A stretch of 64,000 bases of DNA from Alphaproteobacteria bacterium (GTDB lineage: Bacteria; Pseudomonadota; Alphaproteobacteria; Kiloniellales; DSM-21159): contig JAUILQ010000006.1 in assembly GCA_030433005.1 (NCBI GenBank), positions 1 through 64,000 on the forward strand, read 5' to 3'. Within the stretch, counting starts at the first letter, position 1. Each line of letters starts with the position of its first letter. A program made the position numbers and the translations under genes. Below, piece by piece: positions 1-64,000 of this stretch. The notes under the pieces are model-generated. The model saw nothing but the letters and a program-made list of their open reading frames with translations, was not told the origin of the DNA and did no database searches.

Positions 1-150
1 AGAACCAAACGCTTGCGCCCCTTCTCGGCGCCCCGGCCGGGCAACCGCAAACGGCGACGCGAACAAACCAGGGAAACCGTCAACGATGTTCCCGGTCCAT
101 AGTGTCAACGATCCTACCGGTTGCTCAAACGGCGGCGTCCGCCCCTAGCG

Positions 151-206
151 CCCCCTCTCCGCCCCTTTGGGGGGGAGAGGGTCGGGGTGAGGTGGGGGAG
201 GGTCCC
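151..206. repeat. Intergenic repeat, copy 1 (C-tract/G-tract type)
   Basis: ccccctctccgcccctttgggggggagagggtcggggtgaggtgggg; near-identical to 43611-43655. Confidence 0.75.
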
Positions 207-218
207 CCGCGCCATCGC

Positions 219-596
219 TCAGCGTCCTGCCTTACCCGGCCGCACCCGCCGACCTGCCGTCCGGAGAGCGACAACGATCGGCGCCACGACCGAAAGCGCC
301 GCGGCGGCGATCGGCTGGATCAGGTAGCTCCACCCCGCCTCATTGAGAATCGCCGGGTAGATGATCGGATCGAAGACCTCAGAAGCGACGAGGTAGATGT
401 AGAGCGCGCCTGCCGGCAGCGTCAGCAGCGCGGCCCGGGCTCTCCAGCGCGAAAGGGCGAGCGCCAGGATGACAATGGCCCCGCAGGCGAGCCACAGCTC
501 CAACGGGTCCGGCATCTTGTCCATCACTTCGGCATGGGCGACCCCAGGCCACAGCGACACAGCGACCGCCATCTGAAGCGCCCGGCGGGCTCTCAT
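219..596 (-). CDS. Small hypothetical membrane protein (signal peptide plus 3 predicted TM segments)
   Basis: Reading frame inside ORF 219..911 starting MRARRALQMAVAVSLWPGVAHAEVMDKMPDPLELW...; the upstream part of the ORF overlaps the DUF1272 gene and is low complexity. Confidence 0.55.
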   Translation of the reverse strand: MRARRALQMAVAVSLWPGVAHAEVMDKMPDPLELWLACGAIVILALALSRWRARAALLTLPAGALYIYLVASEVFDPIIYPAILNEAGWSYLIQPIAAAALSVVAPIVVALRTAGRRVRPGKAGR

Positions 597-603
597 GCCG
601 CCC

Positions 604-894
604 TCACCGCCGTTCCGGCGGCACCTCGCGGTAGCGGGCCTGCAGCTCGGCCAGCTTGGCCGGGTCCGGGGTCTTGACGACGCGCTCGCTCGAGGCGGGA
701 TGCTTCGCCAGCATCGCCTGCGGGCGCACCGGGCGGCGCTCGAGGCCGCCGCCGCAGTTCGGGCAGACGTTGGCGAGCGGGCCCTCGGCGCAGGCGGCGC
801 AGAAGGTGCATTCGTAGCTGCAGATCCGGGCGTCCGGGTCGTGCGGCGGCAGGTCGCGGTCGCAGAGCTCGCAGTTCGGACGCAGCGCCAGCAT
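604..894 (-). CDS. DUF1272 domain-containing Cys-rich (probable zinc-binding) protein
   Basis: MLALRPNCELCDRDLPPHDPDARICSYECTFCAACAEGPLANVCPNCGGGLERRP matches the DUF1272 pattern. Confidence 0.85.
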   Translation of the reverse strand: MLALRPNCELCDRDLPPHDPDARICSYECTFCAACAEGPLANVCPNCGGGLERRPVRPQAMLAKHPASSERVVKTPDPAKLAELQARYREVPPERR

Positions 895-986
895 CGCCTT
901 CCCCTCCGCACGGTGCCCCAGGCGTTAACCGAACCCTAAGCTGGCGGCGGCCAGACTGGCGAGGTCCAATCCGGGGGAAAGACCTG

Positions 987-2600
987 ATGCCAGCCGCGTT
1001 GCCGTCCAGCCTCACGCCGCCGACTGCGCTCGCGGCGGGCGGCGACCGCTTTGCCGAGGCCGTGGCGCTCCATCAGGCGGGCAAGCTGCCCGAGGCCGAG
1101 GCGCTCTACCGCCAGATCCTGCGGCGCGAGCCGCGCCGTGCCGAGGCCTGGCACCTGCTCGGCGTGCTGGCCGGCCAGTGCGGCAAGCTGGAGGCCGCGC
1201 TCGAGCTGCTCGACCAGGCGGTCGACCTCGACCCGCGCCCGGCCCACTACCACGAGAACCGCGCCAAGGCGCTGCGCCGCCTGGGCCGCATCGAGGCCGC
1301 CGAGGCCGCCTACCACGCCGCCCTCGCCCGGGCGCCGCAGCAGGTCGGCCTGCAACTCGGCCTGGGCAGGCTGCTGCTCGCCGAGGGCCGCGGCGAGGAG
1401 GCCCTGGAGCCGCTGCGCCGGGCCACGGTGCTGACCCCGGGCGACGCCGCGACCCATGCGACCTACGCCGCCGCGCTCTCACAGGTCGGCCAGTCGGCGC
1501 GCGCCGAGATGGCGCTGCGCAAGGCCGTGCGCCTCGATCCCGAGAACGCCGATCACTGGCGCAACCTCGGGCTGGTGCGCCGCCAGCTCGGCAAGGCCGG
1601 CCCGGCCGCCGAAGCCCTGGAGCGCGCCGTCGCCCTCGCCCCCGAGGACCGCGAGGCGCGCTACGCCCTCGGCCTGCACCGCCTGCAGCACGGCGCGCTC
1701 GCCGAGGGCTGGGCGCTGGCGCTCGGCCGCGAGGAGGCGCCCTCCGGCGCCGCCTGGCGCCGCCGCCTGCCGCAGCCGCGCTGGCAGGGCGAGACGCTGG
1801 CCGGCCGCTCCCTGCTGCTGTGGGGCGAGCAGGGCGTGGGCGACGAGATCCTCTTCGCGCGCCAGCTGCCGCGCGCGCTCGCCGAGGCCGGGGCCGCCGG
1901 CGGCACCGTCGCCGTCGAGTGCGACCCGCGACTCGCCGGCCTCTACCGCCGCAGCTTCCCCGGCCTGGTCGTGCTGCCGCGCGGCGCGGCCTCCGAGGGC
2001 ACCGCGGCCAGCCTCGACCTGCAGGCGCCGATCGGCGACCTGGCGGCGCGCTGGCTGACCGACTTCGACGCCTTCGGCGCGGGCGCCGCCTACCTGCAGG
2101 CCGACCCGCGATCGCGCAACGCCTGGCGGGCGCGGCTCGACGACGGCCGGCGGCTGGTCGGCATCGCCTGGCGCTCGGGCAACCCGGGCAACGGCGCGGC
2201 GCGCACGCCGCCGCTCGAGGCCTGGAAGCCGCTGCTGGCGCGCCGCGACCTGCGGCTGGTCGCCCTGCAGTACGGCGAGATCGACGCCGAGCTGGAGGCC
2301 TTCGCCGCGCTCGGCGGCCGGGTCGAGCGGCCCGAGAGCCTCGACCGCCGCGACGACCTGGAGGGCCTGGCCGCGCTGGTCGCCGCGCTCGACGGCGTGG
2401 TGACGATCGACAACGCGACGCTGCACCTGGCGGGCGCTCTGGGCGCGCCGACCCTGGGCCTGCTGCCGTTCGGCGCCAACTGGCGCTGGTTCGAGGCCTA
2501 TCCCGAGACCACGCCCTGGTACGCCTCGGTCGCGCTGCTGCGCCAGTCGAGTCCCGGCGACTGGAGCGGCCCGCTGGCCGAAGCCGCGCGCCGCGCCTGA
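987..2600 (+). CDS. Tetratricopeptide-repeat protein with C-terminal glycosyltransferase-like region
   Basis: 537 aa with TPR-type repeats (AEAWHLLGVLAGQCGKLEAALELLDQAVDLDP...) and a C-terminal region (VVTIDNATLHLAGALGAPTLGLLP) typical of GT9/GT41-like TPR proteins. Confidence 0.8.
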   Translation: MPAALPSSLTPPTALAAGGDRFAEAVALHQAGKLPEAEALYRQILRREPRRAEAWHLLGVLAGQCGKLEAALELLDQAVDLDPRPAHYHENRAKALRRLGRIEAAEAAYHAALARAPQQVGLQLGLGRLLLAEGRGEEALEPLRRATVLTPGDAATHATYAAALSQVGQSARAEMALRKAVRLDPENADHWRNLGLVRRQLGKAGPAAEALERAVALAPEDREARYALGLHRLQHGALAEGWALALGREEAPSGAAWRRRLPQPRWQGETLAGRSLLLWGEQGVGDEILFARQLPRALAEAGAAGGTVAVECDPRLAGLYRRSFPGLVVLPRGAASEGTAASLDLQAPIGDLAARWLTDFDAFGAGAAYLQADPRSRNAWRARLDDGRRLVGIAWRSGNPGNGAARTPPLEAWKPLLARRDLRLVALQYGEIDAELEAFAALGGRVERPESLDRRDDLEGLAALVAALDGVVTIDNATLHLAGALGAPTLGLLPFGANWRWFEAYPETTPWYASVALLRQSSPGDWSGPLAEAARRA

Positions 2601-2614
2601 AGCCGCCGGCCCCC

Positions 2615-3685
2615 TCAGCCTTCGGGCAGGTTGCGTCGAGCCAGGCGGCGCAGTTCCTCCAGCTTGTCCGGCGCCCCGAAGCACGGCGCGTTGGCCTGCG
2701 CCCAGTCGATTCGGGCCGCGACCTGCTCCGTCCAGTCCTCGGCGTCGTGGGCGATCGGCGCCGGCAGGTCGAGCAGCTGCGACAGCCCGGCCAGCTTCGG
2801 CGTATGGGTCTCCAGCGCCACGAAGGGCGTGCCGCAGCAGTAGGCCGCCAGCGAGTGGTGGAAGCGCCCGGAGACCAGCAGGCGTGCGCCGGCCAGGCAG
2901 TCGCGCCACTCGACCAGGCTGCGGCACTTGCGGATCCTCAGCTCGGGCAGCAGAGCGCGCAGCTTGCGCGCGAACTCGGCCTCGTCGCTGGCCGGCTTGT
3001 CTGCGGCACCCAGCGGCAGCACCAGCTCCGTGCCGCCAGCCGCCAAGTCCCTCAGCAGCGCGGCCAGGTCGCCGAGCCGCTCGTCCGGGAACTCGGCGGC
3101 GCCGGCGACCGCGACGGTGTTTCCCCGCGCCGGCGCCGCGCCCAGGCCGGCGAAGGTCAGCGGCAGGCAGTCGGCGGCCTGCACCGCGGCGACGCCGAGC
3201 TCGCGCAGCAGCGCGCAGGAGACCGGCTCGCGGACCGCGACGTGGTCGAGCGGCCGCAGGACCCGGGCGTAGAAGCTGCCGTAGGGCGGACGCGGCGGGA
3301 TCGCCGCGTCGTCCGGGTACGCCGAGTGGTTGACCAGCCAGACCGTCTTGCCCATCAGGCTCTTGGCGGCATGCAGCAGGTAGAGCAGGCAGCCGACCGT
3401 CTGGCGCACGCCGTGCAGCGTGCCCTCGCCGTTGACGACGACCAGCTGAGCCTCGGCGATCGCCTGATAGATCCCGGGATTGGCGGCGGCGTGGCGGGCG
3501 AAGAAGGCCGGCTCGACGAACTGCTGCGGACCGGCCGGCGGCTCCGCGAGCCGGGTCGCGACGTCGAGCGGCAGGCTGCCGACCAGGTCGTGGCGCTCGG
3601 CGATCAGCGCCTTGAGGCCACGCGAGGTCGCGGTGCAGCCCCAGTGGTACCAGCGCTCGGTGTCGTTGATCAGGAGGGCACGCAT
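2615..3685 (-). CDS. Polysaccharide pyruvyl transferase family protein
   Basis: MRALLINDTERWYHWGCTATSRGLKALI...VVNGEGTLHG...LLVSGRFHHSLAAYCCGTPFVALETHTPK motifs. Confidence 0.8.
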   Translation of the reverse strand: MRALLINDTERWYHWGCTATSRGLKALIAERHDLVGSLPLDVATRLAEPPAGPQQFVEPAFFARHAAANPGIYQAIAEAQLVVVNGEGTLHGVRQTVGCLLYLLHAAKSLMGKTVWLVNHSAYPDDAAIPPRPPYGSFYARVLRPLDHVAVREPVSCALLRELGVAAVQAADCLPLTFAGLGAAPARGNTVAVAGAAEFPDERLGDLAALLRDLAAGGTELVLPLGAADKPASDEAEFARKLRALLPELRIRKCRSLVEWRDCLAGARLLVSGRFHHSLAAYCCGTPFVALETHTPKLAGLSQLLDLPAPIAHDAEDWTEQVAARIDWAQANAPCFGAPDKLEELRRLARRNLPEG

Positions 3686-3761
3686 CGCCGCTGGGAATGG
3701 GCCAGCCCCGGCCGCCCGTCAAGCAAAAGCCCGTCGAGCGAGAGGGTCGGGGCAGCACGGC

Positions 3762-4112
3762 TCAACCGTCGTCGCTCTCCAGGCAGGGCACGCAGACCGC
3801 GGTCGCCGGGTCGAGCCTGAGGCGGGCGATCGGGATCTCCTCGCCGCAGCGCACGCAGTCGCCATAGGCGTCGTCGTCCAGGCGCTGCAACGCCGCGCGG
3901 ATGCGTCCGGCCGCGGCGCGGCGGCGCTGCTCGGCGGCCTTCGCCATGGCCTGCTGCTGCAGGGCGTCCATGCGGGTCAGCCGGCCGGTGCTCTGCTGGT
4001 CCAGCTCGACCGGCCGGCGGCTCTCCGCCGTCGCCGCGTCTTGCGCCGCCAGCGCCTCGAGCTGCCGTTCCAGCTCGACCCGGAAGGCCGCGAGTTGCTC
4101 GTCGCTCAGCAT
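3762..4112 (-). CDS. TraR/DksA-type C4 zinc-finger protein
   Basis: ALQRLDDDAYGDCVRCGEEIPIARLRLDPATAVCVPC is a DksA-type zinc finger. Confidence 0.85.
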   Translation of the reverse strand: MLSDEQLAAFRVELERQLEALAAQDAATAESRRPVELDQQSTGRLTRMDALQQQAMAKAAEQRRRAAAGRIRAALQRLDDDAYGDCVRCGEEIPIARLRLDPATAVCVPCLESDDG

Positions 4113-4233
4113 CGAGCCAGCCTAGCCGAGGCCGGCGGACGAAGGCGAGGGCCCGCAAAAGGGGTGCGGCGAGGCTTCACAAGCCGCCGCCGCCGTGCGA
4201 CGAGGGCCGAACGGCTTTCAGGAGATGCTTGCG

Positions 4234-4956
4234 ATGAGCCCGCTGTTCGAGGAGCTCGACTACCGCCCCACGGCGATCGGCACGCTCAGCCTGCGCCGCC
4301 GCCGCGATCCGGCCAGCGACGAGACGCTCTACGAGATCAAGCTCGACGACGACTTCCTGATGTCGAGCCGCTTCACCGCGGCGGAGGAGGCGCTGGCCCG
4401 CGTCGCGCTCGCCGAGGCGCCGGGCCGGGCGCTCGAGGTCGTGGTCGGCGGGCTCGGCCTCGGCTACACGGCGCGCGCGGCGCTGGAGGAGCCGCGGGTC
4501 GACTCGCTGCTGGTGGTCGAGGCGCTGGCCCCGGTCATCGAGTGGCACCGCGACGGCCTGCTGCCGCTCGGCGCGACGCTGACCGCCGACGCCCGCTGCC
4601 GCTTCCGCGAGGCCGACTTCTTCGCCCTGGCGGCCGATCCGGATCTCGGCTTCGACGCCGAGCGGCGCGGCCGGCGCTGGGACGCCGTGCTGCTCGACAT
4701 CGACCACTCGCCGGACGACCTGCTCGACCCGGCCAACGCCGGATTCTACCAGCCCGAGGGGCTGCGCCGGCTGGCCGGCCATCTCAAGCCCGGCGGCGTC
4801 TTCGCGCTGTGGAGCAACGACCCGCCGGACGAGGCCTTCCTGGCGCGCCTGCGCCGGGTCTTCGCCGAGGCCCGCGCCGAGGTCGTCGACTTCGCCGATT
4901 CGCGCGGCGAGCCGGTCGCCAACAGCCTCTACCTGGCCTTCACGGCGCGCGGCTGA
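4234..4956 (+). CDS. Spermidine synthase-like / SAM-dependent methyltransferase-like protein
   Basis: ALEVVVGGLGLGYTARAALEEP...DAVLLDIDHSPDDLL...LKPGGVFALWSNDPPDEAFL; AGGAG upstream of ATG 4234. Confidence 0.75.
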   Translation: MSPLFEELDYRPTAIGTLSLRRRRDPASDETLYEIKLDDDFLMSSRFTAAEEALARVALAEAPGRALEVVVGGLGLGYTARAALEEPRVDSLLVVEALAPVIEWHRDGLLPLGATLTADARCRFREADFFALAADPDLGFDAERRGRRWDAVLLDIDHSPDDLLDPANAGFYQPEGLRRLAGHLKPGGVFALWSNDPPDEAFLARLRRVFAEARAEVVDFADSRGEPVANSLYLAFTARG

Positions 4957-5009
4957 GAGTCTGAACACGGGGTGCCTGAGGCGCTCCCACGCTCGCATGG
5001 TTCGACAAG

Positions 5010-6291
5010 TGTGCAGCCCCGAGACATGGTGGACACATGTCCGGGGACATGGTGGACGCATTCTGTTCGGCATTGGAGGCCTTTTGGAGGGTCCTGCGAT
5101 GCCGTTTCGGGGGCTGTCTGTGATGGAGCAGCGCCGGCTGTTCGTGGAGGCCGCGAGCCTGGAGGATGCGAACCTGCGGGGCCTGTGCCGGGCCTTCGGG
5201 ATCAGTCCGACGACCGGCTACAAGTGGCTGGGGCGCTACCGGGAGAGCGGCGAGGCGGGTCTGCCGGATCGCTCGCGCCGGCCGCTGAGCTCGCCGCGCC
5301 GCTCGCCGGTGGCGCTCGAGCAGGCGGTGGTCGCGGTGCGCCGGGCCCATCCCTGCTGGGGCGGGCGCAAGATCCACCACGTGCTGCGCGCCCAGGGCCT
5401 GGACCCGGCCCCGCACCGCAGCACGGTGACCGGCATCCTGCACCGCCACGGCCTGATCGCGCCGGAGGCCTCGGCCCAGCGCCGGCCGTGGCAGCGCTTC
5501 GAGCGGGCGACGCCGAACGAGCTCTGGCAGATGGACTTCAAGGGCCATTTCCCGCTCGGCGCCGGCCGCTGCCACCCCCTGACCGTGATCGACGACCACT
5601 CGCGCTTCCTGGTCGCGCTGTCGGCCTGCCGGGACGAACGGCGCGCCAGCGTCCAGCCGGCGCTCACCGAGAGCTTCCGCCGCCACGGCCTGCCCGAGGC
5701 GATCCTGGTCGACAACGGGCCGCCCTGGGGCAAGGACAGCGAGCACCGGCACACCCGCCTGACCGCCTGGCTGATGCGGCTCGGCGTCGCCGTTCACCAC
5801 GGCCGGCCCTACCATCCGCAGACCCGCGGCAAGAACGAGCGGCTCAACGGCACGCTCGCCCGGGAGGTCGTCGAGGTCGAGGACTTCGCCGACTTCGAGA
5901 CGCTGCAGGCGCGCTTCGATGCCTGGCGCGAGGTCTACAATCACCTGCGACCCCACGAGGCGATCGGCGACCGCCCGCCGGCCAGCCGCTACCTGCGCTC
6001 GCCGCGCGCCTTTCCCGACCAGCTGCCGCCGATCGCCTATCCCGACGACTGCCTGGTGCGCCGCGTCGACCGCTACGGCCGGATCAGCATCAGGCATCAC
6101 CCCTACTTCCTCAGCGGCGCCTTCGCCGGCCATCCCGTCGGCCTCAGGCCGACCCAGCGCGATGGCCTCTACGACGTGCTCTTCTGCACATTCACCGTCG
6201 CTCAGCTCGACCTCAACAAGCCGCAAGAAACCGATGCCTGAGTGTCCACCATGTCTCCGGACACCTGTCCACCATGTCTCCAGGCTGGACA
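5010..6291 (+). mobile_element. IS481-family insertion sequence with terminal inverted repeats and 5-bp target duplication
   Basis: Left end TGTGCAGCCCCGAGACATGGTGGACACATGTCCGGGGACATGGTGGAC; right end (reverse complement) TGTCCAGCCTGGAGACATGGTGGACAGGTGTCCGGAGACATGGTGGAC. Flanking direct repeat ACAAG at 5005-5009 and 6292-6296. Confidence 0.9.
5099..6241 (+). CDS. IS481 family transposase (DDE, rve-type integrase core)
   Basis: HTH (LRGLCRAFGISPTTGYKWLGRYRESG) followed by the integrase core (NELWQMDFKGHF...VIDDHSRFLV...VDNGPPW...HGRPYHPQTRGKNERLNGTL). Start chosen inside ORF 4997..6241, downstream of the TIR. Confidence 0.9.
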   Translation: MPFRGLSVMEQRRLFVEAASLEDANLRGLCRAFGISPTTGYKWLGRYRESGEAGLPDRSRRPLSSPRRSPVALEQAVVAVRRAHPCWGGRKIHHVLRAQGLDPAPHRSTVTGILHRHGLIAPEASAQRRPWQRFERATPNELWQMDFKGHFPLGAGRCHPLTVIDDHSRFLVALSACRDERRASVQPALTESFRRHGLPEAILVDNGPPWGKDSEHRHTRLTAWLMRLGVAVHHGRPYHPQTRGKNERLNGTLAREVVEVEDFADFETLQARFDAWREVYNHLRPHEAIGDRPPASRYLRSPRAFPDQLPPIAYPDDCLVRRVDRYGRISIRHHPYFLSGAFAGHPVGLRPTQRDGLYDVLFCTFTVAQLDLNKPQETDA

Positions 6292-6431
6292 ACAAGCTCA
6301 CCATGAAGCGATGGAAAGGTCTTCGCGGGCTCCCCGAAGGCGCTTCGAGGTGAGCTTGTCGAACCATGCGAGCGCGACCGGCACCGGCCCTCCGCCCAAG
6401 GGAGCGCGTTGCGAAGCAGCGTCCCGCCGCC

Positions 6432-9077
6432 TCAGGCCAGCGCCTTGGAGGCGATTTCGTAGACGTCCTTGGACAGCTTGGGCGCCTCGACGATGCGCTC
6501 CAGGGCGCGCTTCATCTTGGCCTGCCGGTCCTCGTCGAAACGGCGCCAGCGGATGAGCGGCTGGACCAGACGCGCCGCGACCTGCGGGTTGAGCGCGTCG
6601 AGCGCCAGCACCTCGTCGGCCAGGAAGCGGTAGCCGGAGCCGTCGGCGGCGTGGAAGCGCACCGGGTTGCCGGCCGCGAAGGCGCCGATCAGCGCGCGCA
6701 CCCGGTTGGGGTTGCGGCGGTCGAAGCCGGGGTGCTCGCGCAGGGCCTCGACGGTCGCCAGGGTGTCGGCACGCGCCGACATGGCCTTGAGGGCGAACCA
6801 CTTGTCGAGCACCAGCGAGTCGTCGCGCCAGCGGTCGTGGAAGGCCTGCAGCGCCGCCGCCGCGTCCTCGCGCTCCAGGTCGTTGAGCGACGCCAGGGCG
6901 GCCATGACGTCGGTCATGCGGCCGTCGGGCCGGGCCTGGGCCTTGGCCGCCTCGACCGCCGCCTCGTCGCCCGAGGCGACCCAGTAGGCGAGCGCGGCGT
7001 TCTTCAGGGCGCGCCGGCCCATCGCCTCCGTGCTCAAATCCTCGCCGCCGAGGTCGTTCTCGCCATCCGCCTCCGCGGCCAGCGCCTCGTAGGTGCGGCG
7101 CCAGTCGCCCTGCAGCGCCTCGCCGAGCGTGCGGCGCGCCTGCGTGCGGGCCTCGTGGACCGCGTCGACGTGCCAGGTCGCCATGGCCTGGCCGAGCAGC
7201 GATTCCCCGGGCAGCGCGAAGAGCTCGGCCTTGAAGGCGGGGTCCAGCCGGTCGTCGACGAGGCTGGCGCGGAAGGCCTCGAGGATGCGCGGGTCGAGCG
7301 CCGCCGTCCCGCCGGCGCGCAGGGTGTCGGCCATTGCCAGCAGCGAGCGCGTCGCCAGGGTCTGCAGCGCCTCCCAGCGGCCGAAGGGATCGTCGTCGGC
7401 GCCGGCCAGGAAGGCCAGGTCGTCCTCGCTCCAGGCGGCCTCCAGGCGCACCGGCGCGGAGAAGCCGCGCAGCAGCGAGGGCACCGCCGCGCCGCTCGGA
7501 TCCTCGAAGACGAACTCGGCCTCGGCGCCGTCGAGCAGCAGCACGCGCTCGGCCGCCGCCGGCGTGCCGTCGCGGCCGACCAGGGCGGCGCGCAGCGGGA
7601 TCGGCATCGGCTGCTTGTCGGGCTGCCCGGGCGTCGCCGGAACGCTCTGGCGCAGCCTCAGGGTCAGCGTCCCGGCCTCGGCGTCGCGCGTCCAGTCGGC
7701 GCGCACCTCGGGCGTGCCGGCCTGGCGGTACCACAGGCGGAAGGCGCCGAGGTCGGCGCCGTTGGCGTCCTCCATGGCGGCGACGAAGTCGTCGCAGGTC
7801 ACGGCCTGGCCGTCGTGCCGCTCGAAGTAGAGGTCGATGCCGCGGCGGAAGCCCTCGGCGCCGAGCAGCGTGTGGATCATGCGCACGACCTCGGCGCCCT
7901 TGTCGTAGACCGTCGGCGTGTAGAAGTTGCTGATCTCGATGTAGCTGTCGGGGCGCACCGGATGCGCGGTCGGGCCCGAGTCCTCGGGGAACTGCACCGA
8001 GCGCAGCAGCCGCACGTCGCCGACCCGCTTGACGCCGCGCGAGTGCATGTCGGCCGAGAACTCCTGATCGCGGAACACCGTCAGCCCTTCCTTGAGGGAG
8101 AGCTGGAACCAGTCGCGGCAGGTCACGCGGTTGCCGGTCCAGTTGTGGAAGTACTCGTGCGCGACGATCGACTCGACGCGCTGCAGGTCGGCGTCGGTCG
8201 CCGAGGCGGCGTCGGCCAGCACCGCCTTGGCGTTGAAGATGTTGAGGCCCTTGTTCTCCATCGCGCCCATGTTGAAGTGCGACACCGCGACGATCATGAA
8301 GAGGTCGAGGTCGTACTCCAGGCCGTAGACCTCTTCGTCCCAGCGCATCGCGCGCTTCAGCGAGTCGAGGGCGTGACCGGTGCGCGGCTCGTTGCCGTGC
8401 TCGACGAAGAGGCGCAGCGTCACCTCGCGGCCCGAGGCCGTGACGAAGCGGTCCTCGACGCAGGCGAGGTCGCCGGCGACCAGGGCGAAGAGATAGCTCG
8501 GCTTCGGGAAGGGGTCGTGCCAGACGGCGTAGTGCCGGCCGCCGTCCAGCGCGCCCTGCTCGACCGGATTGCCGTTGGCCAGCAGCACCGGGAAGCGGTC
8601 GGCCTCGGCCTCGATGCGCACGGTGAAGACCGCCATGACGTCGGGCCGGTCCGGATAGTAGGTGATGTTGCGGAAGCCCTCTGCCTCGCACTGGGTGCAG
8701 TACATGCCGCCGGACATGTAGAGCCCTTCCAGCGCGGTGTTGTCCTGCGGCCGGATGCGGCTTTCGACCGTCACCTCGAAGGCGCCGTCGCGCGCCGGCA
8801 GGGTCAGGCGCTCGGGCTCCAGGGCGTAGGCGTTGGGCCCGAGCGTCTCGCCGTCGAGGCTGACCGAGACCAGCTCCTGGTTCTGGCCGTCGAGCACGAT
8901 CGGCGCCGCGCCCTGCCCGGCCTCGGGATTGCGGCGGCCGCGCAGCGTCGTGCGCACTCTCGTCCAGTCGTCGCCCAGGGAGACCGCCATGTCGACCGTC
9001 TCGATGACATGCGCCGGCGCCTGGTAGTCGGACAGGCGGATCGGCTGCGGCGTGGCGAGGCTGAGGGTGCGGTCCAT
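6432..9077 (-). CDS. pepN: Aminopeptidase N (M1 family)
   Basis: MDRTLSLATPQPIRLSDYQAPAHVIETVD...GGMYCTQCEAEGFRNITYYPDRPDVMAVF...VAHEYFHNWTGNRVTCRDWFQLSLKEGLTVFRDQEF. Confidence 0.95.
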   Translation of the reverse strand: MDRTLSLATPQPIRLSDYQAPAHVIETVDMAVSLGDDWTRVRTTLRGRRNPEAGQGAAPIVLDGQNQELVSVSLDGETLGPNAYALEPERLTLPARDGAFEVTVESRIRPQDNTALEGLYMSGGMYCTQCEAEGFRNITYYPDRPDVMAVFTVRIEAEADRFPVLLANGNPVEQGALDGGRHYAVWHDPFPKPSYLFALVAGDLACVEDRFVTASGREVTLRLFVEHGNEPRTGHALDSLKRAMRWDEEVYGLEYDLDLFMIVAVSHFNMGAMENKGLNIFNAKAVLADAASATDADLQRVESIVAHEYFHNWTGNRVTCRDWFQLSLKEGLTVFRDQEFSADMHSRGVKRVGDVRLLRSVQFPEDSGPTAHPVRPDSYIEISNFYTPTVYDKGAEVVRMIHTLLGAEGFRRGIDLYFERHDGQAVTCDDFVAAMEDANGADLGAFRLWYRQAGTPEVRADWTRDAEAGTLTLRLRQSVPATPGQPDKQPMPIPLRAALVGRDGTPAAAERVLLLDGAEAEFVFEDPSGAAVPSLLRGFSAPVRLEAAWSEDDLAFLAGADDDPFGRWEALQTLATRSLLAMADTLRAGGTAALDPRILEAFRASLVDDRLDPAFKAELFALPGESLLGQAMATWHVDAVHEARTQARRTLGEALQGDWRRTYEALAAEADGENDLGGEDLSTEAMGRRALKNAALAYWVASGDEAAVEAAKAQARPDGRMTDVMAALASLNDLEREDAAAALQAFHDRWRDDSLVLDKWFALKAMSARADTLATVEALREHPGFDRRNPNRVRALIGAFAAGNPVRFHAADGSGYRFLADEVLALDALNPQVAARLVQPLIRWRRFDEDRQAKMKRALERIVEAPKLSKDVYEIASKALA

Positions 9078-9216
9078 CGAACGGCCTTCTTCGCAGGGAA
9101 AGGGGGCGCGGCGGGGCTGCCACGAAGGTAGGCGGCCCGGCGGCGCGGAAAAAGGGGGTGGCGCGGAACGGGCACGGCCGGCGCCGAAGGCTGCCGCTCG
9201 CGCGCGAGGCGATGAT

Positions 9217-9999
9217 ATGCTGCGCGCGACGCGCCCGCCGAGACCACTTCTCCAGCGACCCGGACCGCCCTTGATCGAGATCACCATACCCGTGCTCAAC
9301 GAGGAGCAGACCCTGGCCGCCCAGGTCCGCACCCTGCGCCGCTTCCTCGACGAAGAGCTTCCGGACCTCGCGCCGATCGGCATCGTCATCGCCGACAACG
9401 GCTCCAGCGACCGCACGCCCGAACTGGCCCGCGGCCTGGCCGAAGAGCTCACCCATCTCCGGTACCTGCGCCTGGAGGAACGTGGCGTCGGACGGGCGCT
9501 GAAGGCCGCCTGGCACAGCTCGGAAGCCGAGATCGTCGGCTACATGGACCTCGACCTCGCCACCGACCTCAGGCACCTGCGCCCGGCGCTGACGCCGCTG
9601 ACCGAAGGCCGCGCCGACATCGTCGCCGGCTCGCGCCTGATCGAGGGTGCACGGGTCGTCGGACGCAAGCTGTCGCGCGAGGTCACCAGCCGGGCCTTCA
9701 ACCTGATCGTCAAGGCGATGTTCTCGACCCGCTTCTCCGACGGGCAGTGCGGCTTCAAGTTCCTGCGCCGCGAGCTGCTGCCGCGCCTGGAGGCGCATGG
9801 CGCCGCCAGCAACGGCTGGATCTTCGCCAGCGAGCTGCTGATCGTCGGCGAGCACCTCGGGCTGCGCGTTCTCGACCTGCCGGTCGTCTGGACCGACAGC
9901 CCGGAGTCGAAGGTGCGGGTCGGCCGGCTGGCGGTCGAGTACCTCGGCGCGCTGCGCAGCCTGCGGCGCAAGCTCTCGGCGAGAAGCGCGGCCCGGTGA
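9217..9999 (+). CDS. Family 2 glycosyltransferase (dolichyl-phosphate glucosyltransferase-like)
   Basis: LIEITIPVLNEEQTLAAQVRTL...VIADNGSSDRTPELARGL...VGYMDLDLATDLRHL...GSRLIEGARVVGRKLSREVTSRAFNLIV. Confidence 0.85.
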   Translation: MLRATRPPRPLLQRPGPPLIEITIPVLNEEQTLAAQVRTLRRFLDEELPDLAPIGIVIADNGSSDRTPELARGLAEELTHLRYLRLEERGVGRALKAAWHSSEAEIVGYMDLDLATDLRHLRPALTPLTEGRADIVAGSRLIEGARVVGRKLSREVTSRAFNLIVKAMFSTRFSDGQCGFKFLRRELLPRLEAHGAASNGWIFASELLIVGEHLGLRVLDLPVVWTDSPESKVRVGRLAVEYLGALRSLRRKLSARSAAR

Positions 10000-10946
10000 G
10001 TCCGGCGGCGACGTCCGGGTCGGGCGCGGGCGGCGGCCGGACCCTGGTGCTCGGCACCGCCCTCTGGGGCTGGGGGGTCGAGCGCGCCCAGGCGATGGCG
10101 CTGCTCGACCGCTTCGCCGAGGCCGGCGGGCGGCTGGTCGACAGCGCCCCAAACTACCCGCTGTCGAAGCGGCCGGAGGACTTCGGGCTGGCCCTGCGCT
10201 GGATCGCGGAGTGGCTCGCCGCACAGGGCGGCGCGCCGCTCGGCGTCTCGGTCAAGCTGGGCGCCACCGACAACCTCGGCGGCCCGCAGGCCAGCCTTTC
10301 GCGCTCCTTCCTCGAGGTCTCGCAGGAGATCCTGCTCGGACGCTTCGGCCCCGCCCTGGCCGGCCTGGCGGTGCACTGGGACAACCGCGACGAGCCCGAG
10401 GCGATCGCCGAGACGCTCGACGTCTTCCGCGGCTTCGCGGCGGCGGGCTGCGCGATCGGCTTCTCCGGCGTGCGCCACCCCGAGCTCTACGCCGCGGCGG
10501 CGCCCGACCTGGCGAACCGCTGGCACATCCAGGTCAAGGAAAACGCGGCGACCTGCGAGGCGCGCGAGCGCTACCGCCCGCACTTCCCGGCGGCGCGCTA
10601 CCTCGCCTACGGCATCAACATGGGCGGCCTCAAGCGCGAGCCGCCCGGCCCGGCCAGCTCGCTGATGCTGCGCGGCCTGGCACCGCCGGACCGCCTGGCG
10701 GCACAGCTCTGCGCCTTCCTGGAGAGCGAGCACGGGCTGCAGCCGCGGCCGTCCAGCCTCAACGAGCTGGCGCTGAGCCTGGCCTGGCACAACCCGTCGC
10801 TCGCCGGCGTCGTCGCCGGCCCGCGCAGCCCCGCCCAGCTCGCCGAGACCCTGGCCTTCTGGAGCCGGCTCGAGACCGAAGCGCCGGCCGCGCCGCCGCC
10901 GGCGCTGGCCGGGCTGCGCGACCGCTTGCGGAGAGCCGGGTCGTGA
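9996..10946 (+). CDS. Aldo/keto reductase-like protein
   Basis: GTG start overlaps the previous stop (GTGA); LVLGTALWGWGVERAQAMALLDRFAEAGGRLVDSAPNYPLSKRPEDFGLALRWI... Confidence 0.75.
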   Translation: MSPAATSGSGAGGGRTLVLGTALWGWGVERAQAMALLDRFAEAGGRLVDSAPNYPLSKRPEDFGLALRWIAEWLAAQGGAPLGVSVKLGATDNLGGPQASLSRSFLEVSQEILLGRFGPALAGLAVHWDNRDEPEAIAETLDVFRGFAAAGCAIGFSGVRHPELYAAAAPDLANRWHIQVKENAATCEARERYRPHFPAARYLAYGINMGGLKREPPGPASSLMLRGLAPPDRLAAQLCAFLESEHGLQPRPSSLNELALSLAWHNPSLAGVVAGPRSPAQLAETLAFWSRLETEAPAAPPPALAGLRDRLRRAGS

Positions 10947-12082
10947 GCGGGGCTGCGACGGGCGTCGATTTCGTCGTCGTCGGCGCCGGCATCTTCGGCT
11001 GCTACGCGGCGCTGTTCCTGCAGCGGCAGGGCTTCAAAGTGCTGCTCGTCGAGCGCGAGGCGCGGCCCTGGCAGAAGGCCAGCGCCGTCAACCAGGCCCG
11101 CCTGCACGGCGGCTACCACTACCCGCGCTCGATCGCGACCGCCCGGCTCGCCAACGGCCACCGCGCCCGCTTCCTCAAGGAGCACCGCGACCACGTCAAC
11201 CACCGCTTCACCCAGTACTACGGGATCGACCGCCACGCCTCGCTGACCGATGCCGAGCAGTTCCAGCGCTTCTGCCGGCGCGTCGGCATTCCGGCGCGGC
11301 CCTGCGTGCGCGACGACCTGTTCCTACCCGACCGCCTGGAGGCGCTGTTCGAGACCACCGAGTTCAGCTTCGACCCCTACCGCCTGCGCCATCACTACGA
11401 GCGGCTGCTGCAGGCGGAGTCGGTGCCGCTGCGGCTGTCGACGACGCTGGAGGAGGCGGAGGCCGGCGACGGCGTCTGGCGCCTGCGGCTGCGCGGGCCC
11501 GAGGGCGTCGAGGCCGTGGCGGCGCGCGGCGTCGTCAATGCCGCCTATGCCAACCTCAACGCGGTCAATCGCCTGTTCGGCGTGCCCGAGGCCGAGGTCG
11601 TGCACGAGCTCTCCGAGCTGGTTCTGTTCAGCAGCCCGGCCCTGGAAGCGGTAGGGCTGTCGGTGATGGACGGCCCCTACCTGTCGCTGATGCCCTACGG
11701 CCTGACCGGGCTGCACTCGCTGTCCTCGGTGCCCTACACCCACCACAGCCTGTCGAGCGGCCCCGACCCGCGTTTCGCCTGCCAGGACCGTCGTCCCGAC
11801 TGCGCGCCGGGCGCGGTGCGGGCCTGCACGACCTGCCCGGCGCGCCCGGCGAGCAACGCCCGCAAGATGCGCCGGCAGCTGGCGCTCTACCTGCGGCCCG
11901 GCCTCGACCTCTTCGAGTACGGCTCGCTCTACACGGTCAAGACCAAGCTGAAGAGCAGCTTCGTCGACGACGCCCGCCCGACCCAGGTCGGCCTGCAGCG
12001 CCGGGAGCCGCTGTTCTTCACGGTGTTTTCCGGCAAGATCAACTCGATCTACGAAGTCGAGACGCTCCTGAACCATGTATAG
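10943..12082 (+). CDS. FAD-dependent oxidoreductase (DAO family)
   Basis: VDFVVVGAGIFGCYAALFLQRQGFKVLLVEREARPWQKASAVNQARLHGGYHYPRS dinucleotide-binding N-terminus; GTGA overlap with upstream gene. Confidence 0.85.
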   Translation: MSGAATGVDFVVVGAGIFGCYAALFLQRQGFKVLLVEREARPWQKASAVNQARLHGGYHYPRSIATARLANGHRARFLKEHRDHVNHRFTQYYGIDRHASLTDAEQFQRFCRRVGIPARPCVRDDLFLPDRLEALFETTEFSFDPYRLRHHYERLLQAESVPLRLSTTLEEAEAGDGVWRLRLRGPEGVEAVAARGVVNAAYANLNAVNRLFGVPEAEVVHELSELVLFSSPALEAVGLSVMDGPYLSLMPYGLTGLHSLSSVPYTHHSLSSGPDPRFACQDRRPDCAPGAVRACTTCPARPASNARKMRRQLALYLRPGLDLFEYGSLYTVKTKLKSSFVDDARPTQVGLQRREPLFFTVFSGKINSIYEVETLLNHV

Positions 12083-13001
12083 CAGCTTCATCAGCCTGGT
12101 CGTCGTGCTCGACGAGACCGACGACCGCGCGCAGGTCGCGGCCTTCGTCTCGGCGGTCGGGGCGCACCTCGCCCAACGCTTCGCCGACTACGAGATCGTC
12201 TTCGTCGACAACGGCGCGCGCCGCGACCTCGACGGCCTGGAGGCGCCCGAGGCGATCCGCGCCAACTGCTACCTCGTCGCGCTGTCGAACCGGGTCGGCC
12301 TGGACATCGCGATCCTGGCCGGCTTCGAGCGCGCCAACGGCGACTATGCGGTCGTCTTCGACACGCAGCTCGCCGAGCACCCCGAGTTCATCGACCGGCT
12401 CTACGAGCGCGCCCAGGACGGCGCCGACATCGTGCTGCTGCGCGACCGCCGGCCGGCCCGGCGCTTCTCGCCGGCGAGCCTGCTGTTCTTCGCGCTGGTG
12501 CGCGGCGGCCTCGACCCGCGCGACCGCAAGGAGGTGCTGGTCTCCCGGCGGGCGCTGAACTGGATCCTGCGCTACCGGCACCGCACGGCCTATCTCAGCG
12601 AGATCTACTCGAGCAGCGGCTACCGCACCGAGGCGGTCGAGGTCGAGGCCGGCCGGCGCAGCCGCAGCCGCACCCGCGCCGACCGCCAGAAGCTGGCCTG
12701 GGCGGCGCTGACCCGCATGTCCTCGCTGCCGCTGCAGATCGCCAGCGGCTCGATCCTGGCGCTCGCCGCCGGCGTGCTGCTGCTCTCGGCCAACGCTCTG
12801 ACGGTCAAGCTCTTCCAGGTCGACCTGCTCGGCGAGCCGGCGTTCGCGGTGCCCGGCTGGACGTACCTGGTGCTCCTGATGTCGCTCGGCTTCCTGCTGA
12901 CCAACGTGACGCTCTACGCCATCCTGCGGGTGCTGCTGGTGATCTCCGAGGACGTGCGCGACGAGCCGAGCCACGTGGTCGAGTTTTCCAGGCGCCTCTA
13001 G
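12075..13001 (+). CDS. Family 2 glycosyltransferase with C-terminal TM segments (DPM1/bactoprenol glucosyltransferase-like)
   Basis: SLVVVLDETDDRAQVAAFVSAV...IVFVDNGARRDLDGLE...AILAGFERANGDYAVVFDTQLAEHPEFI plus two hydrophobic C-terminal helices. Confidence 0.8.
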   Translation: MYSSFISLVVVLDETDDRAQVAAFVSAVGAHLAQRFADYEIVFVDNGARRDLDGLEAPEAIRANCYLVALSNRVGLDIAILAGFERANGDYAVVFDTQLAEHPEFIDRLYERAQDGADIVLLRDRRPARRFSPASLLFFALVRGGLDPRDRKEVLVSRRALNWILRYRHRTAYLSEIYSSSGYRTEAVEVEAGRRSRSRTRADRQKLAWAALTRMSSLPLQIASGSILALAAGVLLLSANALTVKLFQVDLLGEPAFAVPGWTYLVLLMSLGFLLTNVTLYAILRVLLVISEDVRDEPSHVVEFSRRL

Positions 13002-13015
13002 GAGAGGGCCCGGCC

Positions 13016-13387
13016 GTGCTCGCCGAGCTGCTCCGCTACGGCGCCACCGGCGTCGTCAACACGCTGGTCGGCTACGGCGTGTTCCTGGCGGCGTTGCGCC
13101 TGCTCGGGCTGGCGCCGGAGGCCGCCAACGCGCTGGGCTACGCCGTCGCGCTGGCGCTCGCCTTCACGCTCAACCGGCTGGTCGTGTTCAGGGGTTCCCG
13201 GGCCTCGCCGGCGGCGGCGCTGCGCTTCGCGCTCGCTTTCGCCCTGGCCTTCGCGGTCAACCAGGCGGTGCTGGCGCTGCTGGTCCGCCTCGCCGGAGTC
13301 GAGGCGGAGATCGCCCAGGTCGCGGCCATGGCCGCCTACACGGTGCTGTTCTACCTGCTCAACAAGTTCTTCGTGTTCGCGCGCTGA
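13016..13387 (+). CDS. GtrA family membrane protein
   Basis: LRYGATGVVNTLVGYGVFLAAL...NALGYAVALALAFTLNRLVVFRG...VLFYLLNKFFVFAR. Confidence 0.9.
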   Translation: MLAELLRYGATGVVNTLVGYGVFLAALRLLGLAPEAANALGYAVALALAFTLNRLVVFRGSRASPAAALRFALAFALAFAVNQAVLALLVRLAGVEAEIAQVAAMAAYTVLFYLLNKFFVFAR

Positions 13388-13407
13388 GCCGCACGGCGAC
13401 GCGACAC

Positions 13408-15018
13408 TCAGCGGCGGCAGGCCCAGAGGTCGAAGTGGCGGCCGGCCTCGACGCGCGCGTAGGCTTCCCGGAAGGCCTCGACCAGCGCGTCATCGAACAG
13501 CGCCGCGCCGCTGTAGAAGTCGCGTTTCGAGAAGGGCGCCTCGCCGGCCGGAATCAGCCAGAGGTCGAAACGGCAGCCGGACAGCGCGCGCAGCGTCGTG
13601 TCGGGCAGCGCGAGCCCGGACTTCTTCATGTCCATCATCGCCACGGCGTCGAGCAGGTAGGGCTGGCCGGCGAAGACCAGCAGCGGCCTGAGCGCGGTCT
13701 TGTGGTAGCTGGCCTCGCCGCCGTAGCCCATCGCCAGCGTCCGCCCGGGATGGCGCGCCAGCGCCGACTCGATCTCGCCGCGCGCCTCGCGCAGGGCCGT
13801 AACCTGTCCGAGGTTGGCCAGCACGAAGACGCTGTTGACCGCCACCGCCGGCAGGAACGCCAGCACCAGCAGCAGCAACCCGGTGCGCACCCGGAGCCGA
13901 AGCGCCGCCGGCGCCCGGCCCGGCGACTGTCGGCGCAGCAACCGGTCGCCCAGGACCAGGGCGCCGGGCAGGAAGGGCATCAGGTGGTGCGGACCCGAGC
14001 CCGGTTTCGCCGCGACCAGGCAGACCGCCAGCACGGCGAGCCCGAAGCTCAGGACCAGCGCGCGGTCCGGCCAGCCGAGCACGGGCCAGGCCCGGCCGGC
14101 GAGCAGCGCCAGGGGCACCAGCAGGGCACTGCCCAGCGCCAGGTCGAGCACCAGCAGCTCGAGGCTCAGCCCGTGGCCGACCGCCGCCTGGAGCCAGGCG
14201 AGATAGGCCGGCAGCGAGATTCCGGCCGGCAGCAGCGGCAGGAGCAGGCCGGCCGCGGCGCCGAGCGCACCCGCCGCGACCACGCGCAGCGGCCGCCCGG
14301 CATCGAGCAGGTAGAACAGGGCCCAGGGCGCGGCGTAGACCGCCGCATGGGCCTTGAGGTGCAGCAGCAGGCCGCCCAGCAGCCCCAAGGCCAGCGCGCG
14401 TGGCGCCGGAGAGCGGCTGGCGCCCTCGCCGCCCAGCGCCAGCCAGGCGGCCAGGGCGGAGAGCGCCAGGATCGCCGGGTCGGGCCGGTTCCAGAAGCTG
14501 TACTGCAGGAAGTAGAGCAGCAGGAAGGCGAGCAGGCCGAGCGGCGCCAGGGTCTCGCGCCAGGGTCGGCCGCCGCGGTGCAGGGCGAGGCCTGCGGCGC
14601 CGAGCGTCGCCGTCAGGGCGAGAGCCCCGGGCAGCTTGGAGGCCCACAGGCTCGGGCCGAGCAGCGCCATGACCGCGTGACCCGCCTCGTAGAGCAGCGG
14701 GCCGTAGAGGATCGTGTAGCGCTCGGGCGCGTCGAGCGCGTGGTAGAGCGGCTCGCCGCGGTCGAGCAGCCAGGCGACGCTGGCGACCATCGCCTCGGCA
14801 TGGTCGAGGTAGCCGGGATAGGCGAGGTAGCCCCAGGCCAGGAGCAACAGCCAGGCGACCGCCGCCGCGGCCGGCAGGCGAGCGAGGCGCACTGCGCGCT
14901 CGCTCCACCGAACGCCGCGGCCGCCGCGCAGCAGCAGCACCGTCGGCAGGCTCGCCGCGAAGGCCAGGCCGGCCCAGGGGCGGTAGTCGATCAGCAGCGA
15001 CTTGACGAGCTCGATCAC
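13408..15018 (-). CDS. Multi-TM glycosyltransferase (GT39/ArnT-like) membrane protein
   Basis: Many hydrophobic helices; YLDHAEAMVASVAWLLDRGEPLYHALDAPERYTILYGPLLYEAGHAVMALLGPSLWASKLPGAL resembles dolichyl-phosphate-mannose transferase-type proteins. Confidence 0.7.
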   Translation of the reverse strand: MIELVKSLLIDYRPWAGLAFAASLPTVLLLRGGRGVRWSERAVRLARLPAAAAVAWLLLLAWGYLAYPGYLDHAEAMVASVAWLLDRGEPLYHALDAPERYTILYGPLLYEAGHAVMALLGPSLWASKLPGALALTATLGAAGLALHRGGRPWRETLAPLGLLAFLLLYFLQYSFWNRPDPAILALSALAAWLALGGEGASRSPAPRALALGLLGGLLLHLKAHAAVYAAPWALFYLLDAGRPLRVVAAGALGAAAGLLLPLLPAGISLPAYLAWLQAAVGHGLSLELLVLDLALGSALLVPLALLAGRAWPVLGWPDRALVLSFGLAVLAVCLVAAKPGSGPHHLMPFLPGALVLGDRLLRRQSPGRAPAALRLRVRTGLLLLVLAFLPAVAVNSVFVLANLGQVTALREARGEIESALARHPGRTLAMGYGGEASYHKTALRPLLVFAGQPYLLDAVAMMDMKKSGLALPDTTLRALSGCRFDLWLIPAGEAPFSKRDFYSGAALFDDALVEAFREAYARVEAGRHFDLWACRR

Positions 15019-15079
15019 GGCGCTGCCGCGCTCCCCCTCACCCGAACCGACCGCAGCCTATCACGGCTGCCCAAAGAGA

Positions 15080-15107
15080 AAGGGCCGCGGCGTTCGCCGC
15101 GGCCCTT
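15080..15107 (-). terminator. Rho-independent-like terminator of groESL
   Basis: AAGGGCCGCGGC-GTTC-GCCGCGGCCCTT perfect 12-bp stem just after the groEL stop, followed on the minus strand by TCTCTTTGGG. Confidence 0.75.
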
Positions 15108-15133
15108 CCCGGTAGCCTGACGGTCGGACGGAC

Positions 15134-16783
<1,650 letters not shown>

Positions 16784-16797
16784 CTAGGCAGCTTGGA

Positions 16798-17112
16798 TCA
16801 GGCGGCCTTCTTCGAGGACTTCGCGCCCTCGAGGATGCCCATGATGTCCGACTCCTTCATGATCAGCAGGTCTTCCCCGTCGATCTTGACCTCGGTGCCG
16901 GACCACTTGCCGAAGACCACGCGGTCGCCGGCCTTGACGTCGAGAGCGACCAGGTCGCCCTTCTCGTTGCGCGCGCCCGGGCCGACGGCGACGACTTCGC
17001 CCTGCTGCGGCTTCTCCTTGGCGCTGTCGGGGATGATGATGCCGCCGGAGGTCTTCTCGTCTTCCTCGAGGCGACGGACGACCACGCGGTCATGCAACGG
17101 CCGGAAATTCAT
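16798..17112 (-). CDS. groES: 10 kDa co-chaperonin GroES
   Basis: [46 protein letters not shown]. Confidence 0.98.
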
Positions 17113-17161
17113 AGCTCATGCTCCCGAAATGAGTCTGAGGTGTAGCCCCCATCCGGGGGTG

Positions 17162-17188
17162 TTGGCACTCCCTTGCGGCGAGTGCTAA
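17162..17188 (-). promoter_or_regulatory. CIRCE operator (HrcA binding site) upstream of groESL
   Basis: Minus strand TTAGCACTC-GCCGCAAGG-GAGTGCCAA; consensus TTAGCACTC-N9-GAGTGCTAA with one mismatch. Confidence 0.93.
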
Positions 17189-17258
17189 CCGGGCAAGCAT
17201 TTACAGCGGAGGCCGACGCTTTTCAAGATCCTGCGCCGAAAAATAATCGGCCGGAAAA

Positions 17259-18236
17259 TCAGGCCTTTACGCCGGCCCTGACGCGCTCGCGGTACCACAC
17301 GTAGAGCCCGCTGGCGATCAGCACGCCGGCGCCCGCCAGGGTGGTCCATTCCGGCACGTCGCCGAACAGGACCAAGCCGTAGAGCGTCGCCCAGATCATG
17401 TTGGAATAGCCGAAGGGCGAGACAACCGCCGCCGGCGCGCTCTCGAAGGCCTTGATCAGCGCGAACTGGCTGGCGCCGCCCAATGTGCCGACCACCGCCA
17501 TCAGCGCCCAGCCGGCGGCGTCCGGCGCCTGCCAGGCCCAAGGCACGACCGCCGAGGCGGCCAGGGCCCCGACCAGGCCGGTATAGAGGAGCGTCGTCTC
17601 CGGCGGATCGCTGGCCGCCAGCACCCGGGTGGCGATCTGGTAGAAGGCATACAGGCTGGCCGCCGCAAGCGGCAGCAGCGCCGCCCACTCGAAGACTCCC
17701 GCGCCCGGCTTGACGACGATCAGCGCGCCGAGAAAGCCGACGACCACCGCGCACCAGCGGCGCAGCCCCACCGGCTCGCCGAGCAGCGGCACCGACAGGG
17801 CGGTGACGAACAGCGGCGCGACCAGCATGATCGCGCTGGCCTCGGCGAGCGGCAGCAGGCTGAGCGCCAGGAAGAAGCAGCCGGTGGTGACGACCAGCAG
17901 CAGCGAGCGGGCCAATTGCAGGCCGAGGCGCCGCGAGCGCAGCAGCCGCGGGACGTGGCGGTTGAGCACCAGCACCACGACCAGGACGTGGAAGACGTAG
18001 CGCGCCCAGACGACCTGGGGCACGGCGTAGCTCTGCGACAGGTACTTCGCGGCCGCGTCCATCGAGACGAAGAGGAAGATCGCCAGCAGCATCCACAAGA
18101 TGCCGCGACGGCCGTCGGCCAGGCGGGCCAGCGGCGCAGCCGGTCCGGCTGCCGCGGCGGCGCGCGTCGCCGCGCCCGGAACGGCACGACCGCCCTCGGC
18201 CGCGGCGCTCGCGGCGTGGCCCCTGCTGCTTGCCAT
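17259..18236 (-). CDS. DMT superfamily (EamA) transporter
   Basis: RRGILWMLLAIFLFVSMDAAAKYLSQSYAVPQVVWARYVFHVLVVV...; about 10 TM helices. Confidence 0.88.
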   Translation of the reverse strand: MASSRGHAASAAAEGGRAVPGAATRAAAAAGPAAPLARLADGRRGILWMLLAIFLFVSMDAAAKYLSQSYAVPQVVWARYVFHVLVVVLVLNRHVPRLLRSRRLGLQLARSLLLVVTTGCFFLALSLLPLAEASAIMLVAPLFVTALSVPLLGEPVGLRRWCAVVVGFLGALIVVKPGAGVFEWAALLPLAAASLYAFYQIATRVLAASDPPETTLLYTGLVGALAASAVVPWAWQAPDAAGWALMAVVGTLGGASQFALIKAFESAPAAVVSPFGYSNMIWATLYGLVLFGDVPEWTTLAGAGVLIASGLYVWYRERVRAGVKA

Positions 18237-18320
18237 GCTTTCCCTTGTGACTCGTGGCGCCCCTGATAGCCTAGCGCCCGCCAACAACGAAATGATCGCT
18301 ATGCAGGGGAGATCTGCCCG

Positions 18321-19454
18321 ATGAAGACTACGGCGGCCGTCCTATACGAAATGGGCCTCCAGCGGCCCTACGCCGACAGCCAGCCGCTCAAGATCGAGGA
18401 GCTGGAACTCGAAGGCCCCGGTCCCGGCGAGGTGCTGGTGGAGGTGCGCGCCGCCGGCCTCTGCCACTCCGACCTCTCGGTGATCAACGGCGACCGGCCG
18501 CGGCCGACGCCGATGGCGATCGGCCACGAGGCCGCCGGCGTGGTGCGCGAGCTCGGCCCCGGCGTCGAGGACCTGGCCGTCGACGACCAGGTCGTTATGA
18601 CCTTCGTGCCGGCCTGCGGGCACTGCGTGCCCTGCTCGGAAGGCCGGCCCGCGCTCTGCGAGCCGGCGGCGGCCGCCAACGGCCGGGGCGAGCTGCTGTC
18701 CGGCGCGCACCGCCTGTCGAAGGGCGGCAGGCCGGTCGGCCACCACATGGGCGTCGCCGCCTTCTCGACCCTGACGGTCGTGTCACGGCGCTCGCTGGTC
18801 AAGGTCGACCGCGACCTGCCGGCCGAGCAGGCGGCGCTGTTCGGCTGCGCGGTCATGACCGGCGTCGGCGCAGTCATCAACACGGCACGCTTCCAGGCCG
18901 GCCAGAGCGCGGTGGTGATCGGGCTCGGCGGCGTCGGGCTGAACACGCTGCTCGGCTGCCTCGTCGCCGGCGCCTCCAAGGTGGTCGCGGTCGACCTGGT
19001 GCCGGCGAAGCTCGAGCTGGCGCGCCAGCTCGGCGCCACCGATGCAGTCGACGCCTCGGCACCGGACGCCCTGGAGCAGATCCGCGCGCTCACCGACGGC
19101 GGCGCCGACCAGGTCTTCGAGATGGCCGGCTCGGTGCCGGCGCTGGAACTCGCCTACAAGGCGACCCGGCGCGGCGGCACCACGATCACCGCCGGCCTCG
19201 CCAATCCCTCGAAGCACCTCTCCATCCAGCAGGTCAGCCTGGTCGCCGAGGAGCGCACGCTGAAGGGCAGCTACATCGGTTCCTGCGTGCCGCTGCGCGA
19301 CATCCCGCGCTACATCGGCCTGTTCCGCGGAGGCCGGCTGCCGGTCGACCGCCTGCTCTCCGAGAAGATCGGCTTCGGCGAGCTCAACGCCGCCTTCGAC
19401 CGCCTGTCCGACGGGCTGTCGGTGCGCCAGGTGCTGGTGCCGGGCGCCGCCTGA
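18321..19454 (+). CDS. Zinc-dependent alcohol dehydrogenase
   Basis: VRAAGLCHSDLSVINGDRPRPTPMAIGHEAAGVVRELGPGVEDLAVDDQVVMTFVPACGHCVPCSEGRPALCE. Confidence 0.92.
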   Translation: MKTTAAVLYEMGLQRPYADSQPLKIEELELEGPGPGEVLVEVRAAGLCHSDLSVINGDRPRPTPMAIGHEAAGVVRELGPGVEDLAVDDQVVMTFVPACGHCVPCSEGRPALCEPAAAANGRGELLSGAHRLSKGGRPVGHHMGVAAFSTLTVVSRRSLVKVDRDLPAEQAALFGCAVMTGVGAVINTARFQAGQSAVVIGLGGVGLNTLLGCLVAGASKVVAVDLVPAKLELARQLGATDAVDASAPDALEQIRALTDGGADQVFEMAGSVPALELAYKATRRGGTTITAGLANPSKHLSIQQVSLVAEERTLKGSYIGSCVPLRDIPRYIGLFRGGRLPVDRLLSEKIGFGELNAAFDRLSDGLSVRQVLVPGAA

Positions 19455-19521
19455 CAGGCGATCGCCCGTTTCGGCCGGAGGGCGCCCGGATCCGCGCCTG
19501 CGCTCTGGAGACAGCAAGCCG

Positions 19522-20202
19522 ATGCACTTCACCATCGACGAGGCCGAGATGACGGACGCCAAGCCGGTCAAGCCGACCTACACCCTCTACTGGACCCCCG
19601 GCAGCGCCTCGCTGGCCCCGCTGGTCATCCTCGAGGAGGTCGGCGTGCCCTATGCCCTGGAGAAGGTCGACACCCGCGCCGGCGAGCATCGCAGCGCGGC
19701 CTACCGCTCGGTCCATCCCTACGGCAAGGTGCCGGCGATGATGCTGCCCGACGGCCGGCCGCTGTTCGAGTCGGCGGCGATCTGCCTGCACCTCGGCGAG
19801 GCCTATCCGCAGTGCGGACTGGTACCGGAATCGCGCAACCACGACCGCGCCCGGCTCTACCAGTGGATGTTCTTCGCCGCTGACACGCTCTACCCGAGCT
19901 ACCAGCGCTGGTACCACGCCGACCAGTACATCGAGGGCGAGGCCGGCCAGACCGCCCTCAAGGCGCGGGCGCTCGAGCTGCTGCAGGAGCAGTGGGCCGT
20001 CGTCGAGGCCCAGGCCGCCCGGCGCGAATGGCTGGTCGGCAACCGCTTCAGCGTCGCCGACATCTACGTCTCGATGCTGCGGCTCTGGTACCCCGACCTC
20101 GAGGACTTCGACCGCCGCTTCCCGGAGACCGCGGCGATCGCCGCGGAAGCCGCGCAGCGCCCGGCCTGGCAGCGCGCCGTCGAGATCCACGAGCCCGGCT
20201 GA
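19522..20202 (+). CDS. Glutathione S-transferase family protein
   Basis: YTLYWTPGSASLAPLVILEEVGVPYALEKVDTRAGEHRSAAYRSVHPYGKVPAMMLPDGRPLFESAAICLHL. Confidence 0.88.
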   Translation: MHFTIDEAEMTDAKPVKPTYTLYWTPGSASLAPLVILEEVGVPYALEKVDTRAGEHRSAAYRSVHPYGKVPAMMLPDGRPLFESAAICLHLGEAYPQCGLVPESRNHDRARLYQWMFFAADTLYPSYQRWYHADQYIEGEAGQTALKARALELLQEQWAVVEAQAARREWLVGNRFSVADIYVSMLRLWYPDLEDFDRRFPETAAIAAEAAQRPAWQRAVEIHEPG

Positions 20203-20225
20203 GGCGTCCGCCGGGCCGACGCCGC

Positions 20226-21650
20226 TCAGACCACCCGGACGTTCCTGAACTGCCAGGGGTCGTCGCGGTCGATGTCCTCCTCGAACAGCGTCTCGCGGCG
20301 GTCGAGCGGCGTCCAGTCGCCGTACTCGCCGACCACCGGGCCGAGGTAGGGCCGGCAGATCTCGAGGATCCGCTCGTGGTCCATCTCCTCGGGCTCGACG
20401 AGGCCGCGGTTCGGGTTCTCGCAGGCCCAGATCAGGCCGGCGAGCACCGGGATCGTGACCTGCAGCGAGGTCGCGTTGTTGTGCGGCGCCAGCAGCCGCG
20501 CCTCGTCGACCGACAGCCGCGAGCCATACCAGTAGGCGTTCCTGGCGTGACCGCAGAGCAGCACGCCGAGCTCGTCGATGCCGCCCGGCTGCACCTCGTC
20601 GACGATCAGGCGCCTGCTCTCCTGAAGCTCCCACTGGCGCCCGGAGAGCTCGTGCACCGACAGCACCGCCGCGTCGCAGGGGTGGTAGGCGTAGTGCACG
20701 GTCGGCCGGTAGGTCGCCTTTTCGCCCTCCTTGACCGTGAGGTAGTCGGCCAGCGAGATCGACTCGTTGTGGGTGATCAGGAAGCCGTTGATCGGGCCGG
20801 CCAGCGGCGTCCAGGTGCGCACCCGCGTCGAGGCGCCCGGACGCAGCAGGTAGATCGCCGCGTCCGAGCCGCTCTCGTGGCGCCGGCCGTCGGCCGGCAG
20901 CGCCTTCTCGTGGGTGCCCCAGCCGAGCTCGGCCGGCTGGCAGCCCTCTGAGAAGAAGCCGTCGACCGACCAGGTGTTGACGAACTCGCCCGGGCGCTTC
21001 GGCGTCGTCGGCACCTGCGTGTCGCGCTCGGCGATATGGATGACCTTGACGCCGAGCCGCTGCGCGAGCCCTGCCCAGCCGGCACGGTCGCCGGGGGTCG
21101 CCGTCTCGACGCCGGTGTCGCGCGCGATGTCGAGCAGCGCCTGCTTGACGAAGTGGCTGACCAGCCCGGGATTGGCGCCGTGGGTCAGCACGCAGGTCGG
21201 CGCGTCCGCCCCGAGCTCCCGGCCGGCCGCCAGGGCCTGCTCGCGCAGCGCGTAGTTGGTCCGCTGGTCCGCCGGCACCGAGGCGTCGATGTAGCCGCCG
21301 GGCCAGGGCTCGATGCAGGTGTCGAGATACTTCGCGCCGTTCTTCGCCGCCAGCGTGAACAGCGCGGTCGAGAGCACGTCGACCGACAGGTTGAGCAGGA
21401 AGTCGCCGGGTCCGAGCAGCGGCGTCAGCTCGGCCTCGTAGTTCTGCTTCGTCAGCTCGACCTTGCGCAGCTCGACACCGTACTCGCGCGCCACCGCGGC
21501 GCCGGAATCGTCGGCCGAGAGGATCTGGATCTGGTCCGGCCGGATCTCCAGGTGACGCAGGATCAGCGGCAGCACGCCCTGGCCGATCGAACCGAAGCCG
21601 ATCATCACGAGACGATGCTTGAAGGCGAGATACTTCGTCGGCTCGGCCAT
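20226..21650 (-). CDS. hss: Homospermidine synthase
   Basis: MAEPTKYLAFKHRLVMIGFGSIGQGVLPLILRHLEIRPDQIQILSADDSG...YLDTCIEPWPGGY; length and motifs match bacterial homospermidine synthase. Confidence 0.92.
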   Translation of the reverse strand: MAEPTKYLAFKHRLVMIGFGSIGQGVLPLILRHLEIRPDQIQILSADDSGAAVAREYGVELRKVELTKQNYEAELTPLLGPGDFLLNLSVDVLSTALFTLAAKNGAKYLDTCIEPWPGGYIDASVPADQRTNYALREQALAAGRELGADAPTCVLTHGANPGLVSHFVKQALLDIARDTGVETATPGDRAGWAGLAQRLGVKVIHIAERDTQVPTTPKRPGEFVNTWSVDGFFSEGCQPAELGWGTHEKALPADGRRHESGSDAAIYLLRPGASTRVRTWTPLAGPINGFLITHNESISLADYLTVKEGEKATYRPTVHYAYHPCDAAVLSVHELSGRQWELQESRRLIVDEVQPGGIDELGVLLCGHARNAYWYGSRLSVDEARLLAPHNNATSLQVTIPVLAGLIWACENPNRGLVEPEEMDHERILEICRPYLGPVVGEYGDWTPLDRRETLFEEDIDRDDPWQFRNVRVV

Positions 21651-22020
21651 CGGCGATGACTCCTTGCGGTCTGGTTCGAAGGTCGGCAGCCTGCCGCGCA
21701 GCGAGGCAGCGGCGCTTGCACCCGGGGGCGCTTAAAGAAAACGACCGGGGGGCGCAACCCGCAATGGCGCGCCGCTCGGCCGGGTTTCGCCCAAGAAGGC
21801 CTTAATCGGCCAGGGATTTTCCCGAGGCGCCGCCACGATTTTTTCACTTGCGCGGCGGGGCGAAACCTCCATATTTCGCGGCGACGCAAACGCGCACGTG
21901 CCTCTGGTCGTCCCCGTACGGCCACGCAACGACGTCCCAGCGGATCTCGTTGATTTGGCCGCCGGCCCAAGCTCCCCGGGCGAAACGGATCGGGAAGCGA
22001 AGCCGGTACGGAGACGGTGC

Positions 22021-22161
22021 ATGACGACCCGGAAGCCCCTGGCGGCGCTGCCGCACTTCTTCTTTCTGGAAAGCCGCGACGCGACCTCGGCGCCCGTGCT
22101 GCGCTGGGACTACTGGCTGTTGCTCGGCAGGGACGTTCCCTCGAGCAGTATCGAGGGCTGA
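22021..22161 (+). CDS. Candidate 46-aa leader peptide upstream of the PLP-III decarboxylase
   Basis: MTTRKPLAALPHFFFLESRDATSAPVLRWDYWLLLGRDVPSSSIEG, preceded by GGAGA at normal spacing; its stop codon lies inside a set of alternative hairpins. Confidence 0.45.
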   Translation: MTTRKPLAALPHFFFLESRDATSAPVLRWDYWLLLGRDVPSSSIEG

Positions 22162-22229
22162 AGGCCCCCTCGACGACCGACCCCGCTCGACAGCTCAGTT
22201 CCCATCAGGGAGTCTGTGACCGGACTCCC
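22138..22229 (+). promoter_or_regulatory. Structured leader: mutually exclusive hairpins plus an SD-proximal stem-loop (candidate speF-type leader RNA)
   Basis: A CCCTCGA (22138-22144) can pair with B TCGAGGG (22151-22157); B can also pair with C CCCTCGA (22167-22173). Separate stem GGGAGTC-tgtgaccg-GACTCCC (22208-22229) lies before SD AAGGAGG and ATG 22257. Confidence 0.5.
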
Positions 22230-22256
22230 GCCGGCCCCATGAAGGAGGCCCCGCCG

Positions 22257-23387
22257 ATGACTCCGAAGATCGCCCGCTTTCTCGCCGAGCAGCAGCCGCT
22301 GACCCCCTGCCTGGTCCTCGACCTCGACGTCGTCGAGGAGCGCTATCGCGCGCTCGCCGGCGCGCTGCCCTCGGCCTCGATCTACTACGCCGTCAAGGCC
22401 AACCCGGCGCCCGAGATCCTGGCGCTGCTGGAGCGCCTCGGCTCCTGCTTCGACTGCGCCTCGGCGCAGGAGATCCGCATGGTCATGGCGACCGGCGCCG
22501 GCGCCGAGCGCATCTCCTTCGGCAACACCATCAAGAAGCAGTCGGACATCGCCTGGGCGCATTCCGAGGGCGTCGACCTCTACGCCTTCGACAGCGAGGC
22601 CGAGCTGGAGAAGCTGGCCGAGTCCGCGCCCGGCGCCCGGGTGTTCTGCCGCATCCTGGTCGAGACCCAGGGCGCCGAGTGGCCGCTGTCGAAGAAGTTC
22701 GGCTGCGCGCCCGAGATGGCGTCGGACCTGCTGGTCAAGGCGCGCGAGCGCGGGCTCCAGCCCTACGGCGTGTCGTTCCACGTCGGCTCGCAGCAGACCG
22801 ACACCGAGCAGTGGGACATCGCGATCGGCGCGGCGAAGATGGTTTTCGCGGACCTGCAGGAGGCCGGCATCGAGCTGAAGCTGGTCAACCTGGGCGGCGG
22901 CTTCCCGACGCGCTACCGCGAGGAGATCGGCGGCATCGACGGCTACGGCGCGCGCATCACCGAGGCGCTGGTCCGCCACTTCGGCAACCACATGCCGGCG
23001 ACGATCATCGAGCCGGGCCGCTACATGGTCGGCGAGGCCGGCGTCATCGAGGCCGAGGTCGTGCTCGTCTCGCGCAAGTCCTACGACGAGGACAAGCGCT
23101 GGATCTATCTGGACATCGGCCGCTTCTCGGGTCTCGCCGAGACCGAGGGCGAGGCGATCCGCTACCCGATCCTGACGCCGCGCGACGGCGGCGCCACGGG
23201 ACCGGTGGTGCTGGCCGGGCCGAGCTGCGATTCGGCCGACATCCTCTACGACCGCTCTGGCTACGAGTTGCCGCTCGAACTCAAGGTCGGCGACCGCGTG
23301 CGGCTGCTTTCGACGGGGGCCTACACCACCACCTACGCCTCTGTCGGCTTCAACGGCTTTCCGCCGCTGGCCAGCTACTGCATCTGA
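22257..23387 (+). CDS. Type III PLP-dependent decarboxylase (ornithine/lysine decarboxylase)
   Basis: PCLVLDLDVVEERYRALAGALPSASIYYAVKANPAPEIL...FDCASAQEI...ISFGNTIKK...GPSCDSADILYD; SD AAGGAGG upstream of ATG 22257. Confidence 0.92.
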   Translation: MTPKIARFLAEQQPLTPCLVLDLDVVEERYRALAGALPSASIYYAVKANPAPEILALLERLGSCFDCASAQEIRMVMATGAGAERISFGNTIKKQSDIAWAHSEGVDLYAFDSEAELEKLAESAPGARVFCRILVETQGAEWPLSKKFGCAPEMASDLLVKARERGLQPYGVSFHVGSQQTDTEQWDIAIGAAKMVFADLQEAGIELKLVNLGGGFPTRYREEIGGIDGYGARITEALVRHFGNHMPATIIEPGRYMVGEAGVIEAEVVLVSRKSYDEDKRWIYLDIGRFSGLAETEGEAIRYPILTPRDGGATGPVVLAGPSCDSADILYDRSGYELPLELKVGDRVRLLSTGAYTTTYASVGFNGFPPLASYCI

Positions 23388-23542
23388 CGGCAGCGGCCGG
23401 CCGCCGGGACCGAGACCCGGCGGCCGCCCCCGTCCCTGCGGCATCGCGGGACCGGCAGGGAGCGCCGAACCGCTGGCATCCGCGGCAGGCACGTGCTAAG
23501 GCGACCCCCAAGCAGAAGGGTCTTCTCGGGTTGGGGGTTTTC

Positions 23543-24757
23543 ATGTCGATCCGCCTCGTCACGGCCGCCGCCGGCGCGCTGGCCCTCGCCGGGCTCGCCT
23601 GCGGCCCCGCCGCCGCCCAGACCAGCTACGCCAACCCCTACGGCTACGCCTATCCGCAGCCCTACGGCGGCTACGCGCAGGGCTACGGCTACCCCCAGCA
23701 GCCCTATGCGCCCGGCGCCTACGGCTCGCCGGGCCAGGGCTATGCGCCCCAGGCCTACGCGCCCCAGGGCTATCCGCCGCAGCCCTACGGCTCGCCCTAC
23801 GCCCAGCAGGGCTACGGCGGCGGCTACGGGGCGGCGACCTACGTCCAGCCCTACTACGGCTCGCCCTACGTGCCCCAGGCCGGCGACCCCTTCCCGGAGC
23901 AGCCGGCCGCGATCGAGCAGACCGAGACCATCGTGGTGACCGGCGCCAGCGCGCCGGCGAACCAGCCGGCCGCCCGCTCGACGGGCCTGCCGGCCTCGGC
24001 GCCCAGCGTATCGGGCGTGCCCGCCGCGAGCCGCGGCCTGTCGGATGCCGGACCGCTGCCCTCGACCGCGCCGAGCGCGGCGGCCGAGCCGATGGCCGTC
24101 TCCGAGCCGCCGCGCACGACGCCGATGCGAGGCGGGCCGTCCGGCGGCGAAGTGGTTATCGCCGAGGACGCCGAGGTGGTCATGACCGAAGGCGCGCCGC
24201 AGGCGCCGGAAGGCACCTTCGACCAGCTCTACGAGGCGCGCTACAGCGAGCCGCAGGTCGCCGAGTGGACGCCGGATCCGCAGGAGGGCTACGGCGGCTG
24301 GCTGTCGGAGCTGCGCTTCGGCATCCTGGAGCACGACGCCGGCCTGTGGAGCGGCAAGAAGGAGGACGGCCTCGACATCAACGGCGAGGTGCTGTTCGTG
24401 TCGCCCGACTTCCTGGAGGTCATCTTCTCGCCGCGCCCCACGATCGGCGGCTCGATCCACACCGAGGGCGAGACCAACGTCGTCTACTTCGGCCTGACCT
24501 GGGAGTGGAACGTCACGCCCTGGCTCTACATCGAGGGCCAGTGGGGCCCGGCCTTCCACGACGGCAACCTGACCGGCCAGACCTCGACCAAGAAGGGCTA
24601 CGGCTGCCCGGTGCTGTCGCGCGGCTCGGCGGCGATCGGCCTGCGCTACGAGCACCACTCGATCCAGGCCTTCTACTCGCACATGTCGAACGGCGACATC
24701 TGCGAGGAGAACGACGGCATCGACGCCGCCGGCGTGCGCTACGGCTACCGCTTCTGA
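23543..24757 (+). CDS. Acyloxyacyl hydrolase / lipid A 3-O-deacylase (PagL-like) with N-terminal Tyr/Gly/Pro-rich region
   Basis: Signal peptide; YGYAYPQPYGGYAQGYGYPQQPYAPGAYGSPGQGYAPQ... low-complexity segment; C-terminal LRFGILEHDAGLWSGKKEDGLDINGEVLF...LRYEHHSIQAFYSHMSNGDI...GVRYGYRF with PagL-type H-x-SN motif and terminal Phe. Confidence 0.75.
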   Translation: MSIRLVTAAAGALALAGLACGPAAAQTSYANPYGYAYPQPYGGYAQGYGYPQQPYAPGAYGSPGQGYAPQAYAPQGYPPQPYGSPYAQQGYGGGYGAATYVQPYYGSPYVPQAGDPFPEQPAAIEQTETIVVTGASAPANQPAARSTGLPASAPSVSGVPAASRGLSDAGPLPSTAPSAAAEPMAVSEPPRTTPMRGGPSGGEVVIAEDAEVVMTEGAPQAPEGTFDQLYEARYSEPQVAEWTPDPQEGYGGWLSELRFGILEHDAGLWSGKKEDGLDINGEVLFVSPDFLEVIFSPRPTIGGSIHTEGETNVVYFGLTWEWNVTPWLYIEGQWGPAFHDGNLTGQTSTKKGYGCPVLSRGSAAIGLRYEHHSIQAFYSHMSNGDICEENDGIDAAGVRYGYRF

Positions 24758-24856
24758 GGGCGATGAGCCGAGGCCGGGCCGAGAGCGCCGGGGGCGGCGA
24801 AACGCCCGCCGCGGCGGCGTTTCCCCCGCCGCCGCTTCTGGTCTAGTCTCGGCGCC

Positions 24857-25978
24857 ATGCGCAGCCTGGATCGCTACATCTTCGGCCAGCTCGGCTGGAC
24901 CACCCTGGCCGTCACGGTCGCCCTGACCTTCGCCATCTGGCTGACGCAGTCGCTCCGGCTGTTCGACTACATCGTCAACCGCGGGCTGCCGGCGGACAAG
25001 TTCCTGCTGTTCGCGGCCCTGCTGATGCCGGCCTTCCTGGGCGTCGTCGTGCCGATCGCCGCCTTCGTCGCGGTGCTCTTCGTCTACAACAAGATGATCG
25101 GAGACCGCGAGCTGGTGGTGCTGCGCGCCGCCGGCCTCAGCCAGGGCCAGCTGGCGCGCGCCGCCGTGATCCTCTGCGCGATCTGCGTGCTGGTCGGCTA
25201 CGGCATGACGCTCTACCTGCAGCCGGCCTCGTTCCGCGCCTTCAAGGACCTGCAATGGGAGCTGCGCCACGACTTCTCGACGGTGCTGCTGCAGGACGGC
25301 GTGTTCAACGAGATCGAGGACGGCCTGACGGTCTACATCCGCGAGCGCCTGGAGGACGGCAAGCTGCTCGGCATCATGGTCCACGACCAGCGCAACGCCG
25401 AGCAGCCGGTCACGATCATGGCCAAGCAGGGCGCGGTGGTCAGCGCCGCCGGCGGCGCGATGGTCGTCATGGTCGACGGCAACCGCCAGGAGTTCGATCC
25501 CGAGAAGGGACGGCTTTCGATGCTCAAGTTCGACCGCTACACGGTCGAGCTCGGCTCGGTGACCAGCGGCGAGCAGATGCCCTGGCGCTGGCGCGAGCCG
25601 CCCGAGCGCTACCTGCACGAGCTGCTCGGGCCGCCCGAGGTCGAAGAGGACGTGCGCTACCGCTCGGAGCTGATCGCCGAGTTCCACCAGCGCATGGTCG
25701 TGCCGCTCTACACCATCGCCTTCGTCGCCATCGGCCTCGCCGCCATGCTCGGCGGCGAGTTCGACCGGCGCGGCCGCCCCCGCCGCCTGGCCGTCGCGAT
25801 CATGGCGGTCGGCGCGCTCGAGGGCCTGCAGCTGGCCCTCCAGGACATCGCCGAGCGCACGCCCGAGGTCGGCGTGCTCGTCTACCTGCCGCCGGTCCTG
25901 GTGACCATGGTCGCCCTGCTGTTTCTCTACCAGCGGCCGCGCCGCCCGCGCCGCGCCGCCGCGCCGGCCGCGGCCTGA
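24857..25978 (+). CDS. lptF: LptF/LptG family permease (probable LptF)
   Basis: MRSLDRYIFGQLGWTTLAVTVALTFAIWLTQSLRLFDYIVNRGLPADKFLLFAALLMPAFLGVVVPIAAFVAVLFVYNKMIGDRELVVLRAAGLSQGQLARAAV. Confidence 0.9.
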   Translation: MRSLDRYIFGQLGWTTLAVTVALTFAIWLTQSLRLFDYIVNRGLPADKFLLFAALLMPAFLGVVVPIAAFVAVLFVYNKMIGDRELVVLRAAGLSQGQLARAAVILCAICVLVGYGMTLYLQPASFRAFKDLQWELRHDFSTVLLQDGVFNEIEDGLTVYIRERLEDGKLLGIMVHDQRNAEQPVTIMAKQGAVVSAAGGAMVVMVDGNRQEFDPEKGRLSMLKFDRYTVELGSVTSGEQMPWRWREPPERYLHELLGPPEVEEDVRYRSELIAEFHQRMVVPLYTIAFVAIGLAAMLGGEFDRRGRPRRLAVAIMAVGALEGLQLALQDIAERTPEVGVLVYLPPVLVTMVALLFLYQRPRRPRRAAAPAAA

Positions 25979-25992
25979 CGGAGCGGCGCGGC

Positions 25993-27633
25993 GTGCCGCA
26001 GAACCGGCCGGCGCGCGAGCCCGCCTCCTCGGCTTCCGAGGCGACGCGCGCCGAGGTCGAGGCCTTCCTGTCCGACCCGGCGAGCCACGGGCTGCCGGCG
26101 GACGCGGCGGTCGAGCGCATCGACACCCACGTCGCGACGGTCTTCCTCGCCGGCGAGCGCGCCTACAAGATGAAGCGGCCGGTCGCCTATTCCTTCCTCG
26201 ACTTCACGACGCTGGCGGCGCGGCGCGACACCCTGCGCCGCGAGCTGGCGCTCAACCGCCGCACCGCGCCCGATCTCTACCTCGCCGTGGTGCCGCTGCT
26301 GCGCGAGGCCGACGGCGGCCTGCGCCTCGGCGCCGCCGAGGACGGCGAAGGCGCGGCGAGCCGGGACGAGGGCGGGCGCGAGGGCGAGGAGGCGGTCGAG
26401 TGGCTGCTGGTCATGCGACGCTTCGACCAGGCCGACCGCTTCGACGCCCTGGCCGAGGCCGGCGCCCTCGACCGAGAGCTGGTCGAGCGTCTGGTCGACC
26501 GGATCCTGGCCTTCCACCAGGGCGCCGAGCGCAAGGGCAAGCCCTTCGGCGGCGCCGGCTACCTGCGCCAGGTGCTGGCCGAGAACCGGCAGGACTTCGA
26601 GGGGTTGGACGAGGTCTTCCCGGCCGAGCGGATCGCGCGCTACGGCCGCGACGCCGCGCAGGCCGTGGAAGCGGTCGCGGCGATCCTCGACGCGCGGCGC
26701 GCGGGCGGCCTGGTGCGCCAGTGCCACGGCGACCTGCACCTCGCCAACATCGTGCTCTGGGGCGGCGAGCCGACGCTGTTCGACTGCATCGAGTTCAGCG
26801 ACCGCATCGCCAACATCGACCTGCTCTACGACGTCGCCTTCCTGTTCATGGACCTTCGGTTCCGGAGCCTCGCCGAGCTCGCCTCGGCGGCCTTCTCGCG
26901 CTACTTCGGCCGCAGCGGCCAGACCGCCTCGCTGCGCGCGCTGCCGGCAATGCTGTCGATCCGCGCCTCGGTGCGCGCCAAGGTGACGGGCCTCGGGCTT
27001 TCGGCCCAGCGCAGCGAGGCGGCGCAGGCGCGCGACCGGCAGCGCGCGCTGGACTACCTGGCCGCCGCCGAACGCTACCTCGAGCCGGCGACGCCGCGCC
27101 TGATCGTCGTCGGCGGCCTGTCCGGCAGCGGCAAGTCGACCCTGGCACGCGCCCTGGCGCCCGCCTTCGACGCGCCGCTCGGCGCCCTGCACCTGCGTTC
27201 CGACGTGATGCGCAAGCGCCTCTTCGGAGTCGCCCCGGAGGAACGGCTGCCGGCCGAGGCCTACGGCCGCGACGTCACCTGGCAGGTCTACGAGCTGCTA
27301 CTGGCCGAGGCGCGCATGGCGCTTTCGGCCGGCTGGCCGGTGGTCGTCGACGCCGTCTTCTCCCATCCCGGCGAGCGGCGCGCGGTGCAGGCCGTGGCCA
27401 CCGACCTCGGGCTGCCGCTCGAGGGCATCTGGCTGGAGGCGCCGGAAGACACGCTGAAGGGCCGCGCGTCGGGCCGGGGCCGCGACGCCTCGGACGCCAC
27501 CGCCGAGATCGTCGAGCGCCAGCTCGCCCTCGATCTGGGCGAGATCGACTGGCCCCGGCTGCCGGCCGGCGGCGACAGCGACTCGGTCGCCGCCGCGGCG
27601 CGCGCGCTGCTGGGCCTGCCGTCCGGACCCTAG
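25993..27633 (+). CDS. Two-domain aminoglycoside phosphotransferase-like / P-loop kinase (AAA) protein
   Basis: VERIDTHVATVFLAGERAYKMKRPVAYSFLDFTTLAAR...QCHGDLHLANIVLWGGEPTLFDCIEFSD...LIVVGGLSGSGKSTLARALAP; GTG start. Confidence 0.85.
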   Translation: MPQNRPAREPASSASEATRAEVEAFLSDPASHGLPADAAVERIDTHVATVFLAGERAYKMKRPVAYSFLDFTTLAARRDTLRRELALNRRTAPDLYLAVVPLLREADGGLRLGAAEDGEGAASRDEGGREGEEAVEWLLVMRRFDQADRFDALAEAGALDRELVERLVDRILAFHQGAERKGKPFGGAGYLRQVLAENRQDFEGLDEVFPAERIARYGRDAAQAVEAVAAILDARRAGGLVRQCHGDLHLANIVLWGGEPTLFDCIEFSDRIANIDLLYDVAFLFMDLRFRSLAELASAAFSRYFGRSGQTASLRALPAMLSIRASVRAKVTGLGLSAQRSEAAQARDRQRALDYLAAAERYLEPATPRLIVVGGLSGSGKSTLARALAPAFDAPLGALHLRSDVMRKRLFGVAPEERLPAEAYGRDVTWQVYELLLAEARMALSAGWPVVVDAVFSHPGERRAVQAVATDLGLPLEGIWLEAPEDTLKGRASGRGRDASDATAEIVERQLALDLGEIDWPRLPAGGDSDSVAAAARALLGLPSGP

Positions 27634-27639
27634 GCCGGA

Positions 27640-28422
27640 TCAGTCGTCGGAGACCACCAGGTCGCGATAGGCGTGCCAGGTGGCGTGGCCGATGATCGGC
27701 AGGGTGACGATCAGGCCGAGATAGAAGGTCGCCAGGCCGGCCCCCGTGAACAGCACGATCAGGCAGCCCCAGACGAACATCGGGAAGAGGTTCCGCCGCA
27801 CCGTCTCGACCGAGGTCGCGATCGCCACGACCACGTTGACGTCGCGGTCCAGCAGCATCGGCACCGAGACCACGGAGATCGCGAAGACCAGAGCCGCCAG
27901 CACGGCGCCGACGCCGCCACCGACCAGCAGGAAGGGGATCGAGTCCCACTGGAAGAAGACGTCCTGGATGAAGGTCTCCGGCGACGGCGGGTCGTAGGCG
28001 AAGAACAGCATGAAGATCAGCGAGGCCAGGCGCATCCAGGCGATGAAGAACAGCAGCAGGGCGACGCCGAACAGCGCGACCTGGCCGACGTTGCGCCGCC
28101 ACGCGAGCAGCGCCGTGGCCATCGTGACCTTCTCGCCGGCGGCGAGCCGGCGGCTGGTCTCGTAGAGCCCGACGGCGAGCACCGGGGCCAGCAGCAGGAA
28201 GCCGCCCGCGAGCGGCAGGAACAGCTCGAAGACGTCGAACGACCACATCAGGGCGACGACCAGGAAGCCGGCCGCCGCGAACAGCGCGCCGTAGCCGAGG
28301 CCGACCGCCGGCGCGGCGCGCAGGTCCGACCAGCCCCTGGACAGCCACGTCCAGGGGCGCTCCGGCGAGATCGTCCTGATCTTCGGCACGCCATCCGACA
28401 GAACCGCAACCTGATCGCTCAT
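27640..28422 (-). CDS. DUF2189 domain-containing membrane protein
   Basis: MSDQVAVLSDGVPKIRTISPERPWTWLSRGWSDLRAAPAVGLGYGALFAAAGFLVVAL; multi-TM. Confidence 0.85.
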   Translation of the reverse strand: MSDQVAVLSDGVPKIRTISPERPWTWLSRGWSDLRAAPAVGLGYGALFAAAGFLVVALMWSFDVFELFLPLAGGFLLLAPVLAVGLYETSRRLAAGEKVTMATALLAWRRNVGQVALFGVALLLFFIAWMRLASLIFMLFFAYDPPSPETFIQDVFFQWDSIPFLLVGGGVGAVLAALVFAISVVSVPMLLDRDVNVVVAIATSVETVRRNLFPMFVWGCLIVLFTGAGLATFYLGLIVTLPIIGHATWHAYRDLVVSDD

Positions 28423-28529
28423 GTCCTCAATCCCCTTGCCCGCAGGACCACGGTCCCGGCGGCTTCTGCGGCCGGCCGCGACACGCCCATGATAGCAACG
28501 ATCACGCCGCGTCTCACGGTATCCGGGCA

Positions 28530-28543
28530 TTGACGCAGATCAA
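28530..28543 (+). promoter_or_regulatory. FNR/FixK-type box upstream of ccoN
   Basis: TTGACGCAGATCAA versus consensus TTGAT-N4-ATCAA, 81 bp before the ccoN start. Confidence 0.85.
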
Positions 28544-28623
28544 TGAGGCGGACACCGTTTCCCGGCCTTCTGCGGGCCACTCGCCGGCCGGTGGAATCCG
28601 ACCGGGACAAGGAGAGGGGAATC

Positions 28624-30096
28624 ATGTCCGACAGCGCCGTCGCGGGCCATCCTGTGGCCTCGCCCTACGATGACGGCCCGATCCGTCTGCTGACAGCCGC
28701 CACGGTCTTCTGGGGCGTCGTCGGCTTCCTGGTCGGGGTCATCATCGCCTTCCAGCTCGCCTTTCCGGAGCTGAACCTGAACGAGCCCTGGACGACCTTC
28801 GGGCGCCTGCGGCCCGTGCACACCTCGGGCGTGATCTTCGGCTTCGGCGGCAACGCACTGATCGCCACCTCCCTCTACGTCGTGCAGCGCACCTGCCGGG
28901 CCCGGCTGTTCGGCGGCGAGGAGGCCGGCTACTTCCTGTTCTTCGGCTACCAGCTGTTCCTGGTCATGGCAGCCTGGGGCTACATCAACGGCGTCACGCA
29001 GGGCCGCGAGTACGCCGAGCCCGAGTGGTACGTCGACCTCTGGCTGACCGTCGTCTGGGTCGTCTACCTGGTGGTCTTCATGGGCACGATCATGAAGCGC
29101 CGCGAGCCGCACATCTACGTGGCGAACTGGTTCTACCTGGCGTTCATCGTGACCATCGCGATGCTGCACATCGTCAACAACCTGGCGGTGCCGGTGTCCT
29201 GGACGGGAGCCAAGAGCTACAGCCTGTTCGCCGGCGTCCAGGACGCCCTGACCCAGTGGTGGTACGGCCACAACGCGGTCGGCTTCTTCCTGACCGCCGG
29301 CTTCCTCGGGATCATGTACTACTTCATCCCGAAGCAGGCCGAGCGGCCGGTCTATTCCTACCGCCTGTCGATCATCCACTTCTGGTCGCTGATCTTCCTC
29401 TACATCTGGGCGGGCCCGCACCACCTGCACTACACGGCGTTGCCGGACTGGGCCCAGACGCTGGGCATGACCTTCTCGGTGATGCTCTGGATGCCCTCCT
29501 GGGGCGGCATGATCAACGGCATCATGACCCTGTCCGGGGCCTGGGACAAACTGCGCACCGACCCGGTGCTGCGCTTCCTGGTCACCTCGGTCGCCTTCTA
29601 CGGCATGAGCACCTTCGAGGGCCCGCTGATGTCGGTGAAGCCGGTCAACGCCCTGTCGCACTACACCGACTGGACGATCGGCCACGTGCACTCCGGCGCG
29701 CTCGGCTGGGTCGCCTTCATCTCCTTCGGCGCGGTCTACTTCCTGGTGCCGAAGCTGTGGGGCGCGACGCGGCTCTACTCGGTCAAGCTGGTCAGCCTCC
29801 ACTTCTGGATCTCGACCATGGGCATCGTGCTCTACATCACCGCGATGTGGATCAGCGGCATCATGCAGGGCCTGATGTGGCGCTCCTACGACCAGCTCGG
29901 CTTCCTGCAGTACTCCTTCGTCGAGACCGTGGCCGCGATGCACCCCTTCTACGTGATCCGGGCGTTCGGCGGCGTGCTCTTCCTGATCGGCGCGCTGATC
30001 ATGGTCTACAACCTCATCCGCACGGCCCGGGGCGAAATCCGCGACGAGAAGATCGTCCTGCGCGGCCCGGCCGCCCACCGGCTGCCGGCCGAGTAA
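28624..30096 (+). CDS. ccoN: Cytochrome cbb3 oxidase subunit I
   Basis: [37 protein letters not shown]...[70 protein letters not shown]. Confidence 0.98.
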
Positions 30097-30109
30097 GGAG
30101 GGCCGCGAC

Positions 30110-30844
30110 ATGGCATTGCTCGACAAGCACGCGAAGGTCGAGAAGAACGTCACCCTGCTGCTGGTGCTGACCCTGATCACGGTCGCCATCGGCGGCTTGG
30201 TCGAGATCGTCCCGCTCTACACCATCAAGAACACCATCGAGCGGGTCGAGGGCGTGCGCCCCTACTCGCCGCTGGAGCTGGCCGGGCGCGACATCTACAT
30301 CCGCGAGGGCTGCTACCTCTGCCACTCCCAGCAGGTCCGCCCGTTCCGCGACGAGGTCGAGCGCTACGGCCACTACTCGCTGGCGGCGGAGTCGATGTAC
30401 GACCACCCGTTCCAGTGGGGCTCGAAGCGCACCGGCCCGGACCTGGCGCGCGTCGGCGGCAAGTACTCGAACGACTGGCACGCCGCGCACCTGGCCGATC
30501 CGCGCTCGCTGGTCCCCGAGTCGGTGATGCCGCCCTACGCCTTCCTCTACGAGCGCAACCTGCGGCCCGAGGACTACCGGGCGCACCTGGAGGCGAACGT
30601 CGCGGTTGGCGTGCCCTACAGCGAGGAGGCGATCGAGAACGCCGCGGCGGACATGCGCGCCCAGGCCGATCCCAACGGCGACCACGAGGCGCTGCTCGCC
30701 CGCTATCCCAAGGCCGCGGTCGGCGACTTCGACGGCCAGCCGGATCGGCTGACCGAGATGGACGCGCTGATCGCCTACCTGCAGATCCTGGGCCGGATGG
30801 TCGACTTCACCGACGTCCGCCCCGAAGACCTGACGCAGAACTAG
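30110..30844 (+). CDS. ccoO: Cytochrome cbb3 oxidase subunit II
   Basis: [46 protein letters not shown]; CxxCH haem motif. Confidence 0.98.
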
Positions 30845-30855
30845 GGCGGGCCGCC

Positions 30856-31068
30856 GTGGAGGAGTTCTACCAGTTCCTGCGCAGCCTCTGGGTGCTCTGG
30901 CTGATGGCGATCTTCCTGGGCATCGTCGCCTGGGTCTACTGGCCGAGCCGCCGCCGCAAGAAGCGCCTGCAGGACCACGCCAACATCCCGTTCCGCGACG
31001 AGGCCGGCGACGGTCCCTCGCAGCGCAGCGGCGACGAGCAGCACAAGGGCGATCGGAGGCCCGACTAG
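30856..31068 (+). CDS. ccoQ: Cbb3 oxidase subunit IV / CcoQ-type small membrane protein
   Basis: VEEFYQFLRSLWVLWLMAIFLGIVAWVYWPSRRRKKRLQDHANIPFRDE; GTG start, between ccoO and ccoP. Confidence 0.9.
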   Translation: MEEFYQFLRSLWVLWLMAIFLGIVAWVYWPSRRRKKRLQDHANIPFRDEAGDGPSQRSGDEQHKGDRRPD

Positions 31069-31069
31069 G

Positions 31070-31939
31070 ATGCCGACGAAGATCGAGAAGGACGCCGTCA
31101 CCGGCACCGAGACCACCGGCCACGAGTGGGACGGGATCAAGGAGCTCAACACGCCGCTGCCGAAGTGGTGGCTCTACGTGTTCTACGCGACGATCGCCTG
31201 GTCGCTCGTCTATTTCGTGCTCTATCCCGCGATCCCGTACCTCAGCGGCGCCACCGAAGGCGTGCTCGGCTGGTCGAGCCGCGAGCAGGTCGTCAAGCAG
31301 CTGGCCGAGGCCGAGGCCGCCCAAGCCGAGTACCTCGAGGCGATCGGCGGCACCGAGCTGGCGGCGATCTCGGACGATGCGACGCTGTTCGAGTTCGCGC
31401 GGCGCGGCGGCGAGGCGGCGTTCAACGAGAACTGCGCGCAGTGCCACGGCGTCGGCGGCGCCGGCAACCCCGGCGGCTTCCCGGTGCTGGCCGACGACGT
31501 CTGGCTGTGGGGCGGCACGCTCGAGGCGATCCATACCACCCTGCAGCACGGCATCCGCTGGAACGACGACCCCGAGACCCGCTTCAGCGAGATGCCGCCC
31601 TACGGCGACATCTTCTCGCGCGAGGAGATCGGCCAGGTCGCCGACTACGTGCTGTCGCTCTCCGGCCAGGTCCCCGAGGGCGCTGACCTGGAGGCCGGCG
31701 CGACGCTGTTCGCCGACAACTGCGCGGCCTGCCACGGCGAGCAGGGCGGCGGCATGAACGAGCTCGGCGCGCCGCGCCTCAACGACGCGGTCTGGCTCTA
31801 CGGCGGCCAGCGCGAGGAGATCGTCTCGCAGATCACCCGGCCCAGGCACGGCGTGATGCCGGCCTGGGGCGGCCGCCTGGACGAGGACACCGTCAAGATG
31901 CTGACGATCTACGTCCACTCGCTGGGCGGCGGCGAGTAG
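31070..31939 (+). CDS. ccoP: Cytochrome cbb3 oxidase subunit III (dihaem c)
   Basis: TTGHEWDGIKELNTPLPKWWLYVFYATIAWSLVYFVLYPAIPY; CAQCHG and CAACHG haem motifs. Confidence 0.98.
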   Translation: MPTKIEKDAVTGTETTGHEWDGIKELNTPLPKWWLYVFYATIAWSLVYFVLYPAIPYLSGATEGVLGWSSREQVVKQLAEAEAAQAEYLEAIGGTELAAISDDATLFEFARRGGEAAFNENCAQCHGVGGAGNPGGFPVLADDVWLWGGTLEAIHTTLQHGIRWNDDPETRFSEMPPYGDIFSREEIGQVADYVLSLSGQVPEGADLEAGATLFADNCAACHGEQGGGMNELGAPRLNDAVWLYGGQREEIVSQITRPRHGVMPAWGGRLDEDTVKMLTIYVHSLGGGE

Positions 31940-32008
31940 CCTCGCCCGGGTGCCGATTCGGCCCCGCGGAGCCCTGCGGCGCGACGCCGCGGGGGGCCGC
32001 GGGGCCGC

Positions 32009-32022
32009 TTGATTCAGCGCAA
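32009..32022 (+). promoter_or_regulatory. Possible degenerate FNR/FixK box upstream of ccoG
   Basis: TTGATTCAGCGCAA; one half-site deviates from consensus TTGAT-N4-ATCAA. Confidence 0.5.
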
Positions 32023-32109
32023 TGCACGGGGATGCTGGGGGGCGCAGGTGTTGGCGCGACGCCGGCGGAACCGCCCGCCGGCCGCTGGACGATTGCCAGG
32101 AGACCCGGC

Positions 32110-33657
32110 ATGGCCGAACAGGTCGTCGCGGAGGATGTCGCCTCGGTCCGCGAGCAGCGGGAGGCGCTGAAGCAGCAGGAGCAGGCGCGCGCTGGCGGCG
32201 CCGGCGCCGAGACCACGGCGCCGGCCGCCGCCCCCGGGCGCGACCAGCCGCTCTATGCGGATCGCGTCAAGGTCTACCCGCGCAAGGTCTCCGGCACCTT
32301 CCGGCGCCTGAAGTGGGCGGCGCTGGGCCTCCTGCTCGGCATCTACTACCTGGTGCCCTGGATCCGCTGGGACCGCGGACCGAACGCGCCCGACCAGGCG
32401 GTGCTGATCGACATGCCGAGCCGGCGCGCCTACTTCTTCTTCATCGAGATCTGGCCTCAGGAGGTCTACTACCTGACCGGCCTGCTGATCCTCGGCGCCG
32501 TCGGCCTGTTCCTGGTGACCTCGGTGGCCGGCCGCGTCTGGTGCGGCTATGCCTGCCCGCAGACCGTCTGGACCGACCTCTTCATGTGGGTCGAGCGGCT
32601 GGTCGAGGGCGACCGCAACGCCCGCATCCGCCTCGACCGCCAGCCGCTCTCGGCCGAGAAGGTCGGCCGCAAGGCGGCCAAGCACGGCATCTGGCTGCTG
32701 ATGGCCTTCCTGACCGGCGGCGCCTGGATCATGTATTTCAAGGACGCCCCGACCCTGGTCGCGGAACTGGTCACCTTCGAGGCCAGCCAGTCGGTCTGGC
32801 TGTTCATCGGGCTGTTCACCGCGACCACCTACCTGCTGGCCGGCTGGGCGCGCGAGCAGGTCTGCACCTACATGTGCCCCTGGCCGCGCTTCCAGGCCGC
32901 GATGTTCGACGAGGACACCCTCATCGTCACCTACCAGCGCTGGCGCGGCGAGCCGCGCGGCAAGCTGAAGAAGGGCGAGAACGACGACTGGTCGAAGCGC
33001 GGCGACTGCATCGACTGCAAGGCCTGCGTCGCGGTCTGCCCGACCGGCATCGACATCCGCGACGGCCAGCAGCTCGAGTGCATCTCCTGCGCGCTGTGCA
33101 TCGACGCCTGCAACGACGTGATGGCCAAGATCGGCCGGCCGCCGAACCTGATCGGCTACGACACCGAGGCCAACCAGATCGCCCAGGAGCAGGGCAAGCC
33201 GCGGCCGCGCTGGAAGCTGCTGCGCATCCGCACGCTGTTCTACGCCCTGCTGTTCGTCGGCGTCGCGGCCGTCATGCTCGGCCAGCTGCTGTTCCGCGAC
33301 ACCCTCGACATCAACGTGCTGCACGACCGCAACCCGCTGTTCGTCACGCTGTCGAACGGCGACATCCGCAACGGCTACACCGTCAAGCTGCTCAACAAGA
33401 CCCGCGAGCGCCGCGCCTTCGTGCTCGGCTTCGAGGGCCTGCCGGGCGCCACCATGGAGGTGCTGGGCGAGCCGGCGCAGGGCCAGCGGGTGCCGCTGGT
33501 CGCCGAGCCCGACTCGGTCGCCACCTACGACATCCAGGTGCGCGCGCCGCGCAGCCAGGTGACCGGCGAGACGCGGCCGGTCAGCTTCACCTTGACCGAT
33601 CCCGACAGCGGCGAGACCGTGGTCTACGACAGCGTCTTCCGAGGGCCGGAGCGATGA
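32110..33657 (+). CDS. ccoG: Cytochrome c oxidase accessory protein CcoG/FixG (ferredoxin-type)
   Basis: VWCGYACPQTVWTDLFMWVERLVEGDRNARIRLD...GDCIDCKACVAVCPTGIDIRDGQQLECISCALCIDACNDVM. Confidence 0.96.
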   Translation: MAEQVVAEDVASVREQREALKQQEQARAGGAGAETTAPAAAPGRDQPLYADRVKVYPRKVSGTFRRLKWAALGLLLGIYYLVPWIRWDRGPNAPDQAVLIDMPSRRAYFFFIEIWPQEVYYLTGLLILGAVGLFLVTSVAGRVWCGYACPQTVWTDLFMWVERLVEGDRNARIRLDRQPLSAEKVGRKAAKHGIWLLMAFLTGGAWIMYFKDAPTLVAELVTFEASQSVWLFIGLFTATTYLLAGWAREQVCTYMCPWPRFQAAMFDEDTLIVTYQRWRGEPRGKLKKGENDDWSKRGDCIDCKACVAVCPTGIDIRDGQQLECISCALCIDACNDVMAKIGRPPNLIGYDTEANQIAQEQGKPRPRWKLLRIRTLFYALLFVGVAAVMLGQLLFRDTLDINVLHDRNPLFVTLSNGDIRNGYTVKLLNKTRERRAFVLGFEGLPGATMEVLGEPAQGQRVPLVAEPDSVATYDIQVRAPRSQVTGETRPVSFTLTDPDSGETVVYDSVFRGPER

Positions 33658-34178
33658 GCATGTCACACTCCCTGAGACCGTCCGATGCCTCGCTGAAGCA
33701 GCGTCTGTTCGGCCAGAGCCGCTGGATCCCCTGGCTGTTCGTCGGCCTCTTCGGCGTCGTGCTGGCGGTCAACGGCATCATGGTGGCGATCGCCCTCGAC
33801 AGCTGGACCGGTCTGGTCGAGCACAACTACTACCGCCGCGGCCTGCAGTACAACGAGGCGCTGGCAGCGCAGCGCGCCCAGGACGCCCTGGGCTGGCAGG
33901 TCGAGGTCGGCGAGCACAACGAGGCGCCCGGCGAGCTGGTGCTGCGGCTCTCGCTCGCCGACCGCGAGGGCCGCGCGATCGCCGCCGAGCGCGTCGTCGC
34001 CACCCTCGAGAGGCCGAGCCAGATCGCCCTGGACCGCGCCGTCGTCTTCCACGCCCAGCGGCGCGGGCGCTACAGCGCAGCGGTCACGGAGCTGCCCCCT
34101 GGGGTCTGGGACCTGCGCCTCGTGGTGCACAAGGGCGCCGACAGCTACGAGGCGGTCAAGCGCCTGATGGTGCAATGA
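33654..34178 (+). CDS. ccoH: FixH family protein
   Basis: WIPWLFVGLFGVVLAVNGIMVAIALDSWTGLVEHNYYRRGLQYNEALAAQ; ATGA overlap with ccoG stop. Confidence 0.92.
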   Translation: MSMSHSLRPSDASLKQRLFGQSRWIPWLFVGLFGVVLAVNGIMVAIALDSWTGLVEHNYYRRGLQYNEALAAQRAQDALGWQVEVGEHNEAPGELVLRLSLADREGRAIAAERVVATLERPSQIALDRAVVFHAQRRGRYSAAVTELPPGVWDLRLVVHKGADSYEAVKRLMVQ

Positions 34179-34233
34179 GCGCTCCCGCGCCCACGGCGGC
34201 AACGGCGTGCTCCGGAGACTCGGCGGTGCAGGG

Positions 34234-36462
34234 ATGACTCTGGCCGAAAGCTTGCCCGCCGGCCGCGACGAGGCCGCGCCGATCGACGCGGGAGCCTACG
34301 TCCAGGTCGCAGACGACGGCGGCCTGCGCCTGCACCTGCTGGTCGAGGGCGCGCACTGCGGGGGCTGCGTGCGGCGCATCGAGCAGGGCCTCGCCGCCCT
34401 GCCGGGCGTCGAGGAGGCGCGGCTCAACCTCACGACCCGCCGCCTCAGCGTCGGCTGGCACGGCGAGCGGCGCCTGGCCGGCCGGGTCACGGCGAAGATC
34501 GCCGAGCTCGGCTACCGGGCGGTGCCCTACGAGCCCTCGCGGCTGACCGCCGACGACACCCGCCACGAGCGCGAGCTGCTGCGCTGCCTGGCGGTCGCCG
34601 GCTTCGCGGCGGCCAACGTCATGCTGCTGTCGGTTTCGGTCTGGTCCGGGGCCGGCGAGGAGAGCGGCGCGGTCACCCGCGACCTGCTGCACTGGTTCTC
34701 GGCGCTGATCGCCCTGCCGGCGATCGCCTATGCCGGCCGCCCGTTCTTCCGCTCGGCGCTGGCGGCGCTGCGCGCGCGCACGACCAACATGGACGTGCCG
34801 ATCTCGCTCGGCGTTCTGCTGGCCGCCGGCATGTCGCTGCACGAGACGATCGTCAGCGGGCCCCATGCCTACTTCGACTCGGCGATCACCCTGCTGTTCT
34901 TCCTGCTGGTCGGCCGCTATCTCGACCGCCGCGCGCGCGGCCGCGCGCGCTCCGCGGCGGAGCGCCTGCTGGCGCTGGGCGCCCAGGCGGTGACCGTGCT
35001 GCGCGCCGACGGCAGCCAGGTGCTGCTGCCGCCCGAGCAGGTCGAGCCGGGCGCCACCGTCCTGGTCGCGGCCGGCGAGCGCATCGCCGTCGACGGCTCG
35101 GTGGCCAGCGGCACGTCGGAGATCGACAGCCAGCTGATCACCGGCGAAACCCTGCTGCAGCCGGCCGCGCCCGGCACCCGCGTCTTCGCCGGCACCACCA
35201 ACGTGGCGGCACCGCTGCGGCTCACCGTGGCGGCGACCGGCGAGAAGACCCTGCTGGCCGAGATCGTGCGCCTCATGGAGTGCGCCGAGCAGCGCAAGGC
35301 GCGCTACGTCGGCCTCGCCGACCGCCTGTCGCGGATCTACGCCCCGGTCGTCCATCTGGCGGCGCTCGCCGCCTTCCTGGGCTGGACGCTCGTCGGCGGT
35401 CTCGCCTGGCAGCCGGCGCTGCTGATCGCCGTCGCCGTGCTGATCGTCACCTGCCCCTGCGCGCTCGGCCTCGCCGTCCCCGCCGTCCAGGTCATGGCCA
35501 GCGGCCGGCTGCTGCGCCGGGGCATCCTCCTGAAGTCGGCGACCGCCCTGGAGCGCCTGGCGCAGGTCGACACCGTGGTCTTCGACAAGACCGGCACGCT
35601 GACCGTGGGCCGCCCGGAGCTGCGTGGCGAGGGCATACCGGAGGAAGCGCTGGCCGCGGCCGCGGCGCTGGCCGCCAACTCGCGCCACCCGCTGGCCCGC
35701 GCGCTGCTGCGCGCCGCCACCGGGGCGCGGCCGGCCGAGGGCGTCATCGAGGTGCCGGGCTGCGGTCTCGAGCAGGTCACCGACGCCGGGCCCGTCCGGC
35801 TCGGCAGCCGTCGCTGGCTCGGCCTGCCCGAGGATTCCGCGGCCGGCCCGGAGCTCTGGCTGCAGCGGCCCGGCCGCGCGCCGCAGCGCTTCGTCTTCGA
35901 GGACCGTCTGCGCGACGACGCGGCGGCCGTGGTCGCCGAGCTCGCGCGCCGCGGCCTCGCCGTCGAGCTGCTGTCGGGCGATCGCGCGCCGACAGTCGAG
36001 GCCGTCGCCGGGTCGCTCGGCATCGCCGAGGCCCGGGCCGGCCAGACGCCTGCCGACAAGGTCGCGCGCCTCGAAGCCCTGGCCGCCGAGGGACGCCGGG
36101 TGCTGATGGTCGGCGACGGCCTGAACGACGCCCCGGCCCTTGCCGCGGCCGCCGTCTCGCTGTCGCCGTCGAGCGCCATCGACATCAGCCAGACCGCGGC
36201 CGACGCGGTCTTCCAGGGCGCTCGGCTCGCCCCCGTCCTGGAGGCCCTGGAGGTGGCGCGCCGCAGCGAGCGACTGGTGCGCCAGAACTTCGCCCTGGCG
36301 ATCCTCTACAACCTCTTCGCCGTGCCGCTGGCGGTCGCCGGCTTCGTGACGCCGCTGATCGCCGCCGCCGCCATGTCGGCCTCGTCGCTGACCGTCATCG
36401 GCAACGCCCTGCGCCTCGGGCTGCGCCGCCGCCCGGCGGCCGGGAGCGCCACCGCCCCGTGA
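34234..36462 (+). CDS. ccoI: Heavy-metal (copper) translocating P-type ATPase for cbb3 oxidase assembly
   Basis: HMA GAHCGGCVRRIEQGL; CPC transmembrane motif (IVTCPCALGLAVP); DKTGTLT; GDGLNDAPAL. Confidence 0.95.
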   Translation: MTLAESLPAGRDEAAPIDAGAYVQVADDGGLRLHLLVEGAHCGGCVRRIEQGLAALPGVEEARLNLTTRRLSVGWHGERRLAGRVTAKIAELGYRAVPYEPSRLTADDTRHERELLRCLAVAGFAAANVMLLSVSVWSGAGEESGAVTRDLLHWFSALIALPAIAYAGRPFFRSALAALRARTTNMDVPISLGVLLAAGMSLHETIVSGPHAYFDSAITLLFFLLVGRYLDRRARGRARSAAERLLALGAQAVTVLRADGSQVLLPPEQVEPGATVLVAAGERIAVDGSVASGTSEIDSQLITGETLLQPAAPGTRVFAGTTNVAAPLRLTVAATGEKTLLAEIVRLMECAEQRKARYVGLADRLSRIYAPVVHLAALAAFLGWTLVGGLAWQPALLIAVAVLIVTCPCALGLAVPAVQVMASGRLLRRGILLKSATALERLAQVDTVVFDKTGTLTVGRPELRGEGIPEEALAAAAALAANSRHPLARALLRAATGARPAEGVIEVPGCGLEQVTDAGPVRLGSRRWLGLPEDSAAGPELWLQRPGRAPQRFVFEDRLRDDAAAVVAELARRGLAVELLSGDRAPTVEAVAGSLGIAEARAGQTPADKVARLEALAAEGRRVLMVGDGLNDAPALAAAAVSLSPSSAIDISQTAADAVFQGARLAPVLEALEVARRSERLVRQNFALAILYNLFAVPLAVAGFVTPLIAAAAMSASSLTVIGNALRLGLRRRPAAGSATAP

Positions 36463-36671
36463 ACGTTCTCGTCTACCTGATTCCGATCGCCCTGTTCCTC
36501 GGCCTGCTCGGGCTCGGCGCCTTCCTCTGGTCGCTCAGGAGCGGCCAGTACGACGACCTGGACGGCGCCGCCGAGCGGATCCTGTTCGACGACGACGACG
36601 GGGAGCCGGACGAGACCGACAGGGTGCCGGCGGAGACGCGGCCTTCGTCGGATCGGGACCGCATGGCCTGA
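36459..36671 (+). CDS. ccoS: Cbb3 oxidase assembly protein CcoS
   Basis: VNVLVYLIPIALFLGLLGLGAFLWSLRSGQYDDLDGAAERILFDDD; GTG start overlapping ccoI stop. Confidence 0.93.
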   Translation: MNVLVYLIPIALFLGLLGLGAFLWSLRSGQYDDLDGAAERILFDDDDGEPDETDRVPAETRPSSDRDRMA

Positions 36672-36772
36672 CCGGCCGGACGCCGCTCCCCTGACGCCGG
36701 CCATTGCCCCGAAGCCCTGCCCGGGGGTATCCAGGAACTCCGCAGGTCGGCCGGGAGCCTGGGCAGCCCGTC

Positions 36773-37219
36773 ATGTCGGATTTCCGGATGTCGATGGAGA
36801 TCGACGCCAGGGGCGTCGTCGTCGCCGTCTACGAGGGCGAGTTCGATGCGACCGCCTGGATGCGCCAGCGCGCGGCGGTCTTCGAGAGCCGCTATCGACC
36901 CGAGGCCTACGACGGTCGCCCCACGGTGGTCGACGCCCGGCGCTGCCGCGTGCCCGAGCGCGACTGGTCGGCACATTTCGAGCAGGTCGCCCGGCAGCTC
37001 GGACAGCGCAAGCCGAAGCCGGCCCGGCACGCCATCGTGATCGCCGACGAGGCCGGCCAGAGCAACGCCGTCGCCCTGTTCGCCGCCTACCAGAGAATGT
37101 TCCACCACCCCCATGCCGAAGCTCGCGCCTTCCGCGACTACGACGCCGCCTATGCCTGGGCGCTCGAGGGACTGGCAGAACGTCCGCCCGGACCGGCGGG
37201 CGGCGTCCCCGCCGCTTGA
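36773..37219 (+). CDS. Tandem paralog family member 1 (hypothetical; possible SpoIIAA/STAS-like)
   Basis: MSDFRMSMEIDARGVVVAVYEGEFDATAWMRQRAAVFESRYRPEAYDGRPTVVDARRCRVPERDWSAHFEQVARQL...; alignable with the next four ORFs. Confidence 0.85.
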   Translation: MSDFRMSMEIDARGVVVAVYEGEFDATAWMRQRAAVFESRYRPEAYDGRPTVVDARRCRVPERDWSAHFEQVARQLGQRKPKPARHAIVIADEAGQSNAVALFAAYQRMFHHPHAEARAFRDYDAAYAWALEGLAERPPGPAGGVPAA

Positions 37220-37282
37220 CCTCCGGCGGCACCGGGCTACAGCTTAGCCTTGGGCCACGAAGCTGTGAGAGGGCACGACGCG

Positions 37283-37759
37283 ATGCCGGCGTTCCGGCTG
37301 CAGATGGACATCGACGCGAACGGCGTCGTGGTCGCTGTGTTCAGCGGCCGCTTCGACGCCTCGGAGTGGCTGCGCCAGCGCACCGCCGTCTTCGAGAGCC
37401 GCTACGGTCCCGACGACTACGACGGCCTGCCGGTGGTCACCGACTTCACCGACTGCCGCCTGCCCGACCGCGGCTGGACCGAGCAGTTCGAGGCCGTGGC
37501 CCAGGTGATCGGGACCAAGCGCCCCGCCCCCTTCCGTCACGCCATCGTCCTGCCCGGCGGCACGAAGGGCGAGACGGCGGTCGCGCTGTTCGGCCAGTAC
37601 CAGAAGCTGATCGCCAATCCCGGCGTCGTCACGCGCCGTTTCGAGGTCTTCGACGAGGCCTACGCCTGGGCTCTGGAAGGCCTCGGCGCCGCCGCCGACC
37701 GATGGCCGCAACGAAGCCCGCGCGGCGACGCCGGCCACGTCGATCCGCCGAGCGAGTGA
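37283..37759 (+). CDS. Tandem paralog family member 2
   Basis: MPAFRLQMDIDANGVVVAVFSGRFDASEWLRQRTAVFESRYGPDDYDGLPVVTDFTDCRLPDRGWTEQFEAVAQ... Confidence 0.85.
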   Translation: MPAFRLQMDIDANGVVVAVFSGRFDASEWLRQRTAVFESRYGPDDYDGLPVVTDFTDCRLPDRGWTEQFEAVAQVIGTKRPAPFRHAIVLPGGTKGETAVALFGQYQKLIANPGVVTRRFEVFDEAYAWALEGLGAAADRWPQRSPRGDAGHVDPPSE

Positions 37760-38217
37760 TCCCGGTGGAGCCGTTCCGCCTGTCCATGGAGATCGATGCG
37801 CGCGGAGTCGTCGTGGCGGTCCTGGAAGGCGAGTTCGACACGGCGGCCTGGCAGGCCCAGCGAGAGGCCGGCTTTCTCAGCCGCTACCGGCTCGAGGACT
37901 ACGACGGCCGTCCGGTGGTGACGGACTTCCGGCGCTGCCGCCTGCCGAGCGGCAACTGGTCCGAGCAGTTCCGCGGGGTCGCCGAGGTGCTGGCCCGCGA
38001 ACGGCGCAAACCCTTTCGGCGCGCCATCGTGATCGGGCCGGAGGCCGGTGCGGAGCTGGGGATCACCCTGTTCGCAGAGTTCCAGAAGCTGTTCCACCAC
38101 GCCGACCTGGAGACCCGGGCGTTCCTCGACTACGACGCGGCCTACGCCTGGGCGCTCGAAGCCCTGCCCGGCGAGCGGGACGAGCGGCCGACCCCATCCG
38201 AGGGGCGCGCCGGCTGA
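37756..38217 (+). CDS. Tandem paralog family member 3
   Basis: VIPVEPFRLSMEIDARGVVVAVLEGEFDTAAWQAQREAGFLSRYRLEDYDGRPVVTDFRRCRLPSGNWSEQFRGVAE...; GTG start overlaps the stop of member 2 (GTGA). Confidence 0.82.
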   Translation: MIPVEPFRLSMEIDARGVVVAVLEGEFDTAAWQAQREAGFLSRYRLEDYDGRPVVTDFRRCRLPSGNWSEQFRGVAEVLARERRKPFRRAIVIGPEAGAELGITLFAEFQKLFHHADLETRAFLDYDAAYAWALEALPGERDERPTPSEGRAG

Positions 38218-38340
38218 TCCCGTTGCCGGGCCGGCGAGCCGGAGTTGTGCGCCTTGCGGCTGCCCGCTAGAAAATGTGCGGGGATATCCGGCACGTCTGA
38301 TGCACCGGCCGCCGCAGGGCGCCGCCGGCGAGGAAGGGCG

Positions 38341-38769
38341 ATGCCGGATTTCAGCATGACGATGGAGATCGACGACCGCGGCGTCATCCTGGTCGTCTTC
38401 GAGGGGGTCTTCGTCGCCTCCGAGTTCCGCCGCCAGCGCGCCCTGCTGTTCGAGAGCCGCTACGCGCCGGCCGACTACGACGGCCGCCCCGTGGTCAGCG
38501 ACATCCGCCGCTGCGCCCTGCCCCGCCGTCACTGGGCCGACGAGTTCCGCGAGGTCGCCGAGCTGCTGCGCCGGCGGCGGCCGGCACCCTACCGCCACGC
38601 CATCGTGGTCGGCGACGAGCTCGGCTCGGAGACCGCGGTCGCGCTGTTCGGCGAGTACCAGCGGATCTTCCACCATCCCGACGTCGAGGTCCGCTCGTTC
38701 CGCAGCTTCTCGGAGGCCTACGCCTGGGCTCTCGAGGCTTTACCCGCGCCCGGTCAGATGGGAGCCTGA
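38341..38769 (+). CDS. Tandem paralog family member 4
   Basis: MPDFSMTMEIDDRGVILVVFEGVFVASEFRRQRALLFESRYAPADYDGRPVVSDIRRCALPRRHWADEFREVAE... Confidence 0.85.
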   Translation: MPDFSMTMEIDDRGVILVVFEGVFVASEFRRQRALLFESRYAPADYDGRPVVSDIRRCALPRRHWADEFREVAELLRRRRPAPYRHAIVVGDELGSETAVALFGEYQRIFHHPDVEVRSFRSFSEAYAWALEALPAPGQMGA

Positions 38770-38825
38770 GCGACTTGGGCGGCCGGCGCCACGGCTCCCC
38801 CCGGGCAGCAGCGGAAGGGCAAGGC

Positions 38826-39233
38826 ATGCCGAGGTTCGACATGACCATGGCGATCGACGACAACGGTCTGGTCGTGACCACCTGCGAGGGCACGTTCGAC
38901 GCCCGCCAGTGGCTGCGCCAGCGCCGCGAGCGCTTCGAGAGCCGCTATGCGCTGGCCGACTACGACGGCCGCCCGACGGTCACCGACCTGCGGCGCTGCC
39001 AGCTGCCGGACGGCGACTGGGCGGAGCAGTTCCGGACCGTGGCCGAAACCCTGAACCACCGCCGCCTGAAGCCCTTCCGCCGGGCGCTCATCGTCAGCGA
39101 CGAGCCCGGCGCCACGCTGGCGGCGACGCTGTTCGGCGAGTACCAGAAGATCTTCCACCACCCGGACGTCGAGACCCGGGCCTTCCGCGACTTCGACGAG
39201 GGCTACGCCTGGGCACGCGCCGCGCTGGAGTGA
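38826..39233 (+). CDS. Tandem paralog family member 5
   Basis: MPRFDMTMAIDDNGLVVTTCEGTFDARQWLRQRRERFESRYALADYDGRPTVTDLRRCQLPDGDWAEQFRTVAE... Confidence 0.85.
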   Translation: MPRFDMTMAIDDNGLVVTTCEGTFDARQWLRQRRERFESRYALADYDGRPTVTDLRRCQLPDGDWAEQFRTVAETLNHRRLKPFRRALIVSDEPGATLAATLFGEYQKIFHHPDVETRAFRDFDEGYAWARAALE

Positions 39234-39270
39234 GGATCCCCACCCGGAACGACAAGGGGCCCGAAACGAC

Positions 39271-39296
39271 GAAGGCCCCGGCGAGCCGGGGCCTTC
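39271..39296. terminator. Stem-loop between the paralog array and rpsD (possibly bidirectional terminator)
   Basis: GAAGGCCCCGG-CGAG-CCGGGGCCTTC perfect 11-bp stem between two convergent genes. Confidence 0.7.
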
Positions 39297-39323
39297 GAAG
39301 CGTTCCTGACGGGATCCGGGCGG

Positions 39324-39938
39324 TCAGCGCGAGTAGTACTCGATGACCAGGTTCGGCTCCATCTGCACCGCGTAGGGCACGTCGGCCAGCTTGGGGCCGC
39401 GCACGAAGGTCGCCTTGACCTCGCGGTCGTCGATCTCGAGGTAGTCCGGCAGGTCGCGCTCGCTGGAGCCCATGGCCTCCAGCACGATCGCCAGCTCGCG
39501 GCTCTTCTGCTTGACCTGCACGACGTCGCCGTCCTTGACCATGTAGGACGGGATGTTGACGCGCTTGCCGTTGACCGTGACGTGGCCGTGATTGACGAAC
39601 TGGCGGGCGGCGAAGATCGTCGGCACGAACTTGGCGCGGTAGACGACCGCGTCGAGGCGGCGCTCCAGCAGCTCGATCAGGTTCTCGCCGGTGTCGCCGC
39701 GGCGGCGCGTCGCCTCCTCGTAGTAGCGGCGGAACTGCTTCTCGCCGACGTCGCCGTAATACTGCTTCAGCTTCTGCTTGGCGCGCAGCTGGATGCCGAA
39801 GTCCGACGGCTTGCGGCGGCGCTGGCCATGCTGGCCCGGGCCGTACTCGCGCTTGGTGACCGGGCTCTTCGGGCGGCCCCAGAGGTTCTCGCCGAGGCGG
39901 CGGTCGATCTTGTACTTGGAATTCTGACGCTTGGGCAA
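39324..39938 (-). CDS. rpsD: 30S ribosomal protein S4 (TTG start)
   Basis: [73 protein letters not shown]...LVIEYYSR; start codon TTG with AGGAG 7 nt upstream. Confidence 0.95.
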
Positions 39939-40121
39939 AGCCCCACTCCTTTGTGCTTTCGCAGTTGTCCCGGTAGTCCGCCGGCGACCCCCACCGTGAA
40001 CAGGAAGGGGGGAGCCCCGGCGGCGGGGCCATGAGGGCACGCCAGAGGCGCCCGGACCCGCATTCCCAGGAATGAAGCGCGGGACTATACGCAGCGCGCT
40101 CGGGATGTCAAACCTAAGTCC

Positions 40122-41051
40122 ATGCCAAGAGACAATGACGCCTCCGCCGCGGCGAGACAGCGCCGCGGCTTCTGGATCACGCTGGCCGGCGCGCTGGTGC
40201 TCTGCCCCGACACGCTGCTGGTGCGCCTGATCGACACCGACGCCTGGACCCTGACCTTCTGGCGCGGCCTGCTGATGGGCAGCGCGCTCTTCGTCTTCTT
40301 CGCGCTTTACCAGGGCCGTGGCTGGCCGGCCCGGATCCGGCAGGTCGGCTGGCCCGGGCTCGGCGCCGCGCTGCTGTTCGGCGCCAACGCGGTCTGCTTC
40401 GTCGTCGCGCTGGAGTACACGACGGTGGCGAACACGCTGCTGATCGTCGCGACCTCGCCGCTGTTCGCCGCCGCGCTGTCGTGGATCTTCCTGGGCGAGC
40501 GGGTCTCGCTGCGCACCGGCCTGGCGATCCTGTCGTGCGGCATCGGCATCGCCCTGATCTTCTCGGGCTCGCTGTTCGGCGGCGAGCGCAGCGGCAGCCT
40601 GTGGGGCGACCTCTCGGCGCTCGGCACGGCGGTCGGCATGGCCGGCGGCTTCGTCGTCGTGCGCCGGCACCGCCAGGTCAACATGATCCCCGCGATGGCG
40701 CTGGGCTCGCTGTTCGCCGGCGCCTTCGCCCTGCCGCTGGCGCTGGCCACGGCCACGCCCTTCGGGCTGGACGCGACGCAGTTCGGCCTGACGCTGGTCA
40801 TGGGCCTGGTGCTGCTGCCGGTGGCCTTCGGCCTCATCACCATCGGCCCGCGCTACATTCCGGCGCCCGAGGTCGGGCTGATGATGCTGCTGGAGACCGT
40901 CCTGGGCCCGCTGATCGTCTGGGCGGCGATCGGCGAGGAGGCCTCAGTCGAGGCGCTGATCGGCGGCGCGGTCGTGGTCTGCACCCTCGCCGTCCACGCC
41001 CTCCTCGGCCTCCGCATGGCCCGCCGCCAGGCGCTCCAGGTCGGCCGCTGA
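40122..41051 (+). CDS. DMT superfamily (EamA) transporter
   Basis: [49 protein letters not shown]...; 10 TM pattern. Confidence 0.88.
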
Positions 41052-41843
41052 CAGCGGCGGCTGGCTGCCGGCCGGGCCGCGGCCGAGCTTGGCGCCGAGC
41101 AGCGCCGAGAGCACGCCCTGCAGGGTGCGTACCTCCTGGTCGGTCAGCTCGTTGCGCAGGAAGATGGCGCGCAGGTTCCGGGCCATGCCGGCCTTCTTCT
41201 CGGGGGGATGGAAGAAGCCCATGCGGTCCAGCGTGGCCTCCAGCCGCTCGAGGAAGCCGAGCAGGCGGGCGCGCTCGGCCGGCGGCGAGGCGTTGGTCTG
41301 CAGCCGCCGCTCCGGGCCCTCCTGCCCCGCCTGGTACCACTCGTAGCCGGCCAGCAGCACGGCCTGCGCCAGGTTCAGCGAGGAGTAGGCCGGGTTGAGC
41401 GGCACCTGCAGCAGCGTGTCGGCGAGCGCCACCTCGTCGTTCTCCAGCCCGGTGCGCTCCGGCCCGAACAGGATGCCGACCCGCTCGCCGCGGGCCAGGT
41501 GGTCGCGCGCCTCGGCGGCCGCGCGGCGCGCGGTGACCACCGGCTTGACCTGCTCGCGGTGGCGCGCCGTCGTCGCGTAGACGCGCTGCAGGTCGGCGAC
41601 GGCCGCCGCCGCCGTGGGATAGAGCGCCGCGCGCTCGAGCACGACGTCGGCGCCCGAGGCGGCGCTCACCGCCGTCGGGTTCGGCCAGCCGTCGCGCGGC
41701 GCCACCAGGCGCAGCTCGGTCAGGCCGCAGTTCAGCATGGCGCGCGCGCTCATGCCGATGTTCTCGCCGAGCTGCGGGCGCACCAGGATGACGATCGGGC
41801 CCGCGCCCAGGTCGGCCGCGGCCGGCCGGTTCGTTCCGGCCAC
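40944..41843 (-). CDS. RNA methyltransferase, TrmJ/SpoU-like
   Basis: PIVILVRPQLGENIGMSARAMLNCGLTELRLVAPRDGWPNPTA...VGILFGPERTGLENDEVALADTLLQVPLNPAYSSLNLAQAVLL SPOUT motifs; GTG start. Confidence 0.88.
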   Translation of the reverse strand: MAGTNRPAAADLGAGPIVILVRPQLGENIGMSARAMLNCGLTELRLVAPRDGWPNPTAVSAASGADVVLERAALYPTAAAAVADLQRVYATTARHREQVKPVVTARRAAAEARDHLARGERVGILFGPERTGLENDEVALADTLLQVPLNPAYSSLNLAQAVLLAGYEWYQAGQEGPERRLQTNASPPAERARLLGFLERLEATLDRMGFFHPPEKKAGMARNLRAIFLRNELTDQEVRTLQGVLSALLGAKLGRGPAGSQPPLSAADLERLAAGHAEAEEGVDGEGADHDRAADQRLD

Positions 41844-41845
41844 CG

Positions 41846-43444
41846 CTAGCTGCCCGCCGGCGTCGCGCCGGAGCGGTAGAGCTTCCAGACGATGGCGTCG
41901 GCCAGCGCGTTGAAGGAGGCGTCGATGATGTTCGGCGAGACGCCGACCGTGGTCCAGCGCCCGGACTTGCCGCGGCTCTCGATCATCACGCGGGTGACGG
42001 CCTCGGTGCCGGCCTGCGGCGTCAGGATGCGCACCTTGTAGTCGACCAGGCGCATCGTCTCGAGGATCGGATAGGCCGGGTTGAGGGCCTTCCTGAGCGC
42101 CTTGTCGAGGGCGTCGACCGGGCCGTTGCCGTCGGCCACGGTCATCATCTCCTGCTCGCCGATGCGCACGGTCACCGTCGCCTCGGACTCGGTGACCAGC
42201 TCGCCGCGTGCGTTCCAGCGCCGGTCGTCCATGACCCGGAAGCGCGAGAGCTCGAAGTAGGTCGGCACCTCGCCGAGCGAGCGGCGCGCCATCATCTCGA
42301 AGGAGGCGGCGGCGCCGTCGTAGGCGTAGCCCTCGAACTCGCGGGCCTTGACGTCCTCGACCAGGCGGCCGACCCGCGGGTCGGCGGGGTCGACCTCGAC
42401 GCCGATCTCGCGAAGCCGCGCCAGGATGTTGGAGCGTCCGGCCTGGTCGGAGACGACGATGTGGCGGCGGTTGCCGACGCTCTCCGGCGGCACGTGCTCG
42501 TAGGAGCGCGGGTCCTTCTCGACCGCCGAGACGTGCAGGCCGCCCTTGTGGGCGAAGGCGCGCTCGCCGACGTAGGCCGCGTCGGTGCGGCCGGCGCGGT
42601 TGAGCCGCTCGTCGAGCAGCCGCGACAGGCCGGTGAGATGCGTCAGCGCCTCGGCCGAGACCCCGGTCTCCCACTCGGTCTTGAGCGCCAGCGTGGCGAT
42701 CAGCGTGACGATGTTGGCGTTCCCGCAGCGCTCGCCCAGGCCGTTGAGCGTGCCCTGGACCTGGCGGCAGCCGGCCTCGATCGCGGCCAGCGAGTTGGCG
42801 ACCGCGTTCTCCGTGTCGTTGTGGCAGTGGATGCCCAGGCGCGCCTCGGGCAGTGCGGCGCGCACCTCGGCCACGATGCGCCGCACCTCGTCGGGCAGCG
42901 TGCCGCCGTTGGTGTCGCAGAGCACCAGCCAGGAGGCGCCGCCCTCGGCCGCCGCCTTCAGGCAGTCGAGCGCGTAGCCCGGGTTCGCCTTGAAGCCGTC
43001 GAAGAAGTGCTCGGCGTCGAACATCGCCTCGTCCTTGCGCTCGGCGAGGTGGGCGATCGAATCGCGGATCAGCTCCAGGTTCTCTTCGAGCGGGATGCCG
43101 AGCGCCAGGTCGACGTGGAAGTCCCAGGTCTTGCCGACCAGGCAGGCCGCCGTCGCCTTCGACTGCACCAGCGCCGCCAGGCCGGGATCGTTCTCGGCCG
43201 AGCGCCCAGGCCGCCGGGTCATGCCGAAGGCGACGAAGCGCGCGCCGCCGAACTCCGGCGGCTCGGCGAAGAAGGCGTCGTCGGTCGGGTTGGCGCCGGG
43301 CCAGCCGCCCTCGATGTAGTCGAGCCCGATGCGGTCGAGCGCCTCGGCGATCGCGACCTTGTCGGCGACCGTGAAGTCGACGCCCTGGGTCTGCGCGCCG
43401 TCGCGCAGCGTGGTGTCGAAGAGATGGATGCGCTTGTCGGACAA
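41846..43444 (-). CDS. cimA: Citramalate synthase
   Basis: MSDKRIHLFDTTLRDGAQTQGVDFTVADKVAIAEALDRIGLDYIEGGWPGANPTDDAFF; C-terminal regulatory domain. Confidence 0.92.
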   Translation of the reverse strand: MSDKRIHLFDTTLRDGAQTQGVDFTVADKVAIAEALDRIGLDYIEGGWPGANPTDDAFFAEPPEFGGARFVAFGMTRRPGRSAENDPGLAALVQSKATAACLVGKTWDFHVDLALGIPLEENLELIRDSIAHLAERKDEAMFDAEHFFDGFKANPGYALDCLKAAAEGGASWLVLCDTNGGTLPDEVRRIVAEVRAALPEARLGIHCHNDTENAVANSLAAIEAGCRQVQGTLNGLGERCGNANIVTLIATLALKTEWETGVSAEALTHLTGLSRLLDERLNRAGRTDAAYVGERAFAHKGGLHVSAVEKDPRSYEHVPPESVGNRRHIVVSDQAGRSNILARLREIGVEVDPADPRVGRLVEDVKAREFEGYAYDGAAASFEMMARRSLGEVPTYFELSRFRVMDDRRWNARGELVTESEATVTVRIGEQEMMTVADGNGPVDALDKALRKALNPAYPILETMRLVDYKVRILTPQAGTEAVTRVMIESRGKSGRWTTVGVSPNIIDASFNALADAIVWKLYRSGATPAGS

Positions 43445-43516
43445 GAGGAGCGTCCTCGAGGGCGAACGGGCCTTGACCTAGCCGAGGACGGCGCCCGGGG
43501 GCAACAAACAGTTACG

Positions 43517-43660
43517 CCCTCACCTCACCCTCCCACGGCCGGCGGCCGCGGGCCCCTCCCTATCCCCTCCCCAAGGGAGCGGAGAGGGGTGAGGCGCGAT
43601 AGTCACTCCCTTTCCGCCCCCTTGGGGGGGAGAGGGCCGGGGTGAGGTGGGGGCGCGGTC
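43517..43660. repeat. Intergenic repeat, two adjacent copies; one overlaps the gltX 3' end
   Basis: cctcaccctcccac...tcccctccccaagggagcggagaggggtgagg and tttccgcccccttgggggggagagggccggggtgaggtgggg. Confidence 0.75.
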
Positions 43661-45036
43661 TCCGCCGCGCCGGAGCGGCCGGGGTGGCGGGACTCGCCCG
43701 CCCCCGCCTCCAGCCGCGCCAGCGCGCGGGCGCGGCCGATCAGCGGCAGCAGCTCCGACATCTCGGGGCCGTGGGGGCGGCCGGTCAGGGCCAGGCGCAG
43801 CGGCAGGAACAGCGCCTTGCCCTTGCGGCCGGTCGCCGGCTTGAGGGCGTCGGTCCAGGCCTTCCAGGTCGTGCCGTCCCAGGGCTCGGGCGGCAGCAGC
43901 CGCGCCGCCTCGGCCAGGTAGCCGGGCTCCTCGACGAGCGGCTCGACCGAGCCGCGGGCGACCTCGCGCCACCAGCCGATCTCGCCGCGCCGGGTCAGGT
44001 TGCCGCGCACCGCGAGCCAGAGCGCCTCGTCGACCTCGGCGAGGCCGCGCGCCTCGAGCCAGGGGCTCACCGCCTCGTAGGGCATGGCATGGAGGATCCG
44101 CGCGTTGAGCTGCTCGAGCTCTTGCGGATCGTACTTCGGCGTGGCGCGGCCGAAGCGCGTGACGTCGAAGCCGGCGACCAGCTCGTCCAGGTTCTGGTGC
44201 GGCTCGATCGGGTCGGGCGTGCCGAGCCTCGCCAGGTAGGAATTCAGCGCCATCGCCTCCAGGCCGTCCTCCCAGAGGCTGCGCAGGGCGAGCGAGCCGA
44301 GACGCTTGGACAGCCCCTGGCCCTGGGCGTCGGTCAGCAGCGGCAGGTGGGCGAAGACCGGCGGTGCCGCGCCGAGCGCCTCGAACAGCTGGAGCTGCAC
44401 GGCGGTGTTGGCGACGTGGTCCTCGCCGCGCAGCACGTGGCTGACGGCGAGTTCGGCGTCGTCGACCACCGAGGAGAGCGTGTAGAGCGGCCGGCCGTCG
44501 GCGCGCAGCAGGACGGGATCAGAGAGCCTGTCGCCCTCGAAATGCTGGGGGCCGCGCACCGCGTCGTGCCACTCGACCGGCACGTGCTCCAGCCGGAAGC
44601 GCCAGTGCGGGACCCGGCCCTCGGACTCGTAGGCCGCCTTCTGCGCCGCGCTGAGCGCCAGGGCCTCGCGGTCGTAGAGCGGCGGGCGGCCGGACTTGAG
44701 CTGCAGCTTGCGCTTGAGCTCCAGCTCCCCGGCGGTCTCGTAGCAGGGATAGAGCCGGCCGGCCGCCTTGAGCCGCTCGGCGGCGGCGGCGTAGCGCTCG
44801 AGCCGGTCCGACTGGCGCGCCTTCTCGTCCCAGGCGAGGCCGAGCCAAGTCAGGTCCTCCTCGATGCCGGCGGCGAAGGCCTCGCTCGAGCGCTCGGCGT
44901 CGGTGTCGTCGAGGCGCAGCAGGAAGGTCCCGCCTTCCTTGCGCGCCCACAGCCAGTTGAGCAGAGCCACGCGCGCGTTGCCGACGTGCAGCCGGCCGGT
45001 CGGGCTGGGCGCGAAGCGGAGCTTCATCGCAGACAT
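43603..45036 (-). CDS. gltX: Glutamyl-tRNA synthetase (repeat-derived C-terminal tail)
   Basis: [64 protein letters not shown]...[11 protein letters not shown]; tail ...[18 protein letters not shown]. Confidence 0.95.
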
Positions 45037-45054
45037 GGGCGGGCTCTCTCCGGC

Positions 45055-46740
45055 TCAGCCCGGCCCCTTGAAGGCGTTGACGATCGGGTAGCGGCGGTCG
45101 CGGCCGAAGGAGCGGCGGGTGATCTTGACCCCCGGCGGCGCTTGGCGGCGCTTGTACTCGGCATTCTCCAGCAGACGCCAGACCCGGTTGACCGTGTCGC
45201 GCGGATGGCCGCGGCCGACGATCGCCTCGATCGAGGCCTCCTCCTCGATCAGGCCGGAGAGGATGTCGTCGAGCACCGGATAGGCCGGCAGCGAGTCCTC
45301 GTCCTTCTGGTCGGGCTTGAGCTCTGCCGAGGGCGGCTTGGTGATGATCCGCTCGGGAATCACCCGGCCCTCGGGGCCGAGGGCCTCGGCCGGGCGCACC
45401 TGGTTGCGCCACTGGCAGAGCTTGAAGACGGTCGTCTTGTAGACGTCCTTCAGCACGTTGTAGCCGCCGCACATGTCGCCGTAGAGCGTGGCGTAGCCGA
45501 CCGACATCTCGGACTTGTTCCCGGTCGAGAGCACCATCGGCCCGAACTTGTTGGAGATCGCCATCAGCAGGATGCCGCGGGCGCGCGACTGCAGGTTCTC
45601 CTCGGTGGTGTCGGGCGCGCGGCCGTCGAACAGCGGCGCCAGCATCTGGTCGTAGGCGGCCATCGCCGGGCCGATGTTGATCTCGTCGAGCCGGAGGCCG
45701 TTGAGCGTCGCCAGCTCGGCGGCATCGTCCAGGCTGTCCTGGCTGGTGTAGGGGCTCGGCATCATCACGCAGTGCACCCGCTCGGGGCCCAGCGCATCGG
45801 CCGCGACGACCGCCGAGATCGCCGAGTCGATGCCGCCCGACAGGCCGAGCACGACGCCGGGAAAGCCGCTCTTGGTGACGTAGTCGCGCAGGCCCAGCAT
45901 CAGCGCCCGGTAGATCGGCTCGACGCCGCTGCCCGGCGCCACGCGCTCACCGGCCTCGACCGACCAGCCCTCGGGCCCGCGCCGCCAGGTGGTCAGGCTC
46001 AGCGCCTCGGTAAACTCGGGCAGCTGGACCTGCAGGTTGCGCTGGGTGTCGACGACGAAGGAGGCGCCGTCGAAGACCAGCTCGTCCTGGCCGCCGACCT
46101 GGTTGACGTAAACCAGCGGCAGGCCGCTTTCGACGACCCGCTCGAGCGCCAGCTGGACGCGGACCTCCTGCTTGTCGACCTCGTAGGGGCTGCCGTTGGG
46201 CACGACGAGGATCTCGGCGCCCGATTCCTCGAGGCACTCGGTGACGTCGGGAAACCACATGTCCTCGCAGACCATGATGCCCAGGCGCACGCCGCGGAAG
46301 TTGACCGGGCCCGGCAGCGGGCCGGGCGCGAAGACGCGGATCTCGTCGAACACGCCGTAGTTCGGCAGGTGGTGCTTGGTGCGCACCGCCTGGATCTCGC
46401 CGCCGTCGAGCAGCAGGGCGGCGTTGTAGACCTTGCCGCGCAGGGGCGCCTTCGCCTCCGGGTCGAGCCGCCAGGGCGCGCCGATCAGCAGGCCGGGACC
46501 GCCGTCGGCGGTGTCACGTGCCAGCGCCTCGACCTCCAGGCGCACGGCCTCCAGGAAGTCGGGCTTGAGCACCAGGTCCTCGGGCGGATAGCCGGAGACG
46601 CAGAGCTCGGTCCCGACCACCAGGTCGGCGCCCTCGGCGGCGGCACGCGCGCGCAGGTCGCGCAGCTTCTGCAGGTTCGCCGGCAGGTCGCCGACGGTCG
46701 GATTGAGCTGGGCGAGCGCGATGGTCAGGCGGTCGGTCAT
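45055..46740 (-). CDS. nadE: Glutamine-dependent NAD+ synthase
   Basis: N-terminal nitrilase domain (RLTIALAQLNPTVGDLPANLQKL...VCEDMWFPDV) and synthetase domain (GFPGVVLGLSGGIDSAISAVVAADALG). Confidence 0.95.
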   Translation of the reverse strand: MTDRLTIALAQLNPTVGDLPANLQKLRDLRARAAAEGADLVVGTELCVSGYPPEDLVLKPDFLEAVRLEVEALARDTADGGPGLLIGAPWRLDPEAKAPLRGKVYNAALLLDGGEIQAVRTKHHLPNYGVFDEIRVFAPGPLPGPVNFRGVRLGIMVCEDMWFPDVTECLEESGAEILVVPNGSPYEVDKQEVRVQLALERVVESGLPLVYVNQVGGQDELVFDGASFVVDTQRNLQVQLPEFTEALSLTTWRRGPEGWSVEAGERVAPGSGVEPIYRALMLGLRDYVTKSGFPGVVLGLSGGIDSAISAVVAADALGPERVHCVMMPSPYTSQDSLDDAAELATLNGLRLDEINIGPAMAAYDQMLAPLFDGRAPDTTEENLQSRARGILLMAISNKFGPMVLSTGNKSEMSVGYATLYGDMCGGYNVLKDVYKTTVFKLCQWRNQVRPAEALGPEGRVIPERIITKPPSAELKPDQKDEDSLPAYPVLDDILSGLIEEEASIEAIVGRGHPRDTVNRVWRLLENAEYKRRQAPPGVKITRRSFGRDRRYPIVNAFKGPG

Positions 46741-46794
46741 AGGGGCCCGATGTACTCCTCTGGGACAGGCGGTTCCAACAGGGCGCGGACCAGA

Positions 46795-47100
46795 TCACGC
46801 TCCGTCATACTGGATCTCGGCCGTCTTCAGGATCGCGGGCGCCAGAGCCGGGTGCAGGTCCTCGGGACGGCCGAGATCGACCTTCCGGCCCCCGAAGACC
46901 GCGCCCAGCTCCTGCTCGAGCGCCGCCAGCGACAGAAGCGACGGGCGCACGCCCGCATCGAACTCGACGAGGACGTCGATATCACTCGCCGGGCCGAAGT
47001 CGTCGCGCAGCACCGAGCCGAAGAGCGAGAGGCGACGGATGCAGCGCTCGTGGCAGAAGGCGCGCAGCGCATCCTTGTCTATGGCAAGTCTCGCCGTCAT
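46795..47100 (-). CDS. Nucleotidyltransferase family (MNT-like) protein
   Basis: RRLSLFGSVLRDDFGPASDIDVLVEFDAGVRPSLLSLAALEQELGAVFGGRKVDLGRPEDL; GS...DxD nucleotidyltransferase motif. Confidence 0.88.
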   Translation of the reverse strand: MTARLAIDKDALRAFCHERCIRRLSLFGSVLRDDFGPASDIDVLVEFDAGVRPSLLSLAALEQELGAVFGGRKVDLGRPEDLHPALAPAILKTAEIQYDGA

Positions 47101-47166
47101 GCCCCCTAGCTACGACGCCACCGGCGGCGGGACAAGCCTCGCCGCGCGCCGATCAGGCCATGCCGG

Positions 47167-47967
47167 TCAGGCGGCGCCGGACAGCGGCGCCGATGCGCGC
47201 AGCGGCAGCGGCGTCACCGAGACCGCGCCGCCGAGTGTCAGCTCGACCAGGGCGTTGGCCGGCACGGCCTGCCAGCGCTCGCGCTCGATGTCGTGGGGCT
47301 CGGAGGCCAGCACCGTGCCGCTCGGGAAGTCGCGCACGTAGAGGGTCGGCGCCCGGTCGTCGCTGGCGTAGCGGAAGCCGAAGACCCGCGCGCCGTCGCT
47401 GAGCGCGGCGGTGAAGCGCATCGGCTCGGCGACGCCGGCCTCGGCCATGATCGCCTCGACCTCGGCGAGCCCGCACAGCACCGCGCCGACCGGGTCTTCG
47501 TCGAGGCCGCGCCCGGCGATCGCCAGGAACAGCGCCTCGCTGTCGGTCGTGCCGTGGCGGTGCGGGTAGAGCGCGTCGGGAATCAGCGCTTCGACCTTGC
47601 GGCGGATCCGCTCGTAGCCGCCGATCTGGCCGTTGTGCATGAACAGCCAGCGGCCCCAGGCGAAGGGATGGCAGTTGGCGCGCGCCGTCGCGGTGCCGGT
47701 CGAGGCGCGCACGTGGGCGAAGAACAGGCGGGCGCGCAGCTGGCGGCAGAGGCTGCGCAGGTTGGCGTCCGACCAGGCCGGCAGGATCTCGCGGTAGAGA
47801 CCGGGCTCGGCGCGCTCGCCGTACCAGCCGAGGCCGAAGCCGTCGCCGTTGGTCTCGGCCTTGGCCTCGCGGGCGTGCAGCGACTGCGCGATCAGCGAAT
47901 GGCAGGGCTCGAGGACGAGTTGCTCCAGGAACACCGGCTCCCCGGCATGGACGGTCCAGCGGCACAT
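47167..47967 (-). CDS. Class II glutamine amidotransferase
   Basis: MCRWTVHAGEPVFLEQLVLEPCHSLIAQSLHAREAKAETNGDGFGLGWYG...FFAHVRASTGTATARANCHPFAWGRWLFMHNGQIGGY. Confidence 0.92.
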   Translation of the reverse strand: MCRWTVHAGEPVFLEQLVLEPCHSLIAQSLHAREAKAETNGDGFGLGWYGERAEPGLYREILPAWSDANLRSLCRQLRARLFFAHVRASTGTATARANCHPFAWGRWLFMHNGQIGGYERIRRKVEALIPDALYPHRHGTTDSEALFLAIAGRGLDEDPVGAVLCGLAEVEAIMAEAGVAEPMRFTAALSDGARVFGFRYASDDRAPTLYVRDFPSGTVLASEPHDIERERWQAVPANALVELTLGGAVSVTPLPLRASAPLSGAA

Positions 47968-48010
47968 GGCCGGAGTCTGCGCCGCGATCCGTTAGGAAGC
48001 GGTAACCGGC

Positions 48011-48241
48011 TCAGCGGGGGCGCCGGGCGGCGGCGTTGCGCGGCGCGCAGCGGCCGGCCAGCGCCAGCACGACGCCGCTCGCCGTGGTCTTGAACAGGAA
48101 GGGGAAGAGGCCGTGCAGCAGGGCCGCGCAGCCGGCGCCGATCAGCTTCAGGCCGATCCCCGAGGCGAAGACGAAATGCTCGCCGTAGCTCTCGCCGACG
48201 GCGGCTGGATGGTCGGTGAAGGCGGCGACGACGGCTTTCAT
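48011..48241 (-). CDS. DUF6356-like small membrane protein
   Basis: MKAVVAAFTDHPAAVGESYGEHFVFASGIGLKLIGAGCAALLHGLFPFLFKTTAS. Confidence 0.75.
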   Translation of the reverse strand: MKAVVAAFTDHPAAVGESYGEHFVFASGIGLKLIGAGCAALLHGLFPFLFKTTASGVVLALAGRCAPRNAAARRPR

Positions 48242-48332
48242 GGCGTTCGGCTCCCGGCTCGAAGGACGGGACAGGAGTAGCGCAGGCACCCTCGAAAGGG
48301 CTCCCAAAGATCAAGTCGATCCGGTAGATTTG

Positions 48333-48347
48333 TGGGAAGATATCCCA
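48333..48347 (+). promoter_or_regulatory. Palindrome directly upstream of the Lrp/AsnC gene (possible operator)
   Basis: TGGGA-AGATA-TCCCA, about 20 bp before the start codon. Confidence 0.4.
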
Positions 48348-48367
48348 TCCAGGAAAGCCTGCGCCGA

Positions 48368-48829
48368 ATGCTGGACCGCACCGACCGCCGCCTGCTGGAC
48401 GCCATCCAGACTGACGCCGACCGCACCCTGGCCGAGCTCGCCGAGCTGGTCGGCCTGTCGCGCAACGCCTGCTGGACGCGCCTCAAGCGCCTGGAGCAGG
48501 AGGGCTACGTCCGCGGCCGACGCGCCCTGCTGGACCGCGAGAAGCTGAACCTCGGCCTCATGGTCTTCGTCTCGGTCAAGACCGACAGCCACTCCCAGGC
48601 CTGGGCCGAGGCCTTCCGCCGGGCGGTCGCCGACATCCCCGAGATCCTCGGCGTCTACCGCACCGCCGGCGAGGTCGACTACCTGATCCAGGCCGTGGTC
48701 CCCGACGTGAAGGCCTACGACGCGCTCTACCAGCGCCTGACCGCGCGCCTGACCCTCTCCGACGTCTCCGGCGCCTTCGTCATGGAGGAGATCAAGGCGA
48801 CCAGCGTCCTGCCGCTCGACTACGCGTAG
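48368..48829 (+). CDS. Lrp/AsnC family transcriptional regulator
   Basis: MLDRTDRRLLDAIQTDADRTLAELAELVGLSRNACWTRLKRLEQEGYVRGRRALLDREKLNLGLMVFVSVKT. Confidence 0.95.
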   Translation: MLDRTDRRLLDAIQTDADRTLAELAELVGLSRNACWTRLKRLEQEGYVRGRRALLDREKLNLGLMVFVSVKTDSHSQAWAEAFRRAVADIPEILGVYRTAGEVDYLIQAVVPDVKAYDALYQRLTARLTLSDVSGAFVMEEIKATSVLPLDYA

Positions 48830-48887
48830 AGCGGTAGCGGCGTGTTTCCTCTCGGTCGCACCGCTTCCGCCGGCCCCGCCCCCGGTT

Positions 48888-49000
48888 CGTCATCCCGGCG
48901 AATGCCGGGATCCAGAGGAAGAAACGGCAGGCACGAGCGGCCGGGGTCCGCCCGTACTGGCCGATCCTTTCTCTGGATCCCTGCTTTCGCAGGGATGACG
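48888..49000. repeat. REP-like inverted repeat (GTCATCCCGGC/GGGATCCAG family)
   Basis: cgtcatcccggcgaatgccgggatccag ... ctggatccctgctttcgcagggatgacg. Confidence 0.8.
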
Positions 49001-49035
49001 AAAACGCGGACTCGGCTGGCCGCCGCGCTTGCCCC

Positions 49036-50223
49036 CTACCGCCGCAGCAGGAACTCGCGGCCGACCTTGACGCGGGGCTGGCCGTCGTACTCGACGATGT
49101 CGGCGGTGGCGTAGGTCTCGCTCCAGCGGGTCGGCAGGAAGGAGCCGGTGCCGATGGCGTCGACCGGCACCCGGGCCTCGCTCATCAGCTTGCACTTGCG
49201 CGGGCCGAAGCCCGAGGAGGCGACGATCTTGGTCGCCTCGAAGCCGGCGCGGTCGAGCTGCTCGCGCAGGTGCCAGATGCCTGCCGCCGAGACGCCGGGG
49301 CCGACCAGGTAGCGCAGCTCCTCCTCGGTACGGTAGCCGCGGATCGCCTCCGGGACGTTGCGCTCGATGACCGCGTAGGAGGCCGCCGGGTCGAGGCCCT
49401 CGAGGTAGCGGCTGGCCGGCACGTCGACGCGCAGCGACAGGCGGCCGCTGGCCGCCAGCTCGGGAAAGCGGCGGCAGACCGCGAGGCTGTCGGTGATCTC
49501 CTGGGCGAAGTAGTCGACCAGCACGGTAACCGGCTCGTCGGGATAGGTCTCGACGTACATCTCGGCGGCACGGACGGTCGAGCCGGCGAAGCCGATCAGC
49601 GCGTGCGGCATGGTCCCCAGGCCGCGGCTCAGGCCGAAGTAGTGCGCGGTCGCGTCGGTCGCGTTGCCGACGAAGCCGACGGCGCCGACCTTGCGCCGGG
49701 CGCGCTCCGAGCCGACGGCGGCGGCGTAGGCCATCTGCTCGGCCATCTCGGTGCCGGCGCAGTGGCGCGCGTCGAAGGCCATGAAGGCGACCTCGGGCAG
49801 GTCGACGCACATGGTGTGGGCGTTGAAGGCGGCGACGCAGGCGGGGCCGATCTTCTGCAGCAGCAGCGTCTCCAGGTCGGCCAGCTGCACGAAGGAGCCG
49901 GTGACGTAGAGCATCGGGTCGCCGGCGCCGACCCAGCGGCCCTCGGCGTAGCGCAGGTCGATGTCGAAGCGCGTGCCGCGCCGCTCGGCCATCGCCTCCA
50001 GCCACTGGATCGCCAGGCGCGGCGCCGAGACCACCGGCCGGCGCATGAAGACCGCGTAGGTCACCTGGCAGTCGCCGAAGCGCGCCGCGATCTCCTTGGT
50101 CCGATTGAAGTAGGCGTCGGTCCAGGCGCGCACCGAGGCGTCGCCGTCCGGCCAGCCGGCGCCGTCGTTGCGCAGCGCCTCCGCCGCGGCGTCGTCGCCC
50201 GGCCGGCTGCTGTCGTCTGGCAT
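49036..50223 (-). CDS. Nicotinate phosphoribosyltransferase-like protein
   Basis: DAYFNRTKEIAARFGDCQVTYAVFMRRPVV...FNAHTMCVDLPEVAFMAFDARHCAGTEMAEQMAYAAAVG...VDAIGTGSFLPTRW. Confidence 0.8.
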   Translation of the reverse strand: MPDDSSRPGDDAAAEALRNDGAGWPDGDASVRAWTDAYFNRTKEIAARFGDCQVTYAVFMRRPVVSAPRLAIQWLEAMAERRGTRFDIDLRYAEGRWVGAGDPMLYVTGSFVQLADLETLLLQKIGPACVAAFNAHTMCVDLPEVAFMAFDARHCAGTEMAEQMAYAAAVGSERARRKVGAVGFVGNATDATAHYFGLSRGLGTMPHALIGFAGSTVRAAEMYVETYPDEPVTVLVDYFAQEITDSLAVCRRFPELAASGRLSLRVDVPASRYLEGLDPAASYAVIERNVPEAIRGYRTEEELRYLVGPGVSAAGIWHLREQLDRAGFEATKIVASSGFGPRKCKLMSEARVPVDAIGTGSFLPTRWSETYATADIVEYDGQPRVKVGREFLLRR

Positions 50224-50342
50224 CGCTTCCTCCGCTGCTCCCCCGAGCGCCGGATGTTTCGCGCCCCGCGCGCCAGCGTCAACCCGCGCCGCCCGCGGGA
50301 CGGACATGCCCGGGCCTGCCGGCTCGCTGCCGGCCCCCACGT

Positions 50343-50415
50343 CCCTCGACAGGCTCGGGACGAAGCGACCTTTGGGACGCACCGCAAGCCTGCTTCGTCC
50401 CGAGCCTGTCGAGGG
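50343..50415. repeat. REP-like palindrome, 24-bp perfect arms
   Basis: CCCTCGACAGGCTCGGGACGAAGC ... GCTTCGTCCCGAGCCTGTCGAGGG. Confidence 0.85.
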
Positions 50416-50430
50416 GCGTGGGAGCGCCCC

Positions 50431-51828
50431 CTACTCGCCGGCGACGGCGCGGCGCTGGGCCTCGGCGTCCTGGCGCGCCTGGCGCTCGGCGTTGAGCTCC
50501 TCGGCGATCAGGAAGGCCAGGTCGAGCGACTGGCTGGCGTTGAGCCGCGGGTCGCAGTGCGTGTGGTAGCGGTCGGCCAGCATGGTCTCGTCGATCGCCT
50601 GCGCGCCGCCGATGCACTCCGTGACGTCCTGGCCGGTCATCTCGACGTGGATGCCGCCGGCATGGCTGCCCTCGGCGCGGTGCACGGCGAAGAAGCCGCG
50701 GACCTCGGCCAGGATGCGGTCGAAGGGCCGCGTCTTGTAGCCGGTCGAGGACTTGATGGTATTGCCGTGCATCGGGTCGCAGGACCAGACGACCTTGCGG
50801 CCCTCGCGCTCGACGCGGCGAACCAGCGGCGCCAGGTGGGTCTCGACCTTCTCGTGGCCCATGCGCGAGATCAGGGTCAGGCGGCCGGGCTCGTTCTCGG
50901 GGTTGAGCAGGTCGATCAGGCGCAGCAGCTCGTCGGGGTCGCTGCTCGGCCCGCACTTCATGCCGATCGGATTCTTGACGCCGCGCAGGAAATCGACATG
51001 GGCGCCGTCGAGCTGGCGCGTGCGGTCGCCGATCCACAGGAAGTGCGCCGAGACGTCGTACCAGTCGCCGGTCAGGCTGTCGACGCGGGTCAGCGCCTCC
51101 TCGTAGGGCAGGATCAGCGCCTCGTGGCTGGTGTAGAAGTCGGTCTCGCGCAGCTGCTGCACCGTCTCCGGCGTGACGCCGCAGGCCTCCATGAAGGCCA
51201 GCGCCTGGCCGATGCGGTTCGACAGCTCCTCGTAGCGCTCGGACTGCGGGCTGCCGGCGACGAAGCGCAGGTTCCACTGGTGGACCTTGTGCAGGTCGGC
51301 GAAGCCGCCCTGGGCGAAGGCGCGCAGCAGGTTGAGCGTCGCCGCCGCCTGGTTGTAGGCGCGCAGCAGACGCTCCGGGTCGGGCCGACGCGCCGCCTCC
51401 TCGAACTCCATGGCGTTGATCGAGTCGCCGCGGTAGCTCGGCAGCTCGACACCGTCCTGACTCTCGGTCGGCGCCGAGCGCGGCTTGGCGAACTGCCCGG
51501 CCATGCGGCCGACCTTCACCACCGGCACCGAGGCGGCGTAGGTCATCACGACCGCCATCTGCAGCAGCACGCGGAAGGTGTCGCGGATGTTGTTGGCGTG
51601 GAACTCGGCGAAGGACTCGGCGCAGTCGCCGCCCTGCAGCAGGAAGCCGCGGCCCTCGGCGACCTCGCCCAAAGACTCCTTGAGCCGGCGCGCCTCGCCG
51701 GCGAAGACCAGCGGCGGATAGTCCCGAAGGGTCCGCTCGACCCGGCCCAGGGCCTCGGCGTCGCTGTAGTCCGGTACCTGCAGGATCGGCTTGTTCCGCC
51801 AGTTGGCGGGCGTCCAGTTGTCACCCAT
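50431..51828 (-). CDS. Class II (plant-type) 3-deoxy-7-phosphoheptulonate synthase
   Basis: [76 protein letters not shown]. Confidence 0.96.
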
Positions 51829-51997
51829 GGTCTTGTCCAGTTCTTCGCTTGCCAGGCCGCGCCGGGGTGGAGACCGGCACGGGGACAGTGGTTGTAGCGC
51901 CTCGCTCCCGGCGAATCCACTGTCGCTGGCCGGCAGGGGGCGGCGATCGGGGCGCGCGGACCGTGCCATGCCCGTCTCGTTGACGGCTCTCTCTCGA

Positions 51998-52025
51998 CGT
52001 CATCCCCGCGGAGGCGGGGATGACG
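51998..52025. repeat. REP-like palindrome
   Basis: CGTCATCCCCGC-GGAG-GCGGGGATGACG. Confidence 0.8.
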
Positions 52026-52066
52026 AGAAAGGAGATGTGTGCCGGCGTTTGCCGGGGGCGCCCCGA

Positions 52067-52420
52067 TCAGGCCTGGTAGATCGCGTAGAGCTTGCGGACC
52101 TTGCCGATCGAGCGCCAGGTGCCCTTGAAGCCGGCCGGGATGACGAAGGCCTCGCCGGCGGCGAAGCGCTCGCTGGTGCCGTTCTCGGCGGTCAGCTCGA
52201 CCTCGCCCTCGAGCAGCTGGCAGAGCTCGTGCTCCGAGTAGTCGACGCGCCAGGCGCCGGGGTCGGACGACCAGAAGCCGGCGAAGAAGCGGCCGTCGGC
52301 GGCCTCGTAGTGGTTCTCGGTGGTCTGCGAGGGGATGCCGTCGAGCAGCTTCGAGGGCTCGACCGGCGCGGTCTCGGCGGGAGCGCCGCCGGGCGAGAGG
52401 CGCAGGGGCTTGGCGGTCAT
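52067..52420 (-). CDS. Cupin domain-containing protein
   Basis: DPGAWRVDYSEHELCQLLEGEVELTAENGTSERFAAGEAFVIPAGFKGTWRSIGKVRKLYAIYQA. Confidence 0.88.
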   Translation of the reverse strand: MTAKPLRLSPGGAPAETAPVEPSKLLDGIPSQTTENHYEAADGRFFAGFWSSDPGAWRVDYSEHELCQLLEGEVELTAENGTSERFAAGEAFVIPAGFKGTWRSIGKVRKLYAIYQA

Positions 52421-52449
52421 CGGGATCCTCCCGGGTCTGCTCGCGGGGC

Positions 52450-53841
52450 CTACTCGGCCGCTCGCACGGCGGCCTGGCTGTCCTCGGGCTCGGGCAGCGG
52501 CTCGCGCATCGTCACGAACTCCTCCGCCGCGGTCGGGTGGATGCCGATCGTGCGGTCGAAGTGCTCCTTGGTCGCGCCGGCCTTGATCGCGATGGCCAGG
52601 CCCTGGACGATCTCGGCGGCGTCGAGCCCGACCATGTGGGCGCCGACGACCCTGCGGCCCTCGCGCTCGACGATCAGCTTCATCAGGGTCTTCTCGTCGC
52701 GTCCCGACAGCGTGTGCTTCATCGGCTTGAAGCTCGAGCGGTAGATGTCGACCGCGCCGTGCCTGGCACGCGCCGCCTCCTCGGTCAGGCCGACCGAGGC
52801 GATCGGCGGCTGGCTGAACACCGCGCTCGGCACGTCGTGGTAGTCGACCGTCGTCGGCTCGTCGTTGAACAGGGTCCTGGCGACGGCCATGCCCTCGGCC
52901 AGCGCCACCGGGGTCAGCTGGATGCGGTCGGTGACGTCGCCGATCGCCAGGATCGAGGGCACCGAGGAGCGGTAGTGCTCGTCGACCTTGACCGCCCCGG
53001 CGCCGTTCAGGGTGACCCCGGCCCTGTCGAGGCCGAGGTCCATCGTGTTGGGCTGGCGGCCGATCGCGTAGAGCACCTGGTCGACCTCGCGGACCTCGCC
53101 GCTGGTCAGGGTCGCGGCCAGGCCGTTCGAGGTCTTCTCGATCTTCTCGATGATCTGGTTGAACACCAGGTCGACGCCCTTCTTGGGCATCTCCTCGGCC
53201 AGGAAGGCGCGCACGTCGGCGTCGAAGCCGCGCAGGAACAGCGGGCCGCGGTAGATCTGCGTGGTCTCGGCGCCGAGGCCGGCGAAGACCCCGGCGAACT
53301 CGACGGCGATGTAGCCGCCGCCGGCGATCAGGATGCGCTCGGGAAGCCTGTCCAGGTAGAAGACGTCGTCGGAGACGATCGAGTGCTGGCAGCCCGGCTC
53401 GCGGGCGCGCACCGGCTTGCCGCCGGTCGCCACCAGGATGTGTTCGGCCGTGACCTTGCGGCCGCCGACCTCGACGCTGTGGGGATCGAGGATCGTCGCG
53501 CGGGCCTCGAAGACCTCGACGCCGGCGTTCTGCAGCAGCCGCTCGTAGATGCCGTTGAGCCGGGCGATCTCGCGGTCCTTGTTGGCGATCAGCGTCGCCC
53601 AGTCGAAGCTGCGCTCGCCGACCGACCAGCCGTATCCGGCCGCGTCCTCGAAGTCCTCCGAGAAGTGGCTGGCGTAGACCATCAGCTTCTTCGGCACGCA
53701 GCCGATGTTGACGCAGGTGCCGCCGAAGAAGCGCTCCTCGGCGATCGCCACCTTCGCGCCGTAGCCGGCCGAGAAGCGCGCCGCGCGCACGCCGCCTGAG
53801 CCGGCGCCGATGACGAAGAGGTCGTAGTCGTACTGGCTCAT
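52450..53841 (-). CDS. gor: Glutathione-disulfide reductase
   Basis: [71 protein letters not shown]. Confidence 0.93.
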
Positions 53842-53993
53842 CGGAATTCCCCTCTTTCGACGGCATATGGCGCGCGGCGGCGGGACTTTAACCCGGGCCG
53901 TCCGGAAAGGCAGCCGTGACGGCGGCGACGGGAGGTGGCGGTCGGCATTCGTTCAGTCGTCATCCCGTCACTCGGCGTCCCCGCCCCCCTTTG

Positions 53994-54075
53994 CGTCGTC
54001 CCCGCGGAGGCGGGGACCCAGGGGCCACGGGCCGCGGCGGGACGGCCCTGGATCCCCGCCTTCGCGGGGATGACG
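53994..54075. repeat. REP-like inverted repeat
   Basis: cgtcgtccccgcggaggcggggacccag ... ccctggatccccgccttcgcggggatgacg. Confidence 0.8.
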
Positions 54076-54108
54076 GTAAGGAAAGAGCGGTAGAGAAGAA
54101 GGCCGCCG

Positions 54109-55128
54109 TCACGCCGGCTCGGCGATGCGCACCATGGCCTTGCCGTCGTTCTCGCCCCTGAGCAGGCGGACGAGATGCGCCGGCGCCGCCTCGATGCCCT
54201 CGGCGACGTCGTGGCGGGTGTGGATGCGGCCTTCCTTGTGCCAGATCGCCAGCTGGCGGGCGGCTTCGTCGAACTTCTCGGTCCAGTCGAAGGCCAGGAA
54301 GCCGGTCACGGTGGCGCGCGCGACCAGGATCGCGCGGTTGTAGCGCGGCCCCTCGGGCACCGGATGCGAGGGGATCGACATGGTGCCGACGATGGCGATG
54401 CGGGCGCGCGGCTTCAGCTGCGTCATGACCGCGTCGGAGACCGGACCCGCCGTGTTGTCGTAGTAGACGTCGACGCCCTCGGGCGCCGCGGCCTTGAGCG
54501 CCGAGGCGAGGTCGCCGGCCTTGCGGTAGTTGATCGCGGCGTCGTAGCCGAAGTCGTCGAGGCAGGCCGCGACCTTCTCGTCGCTGCCGGTGAAGCCGAC
54601 GGTGCGGCAGCCGAGGATCTTGGCGATCTGGCCGGCGACCGAGCCGACCGCCCCGGCGGCGGTCGAGACCACGACCGTCTCGCCGGCCTGGGGCCGGCCG
54701 ATCTCGGTCAGCGCCAGGTAGGCGGTCAGGCCGGTCAGGCCGAGCAGGTGCAGGTTGATCTCCAGCGGCCCGTCGTGGGCGTGGCAGCGGCGGTCGATGT
54801 CGCTGCCGTCGCTGAGGTGCCAGTCCTGCCAGCCGAAGCGGCCGTAGACCAGGCTGCCGGCCGGCCAGTGCGAGTCGTCGCTCTCGACGATCTGGCCGAG
54901 CGCGAAGCTGCGCATCACGCCGCCCAGCGGCACCGGCTCGGAGTAGTTCGCCGCCGCCGCGATCCAGCCGCGCTGGGCCGGCTCGCAGGACAGCAGCAGG
55001 TTGCGGATCAAGAGCTGCCCCGGCCCGGGGCGCGGCTTGTCGCCGACCTCGAGCCGGAAGCAGTCCTCGGTGACGCCCTCGGGGCCCGGCCGCGCAGCCA
55101 GGACGATGCGTCGGTTGGTCTCGCTCAT
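54109..55128 (-). CDS. NADP-dependent oxidoreductase (MDR family, leukotriene B4 dehydrogenase-like)
   Basis: RIVLAARPGPEGVTEDCFRLEVGDKPRPGPGQLLIRNLLLSCEPAQRGWI...VVVSTAAGAVGSVAGQIAKILGCRTVGFTGSDEKV. Confidence 0.9.
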   Translation of the reverse strand: MSETNRRIVLAARPGPEGVTEDCFRLEVGDKPRPGPGQLLIRNLLLSCEPAQRGWIAAAANYSEPVPLGGVMRSFALGQIVESDDSHWPAGSLVYGRFGWQDWHLSDGSDIDRRCHAHDGPLEINLHLLGLTGLTAYLALTEIGRPQAGETVVVSTAAGAVGSVAGQIAKILGCRTVGFTGSDEKVAACLDDFGYDAAINYRKAGDLASALKAAAPEGVDVYYDNTAGPVSDAVMTQLKPRARIAIVGTMSIPSHPVPEGPRYNRAILVARATVTGFLAFDWTEKFDEAARQLAIWHKEGRIHTRHDVAEGIEAAPAHLVRLLRGENDGKAMVRIAEPA

Positions 55129-55156
55129 CGCGGCCGTGTCCCCGGCAGAGGGCGGC

Positions 55157-56644
55157 TCACACGCCGCCCATGCAGAGGTACTTGATCTCGAGGAAGTCCT
55201 CGATGCCGTACTTCGAGCCCTCGCGGCCCAGGCCCGATTCCTTGACGCCGCCGAAGGGCGCGACCTCGGTCGAGATGATGCCGGTGTTGATGCCGACGAT
55301 GCCGCTCTCCAGGCCCTCGGAGACGCGCCAGACGCGGCCCATGTCGCGGGCGTAGAAGTAGCTCGCCAGGCCGAACTCCGTGTCGTTCGCCATGGCGATG
55401 CCCTCCTCGTCCTTCGAGAAGCGGAACAGCGGGGCGACCGGGCCGAAGGTCTCCTCCTTGGTGACCTTCATGTCGGTCGTCACGTCGGTCAGCACGGTCG
55501 GCTGGAAGAAGCTGCCGCCGAGCTTGTGGCGCTCGCCGCCGACGACGATCTTGGCACCCTTGCCGACGGCGTCCTTGATGTGCTCCTCGACCTTCTCGAC
55601 CGCGGCCATGTCGATCAGCGGGCCCTGGACGACGCCGTCCTCCAGGCCGTTGCCGACCTTCAGCTCCTTGACCTTGGCGGCGAGCTTCTCGGCGAAGGCC
55701 TCGTAGACGCCGTCCTGGACCAGGATCCGGTTGGCGCAGACGCAGGTCTGGCCGGCGTTGCGGTACTTCGAGGCCAGCGCGCCCTCGACCGCGGCGTCGA
55801 GGTCGGCGTCGTCGAAGACCAGGAAGGGCGCGTTGCCGCCGAGCTCCATCGAGAGCTTCTTCACGGTGTCGGCCGACTGCTTGATCAGGATCTTGCCGAC
55901 CTCGGTCGAGCCGGTGAAGGAGATCTTGCGCACCGTCGGGTTGCTGGTCAGCTCGCCGCCGATCTCCGAGGACGAGCCGGTGACGACGTTGATGATGCCC
56001 TTCGGAATGCCGGCGCGCTCAGCCAGCTCGCAGAGCGCCAGCGCCGAGAAGGGCGTGGCCGTCGCCGGCTTGATCACGATCGGGCAGCCGGCGGCCAGCG
56101 CCGGGCCGGCCTTGCGGGTGATCATGGCGTTCGGGAAGTTCCAGGGCGTGATCGCCCCGACCACGCCGACCGGCTGCTTGACCACGACGATGCGCTTGTC
56201 GCGCTGGTGGCCCGGGATGACGTCGCCGTAGACGCGCTTGGCCTCCTCGGCGAACCACTCGATGAAAGAGGCGCCGTAGGCGATCTCGCCCTTGGCCTCG
56301 GTCAGCGGCTTGCCCTGCTCCAGGGTCATCAGCAGGCCGAGATCCTCCTGGTTCGCCATCATCAGGTCGAACCACTTGCGCAGGATGTTGGAGCGCTCCT
56401 TGCCGGTCAGCGCGCGCCACGCCGGCCACGCCCTGTCGGCGGCCTCGATGGCGCGGCGCGTCTCGGCGGCGCCCATCTTCGGCACGCTGCCCAGCTCCTC
56501 GCCGGTCGCCGGGTTGGTGACCGGCAGGGTCTTGCCGCTGTCGGCGTCGACCCACTTGCCGTCGATGTAGCACTGCTGGCGGAACAGCGAGGCGTCCTTG
56601 AGTTTCGGGGCACCGTTCTCCGCGACCATGGCCTGCGCGCTCAT
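55157..56644 (-). CDS. gabD: NAD(P)-dependent succinate-semialdehyde dehydrogenase
   Basis: CYIDGKWVDADSGKTLPVTNPATGEELGSVPKMGAAETRRAIEAADRAWPAWRALT...MELGGNAPFLVFDDADLDAAVEGALASKYRNAGQTCVCANRILVQ. Confidence 0.93.
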   Translation of the reverse strand: MSAQAMVAENGAPKLKDASLFRQQCYIDGKWVDADSGKTLPVTNPATGEELGSVPKMGAAETRRAIEAADRAWPAWRALTGKERSNILRKWFDLMMANQEDLGLLMTLEQGKPLTEAKGEIAYGASFIEWFAEEAKRVYGDVIPGHQRDKRIVVVKQPVGVVGAITPWNFPNAMITRKAGPALAAGCPIVIKPATATPFSALALCELAERAGIPKGIINVVTGSSSEIGGELTSNPTVRKISFTGSTEVGKILIKQSADTVKKLSMELGGNAPFLVFDDADLDAAVEGALASKYRNAGQTCVCANRILVQDGVYEAFAEKLAAKVKELKVGNGLEDGVVQGPLIDMAAVEKVEEHIKDAVGKGAKIVVGGERHKLGGSFFQPTVLTDVTTDMKVTKEETFGPVAPLFRFSKDEEGIAMANDTEFGLASYFYARDMGRVWRVSEGLESGIVGINTGIISTEVAPFGGVKESGLGREGSKYGIEDFLEIKYLCMGGV

Positions 56645-56850
56645 TGCTGCTCTCCTCCCTTGGATTGGACCCGGCTCTGACGGGCCGGCCGGCCCGGAGC
56701 CGTCCGTGGCATGCGCCTGAAACGTCTTCCGGCAGATATATGCCGGCACCGCCGCCGGCGAAACCCCCGCGCCGGGACGCCGGACCCTGCCCTGCCCGGA
56801 CTGTCCCCTGCCCGGACTCTATCCTGCAACGCCCCGGGCGGGCCGGACGT

Positions 56851-57465
56851 TCACTCCGAAGCGGTATGGGCCGCGTCGGCGACGACCATGGCGAAGCGGT
56901 CCGACAGCGCCGCCAGCTCGGCGCGGTGCAGCTGGTCGGAGGGCACGACCCCGCCGACCCCGTCGGGCAGGTCGCGGGTCGCGCAGGCAGCGGCCACGAC
57001 CGTGGAACCGTAGCCGAGGTCCAGGGCCGCGCGCACCGTCGAGGAGACGCACATGTGGGTCATGAAGCCGCCGACGATCAGGTTCTTCCGGCCGTATCCC
57101 TTGAGCAGCGCGTCCAGGTCGGTGCCGGCGAAGGCGTTCGGCAGCGCCTTGCGCACCCGCCCCTCGCCCTCGCGCGGCGCGACCGGATCGGCCAGCGCGA
57201 AGGCCTCGCTGCCGGGATCGAAGGCACCGCCCGGCTTGCCCTCGTGCTGGACGTGGACGACCGGCGTGCCGGCCGAGCGGGCGCGCTCGAGCAGCGCCGC
57301 GCCCTCGGCCAGCGCCGGCTCGACGCCCGGCAGCGGCAGCTTGCCGCTGCGGTACTCGTTCTGCATGTCGATCAGCAGCAGCACGCTGTCGTGCCAGGGG
57401 TGCGGGCGGTTCTCCACGCCGGCCATGGCCAGCAGGGTCTTCGGCAGGCTCTCGGGCGGGGTCAT
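56851..57465 (-). CDS. Isochorismatase family cysteine hydrolase
   Basis: DSVLLLIDMQNEYRSGKLPLPGVEPALAEGAALLERARSAGTPVVHVQHEGKPGGAFDPGS...LIVGGFMTHMCVSSTVRAALDLGY. Confidence 0.92.
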   Translation of the reverse strand: MTPPESLPKTLLAMAGVENRPHPWHDSVLLLIDMQNEYRSGKLPLPGVEPALAEGAALLERARSAGTPVVHVQHEGKPGGAFDPGSEAFALADPVAPREGEGRVRKALPNAFAGTDLDALLKGYGRKNLIVGGFMTHMCVSSTVRAALDLGYGSTVVAAACATRDLPDGVGGVVPSDQLHRAELAALSDRFAMVVADAAHTASE

Positions 57466-57691
57466 TCCGGCTTCCTCTTCCTCATGCGCTGGGCGGGGCG
57501 ACACGGTAGTCCGCCGCGCCCCGGGGCACCAGAGACGTCATGGCAATAATGCTGTGATCGCGGCCGCTTAGCGGCACAGCCCCCTTGCAACTCGGGCGCG
57601 CGCGTTGAAAGATTGGAACAGTTAAAAACAAACCGAACCGTCCGGCCGTCGAAGGGCTAGCGGGGCCGGCCGCAAGTCGGAGGAGCCTGTC

Positions 57692-58963
57692 ATGCTGCTG
57701 CATTCGCTTCTGGGGCATATGGTCAGGAAGGGATCCCTCGGGGTCATCGACGCCAGCGGCCGGCGCCGCGACTACGGCGACGGCGGCACGCCCCGCGCTG
57801 TCATCAGGCTGCACCGCAAGGACCTCGAGTGGAAGCTGGCGCTGAACCCGCCGGTGCGCATCGGCGAGGCCTACATGGAGGGCCTGCTGACCGTCGAGGA
57901 AGGCCGGCTCTACGACCTGCTCGAGGTCGCCGCGATAAACTACGACCACCTCGAGGACCACTGGCTGGTCAGGCTCGGCAACTGGGGTCTGCGCCAGGGC
58001 CGCCGCCTCAAGCAGTACAACCCGATCGGCCTGGCGCAGAAGAACGTGGCGCACCACTACGACCTCTCGGGCCGGCTCTACGACCTCTTCCTCGACCCGG
58101 ACCGGCAGTACTCCTGCGCCTACTTCCCGACCGCCGAGACCGATCTCGAGAGCGCGCAGATCGCCAAGAAGCGGCATCTCGCGGCGAAGCTGAACCTGGC
58201 GCGCCCCGGCCTCAAGGCGCTCGACATCGGCTCCGGCTGGGGCGGCATGGCGCTCTACCTGGCCCAGGTCGCGGACAGCGACGTCACCGGCGTCACGCTC
58301 TCGGTCGAGCAGCACAAGCTCAGCCAGGCGCGCGCCGCCGAGGCCGCGCTCGCCGAGAGCTGCCGCTTCGAGCTGGTCGACTACCGCCAAAAGTCGGGGC
58401 CCTTCGACCGCATCGTCTCGGTCGGCATGTTCGAGCACGTCGGCAAGCGCAACTACGACGAGTTCTTCGGCAAGGTCCGCGACCTGCTGGCCGAGGACGG
58501 CGTCGCGGTGATCCACTCGATCGGCCGCTTCGACGAGCCCTCGCCGATCAATCCCTTCATCCGCAAGTACATCTTCCCCGGCGCCGACGTGCCGGCCCTG
58601 TCGGAGGTCATGACCGCGGTCGAGAAGTCCGGCCTGATCACCACCGACATCGAGATCCTGCGCCTGCACTACGCCGAGACGCTGAAGCACTGGCACGAGC
58701 GCTTCCAGGCCAACCGCAAGCAGATCGCCGAGCTCTACGACGAGCGCTTCTGCCGGATGTGGGAGATGTACCTGGTCGGCTGCGAGCTCGGTTTCCGCCA
58801 CCAGGGCCTGATGGTCTTCCAGATCCAGCTGACCCGCCGGCTCGACGCCCTGCCGACGACCCGCGACTACATGGTCGAGGAGGAGCGGCGCCTGAAGGCC
58901 CTGGAGGACGAACGCTTCTCCGTGCCCTATCTCGACTCGCGCCACGCCACGGCGGCCGAGTAG
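57692..58963 (+). CDS. Cyclopropane-fatty-acyl-phospholipid synthase family protein
   Basis: VAHHYDLSGRLYDLFLDPDRQYSCAYFPTAETDLESAQIAKKRHLAAKLNLARPGLKALDIGSGWGGMALYLAQ. Confidence 0.93.
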   Translation: MLLHSLLGHMVRKGSLGVIDASGRRRDYGDGGTPRAVIRLHRKDLEWKLALNPPVRIGEAYMEGLLTVEEGRLYDLLEVAAINYDHLEDHWLVRLGNWGLRQGRRLKQYNPIGLAQKNVAHHYDLSGRLYDLFLDPDRQYSCAYFPTAETDLESAQIAKKRHLAAKLNLARPGLKALDIGSGWGGMALYLAQVADSDVTGVTLSVEQHKLSQARAAEAALAESCRFELVDYRQKSGPFDRIVSVGMFEHVGKRNYDEFFGKVRDLLAEDGVAVIHSIGRFDEPSPINPFIRKYIFPGADVPALSEVMTAVEKSGLITTDIEILRLHYAETLKHWHERFQANRKQIAELYDERFCRMWEMYLVGCELGFRHQGLMVFQIQLTRRLDALPTTRDYMVEEERRLKALEDERFSVPYLDSRHATAAE

Positions 58964-58986
58964 CGGCGGCCGGGAGGACGCGGGCC

Positions 58987-59349
58987 GTGATCGCCGTCAT
59001 CTTCGAGGTCTGGCCGAAGGCCGAGGGGCGGCGGCCCTATTTCGAGCTGGCGGCCGCGCTCAAGGCCGAGCTGGCGGGGGTCGACGGCTTTCTCTCGGTC
59101 GAGCGCTTCGAGAGCCTCGCCGAGCCCGGCAAGATCCTGTCGCTGTCGTTCTGGCGCGACGAGGCGGCGCTGACCGCTTGGCGGCAGCTGCACAGCCACC
59201 GCACGGCGCAGCAGGCTGGCCGCCAGAAGCTGTTCGCCGACTACCGCCTGCGCGTCGCCGGGGTGCTGCGCGACTACGGCATGACCGAACGGGCCCAGGC
59301 GCCGGCGGACAGCCGGGCCTGCCACGACGGCGCTGCCGAGGCGCCCTGA
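58987..59349 (+). CDS. Antibiotic biosynthesis monooxygenase (ABM) family protein
   Basis: VIAVIFEVWPKAEGRRPYFELAAALKAELAGVDGFLSVERFESLAEPGKILSLSFWRDEAALTAWRQLHSHRTAQQAGR; GTG start. Confidence 0.85.
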   Translation: MIAVIFEVWPKAEGRRPYFELAAALKAELAGVDGFLSVERFESLAEPGKILSLSFWRDEAALTAWRQLHSHRTAQQAGRQKLFADYRLRVAGVLRDYGMTERAQAPADSRACHDGAAEAP

Positions 59350-59405
59350 GGTCCCGAAGGAAGCGGGCCGACACAGGCGGGCCGGCAAGGCAAATCGAAC
59401 GAAAA

Positions 59406-59431
59406 AGCGCGGGACCCGTGGGTCCCGCGCT
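59406..59431. terminator. Bidirectional rho-independent-like terminator
   Basis: AGCGCGGGACCC-GT-GGGTCCCGCGCT, preceded by GAAAAA and located between convergent genes. Confidence 0.75.
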
Positions 59432-59509
59432 CTTCGCGTCGATCGTCCGGACCGTCCGGCCGGGGCATCCTGCGACCCGGCCGCGTGCCCGGAAGGCAGG
59501 GCTGACCGA

Positions 59510-59935
59510 TCAGTCGAACAGGCCCTGCTCGTCGGCATCGTCCTCGAACATCGAGAACTCGTTCTCGTCGATCATGCCGTCGCCGTCGGCGTCGTAGGTG
59601 TCGTAGTAGCCGTCACGGAACTCGCTCTCCTTGAGAACGGTGTCCCGATCCTGGTCCCAGGCCTGGTAGGTCTCGTCCGTGCGCCAGTCGGGGTTGCCGA
59701 TGCGCTCGTCGAACATCTCCTGGGTGACCTCGGCGTCGTCCTCCGGCGCCTTCTCGCGAGCGTCGTAGATCTTCAGGCCGTTGAGGCCCTTGTCGAACTC
59801 GCTGTTGTTGATGTCGCCGCTCTGGTCGGCGTCCCACTCGTTGAACATGTCGGCCGACATCGCCGGCGTCGCGGCGAACGCGGCCAGGGCGAGGGTACCG
59901 GCGGCAAGGGCGGTAATGCGGGTATGGCGTTTCAT
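59510..59935 (-). CDS. Secreted EF-hand domain protein
   Basis: MKRHTRITALAAGTLALAAFAATPAMSADMFNEWDADQSGDINNSEF...WDQDRDTVLKESEFRDGYYDTYDADGDGMIDENEF. Confidence 0.9.
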   Translation of the reverse strand: MKRHTRITALAAGTLALAAFAATPAMSADMFNEWDADQSGDINNSEFDKGLNGLKIYDAREKAPEDDAEVTQEMFDERIGNPDWRTDETYQAWDQDRDTVLKESEFRDGYYDTYDADGDGMIDENEFSMFEDDADEQGLFD

Positions 59936-60273
59936 CAGGTCGCCTCCTTGGCTGTTGGGGCGTCGCGGCGGCAGCGCGTTGCGCGCCGCCCCGACGCGGG
60001 GCCTCGTTGCCCCTCGGTTGCGACAATGACGCGACCGGGACGGCGTTCCTCGCCGTTCGGAAGATTCTCCGGCTTTTCGTTCGCCATCAAGCAGTTGGCA
60101 GGGCCGCCGCGCGGCGGCGGCGGCTTCGCGGGACCCCGCCGAGCAGGCATCTTGTCGAGGCCGCGCGATTGGCCCTAGCCTGAGGACCGAGACGCCGTCC
60201 CCCCGCGCGCCCGTCCCGGGCCGGCGACGGGCGGCGGCGCGCAGCAGAGTCACGAGCAGCAAGGGGAAGCAGG

Positions 60274-61380
60274 ATGACGGGCATCAAGCGACGGGCGTTT
60301 CTCGGCGGGGCGGTGGCCGGCACGGGCGCCGCGGCGGCCGGCCTCGCGGCGCCGGCGATCGCTCAGGACCGGCGGCGCTGGAAGATGGTGACGGCCTGGC
60401 CGAAGAACCTGCCCGGACCGGGCGTCGCCGCGCAGATGCTGGCCGACCGCATCACCGCGCTGTCCGGCGGGCGCATCGAGGTCGAGCTCTACGCCGCCGG
60501 GGAGCTGGTGCCGGGCAACGGCGTCTTCGACGCGGTCTCCGAGGGCACGGCCGAGCTCTATCACGCGGTGCCGGCCTACTGGGGCTCGAAGTCGAAGGGC
60601 ATCCTGCTGTTCGGCTCCCAGCCCTTCGGCCTGCGCGCCGACGAGCAGGTCGGCTGGCTGCAGCACGGCGGCGGCCAGGCGCTCTACGACGAGATCTACG
60701 GGCGCTTCAACCTGAAGCCCTTCCTGTGCGGCAACTCGGGCCCGCAGTGGGCCGGCTGGTTCCGCAACGAGATCCAGACCGTCGACGATCTCAAGGGCCT
60801 GCGCTTCCGCACCACCGGCCTCGCCTCCGAGATGTGCGCCAAGCTGGGCATGGCCGCGCAGGCGATGGGCGGCCGCGACATGTTCCAGGCGCTGCAGTCC
60901 GGCGCGCTCGACGCCGGCGAGTTCATCGGCCCCTGGACCGACAGCGCGCTCGGCTTCTACCAGGTCGCCAAGAACTACTACTGGCCGGGCGTCGGCGAGC
61001 CCTCCTCGGCCGAGGAGTGCGCGGTCAACAAGGCGGCCTACGAGGAGCTGCCCGACGACCTCAAGCAGGCCGTCACCGCGGCCTGCGAGTCGCTCTACAA
61101 CCCGGTCTGGACCGAGTACACGACGAAGCACGCCCAGGCCCTCAAGCAGCTGGTCGCCGAGCAGGGCGTGATGGTGCGCAAGCTGCCCGAGCCGGTGCTG
61201 GTCGCCATGGGCAACGCCGCGGGCGAGGTCATGGCCGAGCTGCGCGACGACAGCGACGAGCTGGTCAAGCGCATCGTCGAGTCCTTCCTGGCCTACCGCC
61301 GCTCGATCGCCGACTACATGGTCTACGCCGACAACGGCCAGATGAACGCCCGCTCGCTCGACTACAGCTACCCGGGCTGA
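60274..61380 (+). CDS. TRAP transporter solute-binding protein (DctP-type, Tat signal)
   Basis: MTGIKRRAFLGGAVAGTGAAAAGLAAPAIAQDRRRWKMVTAWPKNLPGPGVAAQMLADRITALSGGRIEVELYAAGELVPGNGVFDAVSEGTAELYHA. Confidence 0.93.
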   Translation: MTGIKRRAFLGGAVAGTGAAAAGLAAPAIAQDRRRWKMVTAWPKNLPGPGVAAQMLADRITALSGGRIEVELYAAGELVPGNGVFDAVSEGTAELYHAVPAYWGSKSKGILLFGSQPFGLRADEQVGWLQHGGGQALYDEIYGRFNLKPFLCGNSGPQWAGWFRNEIQTVDDLKGLRFRTTGLASEMCAKLGMAAQAMGGRDMFQALQSGALDAGEFIGPWTDSALGFYQVAKNYYWPGVGEPSSAEECAVNKAAYEELPDDLKQAVTAACESLYNPVWTEYTTKHAQALKQLVAEQGVMVRKLPEPVLVAMGNAAGEVMAELRDDSDELVKRIVESFLAYRRSIADYMVYADNGQMNARSLDYSYPG

Positions 61381-61433
61381 GCGAACAGCCTTCAGACGGG
61401 GCCGGCCGCGCCGCGACCCGGCCCGTCTTTCCT

Positions 61434-61542
61434 CGTCATCCCCGCGAAGGCGGGGATCCATGGTGAGTCTGGCTTCTGTCAGAACAGCGGCCCCGGTGCG
61501 GACGGCCCTTCCCCATGGATCCCCGCCTTCGCGGGGATGACG
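61434..61542. repeat. REP-like inverted repeat inside the TRAP transporter cluster
   Basis: cgtcatccccgcgaaggcggggatccatgg ... ccatggatccccgccttcgcggggatgacg. Confidence 0.85.
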
Positions 61543-61595
61543 GCCGGGGAGGCGATGTCTCCACGCGAGGCCGACGTAAGGGAGCACTGGTCGCG

Positions 61596-62132
61596 GTGGC
61601 AGGCTGGATCGACCGGCTCGACTGGATCAACCGCGCGGTCGGGCTGACCGCGCGCTGGCTGGCGCTGGCCATGGTGCTGCTGCAGTTCGCCGTGGTGCTG
61701 CTGCGCCACGTCTTCGGCATCAGCTTCGTGTTCCTCGGCGAGGGCGTGCTCTACCTGCACGGCGCGCTGTTCATGCTCGGCGCCGGCTACACCCTGCTGG
61801 TCGACGGCCACGTCCGCGTCGACATCTTCTACGGCCGGCTGTCGGCGCGCGGCAGGCGGGCGATCGACCTGGCCGGCGGCCTCGCCTTCCTGCTGCCGGC
61901 GACGCTGGTCCTGCTGTGGTACTCCTGGCCGTCCGTGCGCAACTCCTGGGCGGTGCTCGAGGGCGCCATCTCGGTCGGCGGCATCCCCGCGGCCTTCCTG
62001 CTGAAGTCGCTGATCCCGGCCTTCTGCGTGCTGCTGCTCGTCCAGGGCCTGGCCTGCGCGCTGCGCGACGCCCTGCGCCTCGCGCGCGGCGAGGTCGCCG
62101 GCGACGCCAAGGACGGCGGGCCGGCGCTGTGA
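61596..62132 (+). CDS. TRAP transporter small permease
   Basis: WINRAVGLTARWLALAMVLLQFAVVLLRHVFGISFVFLGEGVLYLHGALFMLGAGYTLLVDGHVRVDIFYGRLSARGRRAIDL. Confidence 0.9.
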   Translation: MAGWIDRLDWINRAVGLTARWLALAMVLLQFAVVLLRHVFGISFVFLGEGVLYLHGALFMLGAGYTLLVDGHVRVDIFYGRLSARGRRAIDLAGGLAFLLPATLVLLWYSWPSVRNSWAVLEGAISVGGIPAAFLLKSLIPAFCVLLLVQGLACALRDALRLARGEVAGDAKDGGPAL

Positions 62133-63727
62133 CCCTGCCCCTGGACTGGCTCGCGGACTGGCTCTCCGGCTGGCTCGACCTGCTGATGTTCGCAGCGCTG
62201 GTCGGCGCCATCCTCCTCGGCTATCCGGTGGCCTTCACGATCGCCGGCGTGGCGACGCTGTTCGCCGGCCTGGGCTGGGCGCTCGGCCACTTCGACCCCG
62301 GCCTGATGGGCGCGCTCGGCCAGCGCGTCTTCGGCGTGCTGACCAACGACGTGCTGATCGCCATCCCGCTGTTCGTCTTCATGGGCGTGATGCTCGAGAA
62401 GAGCCGGATCGCCGAGGAGCTGCTGGAGACCCTGGGCCGCCTGTTCGGCAGCCTGCGCGGCGGGCTCGGCATCTCGGTGGTGCTGGTCGGCGCGCTGCTC
62501 GCCGCCTCGACCGGCATCGTCGGCGCGACCGTCGTGGCGATGGGGCTGATCGCCCTGCCGACCATGCTGCGCCACGGCTACGACCCGCGCTTGGCCGCCG
62601 GGCTGGTCTGCACGGCGGGCACGCTCGGCCAGATCATCCCGCCCTCGACGCTGCTGATCATCCTCTCCGACGTCATGTCGAACGCCTTCCAGCAGGCGCA
62701 GTTCGAGCAGGGCAAGTTCACCGTCGAGACCATCTCGGTCGGCCAGACCTTCGCTGCGGCGCTGCTGCCCGGCCTGACGCTGGTCGGCCTCTACCTGCTC
62801 TACCTGGTGCTGACCGCCTGGCTGCGGCCGCAGGCGGCTCCGGCGATCCGGGCCGGCGAGGCCCGGCCCTCGGCGCGCCAGGTCGGCCGGGCTGTGCTGC
62901 CGCCCTGCCTGCTGATCGTCGCGGTGCTCGGCTCGATCCTCGGCGGCGTCGCGACGCCCAGCGAGGCGGCCTCGGTCGGCGCGGTCGGCGCGCTGCTGCT
63001 GGCCGGCGCCCGGCTCGGCGAGCCGGCGCGCGGCGAGGGCGCCGGGCGGATCGTCCTGGCGGCGCTGGCGCTGGGCGCGCTGGCGGTGCTCGCCGGCGTC
63101 CATCCGCTGCGCCTGCAGCGCGACGACGCGACGCTCGCCGACTGGCTGCTCGGCGCGGTCGCGCTCGGCCTGATCCTGCTGGCGCTGGCCGGGATTCTCC
63201 AGTCGCTGGCGCGGGTCTCGCGCGCCGGCATCCTGAAGCCGGTCACGACGTCCAGCATGGTCGTGGTCTCGATGATCTTCGCGACCATCCTGACCGCCAG
63301 CCTGTTCTCGCTGGTGTTCCGCGGCCTGGGCGGCGACGACCACGTCGAGCAGATCATCGCCGCCATGCCGGGCGGGCCCCAGGGCGCCCTGCTGTTCGTC
63401 ATGGCCCTGGTGTTCCTGCTCGGCTTCTTCCTCGACTTCGTCGAGATCTCGGTGATCCTGCTGCCGCTGGTCGTGCCGGCGCTGATCCTGCTCGGCCACG
63501 ACCCGATCTGGCTGTCGGTGCTGATCGCCATCAACCTGCAGACCAGCTTCCTGACGCCGCCCTTCGGCTTCTCGCTGTTCTACCTGCGCGGCGCCGCGCC
63601 GAAGGAGATCTCGACGGCGCAGATCTACGCCGGCGTCGTGCCCTTCATCGTCATCCAGGTCGTCGGCATGCTGGTCATCTGGTTCGTGCCCGCCATCGCC
63701 ACGGCCCTGCCGGCCTGGCTCTACTGA
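62129..63727 (+). CDS. TRAP transporter large permease
   Basis: LMFAALVGAILLGYPVAFTIAGVATLFAGLGWALGHFDPGLMGALGQRVFGVLTNDVLIAIPLFVFMGVMLEKSRIAEELLETLGRLFGSLRGGLGISVVLVGALLAASTGIVGATV; GTGA overlap with small permease. Confidence 0.95.
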   Translation: MTLPLDWLADWLSGWLDLLMFAALVGAILLGYPVAFTIAGVATLFAGLGWALGHFDPGLMGALGQRVFGVLTNDVLIAIPLFVFMGVMLEKSRIAEELLETLGRLFGSLRGGLGISVVLVGALLAASTGIVGATVVAMGLIALPTMLRHGYDPRLAAGLVCTAGTLGQIIPPSTLLIILSDVMSNAFQQAQFEQGKFTVETISVGQTFAAALLPGLTLVGLYLLYLVLTAWLRPQAAPAIRAGEARPSARQVGRAVLPPCLLIVAVLGSILGGVATPSEAASVGAVGALLLAGARLGEPARGEGAGRIVLAALALGALAVLAGVHPLRLQRDDATLADWLLGAVALGLILLALAGILQSLARVSRAGILKPVTTSSMVVVSMIFATILTASLFSLVFRGLGGDDHVEQIIAAMPGGPQGALLFVMALVFLLGFFLDFVEISVILLPLVVPALILLGHDPIWLSVLIAINLQTSFLTPPFGFSLFYLRGAAPKEISTAQIYAGVVPFIVIQVVGMLVIWFVPAIATALPAWLY

Positions 63728-63749
63728 GGCCGCTCCCGGGGCATGGCCG

Positions 63750-64000
63750 TCAGTGCGGCCAGTCCTCCCAGCCGACCTCCTCGACGAAGCGGCCGAACTC
63801 GGTCTCGCTCAGCGTCTGGTCGTCGTTCGTGTCGTAGGCGTCGTAGTAGCGGTCGTGGAACGCGATCTCGTCGAGCCCCTCGGCGCCGCTGTCGCTCCAG
63901 GCCTCGGCCTCGGCGGCCGTGAAGTGCGCCGGCGGCGCGGCCCGGTACTCCTCGTCGGTGATCAGGCCGTCGCGGTCGCTGTCCCAGCGCTCGTAGAGGC
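63750..64000 (-). CDS. EF-hand domain protein, truncated by the window end
   Basis: Own translation of the minus strand: LYERWDSDRDGLITDEEYRAAPPAHFTAAEAEAWSDSGAEGLDEIAFHDRYYDAYDTNDDQTLSETEFGRFVEEVGWEDWPH*; absent from the ORF track because it is partial. Confidence 0.8.
   Translation of the reverse strand, partial: LYERWDSDRDGLITDEEYRAAPPAHFTAAEAEAWSDSGAEGLDEIAFHDRYYDAYDTNDDQTLSETEFGRFVEEVGWEDWPH

Follow-up and report, generated by a model that had tools for sequence, protein, structure and literature searches.

A 64,000-nucleotide stretch of an alphaproteobacterial genome, which we call the window, carries five tandem paralogs of a previously unclassified protein family directly downstream of its cbb3 oxidase assembly genes. 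The array is a genus-specific tandem expansion in Tistlia and is predicted to belong to a known fold class. We think it probable that the array is a Tistlia-restricted expansion of single-domain cytoplasmic SpoIIAA-like proteins (STAS/CRAL-TRIO type) that bind partners or ligands, and that their place beside the cbb3 genes is ancestral.

Five diverged genes under purifying selection

The five co-directional genes occupy positions 36773 to 39233 of the plus strand and encode paralogs of 135 to 158 amino acids (aa) that are 49 to 59% identical pairwise. The initial annotation had reported five tandem paralogs here, and we found the open reading frames (ORFs) at or very near where it had placed them, aligning from end to end. 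From ORF analysis and alignment, member 1 (36773 to 37219) is a SpoIIAA-like fold paralog of 148 aa; member 2 (37283 to 37759, 158 aa) is the most diverged copy and has a C-terminal tail predicted to be disordered; members 4 (38341 to 38769) and 5 (38826 to 39233) have 142 and 135 aa. Members 1 to 4 are 50 to 59% identical to member 5 over the full length. Member 3 (37756 to 38217) has 153 aa if it begins at GTG 37756. The likelier start is GTG 37765, which gives 150 aa, because the resulting N terminus, MEPFRLSM, places its MEPF in register with the starts of the other members. The GTGA overlap proposed earlier for members 2 and 3 is therefore possible but uncertain, since a start at 37765 would leave none.

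The alignment of the five copies contains 39 invariant columns, including SRY, YDG, C58, W65, F69, V72-A73, and YAWA. All the motifs singled out in the annotation (SRY, YDG, the Cys, W...F..VA, and the C-terminal AYxWA) are indeed kept in every copy. Once four homologs from Tistlia consotensis are added, 29 columns stay invariant, as judged on nine sequences, all of them from two congeneric species. GC content at codon positions 1, 2, and 3 of the array ORFs is about 0.73, 0.48, and 0.93 (individual ORFs range from 0.42 to 0.52 at position 2 and from 0.87 to 0.97 at position 3). Nonsynonymous differences are fewer than synonymous ones in every pair, and none of the copies is broken. Together with retention in a second species, the codon-position GC and the substitution pattern show that the five ORFs are true coding genes, diverged, and under purifying selection.

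Cross-species pairs, namely, member 5 with T. consotensis copies T2 (64%) and T3 (61%) and member 4 with its nearest copy, T4 (63%), are closer than any pair within the window. T2 and T3 are the nearest copies to member 5, and the three form a group in the tree with weak support (82/83). Because cross-species pairs are closer than within-genome pairs, at least some of the duplications appear from sequence to be older than the species split, which agrees with the earlier view that these are not recent duplications.

Distribution of the family

When the proteins of 61 relatives were searched, the family turned up in only two genomes: that of the window, with five copies, and that of T. consotensis USBA 355, with four copies up to 65% identical to the window's members. 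Profile searches gave the same picture. Of 387 genomes of the class, only the window's own carried the family; 2 of 64 genomes of the order did so, and a search of 399 genomes of the phylum added no further genome. Two spurious subthreshold matches from the phylum (L071/L072) were rejected; one is an incidental reading frame, and the other is a radical-SAM-type enzyme, named solely from its CxxxCxxC sequence. Plasmid collections and viral contigs yielded no relatives. Among sampled genomes, then, the family is restricted to the genus Tistlia; this distribution rests on genome samples, and rare members may exist elsewhere. The terms STAS, SpoIIAA, and cytochrome are absent from the main text of a paper on the Tistlia exoproteome (PMC4545795).

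Such a pattern could arise from neutral or selfish tandem amplification, for instance, as part of a mobile element, with no dedicated function for the proteins. Absence outside the genus would fit, as would the difference in copy number (five versus four) and the fact that synteny stops at the array in both genomes. We nevertheless regard this explanation as very unlikely: nonsynonymous differences would not be expected to fall below synonymous ones in all pairs with every copy intact, the closeness of member 5 to T2 and of member 4 to T4 implies that copies were already being retained before the two species diverged, and no relatives turned up on plasmids or viral contigs.

Remote homology to SpoIIAA-like proteins

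Sequence profiles from Pfam, NCBIfam, PHROGs, and PDB gave nothing significant for the array proteins. The Pfam SpoIIAA-like family PF11964 scored 12.5 bits against member 1, with a cut-off of 25 bits, and was not listed for the other members, so that no member reaches its gathering cut-off. The STAS family of Pfam was not listed for any array protein up to an E value of 5. Matches to DUF4726 and bacter_Hen1 were discarded as being below cut-off and covering only part of the protein.

Aligned by hhalign with 24 PF11964 proteins, the array family gave a probability of 91.6 and a score of 40.4, versus 21.7 for the best of 40 column-shuffled controls; in all, none of 80 shuffled controls exceeded 21.7. 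The E values of hhalign refer to a single comparison, and the array alignment consists of nine sequences with an Neff of about 2. This result supports the array family being a remote relative of PF11964, as far as sequence can tell.

The window's genome also encodes a single SpoIIAA-like protein (L021:5236-5682, contig C20). It is remotely related to the array family, and full-length relatives of it occur in one or more further genera of the order. An hhalign comparison with this protein and its relatives gave a probability of 86 over some 104 to 111 columns. It shares with the array a VxDxR strand and a W near the C terminus; it differs in being a single copy elsewhere in the genome and in having no significant BLASTP match to member 1. 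Other PF11964 matches of the same genome, on contig C70, proved to be repeat-bearing chemotaxis-type proteins and not SpoIIAA relatives. They are two adjacent proteins (L020:5285-8773), classified by reading their sequence, and each has three near-identical PAS-like repeats ahead of the signaling domain.

Predicted structure

The initial annotation had guessed at a SpoIIAA/STAS-like fold, and structural models support this guess. AlphaFold modeled member 5 with a mean pLDDT of 91.4 and a pTM of 0.85. Member 2 had a pLDDT of 81.0, with low scores mainly in the C-terminal tail (residues 139 to 157, below 50). Both models have the element order β1-β2-α1-β3-α2-β4-α3-β5-α4 plus one short extra helix, and this order matches the topology given for the SpoIIAA-like fold (PMC2954212). 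The top Foldseek match for both was 2q3l, a SpoIIAA-like protein of DUF3478 (E value, 1e-4; probability, 1.00; TM score, 0.53 to 0.66), and matches 2 to 6 were STAS anti-sigma antagonists, some in complex with their kinases. Sec14 proteins matched weakly, with E values of about 0.09 or worse, and a search of viral structures returned only STAS-like or unnamed proteins. Confident models, coherent structural matches, and the profile-profile alignment agree, and the array proteins are predicted with high confidence to share a SpoIIAA/STAS-type fold.

Known members of this fold class provide a basis for comparison. The fold commonly serves for binding, either to another protein or to oily compounds. 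PF11964 (formerly DUF3478), represented by Shewanella 2q3l and 2ook, has a predicted topology in common with the array proteins, and both families end in an AxxW-type motif and conserve an Ala and a Phe. Two conserved clusters are described for the solved relatives. The second, formed by Ala on β4, Phe on β5, and AxxW on α4 (PMC2954212), has array counterparts in A87, F120, and the AxxWA ending. The first consists of a cavity His/Tyr in α1 and Trp-Asp-Asp in α2 (PMC2954212); in the nine-copy alignment, an invariant Trp starts α2, and clear counterparts of the cavity His, Tyr, and Asp were not recognized. The array family is set apart from PF11964 by its own invariant core (SRY, YDG, VxDxxxC, and P...W) and by its four to five tandem copies, whereas most of the sampled genomes with PF11964 have a single match, and three genomes have two. 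A precedent for tandem copies exists in other alphaproteobacteria, where we observed PF11964 proteins or domains in tandem pairs (G294:C63:16303-17000 and G205:C1:1096283-1096984). The CRAL-TRIO/Sec14 lipid-transfer domains are structural cousins in the same fold class, but they are much larger and eukaryotic, and the similarity to the array proteins is one of resemblance only.

Proposed binding of ligands or partners

The STAS antagonists SpoIIAA, RsbV, and RsfB share the overall fold of the array proteins, and this raises the question of whether the five are anti-sigma-factor antagonists of a partner-switching set, rivals for the same anti-sigma kinase or kinases. The second, third, and several further Foldseek matches, kinase complexes among them, speak for this. 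Unlike STAS antagonists, however, the array proteins have no STAS profile match, and there is no conserved Ser or Thr at the switch site. The β3-α2 loop before W65 (positions 61 to 65) reads DGD, ERD, DRG, SGN, RRH, ALD, KRD, DRD, and GQD in the nine copies. As the equivalent loop has no conserved Ser/Thr, the array probably does not operate the classic SpoIIAA Ser-phosphorylation switch. A cognate SpoIIAB/RsbW-type kinase was not identified among those flanking genes that were profiled, which are a part of the neighborhood. Taken together, we consider it unlikely that these proteins act as antagonists.

Binding of a ligand or partner is favored instead because the fold and the β4-β5-α4 cluster are common with the solved relatives and there is no conserved phospho-acceptor. 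Those relatives have been proposed either to bind hydrophobic ligands on the surface of the membrane or to act as an interfacial enzyme (PMC2954212). By analogy, each array copy would most likely bind, noncovalently, either a partner protein or, at the membrane surface, a hydrophobic ligand. The copies may differ in ligand or partner, or they may mix as dimers.

Position next to the cbb3 genes

The last cbb3 assembly gene is ccoS (36459 to 36671, plus strand; TIGR00847, E value of 6e-27; PF03597, E value of 2e-23), preceded by a gene for a CcoI-type copper ATPase. The gap from ccoS to member 1 (36672 to 36772) is 101 bp, and pattern scans found in it no sigma-70-type promoter, terminator, or FNR-type box, in keeping with the earlier remark that the array starts about 100 bp past ccoS with no obvious terminator. 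Promoters of high-GC alphaproteobacteria are often missed by such scans. In the whole window, the FNR-type pattern TTGATNNNNATCAA has 16 matches with at most two mismatches, versus 2.5 expected from shuffles; one of them (28530 to 28543) has a single mismatch and sits where the first cco gene begins.

Past the array, a hairpin (39271 to 39296) with a perfect 12-bp GC-rich stem and a region z of −2.25 lies between the array and the convergent rpsD on the minus strand (PF00163/PF01479), and the two share it. The strong hairpin noted earlier is real, but its role as the array's terminator is doubtful; there is no T-run after it on the plus strand and the terminator scan made no call there, so it may mainly serve rpsD.

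Much of the window between about 4 and 36.5 kb is collinear with contig C48 of T. consotensis (from 39.5 down to 13.5 kb). Collinearity stops at ccoI/ccoS; the array comes next in both species, in the cco direction, on the same strand and within 6 kb (about 5.6 kb in T. consotensis). We found no gene shared by the two species past the array. In T. consotensis, the interval between ccoS and the array (about 8.2 to 13.3 kb of C48) is taken up by some 5 kb of two-component genes on the opposite strand, which encode a sensor histidine kinase, a response regulator, and a hybrid kinase. For the sensor kinase (L010:8180-10432), the window's genome offers no evident ortholog (best identity, 36%); the kinase gene contains an in-frame TAA at 8675 to 8677, within the sensor domain. 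Since these opposite-strand genes separate ccoS from the array, the T. consotensis array presumably has its own promoter, and cotranscription with cco is not conserved. The cco-array linkage itself is real within the genus. The linkage suspected from one genome thus extends to both Tistlia species and no further, the sampled relatives being without the family.

This bears on whether the array is an oxygen- or cbb3-linked accessory module cotranscribed with ccoS, with the invariant Cys sensing redox or, as the oxidase is assembled, helping to handle heme or copper. The short gap, in which the pattern scan found no terminator, the downstream position in both genomes, and a Cys kept in nine of nine copies would all suit such a module. 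Against it stand the opposite-strand genes of T. consotensis, the absence of the family from sampled alphaproteobacterial relatives, and the missing FNR-type box ahead of the array. The Cys, C58, lies at the end of β3 in a VxDxRRC stretch; it is the lone common Cys, outside any CxxC or heme-binding motif, is 1 of 29 invariant residues, gives no sign of redox activity, and may be structural. We therefore hold the accessory module to be quite unlikely and do not retain the proposal of a redox, oxygen, or signaling module tied to the oxidase. A role in sensing or shuttling a small molecule of respiration, such as a quinone, for the cbb3 branch, in which every one of the five proteins would rely on its Cys and on a lipid-type cavity, is highly improbable. 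Two genomes of the same genus do not allow function to be told apart from inherited gene order, and most simply, the array's position beside the cbb3 genes reflects shared ancestral gene order and is not evidence for a role in oxidase assembly.

The favored reading, a tandem expansion of ligand- or partner-binding proteins, assigns an orphan family confined to one genus, by prediction, to the SpoIIAA-like fold class. Its nine diverged paralogs form a clean natural set with which to explore the binding targets of single-domain proteins of this kind. Should the copies prove to differ in the lipids or partners that they bind, the array would be a case of a small binding fold diversifying through tandem duplication.
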